Source: Pelagibacterales bacterium SAG-MED29
GTDB taxonomy: Bacteria; Pseudomonadota; Alphaproteobacteria; Pelagibacterales; Pelagibacteraceae
Reading direction: 5' to 3'
Assembly (NCBI GenBank): GCA_014653815.1
Contig: JACWDZ010000001.1
Span: forward strand, 1 to 64,000
DNA length: 64,000 bases
The position numbers were made by a program, and so were the translations under genes. The notes beneath the pieces are model-generated. The model saw only the letters and a list, made by a program, of their open reading frames with translations. It was not told the origin of the DNA and ran no database searches. This document shows, piece after piece, positions 1-64,000 of the stretch. How positions within the stretch are numbered: the stretch's first letter is position 1; each line of letters begins with the position of its first letter.

Positions 1-50
1 TTTCTTTTTATCTACCTCAGCAACTGCTAGGGACTCAATATTGTAACCCC
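1..50 (-). repeat. 50-bp perfect inverted copy of internal ilvH sequence (4873..4922) fused to hflC
   Basis: Reverse complement of 1..50 equals ggggttacaatattgagtccctagcagttgctgaggtagataaaaagaaa at 4873..4922; first mismatch is at base 51. Confidence 0.97.
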
Positions 51-418
51 CTCCAGCAAATAGTGAAGCCATTTATTCTAGAATGCAAACTGAAAGACAA
101 AGAGAGGCAAAAGAATTTAGAGCACAAGGTGCTGAGATTGCACAAAAAATAAGATCTACAGCAGATAAAGATGTGACCGTTATATTAGCAAATGCAAATA
201 AAAAATCTGAAATCATGAAAGGTGAAGGTGATGGACAAAGAAATAAAATATTTGCCAATGCTTTTGGAAGAGATCCTCAGTTCTTTGCTTTCTACCGTGC
301 AATGCAAGCTTATGAAAAAGCTTTGATAGGTGGTGAAACTTCTTTAGTTTTATCTCCTGACAGTGATTTCTTCAAATTTTTTGGAAAATCTACTGGAACA
401 TCAATTAAAAAAAGATAA
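47..418 (+). CDS. hflC: HflC, C-terminal part (5' truncated by the junction)
   Basis: In-frame PPANSEAIYSRMQTERQREAKEFRAQGAE...SPDSDFFKFF typical of HflC; in-frame TAA at 44-46 inside the foreign ilvH segment. Confidence 0.9.
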   Translation, partial: PPPANSEAIYSRMQTERQREAKEFRAQGAEIAQKIRSTADKDVTVILANANKKSEIMKGEGDGQRNKIFANAFGRDPQFFAFYRAMQAYEKALIGGETSLVLSPDSDFFKFFGKSTGTSIKKR

Positions 419-430
419 TTTAGTTCAAGA

Positions 431-616
431 GTGAAAGAACTTATTACCGCCATAGGATTAATTTTTTTTATAGAGGGATTATTCATCGCCATTTTCCCGA
501 CAAGAATCAAAAGTATGCTTGAATTAATCAAAAATACACCAGAAAACAAGCTAAGGACATTTGGAGTTATTTTTTTGATTATAGGTTTTTTAATAATTTG
601 GTATATAAAAAATTAA
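431..616 (+). CDS. DUF2065 (YjeT-like) small membrane protein, GTG start
   Basis: 61 aa, two hydrophobic segments, located between hflC and degQ. Confidence 0.75.
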   Translation: MKELITAIGLIFFIEGLFIAIFPTRIKSMLELIKNTPENKLRTFGVIFLIIGFLIIWYIKN

Positions 617-2023
617 ATGCAATTTTTCCAAAAGATATTTTTTATTTTAATCATTTTTACTTTTAGCCCCTATTCTAACGCTAAAGCTGTCCCAGAATCA
701 TTTGCTGATTTAGCAGAGGAATTAATGCCTTCAGTTGTTAATATTTCAACTACTCAAACTGTTAGAACAACATCAAATCAATTTCCTTTTCAATTTCCTC
801 CTGGATCTCCTTTTGAAGAAATGTTTAAAGATTTTCAAAGACCAACGGAGAGAAAAGCATCTTCTTTAGGATCAGGTTTTATAATTAAAGAAAATGGAAT
901 GGTTATTACTAATAATCATGTTATCGCAGGTGCGGATGATATTTTAGTTAAAGTAAATTCAAAAGAATATAAAGCAAAAGTTATCGGTGCAGATCCTTAT
1001 ATGGACATTGCTGTTTTAAAGATGGAAACCAAAGATAAGTTTAAAATAGTTGAATTTGGAAATTCAGACAAAGCAAGAGTAGGCGATTGGGTAGTTGCAA
1101 TCGGAAATCCTTTTGGATTAGGAGGAACAGTTACATCAGGAATAATATCTGCAAGAAATAGAGATATTGGAATGACACGTTATGATGATTTTATACAAAC
1201 TGACGCTTCTATAAATCAAGGTAATTCAGGTGGTCCACTTTTTAATTTAAAAGGAGAAGTAGTTGGAATTAATACCGCCATCATAGCTCCAGGACAATCT
1301 GGATCTATAGGAATAGGATTTGCGATCCCATCTAATGCAGCATCCAAAGTAATAGATCAATTAGTAAATTTTGGAGAAACAAGAAGAGGATGGTTAGGAG
1401 TAAGAATTCAAGAAGTTACAAAAGAAATTGCTGAGGCAGTTAAACTTAAAAAACCGGAAGGCGCATTAGTAGCCAGTGTTGGCGAAAAAAGTCCAGCCGA
1501 CAAAGCCGGAGTTAAAGCAGGCGATATTATTTTAAAATTTGATGGGAAAAAAATAGATACAATGCGAACTTTGCCGAAGGTAGTCGCTAACACTGAGGTA
1601 GGAAAAAATGTTGAGATTGAAATTTGGAGAAATAAAAAATCGATAACTAAAAAATTGAAATTAGGCAGACTAGAGTCTTCAGAAGAATTTAAAGAAAAAA
1701 AATCTAAACAAGAAAAAACTAAAGAGTTTGAAATCGAAAAGTTAAAAATTACGGTAAGAGATTTAAATAAAGAGGATATTTCTTCTAGAAATTTAAAAAT
1801 TACAAAGGGAGTAGTTATTACAGAAATTTCAAGCAAGAGCCCACTAAAAGGTCAATTAAGTATTAATGATATTATAATAGAGGTAAAAAGAATACCAATT
1901 ACAAAATCTACAGATCTAAAAAATGTAATTGATAAAATTATAAAACAAGGGGATAAAAATTTACTTTTATCGATAATAGATAACAATAATCGAAGAAGAT
2001 ATATTGGAATTAAATTAAAATAG
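617..2023 (+). CDS. degQ: Periplasmic Do/DegQ-family serine protease with PDZ domains
   Basis: Signal peptide; TNNHVI, DIAVLK, GNSGGPL catalytic motifs; PDZ region. Confidence 0.95.
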   Translation: MQFFQKIFFILIIFTFSPYSNAKAVPESFADLAEELMPSVVNISTTQTVRTTSNQFPFQFPPGSPFEEMFKDFQRPTERKASSLGSGFIIKENGMVITNNHVIAGADDILVKVNSKEYKAKVIGADPYMDIAVLKMETKDKFKIVEFGNSDKARVGDWVVAIGNPFGLGGTVTSGIISARNRDIGMTRYDDFIQTDASINQGNSGGPLFNLKGEVVGINTAIIAPGQSGSIGIGFAIPSNAASKVIDQLVNFGETRRGWLGVRIQEVTKEIAEAVKLKKPEGALVASVGEKSPADKAGVKAGDIILKFDGKKIDTMRTLPKVVANTEVGKNVEIEIWRNKKSITKKLKLGRLESSEEFKEKKSKQEKTKEFEIEKLKITVRDLNKEDISSRNLKITKGVVITEISSKSPLKGQLSINDIIIEVKRIPITKSTDLKNVIDKIIKQGDKNLLLSIIDNNNRRRYIGIKLK

Positions 2024-2024
2024 T

Positions 2025-2942
2025 TTGTCTAAAAAAATAATTCTCTTAGCAGGACCTACAGCTTCAGGAAAATCAAAATTAGCAATACGACTGGCAAAAA
2101 AATTAAATGGTGAAATTATTAATGCAGATAGCATGCAAGTATATAAAGAATTTTCAATTTTATCGTCAAGACCTAATAATAATGAAGTAAAAAAAGCTAA
2201 ACACCACTTATACGGATTTATTTCTGCAAAAAAATATTTTTCAGCTGGAGATTGGTTGAAAATAGCTAAAAGTAAAATTAATCAATGTTATAAAAACAAA
2301 AAGATTCCAATAGTAGTTGGTGGTACAGGCTTATATTTTAATACTATCACCAGAGGTATAAGCAAAATACCAAATATAGATCAAAAGACTAGAAATAAGG
2401 TAAGAAATCTTTTTAAAAAAATAGGCTATAAAAATTTTTATGAAAAACTTGTAAATATTGACCCTAAAGCTAAGAATAGAATCTTACCTACTGACTCTCA
2501 AAGAACTCAAAGAGCTTACGAAGTTATCCTAAAAACAAAAAAATCATTATTTGATTGGACTATTAATACTAAATCGGATTTTATTAATTTTGAAATAAAA
2601 AAAATCTTTATTAACACGCCAAGAGAAGAATTACTAAAAAAAATTTCAATCAGAACAGAATTAATGTTTAAAGATAAATGCATAGAAGAAGTAAAAAACT
2701 TTAATTTTTTTAAATTAGATAAATCTCTTTCCATCAATAAATTAATTGGTGTGCGAGAGATAAATGATCATTTAAAGGGATTAATCTCTTTAGAGCAGTG
2801 CAAGGAACTCATAAATATTAAAACAAGACAATATGCCAAGAGACAAAATACTTGGGCTAGGGGCCATATGAAGAACTGGAACAAGCTTTATTCTAAAGAC
2901 TTTTCTGTACTTTTAAAAAAAACATTAAAAGTTATAAGCTAA
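2025..2942 (+). CDS. miaA: tRNA dimethylallyltransferase, TTG start
   Basis: LLAGPTASGKSKLA P-loop; INADSMQVYKEFSILSSRP; GGTGLYF. Confidence 0.95.
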   Translation: MSKKIILLAGPTASGKSKLAIRLAKKLNGEIINADSMQVYKEFSILSSRPNNNEVKKAKHHLYGFISAKKYFSAGDWLKIAKSKINQCYKNKKIPIVVGGTGLYFNTITRGISKIPNIDQKTRNKVRNLFKKIGYKNFYEKLVNIDPKAKNRILPTDSQRTQRAYEVILKTKKSLFDWTINTKSDFINFEIKKIFINTPREELLKKISIRTELMFKDKCIEEVKNFNFFKLDKSLSINKLIGVREINDHLKGLISLEQCKELINIKTRQYAKRQNTWARGHMKNWNKLYSKDFSVLLKKTLKVIS

Positions 2943-2979
2943 AACTTGACGGGAGGTATTTCTAGGCTAGATTGTATCT

Positions 2980-4746
2980 ATGCCTAAATTAATTAGTGGA
3001 GCAGAAATAGTTTTTAAAGCCTTAGAAGATCAAAAAGTGGAATATATTTTTGGCTATCCTGGAGGCGCGGTTCTTCCAATTTACGATGAACTTAAAAATC
3101 ATAAAACCATAAAGCATATATTAGCTCGTCATGAGCAAGGCGCCGGCCATGCAGCAGAGGGTTATGCCAGATCGAGTGGCAAACCTGGAGTGCTACTTGT
3201 TACTTCCGGTCCAGGTGCAACTAATGCAGTGACTGCTTTAACAGATGCTTACATGGACTCTATTCCTCTAGTTTGCATTTCAGGACAAGTTCCAACTCAT
3301 TTAATTGGAACGGATGCATTTCAAGAATGTGACACAACAGGCATAACTCGACCATGCACAAAACATAATTGGTTAGTAAAAGATGTAAATGATCTTTCTA
3401 GAGTTTTGCATTTAGCTTTTGAAGTTGCTACGACTGGAAGACCTGGCCCAGTTTTAGTTGATATTCCTAAAGATATACAATTTAAAAAAGGTAAATATAA
3501 ATTTACAAAAAATAGCTTTAAGAAAAAACTTAATGGTAAAGCTACGCATAAGTTATCTAATAAAGAGTTAGATAAATTTATCGACCTAATGAAAACATCA
3601 TCTAAACCAATTTTTTATACTGGAGGAGGCGTTATAAACTCTGGTCCTGATGCAAGTAAATATTTAAGAGAATTAGTATCTTTAACAGGTTTTCCTATTA
3701 CTTCGACTTTACAAGGACTAGGAGCATATCCTGGAGATGATCCTCAATTTTTAGGAATGTTGGGAATGCATGGCACTTTCGAAGCAAACAATGCAATGCA
3801 TGATTGTGATTTAATGATTAATATAGGCGCAAGATTTGATGACAGGATCACAGGAAAGGTTGATGAGTTTTCACCTAAATCTAAAAAGATACACGTTGAT
3901 ATAGATCCTTCTTCAATAGGAAAAAATATTAAGGTTGATTTAGCTGTAGTAAGTGATGTTTCAGAACTTTTAAAAAGTTTAATCAAAAGGTTTAAAGAAA
4001 AAAATAAAAATTTTTTAAATTCTAATAAACAAAAAACATCTAAATGGTGGGAACAGATCGACAAATGGAGAGAAAAAAAATCTTTAAATTTTATTAACAG
4101 CAATAAAATAATAAAACCTCAGCATGCAGTTCAAAGACTTTATGAATTAACAAAAGATCAAGATACTTTTATTACTACTGAAGTTGGCCAACACCAAATG
4201 TGGGCAGCTCAGCATTATAAATTTAATAAACCTAATCGATGGATGACGTCTGGTGGACTAGGTACAATGGGTTATGGGCTTCCAGCAGCGATTGGAGTTC
4301 AAATAGCAAATCCAGGGAAATTAGTTGTAGATATAGCAGGTGAGGCATCAGTTCTAATGACTATGCAAGAAATGTCGACAGCAGTTCAGTATAAATTGCC
4401 AATAAAAATATTTATCTTAAACAATGAATATATGGGTATGGTGAGACAATGGCAGGAACTTTTGCACGAAAAAAACTACTCTGAAAGCTACACCGCAGCT
4501 CTCCCTGACTTTGTTAAGCTTGCAGAGTCTTATGGTTGCGTTGGTATTAGAGCTAAAACACCAGATGAATTAGATGAAAAGATTAAAGAAATGATTGATG
4601 TTCAAAAGCCAGTAATATTTGATTGTGTGGTAGATAAATCAGAAAATTGTTTTCCAATGATACCATCAGGAAAACCACATAACCAAATGATTTTAGGACC
4701 AGAAGAAGATGAAGAAATTTCTGATGAAGGAAAGATTTTAGTCTAA
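2980..4746 (+). CDS. ilvB: Acetolactate synthase large subunit
   Basis: ThDP-enzyme signature, YPGGAVLPIYDEL, HEQGAGHAAEGYAR. Confidence 0.97.
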   Translation: MPKLISGAEIVFKALEDQKVEYIFGYPGGAVLPIYDELKNHKTIKHILARHEQGAGHAAEGYARSSGKPGVLLVTSGPGATNAVTALTDAYMDSIPLVCISGQVPTHLIGTDAFQECDTTGITRPCTKHNWLVKDVNDLSRVLHLAFEVATTGRPGPVLVDIPKDIQFKKGKYKFTKNSFKKKLNGKATHKLSNKELDKFIDLMKTSSKPIFYTGGGVINSGPDASKYLRELVSLTGFPITSTLQGLGAYPGDDPQFLGMLGMHGTFEANNAMHDCDLMINIGARFDDRITGKVDEFSPKSKKIHVDIDPSSIGKNIKVDLAVVSDVSELLKSLIKRFKEKNKNFLNSNKQKTSKWWEQIDKWREKKSLNFINSNKIIKPQHAVQRLYELTKDQDTFITTEVGQHQMWAAQHYKFNKPNRWMTSGGLGTMGYGLPAAIGVQIANPGKLVVDIAGEASVLMTMQEMSTAVQYKLPIKIFILNNEYMGMVRQWQELLHEKNYSESYTAALPDFVKLAESYGCVGIRAKTPDELDEKIKEMIDVQKPVIFDCVVDKSENCFPMIPSGKPHNQMILGPEEDEEISDEGKILV

Positions 4747-5294
4747 TGCCAAAATCAAAATCAGCATATAGTGTCCCTGGTAAAATTGGTAAAACTGAAC
4801 GTCATATAATTGTTGTCTGGGTTGATAATGAAGCAGGTGTACTTGCAAGAATAGCAGGTTTATTTTCTGGAAGGGGTTACAATATTGAGTCCCTAGCAGT
4901 TGCTGAGGTAGATAAAAAGAAACATATTTCAAGAATTACTATTGTAACAGAAGGAACGCCACAAGTAATTGAGCAGATAAACTTACAATTAAAGAAGCTT
5001 GTTCCAGTACACAAAGTAGCGGACTTTAAGCGTGGTGAAAAAGATATTTTATTTAGAGAACTTGCGTTATTTAAAATGTTAGCAAATTCAAAAAAACAAG
5101 AAAAAATAAAGAAGTTGTGCAAAAAATTCAATCCAGTAATTTTGGATAAAACAAACAAATCTTTTGTAATACAGGTTACTGCTCTTAGAGTAGATATCGA
5201 TAAATTAGCTCTTGATTTAAAAAGATTTGGCCTTATAAGCACCTCTAGAACAGGTTCAGTAGCAATGACAAAAGGCGCAAAAATATTTAATTAG
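4746..5294 (+). CDS. ilvH: Acetolactate synthase small subunit
   Basis: ACT domain NEAGVLARIAGLFSGRGYNIESLAVAEVD. Confidence 0.97.
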   Translation: MPKSKSAYSVPGKIGKTERHIIVVWVDNEAGVLARIAGLFSGRGYNIESLAVAEVDKKKHISRITIVTEGTPQVIEQINLQLKKLVPVHKVADFKRGEKDILFRELALFKMLANSKKQEKIKKLCKKFNPVILDKTNKSFVIQVTALRVDIDKLALDLKRFGLISTSRTGSVAMTKGAKIFN

Positions 5295-6320
<1,026 letters not shown>

Positions 6321-6403
6321 CCCAATCTGATCAAAAAATTAAAGTCAATTTTGCATAAGTATTTGCATATTCTCGTTTTACTTGTAATATGTGTATTCAG
6401 TAT

Positions 6404-9009
<2,606 letters not shown>

Positions 9010-9026
9010 TTTATCTAAAGAAATAA

Positions 9027-9878
9027 ATGTCCTCAAGTAGAGATGATTTTGGTATAGCGTTTCGTTCGGCCCTTTTACAAAGAGGGGCTGCACAAAAATT
9101 CTCATTAGTTTTTTTAATAATTTTAGCAAGTATTATCTTTTTTTTAGATGTTTATGGTTTTGGTTTTATGAAACCTGTAAGGTCTATTGTTAACGATGGA
9201 ATTTATAGAGTTTCATTATTAGCGTCATCTCCATCCAGATTTATTCCCAAAGCAACAGAAAGTGTCACAAATTTATTAAATATAAAAAGTGAAAATGAAA
9301 AATTAAAAAAAGCACTAGAAGTTTATAGGCAAAAAGAGCTGAGCGTTGAATACTTAACCAATCAAAATAAAAATTTAAGAAAAATTTTAGAGTCAGACGA
9401 AACTTTATTTCAATTTCAATCAAATACTATTCTTTCAAAAGTTTTAATTGACAAAAGTAGCCCGTATTTAAAATCAATCATTATTAACAGAGGCTCTAAA
9501 TCAGGTATTTTAAAAGGAATGCCAGTCTTAGACAAAGAATATTTAGTTGGTAGAGTTGTAGAAACAAACTACTTGTCTTCAAGAGTTTTGCTTTTAAATG
9601 ATTTAAACAGCAGAATACCTGTAACTTTTGGCGAAGATGGGGTTCAAGCAATTTTAAAAGGTAGTGGAGGATCAAAACCAGTATTAGAATATTTACCCGA
9701 AGGCTACGTGGTTGAAGAAGGAATAGAAGTATTTACTTCTGGAAAAGATAGAATATTCCTTCCAGGATCTCCAATTGGAATCACAACTGAAAAAGGACAA
9801 GTAAAATTATTTTCTGAGTCTAGCCAACTTTCATTTGTTAAAGTTGATCTTGCAAAACAAAATAAAGAGGTTTTTTAA
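9027..9878 (+). CDS. mreC: Rod shape-determining protein MreC
   Basis: TM plus coiled coil plus MreC beta domain; downstream of mreB. Confidence 0.93.
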   Translation: MSSSRDDFGIAFRSALLQRGAAQKFSLVFLIILASIIFFLDVYGFGFMKPVRSIVNDGIYRVSLLASSPSRFIPKATESVTNLLNIKSENEKLKKALEVYRQKELSVEYLTNQNKNLRKILESDETLFQFQSNTILSKVLIDKSSPYLKSIIINRGSKSGILKGMPVLDKEYLVGRVVETNYLSSRVLLLNDLNSRIPVTFGEDGVQAILKGSGGSKPVLEYLPEGYVVEEGIEVFTSGKDRIFLPGSPIGITTEKGQVKLFSESSQLSFVKVDLAKQNKEVF

Positions 9879-10391
9879 ATGTCGAAATTTAATACGATAA
9901 GCAAAGTTATTAATCTTGGTCCTCTTATTCTTTTATATTATTTATCTGTTAGTGAAATAGACAGTCATTTTGAAAATTATTTTGAAATTTTATCTTTTAA
10001 TATTCAATTAATCATAATTTATTTTTGGGTTTCAAAAAGACCAGAAGCACTTGGAAATGGACATGTTTTTTTTGCCGGTCTAATTAATGATGTTGTTATA
10101 GGTTTTCCTCTAGGCTTAAGTTCTTTATCTTATCTGGCAGTATCCTTTGTAGCTACTTATGTTAAAAATATGACGGTTAACACTAGAATTACGACCGACT
10201 GGTTTACTTTTTTTATTGCAATTTTTTTTTCTAATGTAATATTTTTTGTTTTGCTAACTAATTTTTCAGAGACAACAGTAAGCATTACAGAAATGTCATA
10301 CAATACTTTTTTTACTTTACTTTTCTTCCCATTTTTTTGGTTTATATTTACTTACTATAACTCAATTATAACGACTGGAAAGAATGCTTAG
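9879..10391 (+). CDS. mreD: Rod shape-determining protein MreD
   Basis: Multi-TM, position after mreC. Confidence 0.85.
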   Translation: MSKFNTISKVINLGPLILLYYLSVSEIDSHFENYFEILSFNIQLIIIYFWVSKRPEALGNGHVFFAGLINDVVIGFPLGLSSLSYLAVSFVATYVKNMTVNTRITTDWFTFFIAIFFSNVIFFVLLTNFSETTVSITEMSYNTFFTLLFFPFFWFIFTYYNSIITTGKNA

Positions 10392-12318
10392 CTCTGGATC
10401 TGGCAATACAGTTATAAAATCTAAATTAATAAGCAGAAGAATGTTTTTATTGTCTGTTAGCAAAGCAGTTGTTGTAGTTGGAGTTCTGGGTCGCTTGATC
10501 TCACTTCAAATCAATGAAAGCAGCAAATATAAAACTTTATCTGATAAAAATAGATTTAGAGAATGGAAATTAGCCCCTGAAAGAGGAATTATAAAAGATT
10601 ACTTTAATGAAGAAATAGCCTCTAATCAACAAGTTTACCAAATACATTTAATACCTGAAAATACGCAAAGCATTGAAGAAGTATTTTTTAGACTAAAAAC
10701 AATATTAAATATAACAGATAAAAAGATATTTTCTTTAAGAAAAAAAATTGCAAAACAAAAACCCTGGGAGCCGATTATTGTTTCTGATAATTTAAATTGG
10801 TCAGAGTTTTCAAGAATAAATTTATTTTTGCATGAACTACAAGGTGTAGAACCTATTGTATCAGTTGCAAGAGTATATAAAGATAGTTCTTCCGCTCATG
10901 CCTTAGGCTATGTTTCTCAAGTGAGTGCTAAAGACTTAAAAAACAAAAAATATTTAAAAGATATGTCGGTTCCTGGTATTGCCGTAGGCAAGACCGGACT
11001 AGAGCGTAGATTAGATCAAGAAATAATAGGCGAAGTTGGTTTTCAAAGATATGAAGTTAATGCTTTTGGAAAAAGAATTAAACAAATTAAAGTCGACCCA
11101 GGTAAAGCAGGAAAAAGTTTTAAAACTACATTAGATTTAGAAGTTCAAAGGCATGTAACTGAAATACTAGGAGATAAAGCTGCATCGGTATGCGTTATGG
11201 ATATTTATAATGGCGACATTGTATCTTTAGTTTCTTCACCTTCTTATGATCCAAATGCGTTTGTTCATGGTATAGATCGAGACTATTGGAATAGTTTAAT
11301 TAAAAATGAAAGAAAACCTTTAACTAATAAAGCCGTATCAGGTTTATATCCGCCAGGATCAACTATTAAAACCCTTGTAGCATTAAGTGCTTTGGAAAAT
11401 AAAATAATTCGACCTTTAGACACAGTTAGGTGTAAAGGTAAAATTGAATTATTTGGTGAGAAATTTCATTGCTGGAAAAAAAAAGGTCACGGCATAATGA
11501 ACATGAGAACAGGGATTAAGAGATCATGTGATGTGTATTTCTATGAAGTTGCTAGAAGATTAGGTGTAGACCGTTTATCAGAAACAGCAAAAAAGTTTGG
11601 TCTGGGGAAAAAAGTTTTACAAGATTTTTCTGAAGAACGTTCAGGAGTAGTGCCCAGCACTTCTTGGAAAAAAAAGTATATTGGTCAAAACTGGTATTTA
11701 GGAGAAACATTACACTCAGGAATTGGACAAGGTTATTTTCAAAGTACACCAATTCAATTATGCTTAATGACTGCTCAAATAGCTAATGGAGGATTTGAAA
11801 TTAAACCTAGAATACTGTTTGATAAAACAAAAAATAATTTAAAAGAGTATTTAAAATTTAAAAATGAAAACCCTGGCCAACCTCTACCTGCTGACCTGTT
11901 AGTGTCCAATTTTGATTTAAAACCACTATTTAAGAATCAGGAAAACATAAAGATTATAAAAGATGCGATGTACTCATCTTCAAATGAACCAGGAGGAACC
12001 TCTTATAGATCAAGATTAGAAGACAAACGATTTACTTTTGCAGGTAAGACAGGTTCATCTCAGATTAGAAAATTTACAGAAGAACAGCGAGAGGCAGAAG
12101 TAAAACAAGAACAATTAAAATATGAAAATCGAGACCACGCTTTATTTATTGCTTTTGCTCCAGTAAGTGATCCTAAGTATGCTATTAGCGTTGTAGTAGA
12201 ACATGGTGGCACAGGAAGTAAAGCTGCTGCACCAATAGCAAAAAAAGTTATTAAAAAAGTTTTAGAACGTCACAGTTTAAGACAATCTATAAGAAATTTA
12301 CCTGGAGATCCTATTTAA
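10384..12318 (+). CDS. mrdA: Penicillin-binding protein 2
   Basis: YPPGSTIK and KTGSSQ transpeptidase motifs, PBP dimer domain. Confidence 0.95.
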   Translation: MLSSGSGNTVIKSKLISRRMFLLSVSKAVVVVGVLGRLISLQINESSKYKTLSDKNRFREWKLAPERGIIKDYFNEEIASNQQVYQIHLIPENTQSIEEVFFRLKTILNITDKKIFSLRKKIAKQKPWEPIIVSDNLNWSEFSRINLFLHELQGVEPIVSVARVYKDSSSAHALGYVSQVSAKDLKNKKYLKDMSVPGIAVGKTGLERRLDQEIIGEVGFQRYEVNAFGKRIKQIKVDPGKAGKSFKTTLDLEVQRHVTEILGDKAASVCVMDIYNGDIVSLVSSPSYDPNAFVHGIDRDYWNSLIKNERKPLTNKAVSGLYPPGSTIKTLVALSALENKIIRPLDTVRCKGKIELFGEKFHCWKKKGHGIMNMRTGIKRSCDVYFYEVARRLGVDRLSETAKKFGLGKKVLQDFSEERSGVVPSTSWKKKYIGQNWYLGETLHSGIGQGYFQSTPIQLCLMTAQIANGGFEIKPRILFDKTKNNLKEYLKFKNENPGQPLPADLLVSNFDLKPLFKNQENIKIIKDAMYSSSNEPGGTSYRSRLEDKRFTFAGKTGSSQIRKFTEEQREAEVKQEQLKYENRDHALFIAFAPVSDPKYAISVVVEHGGTGSKAAAPIAKKVIKKVLERHSLRQSIRNLPGDPI

Positions 12319-13442
12319 TGTTCCAACCACGATCCATACAATCATCTTTAAGTTTTAAAGACAAACTATTTTCTATTGATTATGTTTTAGTTGTCTCTAT
12401 TTTAATTTTAGGAATTGTGAGTATGATTGCAATGTACTCAACAGATGGTGGAGAATTTAAATATCATACAGAAAGCCACATCCTCAGGTTTTTTGTTTTC
12501 TTTTTAATGTTTTTTATTTTATCTTTTGTTCAAATAAGATTTTGGCATAATACTAGCTATTTAATTTATATTGTCTTCCTTACTCTTCTCATAGGAGTTA
12601 AATATTTTGGATTAACATCATCAGGATCACAGCGTTGGTTGAATTTCTATTTCATGAATCTTCAACCTTCAGAGTTAATGAAAATAGGTTTAATTTTATT
12701 TTTAGCAAAATATTATCACCGTGTTTCAATAGAAAATGTTAATAGGATAAAATTTCTGTTTCTTCCAATTTTTGTTTTAATTTTTCCAGTACTTTTAGTT
12801 GTAATGCAGCCCGATCTTGGAACTTCTATTTTAATTGCTGCAGGTGGTCTAGTGGTAGCTTGGCTAGCTGGAGTAAGAGTGAAATTTTTTGTTTATTCTA
12901 TGTTAATTTTTATAGCATTATTACCAATTGCTATTTCTTTTTTAAAACCATATCAAAAATCAAGAATATTAACTTTTTTAAATCCTGAAAAAGATCCATT
13001 AGGAGCTGGTTATCAAATTATACAGTCTAAAATTGCTATAGGTTCAGGAGGTCTTTTTGGCAAAGGTTTTTTGAATGGATCACAAAGTTATCTTGATTAT
13101 TTACCAGAAAAACACACTGATTTTATATTCACTTTATTTTCTGAAGAGTTTGGTTTCTTTGGATCAGTATTTATTTTGTTGCTTTACGGAGTGATTGTTT
13201 CAAGAATAGTTAAAATAGGAAACATAACTAGGAGTAATTTTGGAAAACTTTATTGCTATAGTTTTGCAACAGCATTTTTTATTTATGTAATAGTAAATAT
13301 GGGTATGGTCCTAGGATTATTACCAATTGTAGGTTCTCCTTTACCGATTATGTCTTATGGAGGTTCATCCATGATGGCAATTATGCTGGGTTTAGGCATT
13401 GCAATGTCTTGTAAGGTATATAAAGACATGCCAGTTAACTAG
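12318..13442 (+). CDS. rodA: RodA SEDS peptidoglycan glycosyltransferase
   Basis: SEDS family; QPDLGTSILI; PLPIMSYGGSSM. Confidence 0.96.
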   Translation: MFQPRSIQSSLSFKDKLFSIDYVLVVSILILGIVSMIAMYSTDGGEFKYHTESHILRFFVFFLMFFILSFVQIRFWHNTSYLIYIVFLTLLIGVKYFGLTSSGSQRWLNFYFMNLQPSELMKIGLILFLAKYYHRVSIENVNRIKFLFLPIFVLIFPVLLVVMQPDLGTSILIAAGGLVVAWLAGVRVKFFVYSMLIFIALLPIAISFLKPYQKSRILTFLNPEKDPLGAGYQIIQSKIAIGSGGLFGKGFLNGSQSYLDYLPEKHTDFIFTLFSEEFGFFGSVFILLLYGVIVSRIVKIGNITRSNFGKLYCYSFATAFFIYVIVNMGMVLGLLPIVGSPLPIMSYGGSSMMAIMLGLGIAMSCKVYKDMPVN

Positions 13443-13514
13443 AAATAAAACCTATAATGAGCAGGAATTTTTTTTAAAAAAGACTTGTTAATATATGTGA
13501 TAGGTGATTAGATT

Positions 13515-13988
13515 ATGAAAAATTATATGTTCGGTGATAAAAAAAATAAAATCAAAGATACAGAGAGATCGCTTATAAGTGAAACAGTAAGCATTGAGGG
13601 AACAATTAATAGTTCTGGAGCAATCGATGTTGCAGGTTTAGTTAAAGGACCAGTAATCTCAAAAGAAATTGTTATTAGAGAAACAGGTTCTGTTACAGGG
13701 TCAATCGAAGGAGACAGAGTAGAAATACACGGACATATGGACGGTAAAATATCTGGTGACGATATAATAGTTGGAAGCACGGGCACCGTTAAAGGTGATA
13801 TAGAGTTTGCTAATAATTTAAAAACAGAAAATGGTGCTGACATAGACGGATACATTAAAAAAACTCATGGATCGACATCTAAACTTAAGCCTGATTTTTT
13901 ATTCAGTAAATCAAAAGAAGAAAAAAAATCAAAGGAAAACGGCAGTCCTGAAACAGTTTTAAACAAAGATTCAGAATTCTTAGCATAA
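13515..13988 (+). CDS. Bactofilin family protein
   Basis: DUF583 beta-helix: ETVSIEGTINSSGAIDVAGLVKGPVIS..., TGSVTGSIEGD. Confidence 0.9.
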   Translation: MKNYMFGDKKNKIKDTERSLISETVSIEGTINSSGAIDVAGLVKGPVISKEIVIRETGSVTGSIEGDRVEIHGHMDGKISGDDIIVGSTGTVKGDIEFANNLKTENGADIDGYIKKTHGSTSKLKPDFLFSKSKEEKKSKENGSPETVLNKDSEFLA

Positions 13989-14015
13989 TCTACCGCACTA
14001 CAAAATCCCCAAAGT

Positions 14016-15299
14016 TTGCATTATAAATTTCCTATGGAAAAATATAAATATAAATGTAAATCTGTTGGAGTTGTAGGAGCTGGTATACAGGGTGTTTGTG
14101 TTGGTCTTCAATTAATTAAAAAAGGAATCCCAGCTACTATATTTGATAGACAAGATCCTTTGTCTTCGGAATTCAAATCTGCTTCTTACGGGAATGCAGG
14201 TCACTTTTCTCCTTATGCCGTTTTACAATTTAATCGTCCTGATGTTTTGTATGATGTTCCTAAAATGCTTCTTAGTTCTTACGGTCCTCTTGCTTTAAAA
14301 TGGAATTATGTTCCAAGTTTAATTCCCTGGATATTAAATTATTTAAAAAACTTTAATAAGAAATCAATGCTGCATACAGCAAAATATATGCATCAAATTT
14401 TAAGTCTATCAAATGATGCATATGAAGAAATATTTAAAGAAATAGATACAAATAATTTAATTGAAAAAAAAGGTATCATTTATGTTTGGACGAATAAAAA
14501 TTTAAAAAGTAGAAATCTTGAAATTAAAGTTAGAAATGACCTAGGTATAGAACAAAAGCTTTTATCTCAAAAAGAAATTTTAGATTTAGAACCTAATTTG
14601 AGCCCTGCATTTGATGCTGGTGTAATTTATGAAAAAGCTATGCATGCAAGAGATCCTCATGGAATTTTAAAAGCAATATTTAAGCTTTTTATAAGTAAAG
14701 GAGGAAGATTTGTTCAAGAAAATATTACAAGTCTTAAACAAATCAATGACAATCAAACAATTATTAAATCTGAAAATGAAGAATATACTTTTGAAAAAAC
14801 TGTAATTGCTTCAGGAGCCTTTTCAAAAAACTTAACAGATCAATTAGATGAAAACATTCCTTTAGACACCGAGCGAGGATATCATGTTCATTTTAAAAAT
14901 ATGGAACATTTAATTTCTAGACCAGTAATCTTTCTAGACAGAGGCTTTGGTATGACGCCGATGAATCAAGGATTAAGAGCTGTCGGCACTGTTGAACTAG
15001 GAGGTCTCAAAAATCCTCCTTCTAAAAAACGAATTGATTATCTAATAAGATGTGCAAAAGAACTTTTACCTCAACTTAAAACTCATCAAGATGAGTGGTT
15101 AGGTTTTAGACCAACATTGCCAGATTTTTTACCAATCATTGGCCCTTCATTAAAAAATAAAAACATTATCTATGCATTTGGCCATCATCATTTAGGCTGG
15201 ACTCTAGGAGCTATAACAGGCAAAATTATTTCTAGAATAGTTGCAGAAGAGAAAACAAATTTGGATTTATCTCCCTACAGCTCAAAAAGATTTAATTAG
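14016..15299 (+). CDS. FAD-dependent oxidoreductase, D-amino-acid dehydrogenase-like
   Basis: GVVGAGIQGVCVGLQL; DAO-family C-terminus GHHHLGWTLGAITGKII. Confidence 0.85.
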   Translation: MHYKFPMEKYKYKCKSVGVVGAGIQGVCVGLQLIKKGIPATIFDRQDPLSSEFKSASYGNAGHFSPYAVLQFNRPDVLYDVPKMLLSSYGPLALKWNYVPSLIPWILNYLKNFNKKSMLHTAKYMHQILSLSNDAYEEIFKEIDTNNLIEKKGIIYVWTNKNLKSRNLEIKVRNDLGIEQKLLSQKEILDLEPNLSPAFDAGVIYEKAMHARDPHGILKAIFKLFISKGGRFVQENITSLKQINDNQTIIKSENEEYTFEKTVIASGAFSKNLTDQLDENIPLDTERGYHVHFKNMEHLISRPVIFLDRGFGMTPMNQGLRAVGTVELGGLKNPPSKKRIDYLIRCAKELLPQLKTHQDEWLGFRPTLPDFLPIIGPSLKNKNIIYAFGHHHLGWTLGAITGKIISRIVAEEKTNLDLSPYSSKRFN

Positions 15300-15306
15300 G
15301 AGTTTT

Positions 15307-16200
15307 TTGTCAAAAAATTATTTAGCTTATCTATTTCTAGTGCTAGCAGCATTATTTTGGTCAGGCAATTTTATTGTCGGAAAGTTTGCTACGTTATTTG
15401 AAATTCCACCATTAACCTTAAATGTTTTAAGATGGATTTCGGTTTGGATTATATTAATTCCTTTCACTTATAAAGAAATTTATAACAATTTAACTTATAT
15501 AAAAAAGAATTGGATCGTTATCAGTTTTATGGGAATAATTACAATAAGCACATTCAACTCTGTCGTTTATTATGCACTTAACTATACACAAGTAATAAAT
15601 GCAGTTTTAATGCTCGCTGCTATTCCTGCAGCAACAATTGTTCTTTCATCTTTAATGAAAATTGAAAAAACAAATATTTTTCAAATATTGGGATTGCTGT
15701 TATCAATTATAGGAATTGGATCAATAATTTCTAACGGTGATATTCAAAAAATTATTTCTTTAAGTTTTAATAAAGGCGATTTGTGGATGCTAGTTTGTGT
15801 AATTACTTGGTCTCTTTATACAACTTTACTTAAAAAACATAAATTTAAGTTTTCACAGTTTACTTTAATACAGCTAATGGTTACTGCTGGACTACTTTTT
15901 TTAATACCACAATTTTTTTATGAAAAATCTATTGGTTTAGAATTAAATTACAATAAAGCATTTTTTTTAATTCTTTTTTATGTAGTTATGTTTCCTGCGT
16001 TAGCCGCTTATTACTGCTGGCAAAAAGGTGTTCAGATAATTGGCCCAAATAGATCTACCATGTTTGTTCAATTGATGCCTTTATTCAGTGCAGTTATGGC
16101 GATAATTATCTTTAATGAAAAATTTGAGTCATACCATTTTGTTGGAGCAACTTTTATATTAACTGGCATTTATTTATCTAATAGGAAAATCAATGATTAA
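15307..16200 (+). CDS. EamA/DMT-family transporter, probable TTG start
   Basis: About 10 TM, two EamA repeats; in-frame TTG after the preceding gene ends. Confidence 0.85.
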   Translation: MSKNYLAYLFLVLAALFWSGNFIVGKFATLFEIPPLTLNVLRWISVWIILIPFTYKEIYNNLTYIKKNWIVISFMGIITISTFNSVVYYALNYTQVINAVLMLAAIPAATIVLSSLMKIEKTNIFQILGLLLSIIGIGSIISNGDIQKIISLSFNKGDLWMLVCVITWSLYTTLLKKHKFKFSQFTLIQLMVTAGLLFLIPQFFYEKSIGLELNYNKAFFLILFYVVMFPALAAYYCWQKGVQIIGPNRSTMFVQLMPLFSAVMAIIIFNEKFESYHFVGATFILTGIYLSNRKIND

Positions 16201-17143
16201 AGTAGCAGTTTTAGATGACTATCAAGAAGTATTTCAACAAATAATTGATATTGAAAAATTTAAAGGAAAATATGAATTCAAAGTTTTTAATGAACCTTTT
16301 TCGAATGAAAATGAAGCAATAGTTGCTCTAGAAGATTTTGAAGCTCTTTTTATAATGCGAGAAAGAACTCCAATGACAAAATCATTAATCAACGCACTTC
16401 CAAAATTAAAGTATATTATGACATCAGGTATAAGAAATAATGCTATTGACCTAGAAGCAGCTAAAAAAAATAAGATTATAGTTTGTGGAACAGAAATTAA
16501 CCCTAACCCTGCAGCGGAAATTACATGGGCTTTAATATTAGGTTTATTGAGAAACATGAAACAAGAGGTTGACAATATGTTTCAGGGTTACTGGCAAACT
16601 ACAATAGGTTTAGAGTTAAAAGGTAAACTATTAGGCTTAATTGGACTTGGGAAGATAGGAACTCAGGTTGCAAAAGTTGCAAAAGCATTTGGAATGGAAG
16701 TTTGTGCATGGAGTGAAAATCTAGATTTAACACATGCAAATAAAATAGGGGTCCTTCCTATGAGCAAAGAAGATTTGTTAAAAGCAGCTGATATTGTTTC
16801 AATACATTTAGTGCTTGGAGATAAATATAAAAATTTAATCACTAAAAAAGAATTAGAGATGATGAAAAAATCATCTTTCTTAATAAATACATCGCGTGGT
16901 CAAATGATCAATGAACCTGATTTAATTGAAGCGCTTAAAGATGAAAAAATTGCAGGCGTAGGTTTAGATGTTTATGATAAAGAACCCCTTCCTCAAGATC
17001 ATAAATTGAGATTTCTTCCAAACGCTTTGTTGTTGCCTCATATTGGTTACGTTACTGCTGAAAATTACTCAAAATTTTATTTTCAAATGTTAGAAAACCT
17101 TGAAGGATGCCTACAAAACAAGCCCCTAAGATTAATCTCATAG
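16193..17143 (+). CDS. D-2-hydroxyacid dehydrogenase family protein
   Basis: NAD-binding GLIGLGKIGTQVAKVAKAFGM; LINTSRGQMINEPDL. Confidence 0.9.
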   Translation: MIKVAVLDDYQEVFQQIIDIEKFKGKYEFKVFNEPFSNENEAIVALEDFEALFIMRERTPMTKSLINALPKLKYIMTSGIRNNAIDLEAAKKNKIIVCGTEINPNPAAEITWALILGLLRNMKQEVDNMFQGYWQTTIGLELKGKLLGLIGLGKIGTQVAKVAKAFGMEVCAWSENLDLTHANKIGVLPMSKEDLLKAADIVSIHLVLGDKYKNLITKKELEMMKKSSFLINTSRGQMINEPDLIEALKDEKIAGVGLDVYDKEPLPQDHKLRFLPNALLLPHIGYVTAENYSKFYFQMLENLEGCLQNKPLRLIS

Positions 17144-17263
17144 ATTCTTCCATTTAGACTCTTCCATTGTAGGTTGTATTAGATAAACTCATTATGAGTG
17201 ATTCGATATGTTTTAAAATAGGCATATCTATGCTTAATGAGGGAGGGGAATACAAAAGGGAGT

Positions 17264-17665
17264 ATGAAAAAAATATTTGGTTTTTTGACCACATTATTAT
17301 TATTAAACGGTTGTGCTGAATCGGTTGCTTTACTCGGCACTTCTGCAGGAAGCGCGTCAAATGGAAAAATTTTTCAATCTTCTTTAAATTCAGCAATAAG
17401 TTATGGAGTTAAAAAAAAAACAGGCAAGGGTCCTTTAGAGCATGTCGCAGCTTATGCAGAAAAAATAAATCCTGAGAAAAAAAAAGAACCTTGCTTATCT
17501 TTTGTTAAAAAAACTAATTCAAAAATTTGTACGATTGTAAAAAAGCAATTAAGTTTAACAAAATCTAACATCATAAATATAAAAAGAGATGAGTCTTTAA
17601 AAGACCTTGCTTCATCACTACAACCTAATATAGATAAAAAATCTAAAATTAAATACTTAGATTAA
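17264..17665 (+). CDS. Small lipoprotein, paralogue A
   Basis: Lipobox LLLLNGC; AESVALLG; high similarity to 17809..18318. Confidence 0.75.
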   Translation: MKKIFGFLTTLLLLNGCAESVALLGTSAGSASNGKIFQSSLNSAISYGVKKKTGKGPLEHVAAYAEKINPEKKKEPCLSFVKKTNSKICTIVKKQLSLTKSNIINIKRDESLKDLASSLQPNIDKKSKIKYLD

Positions 17666-17808
17666 CCGATTCCTAAAGATAACCTGAGGTAGAAAGCTCA
17701 GATATTAACTACTATAAGTTGTGTTAATAAAAATTATTATTTTTACAATTAACTTTTATTTGAATAAGAAGCAGTTATACGAAACCAATCAAAGCAGATT
17801 AGCAAACT

Positions 17809-18318
17809 ATGAAAAAAATATTTTTTTTATTATCAATTGTATTTTTACTAAATGGGTGTGCAGAATCCGTTGCTTTATTGGGTAGTTCTGTTGGAGGAGG
17901 ATCTAGCGGGAAAATGCTTCAATCTTCTTTAAATTCAGCAATAAGTTATGGAGTTAAAAAACGAACAGGGAAAACTCCTTTAGAGCATGCTTTAGCATAT
18001 GCAGAAGAAAAAAATCCTCAAAAAAAGCAAGAGACCTGCATTTCTTTTATTGAAAGAACAAGATCTGAATTTTGTACGATTGTAAATAGACAAATATCAT
18101 TAACGAATATTGTAGTAAAAGAGAAGACATTAGAAATTGTAAAAAAATACCCTAAAAATAATAAAACTGAAGATATAGTCTTAGAAGAAGAGCAGAATTT
18201 TATGAGAGGCTTTTTACAAATTAAAAGATCACCTAGAAAGCTTGCAATAGCTTTACAAGCTAAAATAAAAGAAAAATCAAAAAATAAAGATCTTAATCGA
18301 TATTCATTAAGAAGGTAG
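17809..18318 (+). CDS. Small lipoprotein, paralogue B
   Basis: Lipobox VFLLNGC; same AESVALLGxS...QSSLNSAISYGVKK as paralogue A. Confidence 0.75.
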   Translation: MKKIFFLLSIVFLLNGCAESVALLGSSVGGGSSGKMLQSSLNSAISYGVKKRTGKTPLEHALAYAEEKNPQKKQETCISFIERTRSEFCTIVNRQISLTNIVVKEKTLEIVKKYPKNNKTEDIVLEEEQNFMRGFLQIKRSPRKLAIALQAKIKEKSKNKDLNRYSLRR

Positions 18319-18343
18319 TCCAGAATTTTCTTGTTGGGATATA

Positions 18344-18372
18344 ATGGCCCCAATAAAATTAATTGGGGCCAT
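18344..18372. terminator. Bidirectional hairpin between convergent genes
   Basis: tggccccaat (18345-18354) / attggggcca (18362-18371). Confidence 0.75.
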
Positions 18373-18382
18373 AAATAAATTG

Positions 18383-19675
18383 TTAAGCTGCTAATGCTTG
18401 TTTAATGTCAGCAATGATATCGTCCGGATGTTCTATACCGATCGACAGTCTTACATAACCTGGTGTTACACCAGCTGCTAATAACTCTTCATCATTAAGT
18501 TGACTATGAGTTGTAGTAGCAGGATGTATTGCTAAACTTCTAGCATCACCAATATTAGCAACGTGATAAAGCATCTTTAAATTGTCAATGAATTTAGAAC
18601 CTGCTTCTCTAGTTCCTACATCCATTCCAACTAAAGAACCATATCCACCTTTCATATATTTCTTAGCCCTTTCCTTAATCTCACCCTGATGATTAGTAGG
18701 GTAGATTACATTTTTAACTTTCTTTTGAGTTTCTAAGAAAGAAACAACTTTTTCTGCATTGCTACAGTGTTGTTTCATTCTAAGAGCAACTGTTTCCAAA
18801 CCTTGAATAATTTGGAAAGCATTGAATGGACTTAATGGAGCACCTAAGTCTCTAAGTAAAACCACTCTTGCTCTGATTGCAAAAGGAATGTTAGCTCCTG
18901 TTAATTGAGGAACTGCATCTGCCCATATAGCACCACCATAACTTTGATCTGGTTCATTCATTAGTGGTTGTCTTTTTCTGTCTTTTGTCCAGTCGAAGTT
19001 ACCGCCATCAACAATGATTCCGCCAATCGAAGTTCCGTGACCACCAATATATTTAGTCAAAGAGTGACACACAACGGCCGCCCCATGAGTCAAAGGTTTA
19101 CATATTACTGGTGAAGCAGTGTTATCAATGATTAAAGGTATACCTTTTTTCTTACCGATATCAGCAACTTCTTTAATTGGAAAAACTCGAAGATAAGGAT
19201 TTGGACAAGATTCACCGTAGTAAGCTCTAGTCTTATCATCTGTCATCTTCTCAAAGTTTTTTGGGTCGGAAGGATCTGCAAATCTAACCTCAACACCTTG
19301 TAATCTTAACTGATTTTTAAATAGATTTACCGTACCTCCGTACAAGTCAGTTGAAGCAACAACATTATCTCCAGCTTTAGCTACGTTTAGAATACAATAA
19401 GCTGATGCTGCTTGACCTGAACCAACTGCCACCGCAGCCAATCCTGACTCTAAAGCTGCTACTCTTTTTTCAAGAACATCACATGTCGGATTCATGATCC
19501 TTGTGTAAATATTTCCAAATTCTTTCAAACCAAATAAATTTGCAGCTGTTTCAGCATTTTTAAATTGATAAGAAGAAGTTTGATAAATCGGAACTGCTAC
19601 TGCTGTGGTTGCAGGGTCGCTTCTATACTCACCACCGTGTAACCCAATAGTTTCCGGATGTTTAAAATTTGCCAT
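18383..19675 (-). CDS. metY: O-acetylhomoserine sulfhydrylase
   Basis: Cys/Met PLP family; CHSLTKYIGGHGTSIGGIIVDGG. Confidence 0.95.
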   Translation of the reverse strand: MANFKHPETIGLHGGEYRSDPATTAVAVPIYQTSSYQFKNAETAANLFGLKEFGNIYTRIMNPTCDVLEKRVAALESGLAAVAVGSGQAASAYCILNVAKAGDNVVASTDLYGGTVNLFKNQLRLQGVEVRFADPSDPKNFEKMTDDKTRAYYGESCPNPYLRVFPIKEVADIGKKKGIPLIIDNTASPVICKPLTHGAAVVCHSLTKYIGGHGTSIGGIIVDGGNFDWTKDRKRQPLMNEPDQSYGGAIWADAVPQLTGANIPFAIRARVVLLRDLGAPLSPFNAFQIIQGLETVALRMKQHCSNAEKVVSFLETQKKVKNVIYPTNHQGEIKERAKKYMKGGYGSLVGMDVGTREAGSKFIDNLKMLYHVANIGDARSLAIHPATTTHSQLNDEELLAAGVTPGYVRLSIGIEHPDDIIADIKQALAA

Positions 19676-19681
19676 TTTTTT

Positions 19682-19745
19682 TCTCCTTTTTTAGTACTTC
19701 GACATTATGTCGGGCGTACAATATAGTTCAAATACCCGGTTTTAA
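19682..19745 (-). promoter_or_regulatory. Putative SAM-V riboswitch overlapping the metY ribosome-binding site
   Basis: Minus strand ccgggtatttgaactatattGTACgcccGACAtaaTGTCgaaGTACtaaaaaAGGAG directly upstream of metY. Confidence 0.7.
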
Positions 19746-19759
19746 TTTGAGAATACTTC

Positions 19760-19789
19760 AAAAAAAAACCACCGGCTAAAGCGGTGGTC
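19760..19789 (-). terminator. Rho-independent terminator between the two putative aptamers
   Basis: Minus strand accaccgctttagccggtggtttttttt; GC hairpin followed by a U-run. Confidence 0.9.
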
Positions 19790-19800
19790 AATAGACTTAG

Positions 19801-19854
19801 TCGCTTTAGCTGGATTTATTAAGCGCTCAGCAATTTGAATTAAATCAGCGCTAC
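19801..19854 (-). promoter_or_regulatory. Putative SAM-II riboswitch
   Basis: Minus strand tagcgctgatttaattcaaattgctgagcgcttaataaatccagctaaagcga; matches recalled SAM-II core (GCTGATTTAA ... TTGC ... GAGCGC ... AATAAA ... GCTAAAG). Confidence 0.82.
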
Positions 19855-19858
19855 AAAC

Positions 19859-19887
19859 ACTTAACTACCTTTCTTATTTGCTGTCAA
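19859..19887 (-). promoter_or_regulatory. Probable sigma70 promoter for the metY leader
   Basis: Minus strand TTGACA (19882-19887), 17-nt spacer, TTAAGT (19859-19864), just before the putative SAM-II aptamer. Confidence 0.65.
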
Positions 19888-19991
19888 GTTGTATATAATT
19901 ACTTGTATTTTAAGGTCTATTACCTTGCTCCCTGATACCTTTTTGCATTGGATTTCTTTTGTTATTTTCGACTTTTTTGCTAGTTTGAGCT

Positions 19992-21242
19992 GTGAAAAAA
20001 AAATATTCGATTTTTACCCTTATAAAAAACTCTTTTTCTAATAATGAAAATTGGCAAAAGATGTGGAAGAGTCCTAATCCTAAAAAAACCTACGACGTAA
20101 TTGTAGTAGGTGGTGGAGGCCATGGATTGGGGACTGCTTATTATTTAGCAAAGGAACACGGAATAAAAAATATTGCTGTAATAGAAAAAGGTTGGCTAGG
20201 AGGCGGAAACACTGGTCGGAACACTACCATTATAAGATCTAACTATCTCTGGAATGAAAGCGCCTATCTTTACGATCATTCTATAAAATTATGGGAAAAT
20301 CTATCACAAGAATTGAATTACAATATGATGTTTAGTCAAAGAGGCGTCATGAATTTAGCTCACAACGAGCATGATATTAAAGAAATGAAAAGAAGAGTAA
20401 GCGCTAACAGACTTAACGGACTTGATACTCAGTGGTTAGAAACAAAAGAAATCAAAAAATTAGTTCCTATAATGAATACAGATAATTTAAGGTATCCAGT
20501 TTTAGGCGCTGCTTTTCAACCAAGAGGTGGAGTGGCAAGACACGATGCTGTTGCTTGGGGTTTTGCAATGAGAGCAGACGAAATGGGAGTTGATATTATT
20601 CAAAATTGTGAAGCTCAAAGCATTAAAACAAGAAGCGGTAAAGTTGAAGGAGTTAAAACTTCTAAAGGTTTTATAAGAGCAAAAAAAGTAGCAGTTGTAG
20701 CCTCAGGTCATACTAGCGTATTAGCAAAAACAGCTGGTGTAAGATTGCCATTACAAAGCAGACCTTTGCAGGCTTTAGTTTCCGAACCTATTAAACCTAT
20801 AATCAATACAGTTGTAATGTCTAACGCTGTGCATGCTTATGTAAGCCAATCAGACAAAGGTGAACTAGTTATTGGCGCTGGAACAGATGGATACAATTCA
20901 TTTACACAAAGAGGAGGGTACGATGTTATCGAAGAAACGGTACGTGCCATTGTTGAGCTCTACCCAATATTTGGAAAGATGAAAATGTTACGTCAATGGG
21001 GAGGGATAGTAGATATTTGCCCTGACGCTAGTCCAATAATAAGTAAATGTGAAGTTAAAGGATTGTATTTTAATTGCGGTTGGGGAACAGGTGGTTTTAA
21101 AGCAACACCAGGTAGCGCAAATGTTTTTGCACACACAGTTGCTAATGATGAGCCACACAAAATAAATGCTCCTTTTAATTTAGAAAGATTTTCAGACGGC
21201 AGACTTATAGACGAACATGGAGCAGCAGCAGTAGCACATTAG
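19992..21242 (+). CDS. soxB: Sarcosine oxidase beta subunit
   Basis: FAD motif [20 protein letters not shown]; adjacent soxD and soxA. Confidence 0.95.
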
Positions 21243-21244
21243 AT

Positions 21245-21595
21245 ATGATTTTGATAAATTGTCCATATTGTGGTGAAAGAGATCAATCAGAATTTTCTAA
21301 TGGAGGCGAAGCTCATGTAGCAAGACCAGAAAATTCTGAAAACCTTAATGATAAAGATTGGGGACAATACGTTTTTTATCGTGATAACCCTAAAGGAATT
21401 TTTTATGAGCGCTGGGTTCACTCTCACGGGTGCAGAAAATGGTTTAACGCAGTTAGAAACACATCTACAGATGAAATATTAAAGATTTATAAGCTAGATG
21501 AAAAACAACCAAAACTAGATAGGTTTACCAATACTTTAAAAACACCTTCAGGAGAACCAAAAGTGGGATCTGGAAACTTTACTGTAAAGAAATAA
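21245..21595 (+). CDS. soxD: Sarcosine oxidase delta subunit
   Basis: INCPYCGERDQSEFSNGGEAHVARP. Confidence 0.93.
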   Translation: MILINCPYCGERDQSEFSNGGEAHVARPENSENLNDKDWGQYVFYRDNPKGIFYERWVHSHGCRKWFNAVRNTSTDEILKIYKLDEKQPKLDRFTNTLKTPSGEPKVGSGNFTVKK

Positions 21596-21598
21596 TTT

Positions 21599-24589
21599 AT
21601 GAGCGCTTTAGATAATAAAAAATGCTCCTATGTAAAAAAAAATAAAAAGATTGCATTCACTTTTGATGGAAAAAAATATTATGGTTATAAAGGAGATACG
21701 ATAGCTTCAGCTTTATTGAGAAATAATGTTAGGCTAGTTGCTAGAAGTTTTAAGTATCATAGACCAAGAGGTATATATACTTGTGGAATAGAAGAACCTA
21801 ATGCGATTGTTCAAATATTAAATGAACATAACGAACCCAACACTAGAGCTACAGTAAAACAAATTTATGATGGTATGAAAGTAGATAGCCAAAATCGATG
21901 GCCATCTCTTAATTTAGATATTGGTTCAATTAACAATTTGTTATCACCGATGTTTTCTGCAGGCTTTTATTACAAAACATTTATGGGTCCAAAGGGGTTT
22001 TGGAAAAGAATTTATGAACCAATTATAAGAAGAACAGCCGGGCTTGGAAAACCACCTAAGGAATTTAGATCTAAAAGCATTCATCAAAATCATAACGTTG
22101 ATATTGTTATTGTTGGAGCAGGCTTAAGTGGGTTAATTGCAGCAAGAAAATTAATTGATACAGAATATGATGTTTTGATTTTAGAACAAGATAGCTTTAT
22201 AGGAGGAGTGTTAAAAAACTCAAATAAAGTAGAAAAGATTAATAATCAAGAAGTAAATAAGTGGATTAAGGAAACCGAAAGACTTATAAAAACTTCAACA
22301 AATATTAAAATATTAAAAAACTCGCTAGTAACTTCATACAATTTTACAAATCATTTAATTGCTTTAGAAGATAAATTTGCTGGAAAAGCAATTGATACAA
22401 GCAAATCCGAGTTAACTCTTCACAAAATCAGAACAACGCATACCATCTTAGCTAACGGACATATTGAGCGATTTATTTCATTTAGAAACAATGATTTGCC
22501 GGGGGTAATGTTAGCTTCGTCTTTTGAAAAATATATTCATCGATACGGAGTTATCCCTGAAACCAACCCTGTAATTTTTACAAACAATTCATCAACAGTT
22601 ACTCTTTTAAAATCTTTAGTTGATCTTGATCATAAGCCAGCTGCTTATGTAGATGCTAGAGATAAAAATAAGATAGGAAAAAAACTTTTAACTTACTTAA
22701 AGAAAAACAATATTCCTTTTTATACTAACGCAGAAATAGAAGGTTGTGATGGAAATAAAAAGGTTGAAACTATATCTATCAGAAAAAATAAGAATAAAAT
22801 TATTAAAGTAAAATCTGAAATGCTTTGTGTATCTGGAGGAATAAATCCTGATATACATTTATTTACTCAATCAAAAGGGCTAGTTAAATGGGATGATAAA
22901 CTTATTACTTTTAAACCAGATGTGCCTTTTCAGAACACTATTACTTTAGGATCCGTAAGTGGAAATTATAATTATGAAAAAACAAATGATGAAATTAATA
23001 ATAAATTGTCTTTTTTAAAAGCAAAAAATATTGAATTTAAGATAGAAATTAATGATACCAATAATTTTAATATCAAAGAGCTTTGGGAAACTCAGCATGA
23101 AAAAAAATCAAATTGGTCTAAATCTTTTATAGATTTACATAATGATGTAACTACAAAAGATCTTAAGCAAGCAGTTGTAGAAGGATTCGATCGGATTGAG
23201 CATCTAAAGCGTTTCACTACAAACAGCATGGGTACTGACCAAGGAAAAATTAGTAGTATTAATTCATTAGGTATAGTTTCAAAAATTTTAAAAAAGCAAA
23301 TTTCTGAAGTAGGAACAACAACTTATAGACCACCTTATGCTCCGCTTAGCTTTTCAGCTATTGCTGGAAGAAGCACTTATGAATTTTACGATCCTCAAAG
23401 AAAAACTCCTATTCATAATTGGCACGTAGACAATAAAGCAGTATTCGAAGATGTGGGCCAGTGGAAAAGACCTTGGTATTTTAAAGAGCATGACGCAGAA
23501 ACTATGCATCAGGCTCTGCAAAGAGAATCAAAACAAACAAGACAAACAGCAGGTATCTTAGACGGTAGTACTCTTGGAAAAATTGAAATTAAAGGGAAGG
23601 ATGCATTGGAATTTATGAATCTTATGTATACAAATCCGTTCACTAAAATGAAACCAATGACCTCAAGGTACGCTCTTATGTTAGGAGAAGATGGAATGAT
23701 AAAAGATGACGGTATTGTATGTAAATTTAATGATAAGCATTTCATAGCAACAACTACATCAGGAGGTGCTCCTAAAGTTTTAGCTGATATGGAAGAATAT
23801 CTTCAAACAGAGTGGCCTCATCTTCAAGTTTATGTGAATTCAATTACAGAACAATTCACTACATTTAATATTAGTGGCCCTAAATCAAGAGATATAATGA
23901 GCAAAGTATTTACTGAAGTTGATTTTAGCAATGAAAACTTTCCCTTTATGACTTTTAAAGTTTTTAATTATATGGATACAGAAGTTAGAATTATGAGAGC
24001 CAGTTTTACAGGAGAACTTGGTTATGAGATTTATATTACTCCTAATCATGGTTTAGCATTATGGAAAAGAATATTTCATCATGGAAATGTATTTGACCTT
24101 GTTCCTTACGGAACAGAGACTATGCATTTGTTGAGAGCCGAAAAAGGCTACGTTGTAATTGGTCAAGAGACTGACGGAACTGTGACACCTATTGATCTTA
24201 ATTTTAATTGGATGATAGGTAAAAAGAAAAAAGATTTTATCGGGAAAAGATCGTTAACTAGAAGTGACACAGCGAGAGAAGATCGAAAACAATTGGTTGG
24301 GATTATTCCTTTAGATAAATCTGAATTTATTGAAGAAGGACAACATGTTGTGGAGCGCGAAAGAATACCAGATCCAATAAAAACACCAGTAGAGTATCTT
24401 GGCCATGTTTCTTCTAGCTACCACAGCCCTAATCTTAACCACTGTATTGCAATGGCAATGATAAAAGGCGGCAACAAATTGATGGGCAGTAAATTATTTG
24501 TTTCTTCGTCTTATGGAACCAAAAACATCCCAGTAGAGGTTGTTAGTCCTGTTTTTATTGATCCCGAAAACAAAAGGCTGATATCATGA
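21599..24589 (+). CDS. soxA: Sarcosine oxidase alpha subunit
   Basis: N-terminal 2Fe-2S-like domain, FAD domain, C-terminal GcvT domain. Confidence 0.95.
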   Translation: MSALDNKKCSYVKKNKKIAFTFDGKKYYGYKGDTIASALLRNNVRLVARSFKYHRPRGIYTCGIEEPNAIVQILNEHNEPNTRATVKQIYDGMKVDSQNRWPSLNLDIGSINNLLSPMFSAGFYYKTFMGPKGFWKRIYEPIIRRTAGLGKPPKEFRSKSIHQNHNVDIVIVGAGLSGLIAARKLIDTEYDVLILEQDSFIGGVLKNSNKVEKINNQEVNKWIKETERLIKTSTNIKILKNSLVTSYNFTNHLIALEDKFAGKAIDTSKSELTLHKIRTTHTILANGHIERFISFRNNDLPGVMLASSFEKYIHRYGVIPETNPVIFTNNSSTVTLLKSLVDLDHKPAAYVDARDKNKIGKKLLTYLKKNNIPFYTNAEIEGCDGNKKVETISIRKNKNKIIKVKSEMLCVSGGINPDIHLFTQSKGLVKWDDKLITFKPDVPFQNTITLGSVSGNYNYEKTNDEINNKLSFLKAKNIEFKIEINDTNNFNIKELWETQHEKKSNWSKSFIDLHNDVTTKDLKQAVVEGFDRIEHLKRFTTNSMGTDQGKISSINSLGIVSKILKKQISEVGTTTYRPPYAPLSFSAIAGRSTYEFYDPQRKTPIHNWHVDNKAVFEDVGQWKRPWYFKEHDAETMHQALQRESKQTRQTAGILDGSTLGKIEIKGKDALEFMNLMYTNPFTKMKPMTSRYALMLGEDGMIKDDGIVCKFNDKHFIATTTSGGAPKVLADMEEYLQTEWPHLQVYVNSITEQFTTFNISGPKSRDIMSKVFTEVDFSNENFPFMTFKVFNYMDTEVRIMRASFTGELGYEIYITPNHGLALWKRIFHHGNVFDLVPYGTETMHLLRAEKGYVVIGQETDGTVTPIDLNFNWMIGKKKKDFIGKRSLTRSDTAREDRKQLVGIIPLDKSEFIEEGQHVVERERIPDPIKTPVEYLGHVSSSYHSPNLNHCIAMAMIKGGNKLMGSKLFVSSSYGTKNIPVEVVSPVFIDPENKRLIS

Positions 24590-25107
24590 CACAATTACTA
24601 TCATCACAAGGCGTAGATATTTATCAAAAAAATTTTCAACAGATCATCATTAGAGGTGATGGAAAAGATCAATTTAATCAAATAATAAATAAAGAAATAT
24701 CTATATTTCCTCCTTCTAAAAATCTTGAGGTGACAAAAGATGATAGGTTTATGTTTGCAAAAAATTCATTTGATCAGTGGAGTTTAATTTATTTAGTAGA
24801 ACAGAATTACAAAGAGATTTTAAAGTTTATTTCTAATATCAACTCAAATGACGAAATTCTTGCTTCTGATTATTCTTATGGTCAAGTTTATTTTGAAATT
24901 TCTGGTAAAAATAGAAATGAATTTTTAAATAAGTTAACACATTTTGATTTACGTTTAAAAAAATTTCCAGTCTTTTCAATGGCTCAAACTTTAATAGCTA
25001 AAATAGACTGCTCGATCTACCATTTGAAAGACAAGTATATTCTAACTTGCAATAGATCTTTCGAAGATTATTTTAAAGAACGTCTTAAAGATACAGCTAA
25101 TATTTAA
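24586..25107 (+). CDS. soxG: Sarcosine oxidase gamma subunit-like
   Basis: Position in soxBDAG and size. Confidence 0.7.
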   Translation: MTQLLSSQGVDIYQKNFQQIIIRGDGKDQFNQIINKEISIFPPSKNLEVTKDDRFMFAKNSFDQWSLIYLVEQNYKEILKFISNINSNDEILASDYSYGQVYFEISGKNRNEFLNKLTHFDLRLKKFPVFSMAQTLIAKIDCSIYHLKDKYILTCNRSFEDYFKERLKDTANI

Positions 25108-25108
25108 A

Positions 25109-25738
25109 ATGGAAAATTTAATGCTGGGTTTCTTGACTGGAGGGAGCCTAATATTAGCAATAGGTCCTCAAAATCTTTTTGTAATTGAACAAGGATTAAA
25201 AAAAAATTTTGTATTTACTATCACAACAATTTGTGCCGCTTCAGATATATTGTTAATTTTTCTTGGCATATTCATTTATCATATTTTTGACTCTATATCT
25301 TTTGAAGTAGAAGTAATTTTAAACATTATATTAATTGTATTTTTGCTTAATTACATCAAGGATAAGATTGGTAGTTTAAAAAAAGAATATAAAATTAAGA
25401 ATATAGAACGATCTCAAAATTTTAAAAATATAATCTTAAAAACATTAGGATTTACTTATCTAAACCCCCATGTTTATTCTGATACTGTTTTTATTTTAGG
25501 AAATTTATCAAAAAATTTTTTACTACAAGAGAAATTTTATTTTGCTTTTGGAGCATCATTTGCTTCCATTATATTTTTTTATTCTTTAGGCTATATGTCC
25601 AGTGCGTTTGCCAATTTTATTAAAAAGAAAAATACTTGGAAATATATAAACAGCTTTATTATATTTTTTATGTCAATTTTAGCAGTCTATATTGCTTATG
25701 ATACTTTTATACATATCTTGATTGCAACACGCGTTTAG
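25109..25738 (+). CDS. LysE/ArgO-family amino acid exporter
   Basis: GGSLILAIGPQNLFVIEQGL; NPHVYSDTVFILG. Confidence 0.85.
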   Translation: MENLMLGFLTGGSLILAIGPQNLFVIEQGLKKNFVFTITTICAASDILLIFLGIFIYHIFDSISFEVEVILNIILIVFLLNYIKDKIGSLKKEYKIKNIERSQNFKNIILKTLGFTYLNPHVYSDTVFILGNLSKNFLLQEKFYFAFGASFASIIFFYSLGYMSSAFANFIKKKNTWKYINSFIIFFMSILAVYIAYDTFIHILIATRV

Positions 25739-26600
25739 TATTAAAACCGTAGAAGATTATTGCAGAAATAATTATAGCTCCACCGATTAAAGTATTCACA
25801 CTAGGAATTTCATTGATTCCAAACCACGGTAACCAAACCCAGAAAATTCCACCCAAAACTTCTGTAAGTGAAAGCAGAGTTAAATCTGTAGCAGGCAAGT
25901 ATCTTGATTTCATAGAAAATAGAATAAGTCCCGTGCAAACCAAAAATCCATGTAATGCTGAAAGCGAAGAGTTTTTTAAAGAAATCAATATATTACTGTC
26001 ATTGAATAATAAAACTAAAATAGCAACAGCAGAACAGAAAATTCCTGCAATAGCCACGGTTGTAAATTTTGGAGTATTTTTTCTCCATCTAAGGGAAACA
26101 GTAAATCCAGCAAAACCTAATGACGAAAGCAATCCGTTGATTAGACCAAATAGCGTGCCTTCTCCTTTACTGTCGAGAGACATAAATATTATACCAGCTG
26201 CTGCAACTGTTATAGCTATGAATGTTGTTTTTGAGATTTTTTCTTTTAAAAAAATATATGCTAAAATTGCAGCAACAAAGGGTTGAGTTGCTAACATCAT
26301 CATTGTAACAGCCGCAGTCGTTGTTGTTATTGATAGTATAAAAGAAATGTTTGCAATACCAAGGCTTACTCCACCAATTAATCCTGATAAACCTATTCTG
26401 CTATAATTACCTATAAATTTTTGACCTTCAGCTAAAAATAAATAAATATTTAAAACTAAAAAAATTACAGAACCTCTAAAAAAAAGATATTGCCAAGGGA
26501 TTAGCTGAGCATTATCTATATGTCTAACAACCAATGGTCCAAAAGACCAAAAGATTCCAGCAATTAAAACAATAACTATAGCTGAACTATTTTTTATCAT
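25707..26600 (-). CDS. EamA/DMT-family transporter
   Basis: About 10 TM; internal Met start preferred. Confidence 0.8.
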   Translation of the reverse strand: MIKNSSAIVIVLIAGIFWSFGPLVVRHIDNAQLIPWQYLFFRGSVIFLVLNIYLFLAEGQKFIGNYSRIGLSGLIGGVSLGIANISFILSITTTTAAVTMMMLATQPFVAAILAYIFLKEKISKTTFIAITVAAAGIIFMSLDSKGEGTLFGLINGLLSSLGFAGFTVSLRWRKNTPKFTTVAIAGIFCSAVAILVLLFNDSNILISLKNSSLSALHGFLVCTGLILFSMKSRYLPATDLTLLSLTEVLGGIFWVWLPWFGINEIPSVNTLIGGAIIISAIIFYGFNTKRVLQSRYV

Positions 26601-27909
26601 TTGCAGTATTAGATAAATCAACACCAGTATCTGGATCAAGCTCGATACCTAATGGAGTAATATCTTTTGGTAATGGTGTAAAAGTTGAATCTGGATTATC
26701 TTCGTGCTTTCTTCTATTCATTCTAAAAATTCCAAAGCAAGTAATTATTATAAAAAAGATAAGCAGATGAACAAAGAAACCATTTGGTCCTAGGAAATTC
26801 ATTAGTATTGAACAAATAATTGGACCCGCTATTGCACCTAATCCAAATATAATATTTAAACCTGCTCCAGCAGCAACGAACTTTTCTTTTGGAATATAAT
26901 CATTTACCAGCGCAAGATTGAGTGCAAATAATGGAAGAGTCATTCCAGAAAGAAGAACTATAAATATAAATAGCTTTGTTTTATCCATAGCCGTATCTGG
27001 AGAAAAATAGTTAAATCTAAACATTTCCCCTACAAGAAGATTTTCAAAAGATATTCCTGAAGCTGTAATAGATAGAACAGCAAATATAGATGAAGCAACA
27101 CAGCATCCTATAATAACTATTCTGCGGTCGTATTTATCTGAGAGAGAACCTATAGGCCATTGAAAAATGGCACCTGCAAGTGTTACTGCAAATAACAATA
27201 TAGAAATTTCAAAGACAGATAAATTCATTGTAACGGCATAAACAGAGAGCATGGTAAACATTGCTGAAAAAATAAAACCAGAACAAAACGTAGAAAAACT
27301 TCCAAAAGGAGAAATTTTAAAAAGTTCTTTAATTTTAATAGAGCTTATTTTTTTAAATGTTGGCGGCTTACGTTTTGTAAGTAGTATAGGAATTAAGGCT
27401 ATAGAAAATAATAAAGAAATTAATATAAAAGGTTCATAATTTTTGGGACTACTTACGTTTAATAAAAGATTTCCTAAAGCAAACCCAGAAAAAGTAAGAA
27501 GCATATAAAGTGACAAAACTTTCCCTCGTGTTTTATTTGTAGCTCGATCATTCAACCAACTTTCAACAATGATAAGTATACCAATCATACTAAATCCTGT
27601 TAAAAATCTTGCTAAAGTCCAAACTACAGGATCTACAAATACAACATGAACTAATGAACTAAGGGATGCCATTGAAGCAAAAGCAGCAAATACTCTTATG
27701 TGACCCACTTTACTTATAAGATTAGGAATTATATTTGCTCCAATAAAATACCCAATAAAATAACCAGACATCATTGTTCCAGTAGCGATAAAATTAAAAT
27801 TTTCTAATACAGCTCTGATTCCTAAAAGGTTTCCTTGAAACCCGTGTGAGATCATAATTATTACATAGCCTGTAAATAGAGCCCAAGAATTTCTTATGAT
27901 CTTTCCCAT
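26587..27909 (-). CDS. MFS transporter (YcaD-like)
   Basis: 12 TM, GSLSDKYDRR loop. Confidence 0.85.
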   Translation of the reverse strand: MGKIIRNSWALFTGYVIIMISHGFQGNLLGIRAVLENFNFIATGTMMSGYFIGYFIGANIIPNLISKVGHIRVFAAFASMASLSSLVHVVFVDPVVWTLARFLTGFSMIGILIIVESWLNDRATNKTRGKVLSLYMLLTFSGFALGNLLLNVSSPKNYEPFILISLLFSIALIPILLTKRKPPTFKKISSIKIKELFKISPFGSFSTFCSGFIFSAMFTMLSVYAVTMNLSVFEISILLFAVTLAGAIFQWPIGSLSDKYDRRIVIIGCCVASSIFAVLSITASGISFENLLVGEMFRFNYFSPDTAMDKTKLFIFIVLLSGMTLPLFALNLALVNDYIPKEKFVAAGAGLNIIFGLGAIAGPIICSILMNFLGPNGFFVHLLIFFIIITCFGIFRMNRRKHEDNPDSTFTPLPKDITPLGIELDPDTGVDLSNTANDKK

Positions 27910-27954
27910 GACTCAAGCCATTATGCTTTCTTTAGGACAAAAGCAATAGTCTTT

Positions 27955-29562
27955 TTACATGTTGCCGTACTTAGGACCGCCACCACCTTCGGGTGCTACC
28001 CAGGTAATATTTTGAGATGGTTCTTTAATATCACACGTCTTACAATGGATGCAGTTTTGAGAATTAATAACGAACTTTTCCTGCTGAATTTCATACACCC
28101 CAACAGGACAATACCTTACAGCTGGTTCGTCGTATTTTTTTAAAGTGTAGTTAATTGGTAGATTAGGGTCTTTTAACCTTAAATGGACAGGCTGGTTTTC
28201 AGTATGATTAGTTCCCGTTAAATAAACAGAGCTAGTTTTGTCGAATGTTAGCTTTCCATCAGGTTTTGGATATTCAATCTTAGGCATTTGATTAGCGGGT
28301 TTTAAAGACTCATGATCAGCATGTTTATGTTTTAAAGTAAAAGGTAGCCTTCCTCTAAATAAAATTTGGTCAACACCTGTAAAAATTATTCCTAGTATTA
28401 AACCCCAACTAAAACTGGGCTTAACATTTCTTGCAGTATATAACTCTTTATAAGCCCAGCTTTCCTTAAATTTCTTTTCGTAAATAGAAAGATCAGCCTT
28501 ATTTTTAATATTTTCAATTATAGATTCTGCTGCAATTATTCCACTTTTCATTGCGGTATGTGAACCTTTTATTTTTGGCATATTTAAAGTTCCAGCATCA
28601 CATCCAATTAGCAATGCTCCTGGCATAAACATTTTAGGCAAACTCTGTACTCCACCTTCAATCAAAGCTCTAGCTCCAAAAGCAATACGTTTACCGCCTT
28701 CTAACATTTTTCTTATAGCCTTATGCGTTTTAAATCTTTGAAACTCATCAAAGGGAGATAGGTAAGGATTTTGGTAATCTAGACCAATAACATATCCAAA
28801 ATAAATTTGTTTATTTTCTGCATGATAGATAAAGCTTCCACCATAAGTTTTGTTATCTAAAGGCCATCCCGCTGTATGCATGACCAATCCTTCTTGATGC
28901 TGTCCTTCACTTACTTCCCATATTTCTTTAAAACCAATACCATATTGTTGAGGATTTTTTCCTTCATCTAGATTAAATTTTTTAATTAATTGTTTACCTA
29001 AATGACCTCTGCATCCTTCAGAAAAGACAGTTACCTTTGCATGTAATTCCATTCCTTCTTGGTAAGTATCTTTTTTATTTCCTTCTTTATCTAAGCCCAT
29101 ATCTAAAGTAGCTACACCTTTTACTGACCCATCATCATTATAAAGAACTTCACTAGCAGGAAACCCAGGGAATATTTCAACTCCTAATTTTTCCGCCTGC
29201 TCAGCTAACCAACGGCAAAGATTAGCAAGGCTAATGATATAGTTCTTATGATTTTTTTGTACTGAAGGTAAAAGCCATGTAGGCCAACTTAATGAAGAAT
29301 TTTTTCCCAAAAATAAGAATTTTTCTTTTGAAACTTTTGTTTTTACTGGAGCACCTTCATTTTTCCAATTAGGTATTAATTCATCAAGCGCTTTTGTTTC
29401 AAACACATTACCACTTAAAATGTGAGCTCCAACTTCAGCGCCTTTCTCAAGGATACAAACATTTAAATTAGGATCGATCTGTTTAATTTTGATAGCTGTA
29501 GTTAAGCCAGCTGGACCTGCGCCAACTATTACCACATCATAATTCATTGCTTCTCTGGACAT
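27955..29562 (-). CDS. Electron transfer flavoprotein-ubiquinone oxidoreductase
   Basis: VIVGAGPAGLTTAIKIKQ; C-terminal CPVGVYEI...CIHCKTCDIKEPSQNITWVAPEGGGGP. Confidence 0.96.
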   Translation of the reverse strand: MSREAMNYDVVIVGAGPAGLTTAIKIKQIDPNLNVCILEKGAEVGAHILSGNVFETKALDELIPNWKNEGAPVKTKVSKEKFLFLGKNSSLSWPTWLLPSVQKNHKNYIISLANLCRWLAEQAEKLGVEIFPGFPASEVLYNDDGSVKGVATLDMGLDKEGNKKDTYQEGMELHAKVTVFSEGCRGHLGKQLIKKFNLDEGKNPQQYGIGFKEIWEVSEGQHQEGLVMHTAGWPLDNKTYGGSFIYHAENKQIYFGYVIGLDYQNPYLSPFDEFQRFKTHKAIRKMLEGGKRIAFGARALIEGGVQSLPKMFMPGALLIGCDAGTLNMPKIKGSHTAMKSGIIAAESIIENIKNKADLSIYEKKFKESWAYKELYTARNVKPSFSWGLILGIIFTGVDQILFRGRLPFTLKHKHADHESLKPANQMPKIEYPKPDGKLTFDKTSSVYLTGTNHTENQPVHLRLKDPNLPINYTLKKYDEPAVRYCPVGVYEIQQEKFVINSQNCIHCKTCDIKEPSQNITWVAPEGGGGPKYGNM

Positions 29563-29590
29563 GGACTTTACTATATCATAGAATTTTTAC

Positions 29591-30232
29591 ATGAAAAGGA
29601 TTCTAGCTATCATAGTTTTTAACTTATTCATCGTGACCTCATCTCACGCAGATGATATTCGAGATTTGCAGATTGAAGGGATAAGCGTAGGGGATAGTGC
29701 CCTCAAGTATTTTTCTGAGGAATTAATTAAAAATTCTACTACCAAAATTCCCGGCAATCATAATAACGAATATCAATGGGCTACAATTTATGACGGAACT
29801 AAGATTTCCGGCTATAGAAATCTTTCAGATTTTGCATACACAACTTTTGATACGGTAGAAATCACATTTAAAAAAAATGATAAAAATTTTATTATAGAAG
29901 GCTTGTCTGGAGGTATTACAAATGCATTTAAAAAAAATATTTTAAATATTGAAGACTGTGAAAAACAAAAAAATAAAATGTATCAAGACGTAAAATCAAT
30001 TTTTAAAGGTTCGATCTCTAGATCCGATAATGGGTCTATTCCATTTGATAAGACAGGTAAAAGTAAATATTTTCGATCAGCTTTTCAACTATCCAACAAT
30101 TCTAAATATATGGAAATTGAAATATCATGTGTTTTTTACATAGGAGAGTTAACAAAAGATTTTACCACTTCTGTAGGCACGACTATCAAGTCTGATAAAC
30201 TTAATGATTGGTTCGCTGGTATCTACAAATAA
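29591..30232 (+). CDS. Secreted family protein P1 (ADDIRDLQIEGISVGDSAL)
   Basis: Signal peptide plus family motif. Confidence 0.7.
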   Translation: MKRILAIIVFNLFIVTSSHADDIRDLQIEGISVGDSALKYFSEELIKNSTTKIPGNHNNEYQWATIYDGTKISGYRNLSDFAYTTFDTVEITFKKNDKNFIIEGLSGGITNAFKKNILNIEDCEKQKNKMYQDVKSIFKGSISRSDNGSIPFDKTGKSKYFRSAFQLSNNSKYMEIEISCVFYIGELTKDFTTSVGTTIKSDKLNDWFAGIYK

Positions 30233-30234
30233 TT

Positions 30235-30807
30235 ATGAGGGTATTAATAGCAGTATTAGTTTTAATTTTTAGTCTTCAATCCTGGACCAAGGCAGATGAT
30301 ATCAGTGACTTTGAGATAGAAGGGATGAGTATTGGGGATAGTTTGTTAGATTTTTATAGCGAGAGAGAAATTAATAACTTTTATAACTATGATCATTTGC
30401 CTTCTGATATGAAGTTCAGAATTGCTGATGATCAAAGAACAACAGGTAGTTATGATTCATTACAATTTTTTTATAAACCTAAAGACCAAAAATTTAAAAT
30501 CTATAGTATTTCTGGAGCTGTTTTTTGTAACTCTAAAAATGAATGTAATAAAATTTTTGAAGAAATTAAGTCTGATATGGCAAAATCACTAGGAGGAAAA
30601 AATTTTAAAAAAAACAGTTATAGACACTCTGATGATAAGTCTGGCAAAAGTTTTGCAACCTATTATTATCTAGCTGTAGATGGAGGACATATAAAAATTG
30701 AATATATGGATTGGTCGGAAAAAGTGGAATTTTCAGATAACGTAAATGTTGCGATCAATTCAATTGAATCAATAAAATGGATGCAAAGCAATTATGGAAC
30801 AAAATAA
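30235..30807 (+). CDS. Secreted family protein P2 (ADDISDFEIEGMSIGDSLL)
   Basis: Signal peptide plus family motif. Confidence 0.7.
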   Translation: MRVLIAVLVLIFSLQSWTKADDISDFEIEGMSIGDSLLDFYSEREINNFYNYDHLPSDMKFRIADDQRTTGSYDSLQFFYKPKDQKFKIYSISGAVFCNSKNECNKIFEEIKSDMAKSLGGKNFKKNSYRHSDDKSGKSFATYYYLAVDGGHIKIEYMDWSEKVEFSDNVNVAINSIESIKWMQSNYGTK

Positions 30808-31411
30808 AGCAATTAGACTATTCATTTTATTTAACTTATTAATTCTTATCTTAACGTTTAGCTTTCAGTCACTCACCAAGGCAGATGATATTAGTGACTT
30901 TCAAATTGAAGGGATGAGTATTGGCGATAGTGCACTAGATTATTTTACTATTAATGAGTTAAACGATTCACTGGATAAATATGATTATTTAGACAAATAT
31001 AGATATTATTTTTTTTCTTATCCTAAAGGTAAAGAATATGAATATCTTCAGATAACTGTAAAACAAAAAGATAGTAAATATATAATTTATGATCTTCAAG
31101 GACATATTTTTTATTCAAATAATATCAAGAAATGTAATAAAAAATTAAACGAAATAAAAAAGGATATAGACGGAATTTTAAATACAGAAGGAAAAGAATA
31201 TTCAGGTGCTCATTGGATAGATAAAACTGGTGAAAGCAAATATAAAAGAATTAACTATAGCCTTCAAGGTGGGATAGTAGATTTAATTTGTTTTGATATG
31301 AGTAAAAAATTGGAAGAAAAGGGCAAAGAAGATAGGCTATCAATAACTTTTACAAGCAGGGAATTTGCTGAATGGCTTGATAAAAATTATTCAAAAATGA
31401 AAACGAATTAA
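30794..31411 (+). CDS. Secreted family protein P3 (ADDISDFQIEGMSIGDSAL)
   Basis: Signal peptide plus family motif. Confidence 0.7.
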   Translation: MEQNKAIRLFILFNLLILILTFSFQSLTKADDISDFQIEGMSIGDSALDYFTINELNDSLDKYDYLDKYRYYFFSYPKGKEYEYLQITVKQKDSKYIIYDLQGHIFYSNNIKKCNKKLNEIKKDIDGILNTEGKEYSGAHWIDKTGESKYKRINYSLQGGIVDLICFDMSKKLEEKGKEDRLSITFTSREFAEWLDKNYSKMKTN

Positions 31412-31429
31412 AATTAAATAATTATTTAT

Positions 31430-32902
31430 TTAGAAAGTAAATATTTGTATAGAAGCTAATAAATAAACCAGTCCCAACCAGGTTCTAAGTTTTTTATTAA
31501 TAATTGTAACCATTCTTTGATTTCTAACTATAAATCTACTGAATCCAATACTCATAAAAGTGGGCATACAGCAGAAGATATAAGATAATAAAATATATTT
31601 ATCCAATGCAGTTAAATAATCCAGTTTAGGAATATCATCTGAAAAAACAAAGTTATATGCAATCAAAGCTAATAGAGCAACTATAGAAGTTGTTAATCTC
31701 GACTCTAGATGGCGAGTAGGAATCCATAAAACAAACCATGCGACACTTAATATTAAAAACACAGGTATTATAATTTTATAAAAATAGTGAGCTGAATTTC
31801 TTTCAATATCTAAAACTAAGTTGATAGAATTTTCATGGAAAGGATGTATTTTATTTGAATAGGGACTATAATAGTTATCTAAGATTATTTCTTCACTCTC
31901 TATATTGGTATTAGTTACAGTCCATTCTTTTAGATAATTTTTTGAGATTTTATTTATGTATTCCTCTAATCCTAAAAATGCACCTCTCTCAGGAGTTAAA
32001 AAATGTACTGAGCCATAACCTGTTTTTGGCCAAACCTCTGAAATGTTTTGACTGCTATTCGTATTAGAGGTAATTGAAATTTTTAATTTCTGTTTATCAA
32101 AAGGAAACTTTTTAAAATTAAATACTTGTCTGAATTGTCCTATACCGTATTCATGCCTAATAGTTTTTACTTCATTGTTATCATAAGTAAAATATACAGG
32201 ATAACATCCTTCAGTGACCGGAGTTCCAGTACCTGTCCTTATATCAACATCGTATTTGTATTCTTTAATATGAATTTCGTCTATGGGGTATGGCCCAGCA
32301 TCATATGTGGTACAATATCTATCATCCCCCAATAACCCTTCAGCTAATGAATTAAGCTCAGGTCTTTTATTAGTAAAGTCTGCTCGAAATGTTATTTCTA
32401 GTAACCCTTTATTGGTATCAATGGTATTTATAAATTCTAAATAAAAATTAGATAGCTTCATATCATTATAATCATAAATGTTGGGTTTAAGAGAGATTAT
32501 TTGGTTATCTTTAAAAGTAAGTTTTGCTTCAACGTTTTGTTTATGAAGTTTTCTTATTTCTTTATCTGAAGTTTGAGATAAATCTGTATCATTATATTTT
32601 TTAATCGAAACACCTGGTTGAATATCTTTGTTAAATAAAGAAAATCTTACAATAGGTAAATTTTGATTATCTCTTTTTATGATAATTTTTTTGTTATTTT
32701 TATCCCAAGCAAAATCATAAAATATTCCAATATCATTTCTTCTTTCCTGAAAAGGGTATTGTCCGATAATTTCTGTATAGTTTTCAATTATTTTATTGTT
32801 AAATTTTTCTCCTACATCGGCTTTAGCTTGAAAAAAGTCAGGTAATACCACGCTTAAAAAAAGCAACAAAAGAAATTTATATTTAATCAAATTCATAAAC
32901 AA
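31430..32902 (-). CDS. Prokaryotic pentameric ligand-gated ion channel homologue with N-terminal extension
   Basis: FPFDKQKLKISI loop; M1 FYKIIIPVFLILSVAWFVLWIP; M2-M3 ESRLTTSIVALLALIAYNFVFSDDIPKLDYLTALDKYILLSY resembling ELIC. Confidence 0.9.
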   Translation of the reverse strand: MFMNLIKYKFLLLLFLSVVLPDFFQAKADVGEKFNNKIIENYTEIIGQYPFQERRNDIGIFYDFAWDKNNKKIIIKRDNQNLPIVRFSLFNKDIQPGVSIKKYNDTDLSQTSDKEIRKLHKQNVEAKLTFKDNQIISLKPNIYDYNDMKLSNFYLEFINTIDTNKGLLEITFRADFTNKRPELNSLAEGLLGDDRYCTTYDAGPYPIDEIHIKEYKYDVDIRTGTGTPVTEGCYPVYFTYDNNEVKTIRHEYGIGQFRQVFNFKKFPFDKQKLKISITSNTNSSQNISEVWPKTGYGSVHFLTPERGAFLGLEEYINKISKNYLKEWTVTNTNIESEEIILDNYYSPYSNKIHPFHENSINLVLDIERNSAHYFYKIIIPVFLILSVAWFVLWIPTRHLESRLTTSIVALLALIAYNFVFSDDIPKLDYLTALDKYILLSYIFCCMPTFMSIGFSRFIVRNQRMVTIINKKLRTWLGLVYLLASIQIFTF

Positions 32903-32906
32903 TAAG

Positions 32907-33410
32907 TTGAGTTTGATTTATTATAATCATAATATTAAAAGAATGGCAAAGATAAGAAAAAGCGCCTCTATAGAGAGCGGTTTAATGGAGGTTTTAAAAA
33001 TTTTATCTGATGAAGAAATTAACAAAGCAATCGGCAAAACTTCATCATATTTGAGAAAATGTAGTAACCCTGATTTAGCCCAACAAATTGATCACAACGA
33101 CTCATTTAAACTTGATCAAGCCTGTATTCAAAAAGGCAAAGCTCCACCTTTATTTTATGCTTACGAGTATATGATTGCGCAGTTGCTAGAGAAAGCTGAT
33201 AATTTTGAAAATAAGGATATTAATGAAATGCTAGTTAAATCTACAATACTACATGGAAAACTTACGGAACTAGTTAAAGAGGCTAAGGACCCTAAAGGTG
33301 AAAAGGGTAAAGAGATATCAGTTTTAGAGAAAAAAGATATATTTGAAGCTATTACAGATTTAGAAAACAAAATTCTTAAAATTAAACTTACTATAGATAG
33401 TAAAAATTAA
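32907..33410 (+). CDS. Conserved hypothetical protein, possibly DNA-binding
   Basis: LSDEEINKAIGKTSSYLRKCSNPD; no signal peptide. Confidence 0.6.
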   Translation: MSLIYYNHNIKRMAKIRKSASIESGLMEVLKILSDEEINKAIGKTSSYLRKCSNPDLAQQIDHNDSFKLDQACIQKGKAPPLFYAYEYMIAQLLEKADNFENKDINEMLVKSTILHGKLTELVKEAKDPKGEKGKEISVLEKKDIFEAITDLENKILKIKLTIDSKN

Positions 33411-33435
33411 GTATCTGTAATAATTATAATTAAAA

Positions 33436-34086
33436 TTATTCTTCATATAAATATTTTAAAATAAATTTATCGTTAAATTTCTTAACTTGAGTTGTCCGGT
33501 CAAGAACATATTTCTTATAATAATCATCAGTAATCCAACTAATTAACATTCGAGAATCAAGAGAATTATCATTAAATTTTCCGTAACTACAATATACCGC
33601 TAATACATATTTTTTTTCATTATCTTTATATTTATAAACTGAAGAATCCCATAAATGTTTTCTCTCTTTACCAAACTTACTATTAGTTTTTGAATAATTT
33701 GATATAAAACTTCTTGGATTTAAATCAAGAGATTGGGCTAATTCTGAAATAAATTTATTTTTAATTTTAGGACAATCATTTTGAAAATTATTTTTTTGCG
33801 GAAACAAACTTTTTCCTGCTGTAATATTAATGATATTAAAGTTTTTATTAGTTCGTAAATAATAGTAGTTAAAAATTGAATCACGTTCTATTTTTAAGTC
33901 TTTATCAGCAAATGTATAAATATTCTTTGGAAGAAAATTCGTTGTTCTACCATATTCAATTTTTGCGTATTTACTAACATCATCAAATATTTTAATTCCA
34001 AAAATATTATCAATATTTGCATAAAGGTAATTCGGTGAATTTGTAATAAAAAAAATTATTAAAAGATATTTAAGATATTTTTTCAT
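33436..34086 (-). CDS. Secreted hypothetical, divergent member of the P1-P5 family
   Basis: Signal peptide; NIDNIFGIKIFDDVSKYA ... KNFNIINITAG ... CPKIKNKFISELAQSL layout. Confidence 0.6.
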   Translation of the reverse strand: MKKYLKYLLIIFFITNSPNYLYANIDNIFGIKIFDDVSKYAKIEYGRTTNFLPKNIYTFADKDLKIERDSIFNYYYLRTNKNFNIINITAGKSLFPQKNNFQNDCPKIKNKFISELAQSLDLNPRSFISNYSKTNSKFGKERKHLWDSSVYKYKDNEKKYVLAVYCSYGKFNDNSLDSRMLISWITDDYYKKYVLDRTTQVKKFNDKFILKYLYEE

Positions 34087-35350
34087 ATTTATCCCATTTA
34101 CCATCTTGATCGTTATCATAAGCCATTATATCTGCGGTACCGTTATCATCTTCATCTATTTCTGCTCTATCAGCATTACCATCTAGGTCATCATCAAATA
34201 GAAAGATTTCAAAGTTTTCATTTTCATTTTCGTCAAATGCTACTGCTTCAACTATACCATCCTCGTTTTGATCAATAATTGCGGCATCTATCTTTCCATT
34301 TTTGTTTTCATCTATAAACCAAACATCTGTAATACCATTTTTGTTCATATCTCTTTTTTCGGCATCAGGGTATTTTTTATCTATGCTATTTTTTTTGGCT
34401 TTTTTATTTTTTTTGGTGATCCAAGTAGGTTCTTTTTTTTTCTTTTGAATATAGTTATTTTTTTTTATTTTTTTTTCCGGTTTTTTTAGAAACTCAACCA
34501 CATCGTTCACTGATATAGCAAAATTTAAATTTTCACCTTCTTTAGTAAATGTATTTACTCCAACTAATTTTTTATTTTTATTGAATAAAGGCCCACCAGA
34601 GTTACCTGGATTTATAGGAGTTTGTGTTTGTATTACATCAGCAAAATGAAAGGAATTTTTATATTTCCACTTATAATTTGGCCTCAACTGACTTACCATG
34701 CCGCTGCTAAAACTCCAAATTAAATCATCAGGATGTCCAATAGCAAAAACTGTTTCACCAATACTGACATCGTTAAAATTTCCTAATGTAACTGGCTTAA
34801 TGTCATTTGGCAATTTCACAACCTCCAATAAAGCTAAATCTTTTTCTTTATCTATTTTAACAACTCTTGCTTCGTAGGAGTCTAAATTATCTAACATGTA
34901 TTGTTCAGCGACTAAATCTTTAGGTTTAAGCCATACCTTTACACTTTTAGAGCCTTCAACAACGTGCCAATTAGTTATTATTTTTTTTCCTTTATGATTT
35001 ATTACAAAACCTGAACCAGAAGTGCTTTTTTTTCTGTTTCCTATGAAAACAACACTTTTAGCATAATCTTTATAAATATCTTCTGATGCTCCTTTAAATT
35101 TAGTTCGAGGAGGTCTGTTTTTATTTTTACTAATTAATTTTGGTCTAATTATATTTAAGTAATCTTTATCAGTCTCAATATCTTGTTTTAATTGATTAAT
35201 TTGTTTTTTGTTAGTTAATGGCGTTTGGTATATAACTAAATTCTCTTTTCCAGCCATCTTAGAGCTAAAGATAAGACTATTAAAATTTTCTGAATAAGCT
35301 GCAGTACCGTAAGAAATTGTAATAAATAAAATTAAAAATCTTTTAATCAT
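34070..35350 (-). CDS. Secreted trypsin-like (S1C) protease with C-terminal Ca-binding-type repeats
   Basis: ITNWHVVEG, DLALLEV, NPGNSGGPLF triad; D-rich 13-aa repeats. Confidence 0.9.
   Translation of the reverse strand: MIKRFLILFITISYGTAAYSENFNSLIFSSKMAGKENLVIYQTPLTNKKQINQLKQDIETDKDYLNIIRPKLISKNKNRPPRTKFKGASEDIYKDYAKSVVFIGNRKKSTSGSGFVINHKGKKIITNWHVVEGSKSVKVWLKPKDLVAEQYMLDNLDSYEARVVKIDKEKDLALLEVVKLPNDIKPVTLGNFNDVSIGETVFAIGHPDDLIWSFSSGMVSQLRPNYKWKYKNSFHFADVIQTQTPINPGNSGGPLFNKNKKLVGVNTFTKEGENLNFAISVNDVVEFLKKPEKKIKKNNYIQKKKKEPTWITKKNKKAKKNSIDKKYPDAEKRDMNKNGITDVWFIDENKNGKIDAAIIDQNEDGIVEAVAFDENENENFEIFLFDDDLDGNADRAEIDEDDNGTADIMAYDNDQDGKWDKYEKIS
34079..34351 (-). repeat. Seven tandem 13-aa (39-bp period) DxDxDG-type repeats
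   Basis: DMNKNGITDVWFI/DENKNGKIDAAII/DQNEDGIVEAVAF/DENENENFEIFLF/DDDLDGNADRAEI/DEDDNGTADIMAY/DNDQDGKWDKYEK. Confidence 0.92.
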
Positions 35351-36846
35351 TTAAGATTATTTTTAGGGATGAATATAAAATCACCTCCAAGATGCTTCCA
35401 GGTATCGGGATGGTAGTAATAAGGTTTTTGATTATAATTTCCAGCAAATGCATTTTCTAAATTAAATGCTACTGATCTCATATTCAAAGGATTAGACTCT
35501 TTTTCAAAAATATTTAGCATATTTATAAATGATAGAGCAAAAATAGAATTTTTTGAGTTTGGAGCAGTATCACTTACTTGACCTAGACTTCCAGAAGACA
35601 AAACACTTCTTGATCGCAAGTCTAAATAATCTTGTAGTTTCGTATTTAAAATTTTGCGATCTTCATTATTTTCCATATCAAGTATATTAACCCCTTTAAA
35701 TTTTCCACCTACATAACACGAGTCAACCATCAGCGCTAAATGATGAGCCTTAATCTCAGTAAGAAATATATTTAGCTCATTTATATTAATCCAGTCACCA
35801 TTACCCCATTCTAAACTACCATCTTTTGGTATCCAATAAGCTTGTTCTGCTTTAACCATTCCGTGACCAGAGTAATAAATTAAAACAAAATCATTAGTTG
35901 TTGTAAGCTTTGATAGATCTTGAAAAGCTTTAAAAATCTCTCTCTTAGTTCCATCCCTAACCATCATAATTTTTTCGAATTTATAACTTTTATCTAGAAC
36001 TGCTTTAATAGCAGTTATATCGTTAATTGGAGAAACAAGATCATCCCAGCCATTGTCATTGTAATTTGAATTTCCTATTAGCAATGCATAATATTTACCT
36101 TTTGGATTTAAAGTAATTCTTTTCTTAGGTGTAGATGGCAAACTTCTAACAATTGATTCTTCTACTTCTTTATTTTTGTTATAGAGCTTGGCTATCTCAG
36201 TTTTGTTAACATTAAAATCAAAATTTAATCTTTCTTTACCATCACTTGTCTTGGCTTGGCCCCAACCAGAATTCTTTGTCTGAGATGTTTTACCTGCAAA
36301 CTTTAAACCATTAGAACATTTTCCAAAAACTCTTGAAGTTAACTCACCTTGGTCGACTATTAAAACGGTAGACCCAATCTGACAAGTAGTTTTTCCATCA
36401 TTGAAAAAACCTACTCCTTTACTGGTTTCATAAAATCCATCTATTAGCTTTGAGTTTTCGTCTGGAAAAACATAACCATAGAAGAATAGGTTTTTAACTT
36501 CATTAGAACCACTAAAATATATAGCTCCTTTAGGCAAATCATTAATGCTACTTATATATTTTGTCTTAGTTTTTTTGGTAATCCAAGATTTAACTGTATT
36601 TGTAATTTTCTTTTCTTCTTTTTTATATTCTTCTTTGTTTTCTTTAACTTCTTTTTTTTTCTTCTTTAACTTAACTTTATCTTTTAATTTTTTAAGTTTA
36701 ATCCACTCAGATTTTTCTTTTTTTTCTTTTTTTATTGTTTCTTTAGATTTATCACTTTTTTTAGTGATCCAATTAGCTTCTGCAGATGAAATTAGAAAAA
36801 TACCTACAAAAAATAGTATGCTAATTTTTTTAGCTAATTTAAACAT
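35347..36846 (-). CDS. Secreted caspase-like (peptidase C14) protein
   Basis: Signal peptide; YYALLIGNSNY; LIYYSGHGMVK (His); LALMVDSCYVGG (Cys). Confidence 0.9.
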   Translation of the reverse strand: MFKLAKKISILFFVGIFLISSAEANWITKKSDKSKETIKKEKKEKSEWIKLKKLKDKVKLKKKKKEVKENKEEYKKEEKKITNTVKSWITKKTKTKYISSINDLPKGAIYFSGSNEVKNLFFYGYVFPDENSKLIDGFYETSKGVGFFNDGKTTCQIGSTVLIVDQGELTSRVFGKCSNGLKFAGKTSQTKNSGWGQAKTSDGKERLNFDFNVNKTEIAKLYNKNKEVEESIVRSLPSTPKKRITLNPKGKYYALLIGNSNYNDNGWDDLVSPINDITAIKAVLDKSYKFEKIMMVRDGTKREIFKAFQDLSKLTTTNDFVLIYYSGHGMVKAEQAYWIPKDGSLEWGNGDWININELNIFLTEIKAHHLALMVDSCYVGGKFKGVNILDMENNEDRKILNTKLQDYLDLRSRSVLSSGSLGQVSDTAPNSKNSIFALSFINMLNIFEKESNPLNMRSVAFNLENAFAGNYNQKPYYYHPDTWKHLGGDFIFIPKNNLK

Positions 36847-36888
36847 CCTAATATATTAAATAATATTAATTAAATTTCTATTCTTTTT

Positions 36889-37089
36889 TTATCTTCTTTT
36901 TGGCAATCTACCGCCACTTTTAATACAATCTTCGATTGTTGTGAACTTTTTGAAATTTTTTGTTTGATCATAATATTGTGAACCAGCTTTGTGACAAATA
37001 CCTGTTTTTGACTTTTTTACAGGAGGGTCGAGTTGATCACATGAAATAATAAAGATTATTGATAAAAAAAATATAACTAGCTTTTTCAT
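36889..37089 (-). CDS. Small lipoprotein
   Basis: Lipobox IFIISC. Confidence 0.6.
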   Translation of the reverse strand: MKKLVIFFLSIIFIISCDQLDPPVKKSKTGICHKAGSQYYDQTKNFKKFTTIEDCIKSGGRLPKRR

Positions 37090-37095
37090 CTTAAA

Positions 37096-37329
37096 TTAAG
37101 GTTTATTACATTCTGAACCATGCACACCATAGGCGCTGATCTCTTGAGAACAAATATAAATAGTTTTATACTTTTTGAGAGTGAAAATTTTTACTGCAGC
37201 TCTTTCAAATTTAACAATCTCAGTTTTAACAATTTTAAAATTTTGCTTTAATAAATCATTCATTTTTGAAGCATATAATGGACTAGACCATATGCTAAAA
37301 GTTAATAATAAAACAAATATTTTTTTCAT
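37096..37329 (-). CDS. Small secreted hypothetical protein
   Basis: Signal peptide, 77 aa. Confidence 0.6.
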   Translation of the reverse strand: MKKIFVLLLTFSIWSSPLYASKMNDLLKQNFKIVKTEIVKFERAAVKIFTLKKYKTIYICSQEISAYGVHGSECNKP

Positions 37330-37350
37330 AACTTAAATATAGAGAATTTT

Positions 37351-37439
37351 AAAAAAATTTCTTGTCCAAATATCTTCTAGATTTTGGACTAAAAAATTTT
37401 TGTCTCATTTCTAATCAAAACTTGGACAAGAATTTTTTT
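37351..37439. repeat. Long-loop inverted repeat with a third partial copy
   Basis: aaaaaaatttcttgtccaa (37351-37369) / ttggacaagaattttttt (37422-37439); ttttggac at 37382-37389. Confidence 0.85.
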
Positions 37440-37488
37440 AAATAACAACTATATCTAAATCATGAAAACAAAAACAAAGGAGACAAAA

Positions 37489-37701
37489 ATGAGAAAAGTA
37501 AAAGTACAAGAAGATACGAATAGTACTTCAGTATTGCAAATACTAGGATTTTTACTAGTTGCTTTTGCAATTGCAGATTTTGCACTGTCATGGGCTGGAG
37601 TAAATCTAACAAGCTTTATGGGCGCAGCATCAAGATTTTCCCCAATGATCTTTGGATTTCTTGGCGCAACATTAATGAGTGTTGGAAAGGATGGTGACTA
37701 A
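37489..37701 (+). CDS. Small two-TM membrane protein
   Basis: Good SD (aaggagac) upstream of ATG at 37489. Confidence 0.65.
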   Translation: MRKVKVQEDTNSTSVLQILGFLLVAFAIADFALSWAGVNLTSFMGAASRFSPMIFGFLGATLMSVGKDGD

Positions 37702-37710
37702 ATATTTTAC

Positions 37711-37737
37711 TCTCCCCTTTGAAATAAAAAGGGGAGA
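37711..37737 (+). other. Strong intercistronic hairpin
   Basis: tctccccttt / aaaggggaga, 7-nt loop, no U-run. Confidence 0.85.
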
Positions 37738-37747
37738 TAAATTCAAA

Positions 37748-37972
37748 ATGAAATCATTTATACACTCAACTATTAGACTTGTAATTTCTTTAGGTAAATT
37801 TGGAATCTTGTTTTATACAATTTCTTTAGCAAGCATTGCATTAAATTCATCAGATAATTTCAGATATCTTAAAAACGGTTCACCACTATTAAAGTTAAGC
37901 GCTGTTTATATCCAAGGCGAAATTAACTCTAATATTAAAAGAAAACAGAGGCAAGTTTTACTTGAAGTATAG
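37748..37972 (+). CDS. Small hypothetical membrane protein
   Basis: 75-aa ORF with one hydrophobic segment. Confidence 0.5.
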   Translation: MKSFIHSTIRLVISLGKFGILFYTISLASIALNSSDNFRYLKNGSPLLKLSAVYIQGEINSNIKRKQRQVLLEV

Positions 37973-37980
37973 GAAACAAT

Positions 37981-39492
37981 ATGAAAGAATTTTTATATAA
38001 TATTTTAAAATCTATAAGGTTATTTTTTAAAGGAAATGATATGAGCTATGATTTTACGAACGTTAAAGTTAAACAAATAGAAGAAAAAATTAATCTTAAA
38101 GAAACAGCAACCAATGACGGGAAAAATAATTTACCAAGAGCCTCATCTGAAACTTTTTCAAATTGTGAAAATGAAGCGATAGTTTCCGCAGATGAGTTCA
38201 GAAACAGTCAAGTTTCAAAAGCTGTAGATTATTTAAATTCTATCAAAGGTAAGATTATCGATAGTACTGCAAAATTAGGACAAAAACATTTCTATATTGA
38301 TGAGTTTAAAAATAGAATCGATCAAACTTTAACAGCTGCTGAAAGCAAATTATCAAATTTAAAGAGCGCTTACACAACACAAAACAATGAAGTTCGTAAT
38401 TTTAAATTAGAAAATAAATTAAATAGAGAGCCTAAATCACCATCTACGTTTAATATAATAATAGCTATGTCTATAATTGCTATATTATTTTACATAGAAC
38501 TTAAAGTGAATGGAAATTTACTTGCACCAGCTATGGCTAGTGGCCAAAAAGAAGGAATGGCTATAGCAGCTGCAGTAGCAGGATTAAATGTATTTGTTTC
38601 ATTCGCTGTAGGCTTTTATGCGCTAAAAAACTTTCATCATGTTCAATCAATTAGAAAAAATATTTCTAAATTTGGTTTAAGTATTTATTTATTATTTATC
38701 TTTTATTTAAATTGGTCTTTAGGAGCTTATAGAGCAATACACGAAACAACTGGTGAAAATCTTATTGATGCCATTATGGGAAATAGCAACTCCCCAAGCG
38801 AAGCAATTGTTGGAAGTCCAGCATTGCCCTGGACTGTTGACTTAACATTTACTTCTTTAATACTAGTTTTTGTTGGAATTGGATTTGCTCTTGCATCCCT
38901 TATTGATGGTTATCTTTTTAATGATCCTTATCCTGGATATGGATCTGTTGGTAAAGATAGAAATGATAATCAAAAAGAAATTAATAGAATGAGAGAACAT
39001 TTATCTTCTGAAGTTACTACTTTATTTAAAAATGAAATTCGAAAAACTGGAGAAAATAGAGATGCTATAATTAATAATACTTTAAGAAAAAATTGGGTTT
39101 CAAGCATAACATCTTTAGAAAATACTTTTGAGGGTTACAGAAGATTTTCAGAACAATTAAGTTTTGCCTTAGATCATACAATAGGTGAGTATAGAACGAT
39201 CAATAGTATGTATAGAACAGAATCAGAGCCTAAATACTGGAAAGATGAAAAGGGAAAAGTTAAAACAAAATACTATGAATTAAGAGAAGAAAAAAGAGAT
39301 CCTAACGCAGTATTTAAAGATTTTGCAGTTCTCTATCTTAATAAAGATCAAATAGAAAAAAAGATCGAACACTATCAAAACTCAATTCAAAATGAATCAA
39401 ATGATTTCATTAATAAACTCAATTTATATAACGATGAAATTAATAAAAGAATTGAAGCTATACGGACTAAATATGATATTTCGACAATTTAA
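37981..39492 (+). CDS. Membrane protein with coiled-coil flanks
   Basis: About 4 TM in the centre, K/E-rich helical termini. Confidence 0.75.
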   Translation: MKEFLYNILKSIRLFFKGNDMSYDFTNVKVKQIEEKINLKETATNDGKNNLPRASSETFSNCENEAIVSADEFRNSQVSKAVDYLNSIKGKIIDSTAKLGQKHFYIDEFKNRIDQTLTAAESKLSNLKSAYTTQNNEVRNFKLENKLNREPKSPSTFNIIIAMSIIAILFYIELKVNGNLLAPAMASGQKEGMAIAAAVAGLNVFVSFAVGFYALKNFHHVQSIRKNISKFGLSIYLLFIFYLNWSLGAYRAIHETTGENLIDAIMGNSNSPSEAIVGSPALPWTVDLTFTSLILVFVGIGFALASLIDGYLFNDPYPGYGSVGKDRNDNQKEINRMREHLSSEVTTLFKNEIRKTGENRDAIINNTLRKNWVSSITSLENTFEGYRRFSEQLSFALDHTIGEYRTINSMYRTESEPKYWKDEKGKVKTKYYELREEKRDPNAVFKDFAVLYLNKDQIEKKIEHYQNSIQNESNDFINKLNLYNDEINKRIEAIRTKYDISTI

Positions 39493-40393
39493 TTTATTAA
39501 TAGCTTTTTTAGTATCATTTTTTTTAGTCTCAAATTTAGCTTACGCTAAAAAGTTTCCAGCAGGATACCCTGAATGTTGGCAAGACACTAAAAATCCAAT
39601 TATATTAGATCCTAAAAATTCAAATCAATTTTGCCCTTTAAATTCTAAAGTAGGCCATAAGTTTTTTTTAGTAGATTTTACGTCTCCTTTACAACAGCCT
39701 CAAATTGACTGGATAGCAGGTAGAATATTTGGAAATGCTTTAACTAAAGAAACGCCTCCGTATTACAAGATTTCTTATATGAAAATTGATAATACGGCTC
39801 CACAATCACAAGTAATTAGTTATTCTAAATGCAGGTTTAAAACAGGGAATAAATCTAAATTTAAAGGTGAAAAAACTAATACTGGTTGTGAAGGAGAAAA
39901 ACAAATAGCAAAAGTTTATAAAGCTTGGTCAGAATTAACTTCTAAGTTTGAAGGAGAGTTTTTACATCTTAATCACCAAGAAGGTAAAAGAAGTTTAATA
40001 TTTGAATATTTGTTTCATGTTTTAAGAGAGTCAAAAACTGATTTTACCTCAGATTATCCCAAGAGAGAATTAGTAATTGTTTCTGATTTAATGCAACATT
40101 CTAAGAGATTCTCGTTTTATAATCATTGTAAAACTAATCTAACAATTATTAAACCTGATAAGTGTAAATCTTTTGCAAGTCTGATTAAAAATAAGAAAAT
40201 TAAAAATTATATAGATGATAGAAAACCAAAAAGAGAAACACTTAGCAACCTCAAAGTAACAATTTTATATATAAATCATGATTATGAAACTAGAGATGGT
40301 TTATCTAGTTCTCTCGTTACGTTGTGGGAAGATTTATTTAAATATATTGGTATTAAAAACTACGAAATTGTTAAACAACTTGATATACAATAA
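39473..40393 (+). CDS. Secreted VWA-like protein
   Basis: Signal peptide; FLVDFTSPL and LVIVSDLMQHS resemble VWA strands. Confidence 0.6.
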   Translation: MIFRQFNLLIAFLVSFFLVSNLAYAKKFPAGYPECWQDTKNPIILDPKNSNQFCPLNSKVGHKFFLVDFTSPLQQPQIDWIAGRIFGNALTKETPPYYKISYMKIDNTAPQSQVISYSKCRFKTGNKSKFKGEKTNTGCEGEKQIAKVYKAWSELTSKFEGEFLHLNHQEGKRSLIFEYLFHVLRESKTDFTSDYPKRELVIVSDLMQHSKRFSFYNHCKTNLTIIKPDKCKSFASLIKNKKIKNYIDDRKPKRETLSNLKVTILYINHDYETRDGLSSSLVTLWEDLFKYIGIKNYEIVKQLDIQ

Positions 40394-41238
40394 TGCTTAC
40401 AGATCCTTCATTAATTTATCTATCAACTATAATTCCTCCAATTTTATTAGGTCTTGCAATATGGAAGTCAGATAAGTTTCCTGAACCAGGAAAGTTTCTT
40501 GTAGCATCTTTTTTATTGGGTGTTTCCATTAGTTTCCCTTTGCATTTATTCATCATGATAGCAGAAGATCATATTGCTCCTTTATTAGGACTTGATCTTA
40601 ATGCAATAACTGCTTGGAACGAAGGTGCTTGGAAAGATGATAATGCAGTTTATCCAGCAGCTGAAAGAACTTTTATGAGTTTTTTTAGAGCAGCATTTTT
40701 AGAAGAGGGAATAAAGTTCGCTATACTTTTATTTTTCTGTGTAAGATTATCCGCTTTGAACGAACCAATGGATGCAATAGTTTATGGTGCCGCTATTGGA
40801 CTAGGTTATGCTGCTATGGAAAATCTTGGATATTTAAATTCTGGTGATTTAGAAACTGCATGGACATTTTCTATTGTTAAAGTTAGATATTTACCTTTAG
40901 TTATGCATCTGGGTTTTGGTGTATTAATGGGATGGTTGCTAAGCTTAAATCTTTTTGAGGAAAGAAGTCAATTTAAAAGAAGAATAATGCTTATATTGGC
41001 TTTAGCAGTGCCTGTAACCCTGCACGGCTCATATAATTATTTACGTGCATATGAAGTATTTCCTGTTTTAACTTTAATTTTAACTATAGGAATAATTTAT
41101 TTTTACAGAAGAGAACAATTGAGAAAAATTACTGAGGACATAGATAAGGCAAAAATTGAAAACATAGATGTCTTTTATTCTTATTTAGTTTCAGTTATAT
41201 TAGTTACGTTAGTAATTTTGTCAGCAATAATTACTTAA
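40393..41238 (+). CDS. PrsW-family intramembrane protease
   Basis: EEGIKFAILL, GLGYAAMENLGY, multi-TM. Confidence 0.85.
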   Translation: MLTDPSLIYLSTIIPPILLGLAIWKSDKFPEPGKFLVASFLLGVSISFPLHLFIMIAEDHIAPLLGLDLNAITAWNEGAWKDDNAVYPAAERTFMSFFRAAFLEEGIKFAILLFFCVRLSALNEPMDAIVYGAAIGLGYAAMENLGYLNSGDLETAWTFSIVKVRYLPLVMHLGFGVLMGWLLSLNLFEERSQFKRRIMLILALAVPVTLHGSYNYLRAYEVFPVLTLILTIGIIYFYRREQLRKITEDIDKAKIENIDVFYSYLVSVILVTLVILSAIIT

Positions 41239-41253
41239 AAGAAAGGAGAAAGT

Positions 41254-41463
41254 ATGGAATGGTTAATTATAATCATAGTAGCAGGGGCTTTTTACTATGG
41301 GATTTATAGATTAGCGTTATCAAAAAATAGAAATCCATGGAATTGGATTTTACCTGCTCTTTTGATTTCACCATTAATTATAATTATTATATTAGCTTGC
41401 TGTAGTTCTTTGCCTAAAAAAAAATCTACTACAAGAAGAAAAAAAAATAAAAGAAGAGGGTAA
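41254..41463 (+). CDS. Small membrane protein with basic C-terminus
   Basis: SD gaaaggag; two TM; KKKSTTRRKKNKRRG tail. Confidence 0.55.
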   Translation: MEWLIIIIVAGAFYYGIYRLALSKNRNPWNWILPALLISPLIIIIILACCSSLPKKKSTTRRKKNKRRG

Positions 41464-41464
41464 A

Positions 41465-42046
41465 TTGAAAAGAATTATTACTGCATTTTTAATTCTTTTT
41501 GCAATCAATACTTCGAGTGTATACTCCGAAGATTATCATTCTTTTCTTAAAAAAAAAGCTGATCAAGGTGATGCCAGATCACAAAATGATCTGGGACATA
41601 TGTATCTAGATGGTTTTCCTGGTTACAATATTCCAAAAGATCATGAGAAAGCAGTTGAATATCTCATTAAAGCAGCAGAACAAAATCAAGTAAACGCAAT
41701 GACTAGCGTTGGATGGTTTTTATTTACAGGAGAGTATGGCGCACCTAAAGATTATGAAGAGGCAATAGCCTGGAATAAAAAAGCATCTGATTTAGGTTGT
41801 TCTATAGCAAGTTATAATATGGGTCTCTTTTATTACGGAGGATTGGCCGATTTAGATCAAGATTTAAATGAAGCAAAAAGATTTTGGCTTTTAAGTGCGT
41901 CTCAAAATATTGATAATAATAATACATGCAACGCAGATGCAGATGAGCTATTAATAGAAATCAATCAATATAATAAAAATCCCTCAAAAGAAATGCAGAA
42001 ACTTAGAGATTTTTATATAACTCTTTTGAAATCAAAGCCAATTTAA
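41465..42046 (+). CDS. Secreted Sel1-repeat protein
   Basis: DARSQNDLGHMYLDG..., NAMTSVGWFLFTG..., ASYNMGLFYYGG. Confidence 0.85.
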   Translation: MKRIITAFLILFAINTSSVYSEDYHSFLKKKADQGDARSQNDLGHMYLDGFPGYNIPKDHEKAVEYLIKAAEQNQVNAMTSVGWFLFTGEYGAPKDYEEAIAWNKKASDLGCSIASYNMGLFYYGGLADLDQDLNEAKRFWLLSASQNIDNNNTCNADADELLIEINQYNKNPSKEMQKLRDFYITLLKSKPI

Positions 42047-42047
42047 A

Positions 42048-42620
42048 GTGAAGAAAATTTTTATAATCATAATTTTTTTTAGTTTGTGCTTCATAAGCCC
42101 ATCCCAAGCGGATGATATTAGAGACTTCGAGATAGAAGGGATAAGCATTGGGGATAGTTTGTTGGAATTTGTGACTTTAGCAGAAATAGATAAATTTCCC
42201 GGAAAAGAGGAGAGAGAATATAAACGAACATTAATTCAAAAAAATTTAGAAATTTATGACAGTTTACTCGTAACTTATAAAAAAAATGATAATAAATATA
42301 TAATTGAAGGTTTAACAGCTAACATTAGAATTAATTCAGGAATTAACAATTGTTATAAAAAGATGAGCTCTATTGAAAAAGAAATTTCATCTTTATTTTC
42401 AAATCTTATCCGAAAAAATTGGGGAATATTAGAGCTTGATATACCTTATCAAACATACAATCCAATTACATATGATTTTGAAAATAAAGATAGAATTCAA
42501 ATAGCATGTTGGGATTTAAGAATTAGTAAAGATAAAGATAATGATAGCGACTTGTTTAAATTTTCGTTAATGAGTTCAGACTATATGAATGCAATAAAAC
42601 TAGAAGCAGTTGAGAAATGA
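42048..42620 (+). CDS. Secreted family protein P4 (ADDIRDFEIEGISIGDSLL), GTG start
   Basis: Signal peptide plus family motif. Confidence 0.7.
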   Translation: MKKIFIIIIFFSLCFISPSQADDIRDFEIEGISIGDSLLEFVTLAEIDKFPGKEEREYKRTLIQKNLEIYDSLLVTYKKNDNKYIIEGLTANIRINSGINNCYKKMSSIEKEISSLFSNLIRKNWGILELDIPYQTYNPITYDFENKDRIQIACWDLRISKDKDNDSDLFKFSLMSSDYMNAIKLEAVEK

Positions 42621-43192
42621 AGGTATTTCTATCAGTATTAATTTTAATATTTAGTCTTCAATCTTGGACTAAGGCAGATGATATTAGAAACTTTCAGGTA
42701 GAGGGATTGAGTATTGGGGACAGTGCATTAACAATACTCAGCCAAGATGAAATAAAAGAATATAAAAGATTTATTTATAATCAAAAAGATTATTATTCTG
42801 TAGCTTTTAGCCTGCCAAGTTTCAAAGTTTATGAATATGTCCAGCTTAATATTAAATCAGGAGACCAAAAATTTATAATTGATAGTATAGAAGGGGGTTT
42901 TATTACAAATTATAAAGAATGTAAGAAAAAAAAAAATATAATCGCAAATGAATTAAAATCTACTTTTCCTAATTTAAAATTTGCACCTGGAAAAGAATTA
43001 GTACAAAAAAATGTACGTAAAGAAACATCTTCTTACTTATTTTTTAACACCTCTTTTTTGGATGGTGGAGTAATAAGAGTGATGTGTACAGAATGGTCAA
43101 AACAAACAAAAGATACTAAAGGTTGGCAAGATTCTTTAAGAGTAGTTATTAATTCTAAAGAGTTTAATCATTTTTTAGACAAAGAGTATTAA
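42617..43192 (+). CDS. Secreted family protein P5 (ADDIRNFQVEGLSIGDSAL)
   Basis: Signal peptide plus family motif. Confidence 0.7.
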   Translation: MKVFLSVLILIFSLQSWTKADDIRNFQVEGLSIGDSALTILSQDEIKEYKRFIYNQKDYYSVAFSLPSFKVYEYVQLNIKSGDQKFIIDSIEGGFITNYKECKKKKNIIANELKSTFPNLKFAPGKELVQKNVRKETSSYLFFNTSFLDGGVIRVMCTEWSKQTKDTKGWQDSLRVVINSKEFNHFLDKEY

Positions 43193-44146
43193 TTATTTTT
43201 GAATTGTATTCAGTTTGTTTAACTCAGCTAAAAATTCTGGAAGAGCTGTAAATAAATCTGCTTCTAAACCATAATCCGCAACGCTAAAGATTGGTGCTTC
43301 ACCATCTTTATTAATCGCGACAATTATTTTACTCTCTTTCATGCCAGCTAAGTGTTGGATTGCACCTGAAATTCCAACAGCAATATATAAATCTGGAACA
43401 ACCACCTTTCCTGTTTGACCGACTTGATGGTCATTACTTATATAACCAGCATCAACTGCTGCTCTAGATGCCCCAACAGCAGCATTTAGTTTATCAGCTA
43501 TATCGTTAATTAATTTAAAGTTGTCTCCACTTTCTAATCCTCTACCACCCGACACAACTATTCTAGCTGTTCCAAGCTCTGGTCTCTCTGATTTAGTTTC
43601 TTCTCTTTTAATAAATTTAGAAGTGTTAGGAATATCCACTGCTTCAACTTTTTCAATTGAAGCTGAACCGCCTGATTTTTCTGCAGTATCGAAAGAAGTT
43701 GGTCTTATTGTTACACATTTTTTTTTGTCATTACTCTTTACCGTAGCAAAAGCATTACCTGCATAAATAGGTCTTACGAAAGTATCAGGACCATTTACTT
43801 TTATTATATCGCTTACTTGGGATATATCCAAAGCAGCTGCTACTCTAGGCATAAAGTTTTTTCCAAAAGTATTAGCTGATGCAACAATATGATCATATTT
43901 TTCTGAAACCTTAACTACTAAAGGAGCCAGCTTTTCTGGTAAATAATTTTGATAATTTGGAGAGTCACAAACTAAAACTTTTTTTACCAAAGGAACACCT
44001 GCTACTTCTTTTGAAACGTTATCACAATTTGATCCTGCTATTAATACATGCACATCCCCGTCTATCTTAGATGCAGCAGTAATTGCATTAAGTGTAAAAG
44101 GTTTAAGTTTTGAATTATCGTGTTCTGCTACTAACAATACTGACAT
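43193..44146 (-). CDS. etfA: Electron transfer flavoprotein alpha subunit
   Basis: [45 protein letters not shown]. Confidence 0.97.
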
Positions 44147-44895
44147 TATATTACTTTAGCCTCATTTTTTAATTTACTTACTAACTCCGCTACATTTGCA
44201 ACTTTAATACCCGCTTTTCTTTTTGGAGGCTCTTCAACTTTTATTTGCTGAATTCTGTTAGTAAGATCAACACCCATATCTTTAGCATTTAATTGCTCCA
44301 TTGGTTTTTTCTTTGCTTTCATAATGTTTGGAAGTGATGCAAATCTTGGTTCGTTTAATCTTAAATCACAAGAAACTACCGCTGGTAAATTAACCTCTAT
44401 TGTTTCAAGTCCTTCATCGATTTCTCTTACTATTTCTATAGATTTATCTTTTAAATTTACTTTAGAGGTAAAAGTTGCTTGAGGCCAACCAAGCATCGCG
44501 GCGAGCATTTGACCCGTTTGATTACAATCATCATCAATTGCTTGTTTACCTAAAAAAACCATGTCAGGTTTTTCTTTTTCTACAATTTTTTTAAGAATTT
44601 TGGCAATACCTAAAGGTTCAATATAGCTATCAGCCTTTACATGAATTCCTTTATCAGCTCCTACTGCAAGAGCTTTTCTAATACTTTCTTGAGCCTTATC
44701 CTCTCCAATTGAAATGGCAACTACCTCTTTAACTTTACCAGACTCTTTAAGCTTAACTGATTCTTCTACCGCATTATCATCAGGCGGATTAGTTGACATT
44801 TTTACATTATCTGTATGGACACCAGAGCCGTCCTCTTTAACTCTAATTTGAACGTTGTAATCAATAACTCTTTTAACTGCTACTAGAATTTTCAT
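44146..44895 (-). CDS. etfB: Electron transfer flavoprotein beta subunit
   Basis: MKILVAVKRVIDYNVQIRVK; VFLGKQAIDDD. Confidence 0.97.
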   Translation of the reverse strand: MKILVAVKRVIDYNVQIRVKEDGSGVHTDNVKMSTNPPDDNAVEESVKLKESGKVKEVVAISIGEDKAQESIRKALAVGADKGIHVKADSYIEPLGIAKILKKIVEKEKPDMVFLGKQAIDDDCNQTGQMLAAMLGWPQATFTSKVNLKDKSIEIVREIDEGLETIEVNLPAVVSCDLRLNEPRFASLPNIMKAKKKPMEQLNAKDMGVDLTNRIQQIKVEEPPKRKAGIKVANVAELVSKLKNEAKVI

Positions 44896-44897
44896 TA

Positions 44898-45188
44898 TTA
44901 CCTACATTCTGCAGAATTCATTTGAGCGCCAAGAAGAAGAAAAGATATAGCACCAATAAACCATGCTCGATTGTCTTTAGATGAACCTGTTAAGTTATAT
45001 GCGCCTTTCGGAGTTTTTTCTGCGTTAGAATATTTGATAACGATACCTGCCGAGGTAGTTTCTACTGCAGTACCTCCTGAAATTTTAATTTTAGAGCTTC
45101 CACCAGAATATTTACAGGTAAAACTCGCAGCATGACCTATATTATTTAATAAACACCCTATTACTAAAATTAAGAAGAATTTTTTCAT
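44898..45188 (-). CDS. Small secreted hypothetical protein
   Basis: Signal peptide, 96 aa. Confidence 0.55.
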   Translation of the reverse strand: MKKFFLILVIGCLLNNIGHAASFTCKYSGGSSKIKISGGTAVETTSAGIVIKYSNAEKTPKGAYNLTGSSKDNRAWFIGAISFLLLGAQMNSAECR

Positions 45189-47621
45189 TTAAGCTCTCAG
45201 TAATTTGTTTTCAGAGTCATATGGAGACTCTTCTACTATGGAAGCTTCATGCATTTTACCAAGAATATCTATTTTTAATTTTTGCCCAACTTTTGCTAAC
45301 TCTGGTTTAACCATACCTAAAGCGATTGATTTTTTTAATCTAAATCCAAAGTCTCCGCTGGTAGCTCTACCAACAACAGAGCCGTTGTCATATATAGGAT
45401 TATTTCCCAAGACATCAGCATCAGTTACTCCATGAATTTCCATTGTGACTAATTTATTTGAAAAGCCTTTCGCTCTCCATTTGTCTAATGCCGCACGTCC
45501 TATAAAATCTCCTTTATTCGGGTGAACAAATCTATCTAGGCCTGACTCATATGGCGAATATTCAATTGATAGTTCAGTTCCTACCAATTTATAAGATTTT
45601 TCTACTCTCAAACTATTCATGGCTCTAATACCATAAGGTTTTAATCCAAATTCTTTTCCAGCTTCCATTAATTGATCAAAAATATGATTTTGATATTCAA
45701 TTGGATGATGTAGTTCCCAACCTAGCTCACCCACGAAATTAACTCTCATCGCACTACAAGGAGCTAGACCAATATTAATATTTTGTGCGCTTAACCATTT
45801 AAATCTTTCGTTAGAAAAATCTGATCTAGAAACTTTTTGCATTAGTTGTCTTGCTTTAGGTCCAGAGACAACTAAAACTCCCATACTATTAGTTAAATTT
45901 TCGTATTGAACACTTCCATCTTTTGGCATCCATTTATGAATCCAATCATGATCAAGTCTTTGGTATGCTCCGGCCGAAACCAAATAAAAACTGTCTTCAG
46001 ATTCTCTCATGATAGTAAATTCAGAGTGAACACCACCTTTTGTATTTAAAGCATGGCAAAGATTAATTCTTCCAATTTTTTTAGGAAGTTTATTAGCAAC
46101 AAGTTTATCTAAAAATTCTTCTGCTCCTGGGCCTTTAATTCTACATTTTCCAAATGCTGTCATATCTAATATTCCAACATTTTCTTTTACATTTTTACAT
46201 TCGTTCTCAACATTTTTAAACCATTTGGATCTTCTAAATGACCAGTCATCTTCCTGTTTCTCTCCTTCTTTTGCAAAGAAGTTAGCTCTTTCCCATCCAA
46301 ATTTAGCACCAAACACTGCTCCTAATTTTTTTAAACGATCATAACATGGAGCTTGTCTTAAGGGTCTACCTGCTTCTCTTTCCTCGTCAGGATAGTGAAC
46401 TGTAAATACATTTGCATATGCTTCTTCATTTTTAGCTTTTAAATAAGATTTAGTTGCGTATGAACCATATCTTCTCGGTTCAACTCCAAGCATATCAATT
46501 GTTGGCTCACCATCAATTATCCACTCAGCTAGTTGCCATCCAGCACCTCCAGCTGCAGTAATTCCAAAACTATGACCTTCATTAATCCAAAAGTTTTTTA
46601 ATCCCCATGCCGGCCCAACTATTGGATTTCCATCTGGAGTGTAAGCAATTGCACCATTATAAACTTTTTTTACCCCAACTTCTCCAAATGCAGGAACTCT
46701 TTTAATTGCACCTTCAATGTGGGGAGCCAATCGATCTAAATCTTCTTGAAATAATTCATACTCACTATCTTTTGAAGGTCCATCAACATAACAACACGGT
46801 GCTCCTTTTTCATAAGGACCAAGCAATAATCCACCAGCTTCTTCTCTCATGTACCAAGAGTTATCACTATCTCTAAGCACTCCCATTTCAGGTTTTCCTT
46901 CTTTCCTTCTTTTTTGAATTTCTGGATGAGGCTCAGTAACTATGTATTGATGTTCAACTGGAATTACAGGAATATCTAAACCAACCATACGCCCAGTTTG
47001 TCTAGCAAAGTTTCCACTGCAAGATACAATGTGTTCACACTCTATATCTCCTTTATCTGTAATGACAACCCAGCCATCTTTAGTTTGTTTAATTCCTTTT
47101 ACTGTTGTGTTTCTATAAATTTCAGCTCCGTGTTTTCTTGCACCTGTTGCTAACGCCTGAGTTAGATCTGCAGGCTGAATATAACCATCTTCGGGATGTT
47201 GAATTGCTCCAACTAAGCCCTCAGTATTAATTAAAGGCCAAATCTCTTTTACTTGATCAGGTTTTAAAAATTTTACATCTACCCCTATAGTTTTAGCTAC
47301 ACCGGCGTATTGATGATACTCATCCATTCTGTCTTGAGATTGAGCTAAACGAATATTTGAAACAACACTAAATCCTACATTTTTACCAGTTTCTTTTTCT
47401 AAGGATTTATAAAGTTGAACTGCATATCTATGAAGTTGTCCAACAGAATAACTCATATTAAATAAAGGTAATAATCCAGCAGCATGCCAAGTAGAGCCAG
47501 AAGTTAACTCTTTTCTTTCAACCAATACAACGTCTGACCAACCTTTTTTTGCTAAGTGATAAAGCACACTAACGCCAACTACTCCACCACCAACTACAAC
47601 CACTTTTGTTTTTGATTTCAT
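45189..47621 (-). CDS. FAD-dependent dimethylglycine/sarcosine dehydrogenase-like with GcvT domain
   Basis: VVVGGGVVGVSVLYHLAKKGW; TSGSTWHAAGLLP; C-terminal GcvT folate-binding domain. Confidence 0.92.
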   Translation of the reverse strand: MKSKTKVVVVGGGVVGVSVLYHLAKKGWSDVVLVERKELTSGSTWHAAGLLPLFNMSYSVGQLHRYAVQLYKSLEKETGKNVGFSVVSNIRLAQSQDRMDEYHQYAGVAKTIGVDVKFLKPDQVKEIWPLINTEGLVGAIQHPEDGYIQPADLTQALATGARKHGAEIYRNTTVKGIKQTKDGWVVITDKGDIECEHIVSCSGNFARQTGRMVGLDIPVIPVEHQYIVTEPHPEIQKRRKEGKPEMGVLRDSDNSWYMREEAGGLLLGPYEKGAPCCYVDGPSKDSEYELFQEDLDRLAPHIEGAIKRVPAFGEVGVKKVYNGAIAYTPDGNPIVGPAWGLKNFWINEGHSFGITAAGGAGWQLAEWIIDGEPTIDMLGVEPRRYGSYATKSYLKAKNEEAYANVFTVHYPDEEREAGRPLRQAPCYDRLKKLGAVFGAKFGWERANFFAKEGEKQEDDWSFRRSKWFKNVENECKNVKENVGILDMTAFGKCRIKGPGAEEFLDKLVANKLPKKIGRINLCHALNTKGGVHSEFTIMRESEDSFYLVSAGAYQRLDHDWIHKWMPKDGSVQYENLTNSMGVLVVSGPKARQLMQKVSRSDFSNERFKWLSAQNINIGLAPCSAMRVNFVGELGWELHHPIEYQNHIFDQLMEAGKEFGLKPYGIRAMNSLRVEKSYKLVGTELSIEYSPYESGLDRFVHPNKGDFIGRAALDKWRAKGFSNKLVTMEIHGVTDADVLGNNPIYDNGSVVGRATSGDFGFRLKKSIALGMVKPELAKVGQKLKIDILGKMHEASIVEESPYDSENKLLRA

Positions 47622-47764
47622 TAGACATTATTTAGCTTTACAGTTGATACTGAGTCAAACTAATTATTAGTCGAGATTGTAAATCTTGAAAATAAGGCCA
47701 TATAGGATATTTTAAAGGACAAATAAGTCTTTGAAAGACCTCATTATTTTATTATAATTAAATT

Positions 47765-47884
47765 ATGGCGTGTGGTAGCGATAAATGTAAATGCACAAAC
47801 TGTGTTAATGAAGATTGTAAATGCAATGGATCTAAAGAGTGTATTTGCAAGCCTGAAGACTTATCTTGTTGTTGTGGCAAGTAA
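47765..47884 (+). CDS. Metallothionein-like 39-aa peptide, 11 Cys
   Basis: MACGSDKCKCTNCVNEDCKCNGSKECICKPEDLSCCCGK; stop 3 nt before msrB start. Confidence 0.75.
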   Translation: MACGSDKCKCTNCVNEDCKCNGSKECICKPEDLSCCCGK

Positions 47885-47887
47885 AAA

Positions 47888-48268
47888 ATGAGCAATAAAG
47901 ATTGGGATCCAAATTTAACTCCTGAGCAAAATTATGTTTTAAGACAAGAAGGAACAGAGTCTCCAGGCTCAAGTCATTTAAATAATGAAAAAAGAGAAGG
48001 CTCTTATCATTGTGTAGGTTGTGGAGCTAAATTATTTGACTCTAAAACAAAATATGAAAGTGGTTCTGGTTGGCCATCTTTTTATGAGTCTTTGCCTGAT
48101 GTGTTTGAAGAAAAAACTGATATGAATATTGGCTACCCAAGAACAGAATATCATTGTAAAAGATGCGGAGGGCATCACGGCCATATTTTTAATGACGGTC
48201 CAAAACCCACAGGAAAACGATACTGTAACAACGGAATATGTTTAATTTTTAAAAATAAAAAAAAATGA
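47888..48268 (+). CDS. msrB: Peptide methionine-R-sulfoxide reductase (cytoplasmic)
   Basis: CVGCGAKLF, SGSGWPSF, CKRCGGHHGHIF, RYCNNGICL. Confidence 0.95.
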   Translation: MSNKDWDPNLTPEQNYVLRQEGTESPGSSHLNNEKREGSYHCVGCGAKLFDSKTKYESGSGWPSFYESLPDVFEEKTDMNIGYPRTEYHCKRCGGHHGHIFNDGPKPTGKRYCNNGICLIFKNKKK

Positions 48269-48945
48269 ATTTTTTTAGATATATCTATTATATGTACTAT
48301 AGGTCTAAAATTTTTTTTCCAAAAAAAACATATTCAATGTACGGCGAAGACCTCAAAGTCATTGATTTCTTTAAAAGAAAAAAAAAAGGTTTCTATGTCG
48401 ATATTGGTTGCTATCACCCTATTGAGGGAAATAATACGTATTTGTTATTCAAAAAAGGATGGAATGGAATTAATGCCGATGTAAACAGTCTTTCTATAGA
48501 ATTGTTTAAGAAGGCACGGAAAAACGATCGCAATATAAACGTTGCTGTTTCTAATCAGAAAAAAAAATTAAAGATATATTTTAGAAAAAAAATAAATATG
48601 CTTAATACTAGTGATGAAAAATTAGCAAAAATTCATTTTAGAAATGGTTTTGAATCAAAATTTATACAATCCAAGTCCTTAAATATGATTATTAAAGAAT
48701 CTAGATTTGGAAAAAAAAAGATAGACTTCCTTAATATTGATGTAGAAGGAAGTGAACTTAACGTCTTAAAGTCATTAGATTTTAAAAAATACAAACCTAA
48801 ATTAATTTGTATAGAAATTCATAATCATGAAGAAATGTACAATCCAAACCTTGATTATTTGAAGAGAAACAAAGTTTACAAATTTTTAATAAATAAGCGT
48901 TATAAAATAGTTTGGAATAACGGATTTTCATTTATTTTTAACTAA
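48265..48945 (+). CDS. FkbM-family methyltransferase
   Basis: YVDIGCYHPIEGNNTYLLF; IDFLNIDVEGSELNVLKSLDF. Confidence 0.85.
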   Translation: MNFFRYIYYMYYRSKIFFPKKTYSMYGEDLKVIDFFKRKKKGFYVDIGCYHPIEGNNTYLLFKKGWNGINADVNSLSIELFKKARKNDRNINVAVSNQKKKLKIYFRKKINMLNTSDEKLAKIHFRNGFESKFIQSKSLNMIIKESRFGKKKIDFLNIDVEGSELNVLKSLDFKKYKPKLICIEIHNHEEMYNPNLDYLKRNKVYKFLINKRYKIVWNNGFSFIFN

Positions 48946-48996
48946 ACTATTCAACGGAAGCGAGTATCAAAACGATAAACTTATAGTTGAATAGTT
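48945..48996. repeat. 11-bp perfect inverted repeat with nested hairpin
   Basis: aactattcaac / gttgaatagtt; inner tatc-aaaac-gata. Confidence 0.85.
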
Positions 48997-49110
48997 ATTC
49001 ACTCATCTTACAAGTGTTTTGAATACAACTATCTAAAAGTTTAAAACTTATTTTGCCATGTCAACTAGACCAAGGCATCATAAATTTGTTAGACTATCTT
49101 TTCATCCGCC

Positions 49111-49671
49111 ATGATAAGAAATATTGTTCCCCAAATTCTTTTCTTTACCTTTATTTTCTCTTTTTTAATTTCACATCCTGTTAATGCAAGTTGGGAACCT
49201 GCAAAAGATGGAGACAAAATTATCTTAATAAGACACTCAAAGGCCCCTGGGTTTGGAGATCCTCAAGGCTTTAAAATTAAGGACTGCAAGACGCAAAGAA
49301 ACCTTAGCAAAGAAGGAATAAAACAATCAAAAAAAATTGGAAAATTATTTGAAAAAAACAAAATTAAAATTGATCAAGTTTTAAGTAGCCAGTGGTGCAG
49401 ATGTAAAGATACAGCTAAATATGCGTTTGAAAATTATAAAGAGTTTTCAGCACTCAATTCTACTTTTCAGCCGCCCTTCGACAAAAATGCAAAGAAACAG
49501 ATTAAAGAGTTGAAAGATTTTATTCAAAGATGGGATGGGAAAGGCAGCAACTTAGTATTAGTAACTCATTATGTAATAATAACTGCAATAACAGATGTGG
49601 TACCGAGATCAGGGGAAATTGTTATAATAGATAAAAATTTTAAAACTCTTTCAACTATTTTAACTAATTAG
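49111..49671 (+). CDS. Secreted histidine-phosphatase-superfamily protein
   Basis: Signal peptide; LIRHSKAPGFG; VTHYVIITA. Confidence 0.8.
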   Translation: MIRNIVPQILFFTFIFSFLISHPVNASWEPAKDGDKIILIRHSKAPGFGDPQGFKIKDCKTQRNLSKEGIKQSKKIGKLFEKNKIKIDQVLSSQWCRCKDTAKYAFENYKEFSALNSTFQPPFDKNAKKQIKELKDFIQRWDGKGSNLVLVTHYVIITAITDVVPRSGEIVIIDKNFKTLSTILTN

Positions 49672-50012
49672 AAAAAAATATAATAGGCAAAAATTCCAAT
49701 AATTAAATATTCTATCGCTGTTTTTAACATTATTAAATTTTTCTTATCATTAAATTTGGAGTTAATATAAAGACTTAATCTTGCGAAAGCTAAGTGGACC
49801 AAAATAATACTTAATATAATACCAAGTATTGTTTGATAAAATGAGAAATTTTTGAACCCATAAAAGCAGGCTGCAATAAATGTTAACCAAGAAATATTAG
49901 ATACGAAAAGAGTTATTAAAATACCTGATCCTTTTTTAAATATGCTTTGAGATTTAATAAAAGTATAAGACCACAATAGAGTAAATAAAAAGCCAATGTA
50001 TTTAATTATCAT
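49668..50012 (-). CDS. Hypothetical membrane protein
   Basis: 114 aa, four TM. Confidence 0.55.
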   Translation of the reverse strand: MIIKYIGFLFTLLWSYTFIKSQSIFKKGSGILITLFVSNISWLTFIAACFYGFKNFSFYQTILGIILSIILVHLAFARLSLYINSKFNDKKNLIMLKTAIEYLIIGIFAYYIFF

Positions 50013-50062
50013 GAGCCAATATTGTAATTGCGAGAGATATCAAAGGCAAATATAAAGAGAGT

Positions 50063-50776
50063 ATGATTATTAAGCTAGTTTTTGCTTTTGGTGCTGGGTT
50101 TATAAGTTTTTTGACGCCTTGTGTATTACCTATCATTCCAGGATATATTTCTTACATAACTGGTAAAAATTTAACTAAAATAGATCAGGATAAAAAAATT
50201 GTCTTGTATAAAACAATTTTATTTTCTTTAGGATTTTCGTTAGTATTTATAACACTTGGTGCTACAGCATCTGCAGTTGGAAATATTTTATTATTTTTAT
50301 CTAATGAATTAAGAATAGCAGCAGGAGTAATAATTATTTTGTTTTCTTTGCAAATGTTAGGTATTTTAAATTTTCAACTTTTAAATCAAGAAAAGCGAAT
50401 TGATACAAAAGGATATAAAGATAATTATATATTTCCCTTTGTAGTTGGAACAGCTTTTGCTTTTGGCTGGACTCCGTGTATTGGTCCAATTTTAGGTTCT
50501 ATTTTAGCTTTATCAGCCACTGATGCATCTATAAGTAAAGGAATTCTTTTGCTTTCTTTTTATTCTTTAGGATTAGCTATTCCTTTTATTTTATCTGGTT
50601 ATTATATGAATAGTTTTTTAATTTCTAAAAAGGGTTTTGGAAAATATTATAATAGAATAACCAAAACTGGAGGAGCTATATTATTAATAACAGGAATTTT
50701 AATCGCCACTAATCAAATTCAAGTTATTAGTTATTATATTTTGACAACGTTTCCTTTCCTTACTAGTCTAGGTTAA
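50063..50776 (+). CDS. ccdA: CcdA/DsbD-like thiol-disulfide transporter
   Basis: FLTPCVLPIIPGYISYI; FGWTPCIGPILGSIL. Confidence 0.93.
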   Translation: MIIKLVFAFGAGFISFLTPCVLPIIPGYISYITGKNLTKIDQDKKIVLYKTILFSLGFSLVFITLGATASAVGNILLFLSNELRIAAGVIIILFSLQMLGILNFQLLNQEKRIDTKGYKDNYIFPFVVGTAFAFGWTPCIGPILGSILALSATDASISKGILLLSFYSLGLAIPFILSGYYMNSFLISKKGFGKYYNRITKTGGAILLITGILIATNQIQVISYYILTTFPFLTSLG

Positions 50777-51681
50777 TGAACGATATAACTGTACTTGGGA
50801 TATTTGTTGCAGATATTAGTTTTTCAGGAAATAAAATTCCAAGCACCGGAGAAACAATTTTGGGTGATAGCTATAATATTGGGCCTGGTGGAAAAGGATG
50901 TAATCAAGCCATAGCAATTTCAAGATTAGGTGGAAAAGTAAATTTTATTTCTAAGTTAGGTAATGACGATTACGGTAAGCTTGCAATAGATAAACTTAAA
51001 AAAGATAATATAGATACTTCAAATATAATTATTTCTAACAAGCACAAGACCGGCGTTGCTGGTATTCATGTAGATAAAAATACAGGAAAAAATGCTATTA
51101 CTGTTGTTAGAGGAGCTCCTTCAAGTTTAACCACCAAGGAAATTGATACAAATTTAATTAAACAGTCAAAAATATTTTTAACGCAATTAGAAATTCCAAT
51201 AGAAGTTACTTTGCATTGCTTGAAAGCTGCAAAAAAATTTGGCTTAATAAATATATTGAATCCTGCGCCAGCATGTGCACTGAGCAGCGATTTTTTTAAG
51301 TTGATTGACTACTTTACCCCTAATGAAACCGAAGCAGAGTTTTATACTGGAGTAAAAATCAATAATGAAAGTGATGCAAAAGTTAGCGCTCAAAAACTAA
51401 TAGATATGGGAATTAAAAAAGTAATAATTACTTTAGGTGAAAAAGGATTATTTTATTCAGACGGCAAGGAAGAAATTTACTTGAAAGCAACTGCAGATAA
51501 AGCAGTTGATACTACGGGTGCAGGAGACGCATTTAACGGAGGATTTTCATTTGCTTTATTAAAAGGAAAAAAAGTAAAAGAGTGTTTAGAAATAGCTAAT
51601 AAAGTTGCTGGGCTTTCTACTACAAAATTAGGCGCAGGTGACTCAATGCCAACTTTCAAAGATATTAATTTGAAGGTTTAA
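50776..51681 (+). CDS. rbsK: Ribokinase (PfkB family)
   Basis: GPGGKGCNQAIAISRLGG; DTTGAGDAFNGGF. Confidence 0.93.
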   Translation: MNDITVLGIFVADISFSGNKIPSTGETILGDSYNIGPGGKGCNQAIAISRLGGKVNFISKLGNDDYGKLAIDKLKKDNIDTSNIIISNKHKTGVAGIHVDKNTGKNAITVVRGAPSSLTTKEIDTNLIKQSKIFLTQLEIPIEVTLHCLKAAKKFGLINILNPAPACALSSDFFKLIDYFTPNETEAEFYTGVKINNESDAKVSAQKLIDMGIKKVIITLGEKGLFYSDGKEEIYLKATADKAVDTTGAGDAFNGGFSFALLKGKKVKECLEIANKVAGLSTTKLGAGDSMPTFKDINLKV

Positions 51682-52120
51682 AAATTAAGCAAAGACCATT
51701 GTTACAAAATCTTTTTCCAGTTGCGCTTGGCCCATCATTAAAAACATGGCCATGGTGGACTCCACAATTAGCGCAGTGGTATTCAGTTCTTACCATACCA
51801 AATTTACGATCAACTTTTGTTTTAAAAGCTCCTGGTAAAGCTTCTGAAAAAGATGGCCATCCTGTTCCACTATCAAACTTAGATGTGGAAGCAAACAATT
51901 TAGCCCCACAATTTGCGCAATGATAAAAACCATCTCTTTTCTCTTTATTTAATTCACTCGAAAACGGTCTTTCCGTTCCCTCATTAAACATAATATTCTT
52001 TTGTTCATCAGTTAAATCTTTATTAAAAATTTTTTTTGTTGCTGCTGAGATAAAACTGAGAGGTAACAATAAAGAGGAAATTATTGATAATCCTAAGACT
52101 TTTAAAAAGCTTCTTCTCAT
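51665..52120 (-). CDS. msrB: Exported methionine-R-sulfoxide reductase (second MsrB)
   Basis: MRRSFLKVLGLS leader; CANCGAKLF, GTGWPSF, RFCNNGLCL. Confidence 0.93.
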   Translation of the reverse strand: MRRSFLKVLGLSIISSLLLPLSFISAATKKIFNKDLTDEQKNIMFNEGTERPFSSELNKEKRDGFYHCANCGAKLFASTSKFDSGTGWPSFSEALPGAFKTKVDRKFGMVRTEYHCANCGVHHGHVFNDGPSATGKRFCNNGLCLIFKPSN

Positions 52121-52377
52121 TAAGATTTTAAAAGTTTATCTAATTCACCGGTTCTATTAGCTTCTTGAAGTTTATCATTCCCACCGATGTAATGATCACC
52201 TATGAATATTTGAGGAATAGTTCTTACACCATTTGTTCTTTGTAACATTTCTTTTGCTTTAGCAGGATCTTTCCATATATCTAGTTCTTCAATTTCTACA
52301 TTTTTTGTTTTAAGCAAGGCTTTAGCTGCTTCACAAAATGAGCAAGGATCTCCAGTATACATTGTTACTTTTTTCAT
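52120..52377 (-). CDS. grxC: Glutaredoxin 3
   Basis: YTGDPCSFCEAAKALL; RTIPQIFIGDHYIGGNDKL. Confidence 0.94.
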   Translation of the reverse strand: MKKVTMYTGDPCSFCEAAKALLKTKNVEIEELDIWKDPAKAKEMLQRTNGVRTIPQIFIGDHYIGGNDKLQEANRTGELDKLLKS

Positions 52378-52379
52378 AA

Positions 52380-52676
52380 TTAATATATATCAGTAATTTT
52401 AATTTTTTCCCTGAGTTTTTTTCGCGCAAGTTTAAATTTTTTTCTATGTTTAATACTCGTTTTATGAACTCGTTTTCTCCAAAGCCTAAATGAACCTGGC
52501 TTTAAATTTTTTCTCATTAATTTAATTACATCTGATTCTGTTTTTCCTGTTTTTTCTCTTATTTCTTCAAATGTAATACGATCAGCCCAGGCTGCCCAGA
52601 TAACCCAACTATCGTCTTTTTCTTTTGGTTCTGGATTTTTAACTTTTGTTTGAGGAATTAAACTTCTTTTCTTCAT
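52380..52676 (-). CDS. TIGR03643/DUF2805 family protein
   Basis: WADRITFEEIREKTGKTESDVIKLMRKNLKPGSFRLWRKRV. Confidence 0.75.
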   Translation of the reverse strand: MKKRSLIPQTKVKNPEPKEKDDSWVIWAAWADRITFEEIREKTGKTESDVIKLMRKNLKPGSFRLWRKRVHKTSIKHRKKFKLARKKLREKIKITDIY

Positions 52677-52701
52677 TGTTTTCTATATAATCTCTTTTCT
52701 C

Positions 52702-53316
52702 ATGTTTCCAAATGATTTTTTTATATTCTTACAAATAATTCTTTTTTTGTTTATCACACCGGGAGCACCAAGAGTACTTATTGTATCCCATACTCTTAAC
52801 TATACTTTAAGAAGATCAGTGTGGACGGCTTTCGGAGATATTTCTGCAAATATTTGCCAAGGCATTCTAGTTGTATTTGTAATAGGAACTTTTTTAAAAA
52901 ATAATCCTGAAACTTTAAATGTTTTAAAGTGGATAGGAATACTATATATAGCTTACTTAGCTTACGACACATATACTGCAAAAATTAAATCTATCGAATT
53001 AGGAATTAAAGATACTAAATCTCCTTTTTCTTTTTATAAAGATGGTTTCTTAGTTGCTGGTTTAAGTCCTAAAGCTATAATATTTTTTGGAACTATTTTC
53101 AGTTCATTTATTGACTTCAGCACAAATTATATTGGTCAGTTTATAATTCTTATGTCTACCTATGTTACTTTAGATTTTATAACTTTAATAATTTATGGCT
53201 TGGCAGCAGAAAAAGTTTCAGTATGGCTTAAAGGAAATCCAAAGATTCTAAATACAATCTCTGCGTGTGTATTAATTATTATAGCAATTTATATTGCTGC
53301 GACTCAAAGCTTTTAA
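52702..53316 (+). CDS. LysE-family translocator
   Basis: FLFITPGAPRVLIVSHTLNYTLRRS; multi-TM. Confidence 0.8.
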   Translation: MFPNDFFIFLQIILFLFITPGAPRVLIVSHTLNYTLRRSVWTAFGDISANICQGILVVFVIGTFLKNNPETLNVLKWIGILYIAYLAYDTYTAKIKSIELGIKDTKSPFSFYKDGFLVAGLSPKAIIFFGTIFSSFIDFSTNYIGQFIILMSTYVTLDFITLIIYGLAAEKVSVWLKGNPKILNTISACVLIIIAIYIAATQSF

Positions 53317-53395
53317 TTTATTCTTACTGTTGTTTTAACCTTCATTTATTGTTTTAATATTTAAAATTAATTAATTAATTAACAAAGGGGAACTA

Positions 53396-54637
53396 ATGAA
53401 TAAACTAGTAAAACTATTTACTATATTTATTTCAGCTATAACTTTAACACTAGCAAGTATCTCTTCTTCTTTTGCAAAAGTTGAAGGTGAATACATAGTG
53501 TTAGGTTCTGCAATATCTCTTACAGGAAAGTATTCTTCTAATGGAGTGCACACTCAAAACGGCTATAACATGGCTGTTGAAAGAATTAATAAAATGGGTG
53601 GAGTAAATGTTGGGGGAAAATCTTATAAATTTGAAATCATTTATTATGATGATGAGTCAAATCCTAAAAGAGCTGCTCAGTTAGCTGAAAGATTAATTAA
53701 ACAAGACGGCGTTCATTACATGCTTGGACCATACAGTTCAGGTTTAACGAAAGCCATCGCACCAGTAACCGAGAAATATAAAATTCCTATGGTTGAAGCA
53801 AATGGTGCATCAAGATCTTTATTTACAAAAGGATACAAATATTTGTTTGCGGTGTTATCACCTGCTAACCAATACCTTGAAGTAGCAATTGATCTTGCTG
53901 TTGAAAAAAATGGTGGTAAGCCAGTAAAAATTGCACAAGCATTTGAACAAGACGCTTTCTCACAAGATGTGAGACTTGGTATCTTGGATGCAGCAAAAAG
54001 AACTGGATCAGAGATCATCATCGATGACAAACTACCAAAAGAACTTAACGATATGGCAGCTACATTGGCTAAAGTAAAAGCTGTTAAGCCAGATGTACTT
54101 GTTGTATCAGGTCACACTAAAGGTGCATTAACTGCAATCAGACAAATTTCTGAAATGAAAGTTGATGTTCCTATGTTAGCGATGACACACTGTGATGCTG
54201 CTAAACTTTCTAAACAACATGGAAAGAAATCAGAATACGCATTGTGTGCTTCTCAGTGGCATAAAAACTTAAGCTACAAAGATAAGTTTTTTGGTTCAGG
54301 TAAAAAGTATGACAAAGACTTTAAAAAAGAGTTTGGTTATGCTCCACCTTACCAATCAGCTGAGTCATCTGCAGCTTTACTAGTGTTTAAAGATGCGTTC
54401 GAAAGAGCAAATTCTTTTGACAGAGATAAAGTAAGAGATGCTCTTAAAACTACTGAAATGCAAACTTTCTATGGAAACATTAAATTTGGTCCTGGCGGAC
54501 AAAACGTTGCTAAGCCAATGATCTTATTCCAAGTTAGATGTAAAGGTGATACGTGTGAGAACAAAGTTGTTGCTCCTACTAAATGGGCCTCAGACAAGTT
54601 CTACCATCCAATACCTAAGTGGTCAGAAAGAAGCTAA
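53396..54637 (+). CDS. Branched-chain amino acid/amide ABC transporter substrate-binding protein
   Basis: LivK-like: LGSAISLTGKYSSNGVHTQNGYNMAVE; followed by livHMGF. Confidence 0.92.
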   Translation: MNKLVKLFTIFISAITLTLASISSSFAKVEGEYIVLGSAISLTGKYSSNGVHTQNGYNMAVERINKMGGVNVGGKSYKFEIIYYDDESNPKRAAQLAERLIKQDGVHYMLGPYSSGLTKAIAPVTEKYKIPMVEANGASRSLFTKGYKYLFAVLSPANQYLEVAIDLAVEKNGGKPVKIAQAFEQDAFSQDVRLGILDAAKRTGSEIIIDDKLPKELNDMAATLAKVKAVKPDVLVVSGHTKGALTAIRQISEMKVDVPMLAMTHCDAAKLSKQHGKKSEYALCASQWHKNLSYKDKFFGSGKKYDKDFKKEFGYAPPYQSAESSAALLVFKDAFERANSFDRDKVRDALKTTEMQTFYGNIKFGPGGQNVAKPMILFQVRCKGDTCENKVVAPTKWASDKFYHPIPKWSERS

Positions 54638-54658
54638 TATCTAATTAATACATTGATA

Positions 54659-54686
54659 AGCCCCTGGTTTTCCGGGGGCTTTTCTT
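54659..54686 (+). terminator. Terminator/attenuator after the substrate-binding protein gene
   Basis: agcccctgg-tttt-ccgggggct followed by tttctttt. Confidence 0.88.
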
Positions 54687-54706
54687 TTAAAAGATTATAG
54701 TCTTTT

Positions 54707-55600
54707 ATGGATTTATTAATATTTCAGGCACCTATCTTAATGGTCCAGGCTTCTTTGGATGGAATTCTTCTAGGAATTTTATTTGCTTTGATAGCTTACG
54801 GCATGGCTCTTCAGTGGGGAGTGATGAACATAATTAATATTGCACAAGGTGATTTAGTAATTCTTGGTGGTTACATTGCATACACCATGTATCTTATGGG
54901 AATTCATCCAGCTTGGGGAGTGATTGTTTCTCCAATAATAATGTATTTTGTTGGCTGGGCACTTTATAAGTTAGTAATTAATAAAGTTGTAGATCGAGAT
55001 TTATTTATTTCAATTTTAGCAACTTTTGGTATCGCAATTGTATTTCAACAGTTAATGAATTTTGTTTTTGGAGCAGACGTTGTTGTAGCTCAGTCAGAGT
55101 ATGGAACAACGATGTTATTTGATAATTCAGTAACCCTACCAAATTCAAAAATATTCGCTGCTTTTATAAGTGTTTTATATGCAATCGGTTTAGTCATTTA
55201 CATGAAAAAATCTAGACTTGGACGAGCTATAAGAGCCACAGCACAAAATGCTAGAGCAGCAAAAATTTTAGGCGTAGATACAGAAAAAGTTTATGCCGCA
55301 ACTTTTGGTATTAACGCTGCATTATGTGGTGTTGCGGGAGCTTTAATTTCAATCACTCTTACTCTTCATCCTTACGTAGGACTTCCTTATACAGTTAGAT
55401 CTTTCATGATAGTTATTGTAGCAGGTCTTGGTAATTTACCAGCAGTAGCAATTTCAGGGATGGGACTAGGACTTTTTGAAGAATTTGCAGATTATATTTT
55501 AGGAACAGAATTTAGAATTGGAGCAGTATTTATGCTGCTTGTTTTCATATTAGTTTATAGAAGATTTAAACTTTCAAAGAAAAGAGAGTATTTAAAATAA
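54707..55600 (+). CDS. livH: Branched-chain amino acid ABC permease LivH
   Basis: ALQWGVMNIINIAQGDLVILGGY; multi-TM. Confidence 0.93.
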   Translation: MDLLIFQAPILMVQASLDGILLGILFALIAYGMALQWGVMNIINIAQGDLVILGGYIAYTMYLMGIHPAWGVIVSPIIMYFVGWALYKLVINKVVDRDLFISILATFGIAIVFQQLMNFVFGADVVVAQSEYGTTMLFDNSVTLPNSKIFAAFISVLYAIGLVIYMKKSRLGRAIRATAQNARAAKILGVDTEKVYAATFGINAALCGVAGALISITLTLHPYVGLPYTVRSFMIVIVAGLGNLPAVAISGMGLGLFEEFADYILGTEFRIGAVFMLLVFILVYRRFKLSKKREYLK

Positions 55601-56466
55601 TGCAAAAAATATTATTAACTTTACTCTTAACCCTTTTTACCTTTTCTTTACTAGCAGATGAAAAACCTGGAAGATTTTTTGAAGACCAGCCTGATATAGA
55701 TGATGATTATCAAATTCATGTAAATTATTTTTTAGGTAAAAAAGGAAAAGACAAAGAAAGGGATCTTAATGGATGGATTGAAAAAGAAGTAAAAAAAATT
55801 GATGATCTTTTTTTTAAGATGACAAAAAATCAGCAGAGATTTAAATTTGATTATAGAAAAGATGGTAAACTTGATGTCTCATTTGTAAGAATGGATGGAA
55901 AAGCATTAAATAATAAAGGTTGGAATATGAATTATCCAGATTATTTTTTACAAAAAAATGGATTTAATAATCCAAAAAAAATATATTTTTCTTTTGTAGA
56001 AGCCAAGCATCGAGATGGTGGTATGATGGGACCTCATCATGGATATTTATTTATTAAAAGCGTTGGAAAAAAAGTTTCTCCTGTTGGTGTACATGAGTTA
56101 CTTCATGGGCTAGGATTTGCGATGGCATGCACTAAAGGTGTTACTAGAGGTAAACATTTAAATACAGGAATATTAGGACCAGATCTTAAACAAAGCCTTG
56201 GTAAAGCTGTTTATGGACATGGTGATCCTACTTGTCCAGATCTAAAAGACTCTGTTTATTTAACCCCAACATCTGATGATCCATATGATCCATTAACAAT
56301 ACAATGTGCTTTAGCTCAGAAAGTAAGAGGTTATCCTCCAGGTAAATTTGAAATTCCATCTAGATACACTCACAAAAAACTTCTTAAAGGAAGAAAAGAT
56401 GAATGGTGTACATTTGGAGTATATCCTAATGCTAATGAAGAGTGGTTTAAAGATTGGAAAAAATGA
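55600..56466 (+). CDS. Secreted putative metalloprotease-like protein (HExxH)
   Basis: Signal peptide; SPVGVHELLHGLGFAM; five to six Cys. Confidence 0.65.
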   Translation: MQKILLTLLLTLFTFSLLADEKPGRFFEDQPDIDDDYQIHVNYFLGKKGKDKERDLNGWIEKEVKKIDDLFFKMTKNQQRFKFDYRKDGKLDVSFVRMDGKALNNKGWNMNYPDYFLQKNGFNNPKKIYFSFVEAKHRDGGMMGPHHGYLFIKSVGKKVSPVGVHELLHGLGFAMACTKGVTRGKHLNTGILGPDLKQSLGKAVYGHGDPTCPDLKDSVYLTPTSDDPYDPLTIQCALAQKVRGYPPGKFEIPSRYTHKKLLKGRKDEWCTFGVYPNANEEWFKDWKK

Positions 56467-57518
56467 AACAAAAAGATTTAATATTATACTCTGGTTTAAT
56501 TATTTTAGGATTAGTAGCGCCTTTCTTGTTCTCTGCTTTTAAAGTTCAGCTTACATATCTTTGTGTCTTGATCGTTCTGGCGATGACTTGGAATTTACAA
56601 GGTGGGGAAATGGGCTACAACTCTTTTGGAAATATTCTTTTCTACGGTCTTGGAATGTATCTTACTGCTTCAGTTCAAGTAGGTATGTTTTTCCCATTAG
56701 CAGAATGGACAGAAAGTGGTGGTGAAAAAACGTTTGTACATACTACAGCACAATATTTTCAAGGAATAGGTGTTGGATTATTAGTTGCAGCTATTGTTCC
56801 TACTATTGTTGCTGGTGCCATAGGTTATGCTATTTTAGGTTTAAGAGGTCATTACTTTGCGATTTGCACTTTAGGTTTAGGAATTGCAGCAGGTGAAATT
56901 GCTGGAGGAATAGAAATTATTGGAGCAGGTCAAGGTTTTACTACACCACCTTTTCCAGCAGAAATAGTTGATCCTGAAGCAAGAGGACAATTTTTCTACT
57001 TCTTAAGTTTTTTAGTATTAGTTCTAGCATTTATTTTTGTAAAATATATTTACGGCTCTAGGTTTAGATTAATTTTAAATGCGATAAGAGATAATGAAGA
57101 TAAGGCAGAAGCAATGGGCATTCAAACAATGAAATATAAAATTGTTGGTTGGATGTGCTCTGCATTTTTCTGTGGTCTAGCCGGTGGAATTATGGGTGGA
57201 CTAATTGGATATATAGACTCTACTGACGTTGCTTTCGATGGAAGAGAGATGGGAGTATTCATGGTTCTTATGGCTATACTCGGCGGTAAAGGAACTTTGT
57301 GGGGACCAATTATTGGTGCAACTTTATTCCATTTCTTCAAAGAAGGTCTTTGGACTTTTATATTGGGTTGGCAATATGTTGCGCTTGGAGTTTTAATCGT
57401 TGTGATCGTGGTTTATTTCCCAGAAGGATTAATGGGATGGTTAAGAGAAAAATATCCTGAAAGATTTGGTGAAGTAATTGATGAAAAAGATCGTAAAGCA
57501 CAGGTGGAATTAAAATGA
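56463..57518 (+). CDS. livM: Branched-chain amino acid ABC permease LivM
   Basis: MTWNLQGGEMGYNSFGNILFYGLG; multi-TM. Confidence 0.93.
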   Translation: MKQKDLILYSGLIILGLVAPFLFSAFKVQLTYLCVLIVLAMTWNLQGGEMGYNSFGNILFYGLGMYLTASVQVGMFFPLAEWTESGGEKTFVHTTAQYFQGIGVGLLVAAIVPTIVAGAIGYAILGLRGHYFAICTLGLGIAAGEIAGGIEIIGAGQGFTTPPFPAEIVDPEARGQFFYFLSFLVLVLAFIFVKYIYGSRFRLILNAIRDNEDKAEAMGIQTMKYKIVGWMCSAFFCGLAGGIMGGLIGYIDSTDVAFDGREMGVFMVLMAILGGKGTLWGPIIGATLFHFFKEGLWTFILGWQYVALGVLIVVIVVYFPEGLMGWLREKYPERFGEVIDEKDRKAQVELK

Positions 57519-58249
57519 GTATTTTAGAAGTTAAAAGTGTAAGCAAGTCTTTTGGTGGCGTACAAGCCAATGTTGATATTTCTGTTTCGGTAGAACAAGG
57601 ATCAATTGTTGGTTTGATTGGACCTAATGGTTCAGGTAAGACCACTTTATTTAACTCTATTGTAGGAACTCATCCAATAGATAAAGGATCTATTCTTTTT
57701 AATAACACAGAGGTATCAGAAATGCCTGTTCCAGCAGTAGCTAAACTGGGATTATTAAGAACATTTCAGCAAACAAGAATTTATTCTAAACTTAATTGTG
57801 TAGAGAATATGTTAATTAGCCACAAGGCTAGTGACTCAGGATTTATATTTGCAAAAGTACCTAGTGAGCTGACAGAAAAAGCAGAAAATCTTTTAAACTT
57901 TGTAGGACTTTATCAAAAAAGAAATTTAAGAGCAGGAGACCTATCATTTGGTCAGCAAAAACTTTTAGAATTAGCAATGGCATTAATGAATGAACCTAAA
58001 ATGCTTTTATTAGATGAGCCTACAGCTGGTATTAATCCAACTTTAATTAATGGAATTATAGATAGATTGATAAAAGTAAATAAAGATTATGGAATAACTT
58101 TGTTGGTTATAGAGCACAATATGAAAGTAATAATGAGTTTAGCCCAAAATATTTTCTGCTTGGCTCATGGGAAACTTCTAGCAAAAGGTTCTCCTAAAGA
58201 AATTAAAAATGATAAGCGAGTAGTAGATGCTTATCTAGGAGCTCAATAA
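57515..58249 (+). CDS. livG: Branched-chain amino acid ABC ATP-binding protein LivG
   Basis: GPNGSGKTTLF Walker A; LSFGQQ; LLLDEPTAG. Confidence 0.95.
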   Translation: MSILEVKSVSKSFGGVQANVDISVSVEQGSIVGLIGPNGSGKTTLFNSIVGTHPIDKGSILFNNTEVSEMPVPAVAKLGLLRTFQQTRIYSKLNCVENMLISHKASDSGFIFAKVPSELTEKAENLLNFVGLYQKRNLRAGDLSFGQQKLLELAMALMNEPKMLLLDEPTAGINPTLINGIIDRLIKVNKDYGITLLVIEHNMKVIMSLAQNIFCLAHGKLLAKGSPKEIKNDKRVVDAYLGAQ

Positions 58250-59034
58250 TGGAAAATCAATATGAAGTTTTAGGAAAAGCACCCGGGCCTGAAGATTTAA
58301 AAAGACTTTCACCCAAAGACGTTCATTTAACTATAAAAGGATTAAATGCTGGTTATGGTAAAATGGAAATACTTCATAATTTTGATTTATCAATAAGCAA
58401 AGCACAATCGTTATGTCTTATAGGTCCTAATGGGGCTGGCAAATCTACAATTCTTCATTCTATCTATGGGTTTACAAATATTTTTTCAGGTAAAATAGAA
58501 ATTGATGGAAGAGAAATAACGAATCTTACTCCAGCTCAAAAACTAAATTCAGTTGGTATAGCTTACATCCTTCAGGATAATTCAGTTTTTCCTGATATGA
58601 CCGTAGAGGAAAATCTTTTGATGGGCGGATATATTAAAGAAAAACAAGACGAAGCTTACGAAGAAGCTGAAAGAATTTTTAAAAAATATGAAAGATTAAG
58701 AAATAGAAGAAATCAACCAGCAAAAGTTTTATCTGGAGGTGAGAGAAGATTATTAGAAATTTCTAGAGCACTAGTAATGAAACCTTCAATCCTTTTAGTA
58801 GATGAGCCATCAATTGGATTAGAACCAAGGTATATCAATATGGTTTTTGAAATACTTACAGAACTTCAAAAAAATGAAAAGAAAACTATTATTATGGTTG
58901 AACAAAATGCAAAGAAAGGTCTTGAGTTTGCTGACATAGGTTATGTTTTAGTTTCAGGTCAAACGGCAATCGCTGGCAAAGGTGATGAACTATTAAAAAA
59001 TCCAGATGTAGGAAGACTATTTCTTGGTGGATGA
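58249..59034 (+). CDS. livF: Branched-chain amino acid ABC ATP-binding protein LivF
   Basis: GPNGAGKSTIL; LSGGERR; LLVDEPSIGLEP. Confidence 0.95.
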   Translation: MENQYEVLGKAPGPEDLKRLSPKDVHLTIKGLNAGYGKMEILHNFDLSISKAQSLCLIGPNGAGKSTILHSIYGFTNIFSGKIEIDGREITNLTPAQKLNSVGIAYILQDNSVFPDMTVEENLLMGGYIKEKQDEAYEEAERIFKKYERLRNRRNQPAKVLSGGERRLLEISRALVMKPSILLVDEPSIGLEPRYINMVFEILTELQKNEKKTIIMVEQNAKKGLEFADIGYVLVSGQTAIAGKGDELLKNPDVGRLFLGG

Positions 59035-59735
59035 TAAATTCTAAGGTTTTTTTTCAAGGTTTAAAATCTCTTAAAGGTTCTAAAAGTCCAGCTATTCCAT
59101 TAGCAGCGTGTTTTGTTGCTTTGGGTGCATTACTTAAAGATGCTGGTTTTAATTTACAACAAAGCGCAGCATCAAGTTTATTTACTTACGCACTACCAGG
59201 CCAATTAGTAATGGCAGAGTCATTGTTAGTAGGAGCCTCATTAGTAAATATATTTATAGCAGTTTGGTTAGTTAACTTTCGACTTTACCCTATGACCGTT
59301 TCTTTATTTCCCTTACTTGAACACAAAACACAACCAAAGTGGAAATATTATCTATCGTGCCACTTTTTAGCTGTCACATCTTGGTTGATTGCAAAAGATG
59401 GTTATAAGAAAATTGATAAAAAACATAGGATAGATTTTTGGATAGGCATAGGTATAGGAACCTGGACTACTGCAATATTAATGACAATGGCTGGTTATCT
59501 TTCAGCTGAGTACTTAAATAAAGATATGTTAATTGGTTTAGCTATAGTTAATCCTGTTTACTTTTTTTGCATGATGATTGGGGCAATGAAAAATTTAAGT
59601 ATATCAGTAGCTGTTATTGGAGGAACTATATTAGGTCCTTTGATTTATGTTTTTTCAACAGAGTGGGCATTATTATTTGCTGGTCTTATTGCAGGAACAA
59701 TTGCTTTCTTAATGGGAGAAAAAAATGGAAAGTAG
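59031..59735 (+). CDS. azlC: AzlC-family amino acid exporter subunit
   Basis: AzlC-like TM pattern; followed by AzlD. Confidence 0.88.
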   Translation: MINSKVFFQGLKSLKGSKSPAIPLAACFVALGALLKDAGFNLQQSAASSLFTYALPGQLVMAESLLVGASLVNIFIAVWLVNFRLYPMTVSLFPLLEHKTQPKWKYYLSCHFLAVTSWLIAKDGYKKIDKKHRIDFWIGIGIGTWTTAILMTMAGYLSAEYLNKDMLIGLAIVNPVYFFCMMIGAMKNLSISVAVIGGTILGPLIYVFSTEWALLFAGLIAGTIAFLMGEKNGK

Positions 59736-60045
59736 TCAGATAATAATTTTAGCAATTATAGCTACATCTTTAGCTACTTTTATCTCAAGGTTTATGGGTG
59801 CTCTCACTTCAGAAAAAGTAAGTGTTAAATCAAAAGTATTTCAGTGGTTTAATTGTGTAGCCTATTCAACATTAGCTGCTTTACTTGGAAGAATGATAAT
59901 ATTTCCTGCAGGAGTTTTAGCAGAATCAGAACTAATGATTAGAATAGTAGTAGTTTGCATATGTGTAATAATTTTTATTTTATCTAAAAAAAATTTGGTA
60001 ATTCCAACAATTTTCTCTGGAATTATTCTTAGCATCCTAAGTTAA
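59725..60045 (+). CDS. azlD: AzlD-family protein
   Basis: 106 aa, four TM, ATFISRFMGAL. Confidence 0.85.
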   Translation: MESSQIIILAIIATSLATFISRFMGALTSEKVSVKSKVFQWFNCVAYSTLAALLGRMIIFPAGVLAESELMIRIVVVCICVIIFILSKKNLVIPTIFSGIILSILS

Positions 60046-60199
60046 TTTTCCTGATTCTTGTTTATCTCTAAAATTTAATAAAAAACTCAAAAAAAAGGTT
60101 CATATTAGGCTTTTGTAGAGTTTATTAACCTTTTTTAAGCTCTTATTTTGTATTTTTATTCTTAGAAGTTGATAGGGTCTCATCAACCATGGAGGAACT

Positions 60200-61651
60200 A
60201 TGAGTTCAAAAAAACTCTATAACAAAGATTTAGCACCTACTCCAAGTAATAAGAAAAATTGGGGATGGTTTGAAATCTTTAACGTATGGGCGAACGATGT
60301 TCAAAGTTTATTCGGATATACTTTAGCAGCATCATTATTTATCGCCTCAGGATTAAATGGTTGGGCCGTATTTCTAGCTTTAATATTAGCTGGAGTATTT
60401 ATAATGTGGCTTGTCAATCTTTCAGGTAAACCAAGCGTACAACACGGAATTCCTTACCCAGTATTTGCAAGAGTAAGTATGGGTGTATTCGGAGCAAACT
60501 TTCCAGCAATGGCCAGAGGTCTTGTTGCAATGTTTTGGTACGGAGCACAAACATATGCTGCCTCAACAGCAGTTGCCCTTTTAATTACTGCATTAACAGG
60601 AAATCCAGGTACAGAAATGTTTCTTGGCATGACAGGTGTTATGTGGGTTTCATTTATATTTGTATCAGCGTTTCAAGTTTATTTATTCTGGCAAGGTATT
60701 GATCTTGTAAGAAAATTTTTAAACTTTGCTGGACCAGCGGTTTATGTAGTTATGATTATTTTAATGATAGCTATTTGGGCTGAAGTTGGTGGCAGTCTTC
60801 TTTCAGAAGTAGGAAATATATTTTCTAGCGGAACTCGTTCAGGAGGTTTTGAAGGTCTAGGATCTTTTGGAGCTTTCTTAGCGGTATTTTCTATTATGGT
60901 AGGATATTTTGCTGCGGTTGTAATTAACTTCGGAGATTTTGCTCGATTTGTAAAAAATGAAGAGGAGATGAAAAAAGGAAATTTATACGGATTAGTCGGA
61001 AACGTAGTTTTCTTTTCTTTCATAACTCTTATGATTACAGGTGGAACGATTGCTTTGTTCGGAGAATATGTTGCTCAACCAACAGATATGGTTGCAAAAG
61101 TAGATAATATATTTTTAACAGTAGTAGCTGCATTTGCATTCTTTGCTGCAACTGTTGGAATAAATATGGTGGCTAACTTTATACCACCGGCTTATGACCT
61201 TGCTAACTTAATGCCAAGTAAAATCAATTTTAGAACTGGTGGATTAATTACCGCTGCTTTTGGTTTTGTAATTGGTGGAATGTGGGTGGCTGTAATTACT
61301 AAAATGGGAATATTCCCGTTTGTTAACACGTTAGGTGCAATACTTGCCCCAGTGTTTGGAATAATGATTACTGACTATTATATCATCAAAAAACAAAAAA
61401 TTGATGTGAATGCATTATTCAACGAAGGCAAAGGTAAGTATTGGTACAATGATGGATTTAATTTAAAAGGTATGGTTGCTTGGATACTATCCGGCTACAT
61501 AGCTATTGGATCTGTTTGGCCAAATATTTTACCAGGTGGTCTAGGAAACTTCTTCGCTAATTTAGGTGGCGGAGGGGGTTATGCATGGATAATAGGTGCT
61601 TCTTTAGGAGCGGTTGTTCATTTAGCAATATCATCTTCAGGTAAAAAATAA
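60200..61651 (+). CDS. NCS1-family purine/pyrimidine/allantoin permease
   Basis: WFEIFNVWANDVQSLFGYTLAASLF; SGKPSVQHGIPYPVFARVSMGVFGAN; next to allantoin genes. Confidence 0.92.
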   Translation: MSSKKLYNKDLAPTPSNKKNWGWFEIFNVWANDVQSLFGYTLAASLFIASGLNGWAVFLALILAGVFIMWLVNLSGKPSVQHGIPYPVFARVSMGVFGANFPAMARGLVAMFWYGAQTYAASTAVALLITALTGNPGTEMFLGMTGVMWVSFIFVSAFQVYLFWQGIDLVRKFLNFAGPAVYVVMIILMIAIWAEVGGSLLSEVGNIFSSGTRSGGFEGLGSFGAFLAVFSIMVGYFAAVVINFGDFARFVKNEEEMKKGNLYGLVGNVVFFSFITLMITGGTIALFGEYVAQPTDMVAKVDNIFLTVVAAFAFFAATVGINMVANFIPPAYDLANLMPSKINFRTGGLITAAFGFVIGGMWVAVITKMGIFPFVNTLGAILAPVFGIMITDYYIIKKQKIDVNALFNEGKGKYWYNDGFNLKGMVAWILSGYIAIGSVWPNILPGGLGNFFANLGGGGGYAWIIGASLGAVVHLAISSSGKK

Positions 61652-61664
61652 TTTAATTTAAAAA

Positions 61665-61692
61665 GCTCGCCGTAGAAATACGGCGGGCTTTA
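61665..61692. terminator. Bidirectional terminator, 10-bp stem with GAAA tetraloop
   Basis: gctcgccgta-gaaa-tacggcgggc, between convergent genes. Confidence 0.85.
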
Positions 61693-62187
61693 GTATTTTA
61701 GGATTACTTGATTTTTTTCGAATTTTTGAACTTTTAAATTATCTCCTGAACCTTTTCTATCTACTACTAAAAAGTTCATATCTTCTGTTGCAATTAATGG
61801 GAAATGCCAAGTGCCTGTTCTATAATTAACCCCAAGTCCTGGTGGAATTATAAAAGCTTCAATTTTATCTAAATCTGGTTTGTCTGCATTAGGCGCTACA
61901 AAAGATAAGAAAATTGTTTCTTTCATTGGAATAAAAGCTTGGCTCCCTAATGGATGCTGCTCCATCATATTTATATTCATTGGAAAAGTTCGTTTTAGCG
62001 CAGAAAATATACTTATCGTTGTCTTACCATTGTCCTTGGAGGTATCTAAATTGGCTATACCCTCAAATCTTTTTGCGTAACCATCATTAATAGAAATAGG
62101 CTTAATATCATCTGTAGTAATTAATTCTCCAAATTTAGCAAAATTCTCTTTAGTTATTTTTTTTGGAGTAATCGTAATTGTCATCAT
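61690..62187 (-). CDS. allA: Ureidoglycolate lyase/hydrolase
   Basis: Cupin-like; PPGLGVNYRTGTWHFPLIA; neighbours allantoicase. Confidence 0.9.
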   Translation of the reverse strand: MMTITITPKKITKENFAKFGELITTDDIKPISINDGYAKRFEGIANLDTSKDNGKTTISIFSALKRTFPMNINMMEQHPLGSQAFIPMKETIFLSFVAPNADKPDLDKIEAFIIPPGLGVNYRTGTWHFPLIATEDMNFLVVDRKGSGDNLKVQKFEKNQVILKY

Positions 62188-63173
62188 TTTATCTTTCCAA
62201 ATACTCTAATTCTAGAAATACCTCCATCAGGAAATATATTTACTCTAAGATAATTAACTTTATTTTTCTTCATCAACTTATTTAAAAAATTATGTTTTTT
62301 ATGAGCATGTAATTTTGATTTATTTAATAAAAGTTTCCAATTTTTTGATTTATTTATGATCTTATTAGCAGAAGATTTACCACCTACGTACGCAGCTTGA
62401 ATAGAGCATTGGTCAGGGTAATTTCCTTTAAAGTGATGAGTGTCAATTTGTATTTTATCTATCTTAGCAGCAGCGGCACATTTAATAATTAACCAATCAA
62501 AGTTTTTACCTCTACTTCTTCTTGTTTCCCATCCGTCACCCATATTTTTTCCTTGGCCAGGAGCCAAAACATTTTCAGCTCTACCAAAGTGTTCGTTATT
62601 ACAAGCTATCGGTACCGAACCATTTAAAATAGAAGTTAAATTAATAGTCTTATTTCTAAATTTTTTATTTTCTAACTCTCCAAACAATCTTAATCTTGCG
62701 ACACCACCATCTGGAAAAATGTTTAGTCTTACATGAGTAATAATTGAAGTCTTTTTAACGTTAAAAAAATGATGTCTATTTGGACCTGTAGATTTCTTAC
62801 TTAATATATTAGTCCACTTTTGATTTTTATCAGGCTCGTTTTTTTTAGAAGAACAAACATCTAATGATACTTTACTTGGTTGGTTTCCATTAAAGTGAGA
62901 AGTATCAATATTAACCTTATGTATTCTTCCGGGTTTACCTAATTTTAAAATTAGGTAATCATGACCAGATTTTCTTTTTCTTCTCGTTTCCCATCCATCC
63001 ATCCATTTACCATTTTTATCAAACACACCTTCCTTAAATATTGGAGGTGAAGGTTCTATAATTCTTTTAGCCGCTGCAAAGAAATCATCAGTTTTGTAAA
63101 CTACTTTTGTACCAAGTCTTGGTTGAGCAAGATCAATTAAGCCATTTAAAATGATATTTTTATTTTTTTTCAT
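62184..63173 (-). CDS. alc: Allantoicase
   Basis: Duplicated allantoicase domain: DGWETRRKRKSGHDYLILKLG / DGWETRRSRGKNFDWLIIKC. Confidence 0.96.
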   Translation of the reverse strand: MKKNKNIILNGLIDLAQPRLGTKVVYKTDDFFAAAKRIIEPSPPIFKEGVFDKNGKWMDGWETRRKRKSGHDYLILKLGKPGRIHKVNIDTSHFNGNQPSKVSLDVCSSKKNEPDKNQKWTNILSKKSTGPNRHHFFNVKKTSIITHVRLNIFPDGGVARLRLFGELENKKFRNKTINLTSILNGSVPIACNNEHFGRAENVLAPGQGKNMGDGWETRRSRGKNFDWLIIKCAAAAKIDKIQIDTHHFKGNYPDQCSIQAAYVGGKSSANKIINKSKNWKLLLNKSKLHAHKKHNFLNKLMKKNKVNYLRVNIFPDGGISRIRVFGKIK

Positions 63174-63176
63174 TAT

Positions 63177-64000
63177 TTAAATATTTGAGTAATTCTTAAT
63201 CCAATGTTTAGCAATATCAATTCTCTTACATATCCAAACATCGTTATGTTTTAATACATAATCTAAAAATCTTTCTAAAGATTTTAATCTACCTGGTTTA
63301 CCAACAATTCTACAATGCAAACCTACTGACATCATTTTAGGATTAGTTTCACCTTCTTTATATAAAACATCAAAACTATCTTTTAAATAATTATAAAATT
63401 GCTCACCACTATTAAATCCTTGATTAGTTGCAAACCTCATATCGTTATTATCTAGAGTGTAAGGCACTATTAATTGTTTCTTATTATTTCTTTTTTCAAA
63501 ATAAGGAAGATCATCACTATAAGAGTCACTATCATAAATAAAACCACCCTCATTCATTACCAAGTCCCTTGTGTTTGGACTACATCTGCCTGTGTACCAA
63601 CCCAAAGGTCGTTGACCAAAAATTTTTTTAATAGTTTTAATTGCGAGATCCATATGTTTTTTTTCAACGGGCTTGCTAACGTTTTGATAATCAATCCATC
63701 TCCATCCATGGCAAGCAATTTCGTAATCCGCATTTTTTATTGCTTTGCAAACTTCAGGATTTCTTTCTAGGGCCATTGCAACACCAAAAATTGTCAATGG
63801 TATTTTCTTATTTTGAAACAGTTCGTGTATTCTCCAAAAACCCCTTTTAGAACCATATTCATAAAGAGACTCCATACTTATGTGTCGATCTTTAATTGGT
63901 TGAGCTCCAATTATTTCTGATAAAAAAGTTTCTGAATGTTTATCACCATGTAACACTGAATTTTCAGCACCTTCTTCATAATTTAATACAATTTGAAGGG
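63177..64000 (-). CDS. puuE: PuuE-type allantoinase, polysaccharide-deacetylase fold (partial, runs off window)
   Basis: LQIVLNYEEGAENSVLHGD...EIIGAQP; YEIACHGWRWIDYQ; GWYTGRCSPNTR. Confidence 0.93.
   Translation of the reverse strand, partial: LQIVLNYEEGAENSVLHGDKHSETFLSEIIGAQPIKDRHISMESLYEYGSKRGFWRIHELFQNKKIPLTIFGVAMALERNPEVCKAIKNADYEIACHGWRWIDYQNVSKPVEKKHMDLAIKTIKKIFGQRPLGWYTGRCSPNTRDLVMNEGGFIYDSDSYSDDLPYFEKRNNKKQLIVPYTLDNNDMRFATNQGFNSGEQFYNYLKDSFDVLYKEGETNPKMMSVGLHCRIVGKPGRLKSLERFLDYVLKHNDVWICKRIDIAKHWIKNYSNI

Follow-up and report, generated by a model that had tools for sequence, protein, structure and literature searches.

The window (the whole stretch of 64,000 nucleotides analysed here) carries on its minus strand, at 31430..32896, a gene of 488 codons plus stop whose product has matches in the PDB, a recognisable predicted fold and orthologues among related bacteria. 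Its likely start is the ATG at 32896, which opens a signal-like peptide and is preferred over a TTG at 32902. In a phmmer search against the PDB the protein matched DeCLIC (8e-14), ELIC (2e-13), sTeLIC (6e-10) and GLIC (2e-7). The Pfam transmembrane model PF02932 (Neur_chan_memb) scored above its cut-off (1.1e-6, 29.5 bits vs 28.1), the Pfam ligand-binding-domain model PF02931 gave only 0.014, under its cut-off, and NCBIfam LGIC_1 reached 6.6e-24 yet stayed under its curated cut-off. DeCLIC was also the top PDB match (3e-18) when a full-length AF2 model (20 homologues, pLDDT 79, pTM 0.74) was searched with Foldseek, and GABA-A receptor chains matched the same model with TM-scores of about 0.7 (normalised to the target); it is by these full-length matches that the beta-sandwich ligand-binding domain is recognised. 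Full-length orthologues range from 96 to 34% identity and whole-gene dN/dS is 0.13–0.30 against six relatives, which argues that the ORF is not a chance one. Taken together, the sequence, profile and predicted-fold matches establish that the ORF encodes a pentameric ligand-gated ion channel (pLGIC). The initial annotation had already read it as a pLGIC homologue with an N-terminal extension and had proposed profile searches and fold prediction as the means of overturning that reading; both bear it out.

The four-helix transmembrane domain (residues 367–488, 31433..31798, minus strand) was delimited by PF02932 and by the AF2 helices at 368–389, 394–420, 430–453 and 460–487, and the extracellular (periplasmic) beta-sandwich domain (residues 147–366, 31799..32458, minus strand) by AF2 and Foldseek. 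The family hallmarks pointed out earlier are in place: the M1 proline is residue 378 and the Pro-loop FPFDKQ (residues 264–269, 32090..32107, minus strand) keeps P265 and D267 in 97 of 98 homologues, and the pre-M1 arginine of pLGICs is present as R366. The pore helix M2 (residues 394–420, 31637..31717, minus strand) reads E(−2′)-S-R(0′)-L-T(2′)-T-S-I-V(6′)-A-L-L(9′)…A(13′)-Y-N-F(16′). The glutamate noted at −2′ (E398) and the valine noted at 6′ both belong to wider patterns, with E or D at −2′ in 90/98 homologues and V or I at 6′ in 91/98, and position 9′ is leucine in 95/98 and 13′ alanine in all 98. By comparison with the pLGIC family, the acidic ring at −2′ suggests a cation-selective pore. 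The pore had been likened to those of ELIC and DeCLIC, and these two head the phmmer matches; the ELIC pore likewise has alanine at 13′ and phenylalanine at 16′. ELIC, GLIC and sTeLIC share with this channel the layout of an extracellular domain (ECD) and four transmembrane helices with a short M3–M4 link, but they have no accessory domain and differ from its hydrophobic 6′ position. The channel probably assembles as a pentamer, the structure predictions being all of monomers.

The N-terminal extension spans residues ~27–146, so that it adds about 120 residues beyond the signal peptide (residues 1–26, 32819..32896, minus strand; read from the sequence, with an AF2 helix at 3–17) and not the roughly 200 first estimated. 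Most of it is a PDZ domain (residues ~49–146, 32459..32752, minus strand), an identity that the initial annotation, correct on the channel and its pore, had missed. When a profile of 74 homologous N-terminal domains (NTDs) was compared with the PDB, PDZ proteins appeared all through the top 60 matches (RseP at 7e-12, DegP/DegQ, PSD-95, GRIP1 and ZO-1 among them). Pfam PDZ models matched 10 of the 74 NTDs taken in isolation (best 2.6e-7) and did not match the NTD of the window protein itself, whose subfamily has diverged from Pfam PDZ; a profile of that subfamily alone gave three weak PDZ matches (E 0.61–0.9) at the head of five. The window-type and the clearer PDZ-type NTDs are nevertheless joined by hhalign (98.8%, 4.8e-17, 109 columns), and it is this profile–profile link and the family profile, not the comparison of the window protein with Pfam, that argue for PDZ homology at the level of sequence. 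The isolated NTD was modelled by AF2 with a pLDDT of 92.9, and its best Foldseek matches were DegQ, CtpA, HtrA, DegS and PSD-95 PDZ3 (top probability 1.0); the scores were modest (best E 2e-3, TM no higher than ~0.54), with nearly all of the top 50 being PDZ-containing proteins. A jelly-roll NTD like that of DeCLIC was considered and rejected, as both the profile and the model match PDZ instead. We regard the architecture of a PDZ domain on a pLGIC as well supported and very probably correct.

The counterpart of the PDZ carboxylate-binding loop, located from the alignment and the strand order and not by inspection of coordinates, is N-D-I-G-I (residues 54–58, 32723..32737, minus strand). Its Gly57 is the most conserved position of the NTD (75 of 76 PDZ-bearing homologues), and a GD-I--ING pattern is visible in longer homologues from that family of bacteria. 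Over the PDZ domain dN/dS was 0.19–0.25 in five of six comparisons and 0.54 in the sixth, made with the closest relative at a dS of only 0.04. These values bear on the idea that the domain is degenerate or purely structural and binds no ligand, leaving an ordinary bacterial pLGIC; the distance of the window subfamily from Pfam PDZ would fit such decay, but the near-invariant glycine and the purifying selection argue against it, and we rate it as distinctly improbable. More probably the domain binds C-terminal peptides.

Its place in the chain is between an N-terminal helix with linker (residues 27–48, 32753..32818, minus strand) and strand 1 of the ECD, and it therefore resembles an insertion within the ECD chain more than a domain prepended to it. 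One cysteine in this helix and another in the ECD are shared by most homologues, PDZ-bearing and PDZ-less alike. The window protein lacks the helix cysteine and has C195 and C231, which in its closest relatives are either both kept or both missing; a disulfide in the channel may be read from this pattern.

An accessory region ahead of the ECD is also found in DeCLIC (PDB 6v4a, 9ftg, 9eva), the top PDB match in both sequence and fold, but the NTD of this Desulfofustis channel consists of two jelly-roll lobes in place of the single PDZ, and the channel is under Ca2+ control (PMC9897478, PMC12664993). Prokaryotic pLGICs fused to PBP-I, Cache or MCP-N likewise carry a sensor domain N-terminal to the ligand-binding domain, and PDZ is missing from the fusions listed (PMC549065). 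The nearest relatives of the PDZ domain, by profile and by fold, are those of HtrA/DegS and RseP, which serve in periplasmic peptide sensing. No published PDZ–pLGIC fusion was found in the open-licence papers searched, as judged from titles and abstracts, and PDZ is apparently, though not certainly, a new accessory domain for the family.

The relatives that carry a name come from single-cell genomes and MAGs of Pelagibacteraceae, from one SAR86 genome (L090) and from two genomes labelled Alphaproteobacteria (L099, L108). The distribution check across SAR11 that had been suggested gave a match in 26 of the 297 same-family genomes and, by profile search, a pLGIC in 12 of 81 of the same genus. 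The assignment to this host group thus stands, but the occurrence there is less unexpected than first thought, since Pelagibacter had already been named as a pLGIC-bearing genus (PMC4795631). Among the other proteobacterial pLGICs sampled, most outgroup sequences read as lacking PDZ, and several of these carry an apparent PBP-I fusion; PDZ was read in L126/L127 and L108. In a tree of the ECD and transmembrane domain the PDZ carriers group strongly, with 3 label changes against 26 expected from shuffles (one of the three stems from the truncated contig L058), which allows either one gain of PDZ with loss or two gains. The genome from which the window comes has a second pLGIC of about 420 residues without PDZ (L002, G000:C45:12361-13236, on contig 45) that belongs to a separate subfamily (L002, L024–L027). 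More than one pLGIC is present in thirteen loci, so that heteromers are possible. At nine loci (L076, L077, L079, L088, L089, L098, L101, L106 and L107) pairs of pLGIC genes lie beside a gene read as an FAD-dependent (amine-oxidase-like) oxidoreductase (cluster 13).

The channel gene belongs to the module of an accessory island (29591–43189) whose flanks vary between groups and are here the gene for ETF-ubiquinone oxidoreductase (27958–29562) on one side and genes read as ETF-subunit-like (43196–44895) on the other. Three tandem paralogous small secreted proteins with the signature DDISDF-IEG-SIGDS (29591..31411, plus strand; a fourth at 42617–43189) adjoin the channel; this heavily duplicated family has 135 copies in 32 related loci and matched no Pfam model above cut-off. 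Divergently transcribed 46 bp from the channel start is A155 (32943..33407, plus strand; 155 aa, no confident family), a possible regulator. In 37/39 window-type and 25/35 type II loci it is no more than three genes away from the channel, and close copies (E 1e-40 or better) are restricted to pLGIC-bearing genomes. The island also encodes a probable membrane protein of 79 aa (37462..37698, plus strand; 35 loci) and a Sel1-repeat protein (41600–42043, plus strand; PF08238 2.3e-20; 14 loci). Related islands (L038–L062) encode a small exported-looking protein, cluster 11, whose C-terminus is -K[LIK]F in 13 of its 14 copies and is a possible PDZ ligand, but the window has no assigned copy.

Three proteases, a module that the first reading had also missed, complete the island. 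An HtrA-type trypsin-fold protease with a signal-like N-terminus (34073..35350, minus strand) matches the protease domains of HtrA1, Do-like and DegP proteins and none of the PDZ models, and its acidic C-terminal D-x-D-x-D-G repeats (34073–34400, minus strand) possibly bind Ca2+. Next to it lies a caspase-family (C14) protein with a signal-like N-terminus and His-Gly and Ser-Cys motifs (35350..36846, minus strand), and the third is a PrsW-family intramembrane protease (40393..41235, plus strand; PF13367 1.2e-28). The HtrA-type gene is at most three genes away from the channel in 35/39 window-type loci and the caspase-family gene in 30/39, and the caspase gene is present in 6/6 same-genus genomes with a window-type channel and in 2/75 others (n = 81; Fisher 9e-8, uncorrected for relatedness). 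PrsW is similarly close in 33/35 type II PDZ–pLGIC loci, which are without the caspase gene and mostly without the HtrA-type gene; therefore no one protease is obligatory. In the closest relative (G273; L030 6704-8192) the caspase-family gene is disrupted by several stop codons, while the channel and the HtrA-like protease are intact.

Such neighbours, on an accessory island with variable flanks and with a pLGIC in so few genomes of the genus, recall a stress or conflict module (defence-like, or for programmed death) in which the proteases would sense an assault and the channel, as effector, would depolarise the cell, much as pores activated by proteases do. PADLOC does match both proteases to caspase and RT-protease models, but it recognised no complete known defence system. 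The small island neighbours matched none of the known phage or defence families, and no relative of the channel was found in the viral contigs searched. The known bacterial caspase–gasdermin systems work in the cytoplasm, whereas the HtrA-type and caspase-family proteins, as far as sequence can tell, look exported. We rate this reading as unlikely.

With a PDZ domain on the channel and genes for secreted proteases adjoining it, the channel may answer to protein tails and not to small transmitters, and the reading we tentatively favour, at somewhat less than an even chance, is that a PDZ domain occupied by a peptide or tail gates or positions the cation pore and is linked to periplasmic proteolysis. 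The pLGIC would sit in the inner membrane with PDZ on the periplasmic face, and a pentamer would present five such domains to periplasmic C-terminal peptides or tails. Candidate ligands would be the exposed tails of the neighbours or new C-termini cut by the HtrA-type and caspase-family proteins. Binding would then open, close or position the cation-selective pore and so convert a proteolytic or envelope signal into ion flux. The main rival is pure tethering, in which PDZ fastens the channel to an envelope protein or protease and a small molecule, a proton or Ca2+ gates through the canonical ECD; we consider this quite possible if rather doubtful. The closest solved relative, DeCLIC, is controlled by Ca2+, ELIC responds to amines and GLIC to protons, and PDZ proteins of animals act as channel anchors. 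Moreover PDZ-less paralogues share genomes with the PDZ pLGICs and also occur in tandem with them, so that gating need not require PDZ. The position of PDZ within the ECD chain, between helix and strand 1, is on the other hand one fit for allosteric coupling, and the PDZ loop is strongly conserved, both of which speak against pure tethering.

The functional tie between proteases and channel is suggested by gene co-location, which does not prove function. We give little credence to the full relay, in which exported HtrA-like and caspase-like proteases would create C-termini that bind PDZ and open the pLGIC cation pore. DegP, DegS and HtrA1 carry protease and PDZ on one chain; in the SAR11 island a PDZ-bearing channel is paired with an HtrA-type protease lacking a PDZ match. 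What bacterial pLGICs do for their owners is poorly known, and a peptide-binding domain borne by the channel, with conserved protease neighbours, points to a concrete class of ligand. The relay, if true, would amount to a peptide-gated electrical signal coupled to proteolysis in the SAR11 periplasm. The PDZ domain itself gives the pLGIC family an apparently new accessory domain, and this in one of the most abundant bacterial groups of the ocean.
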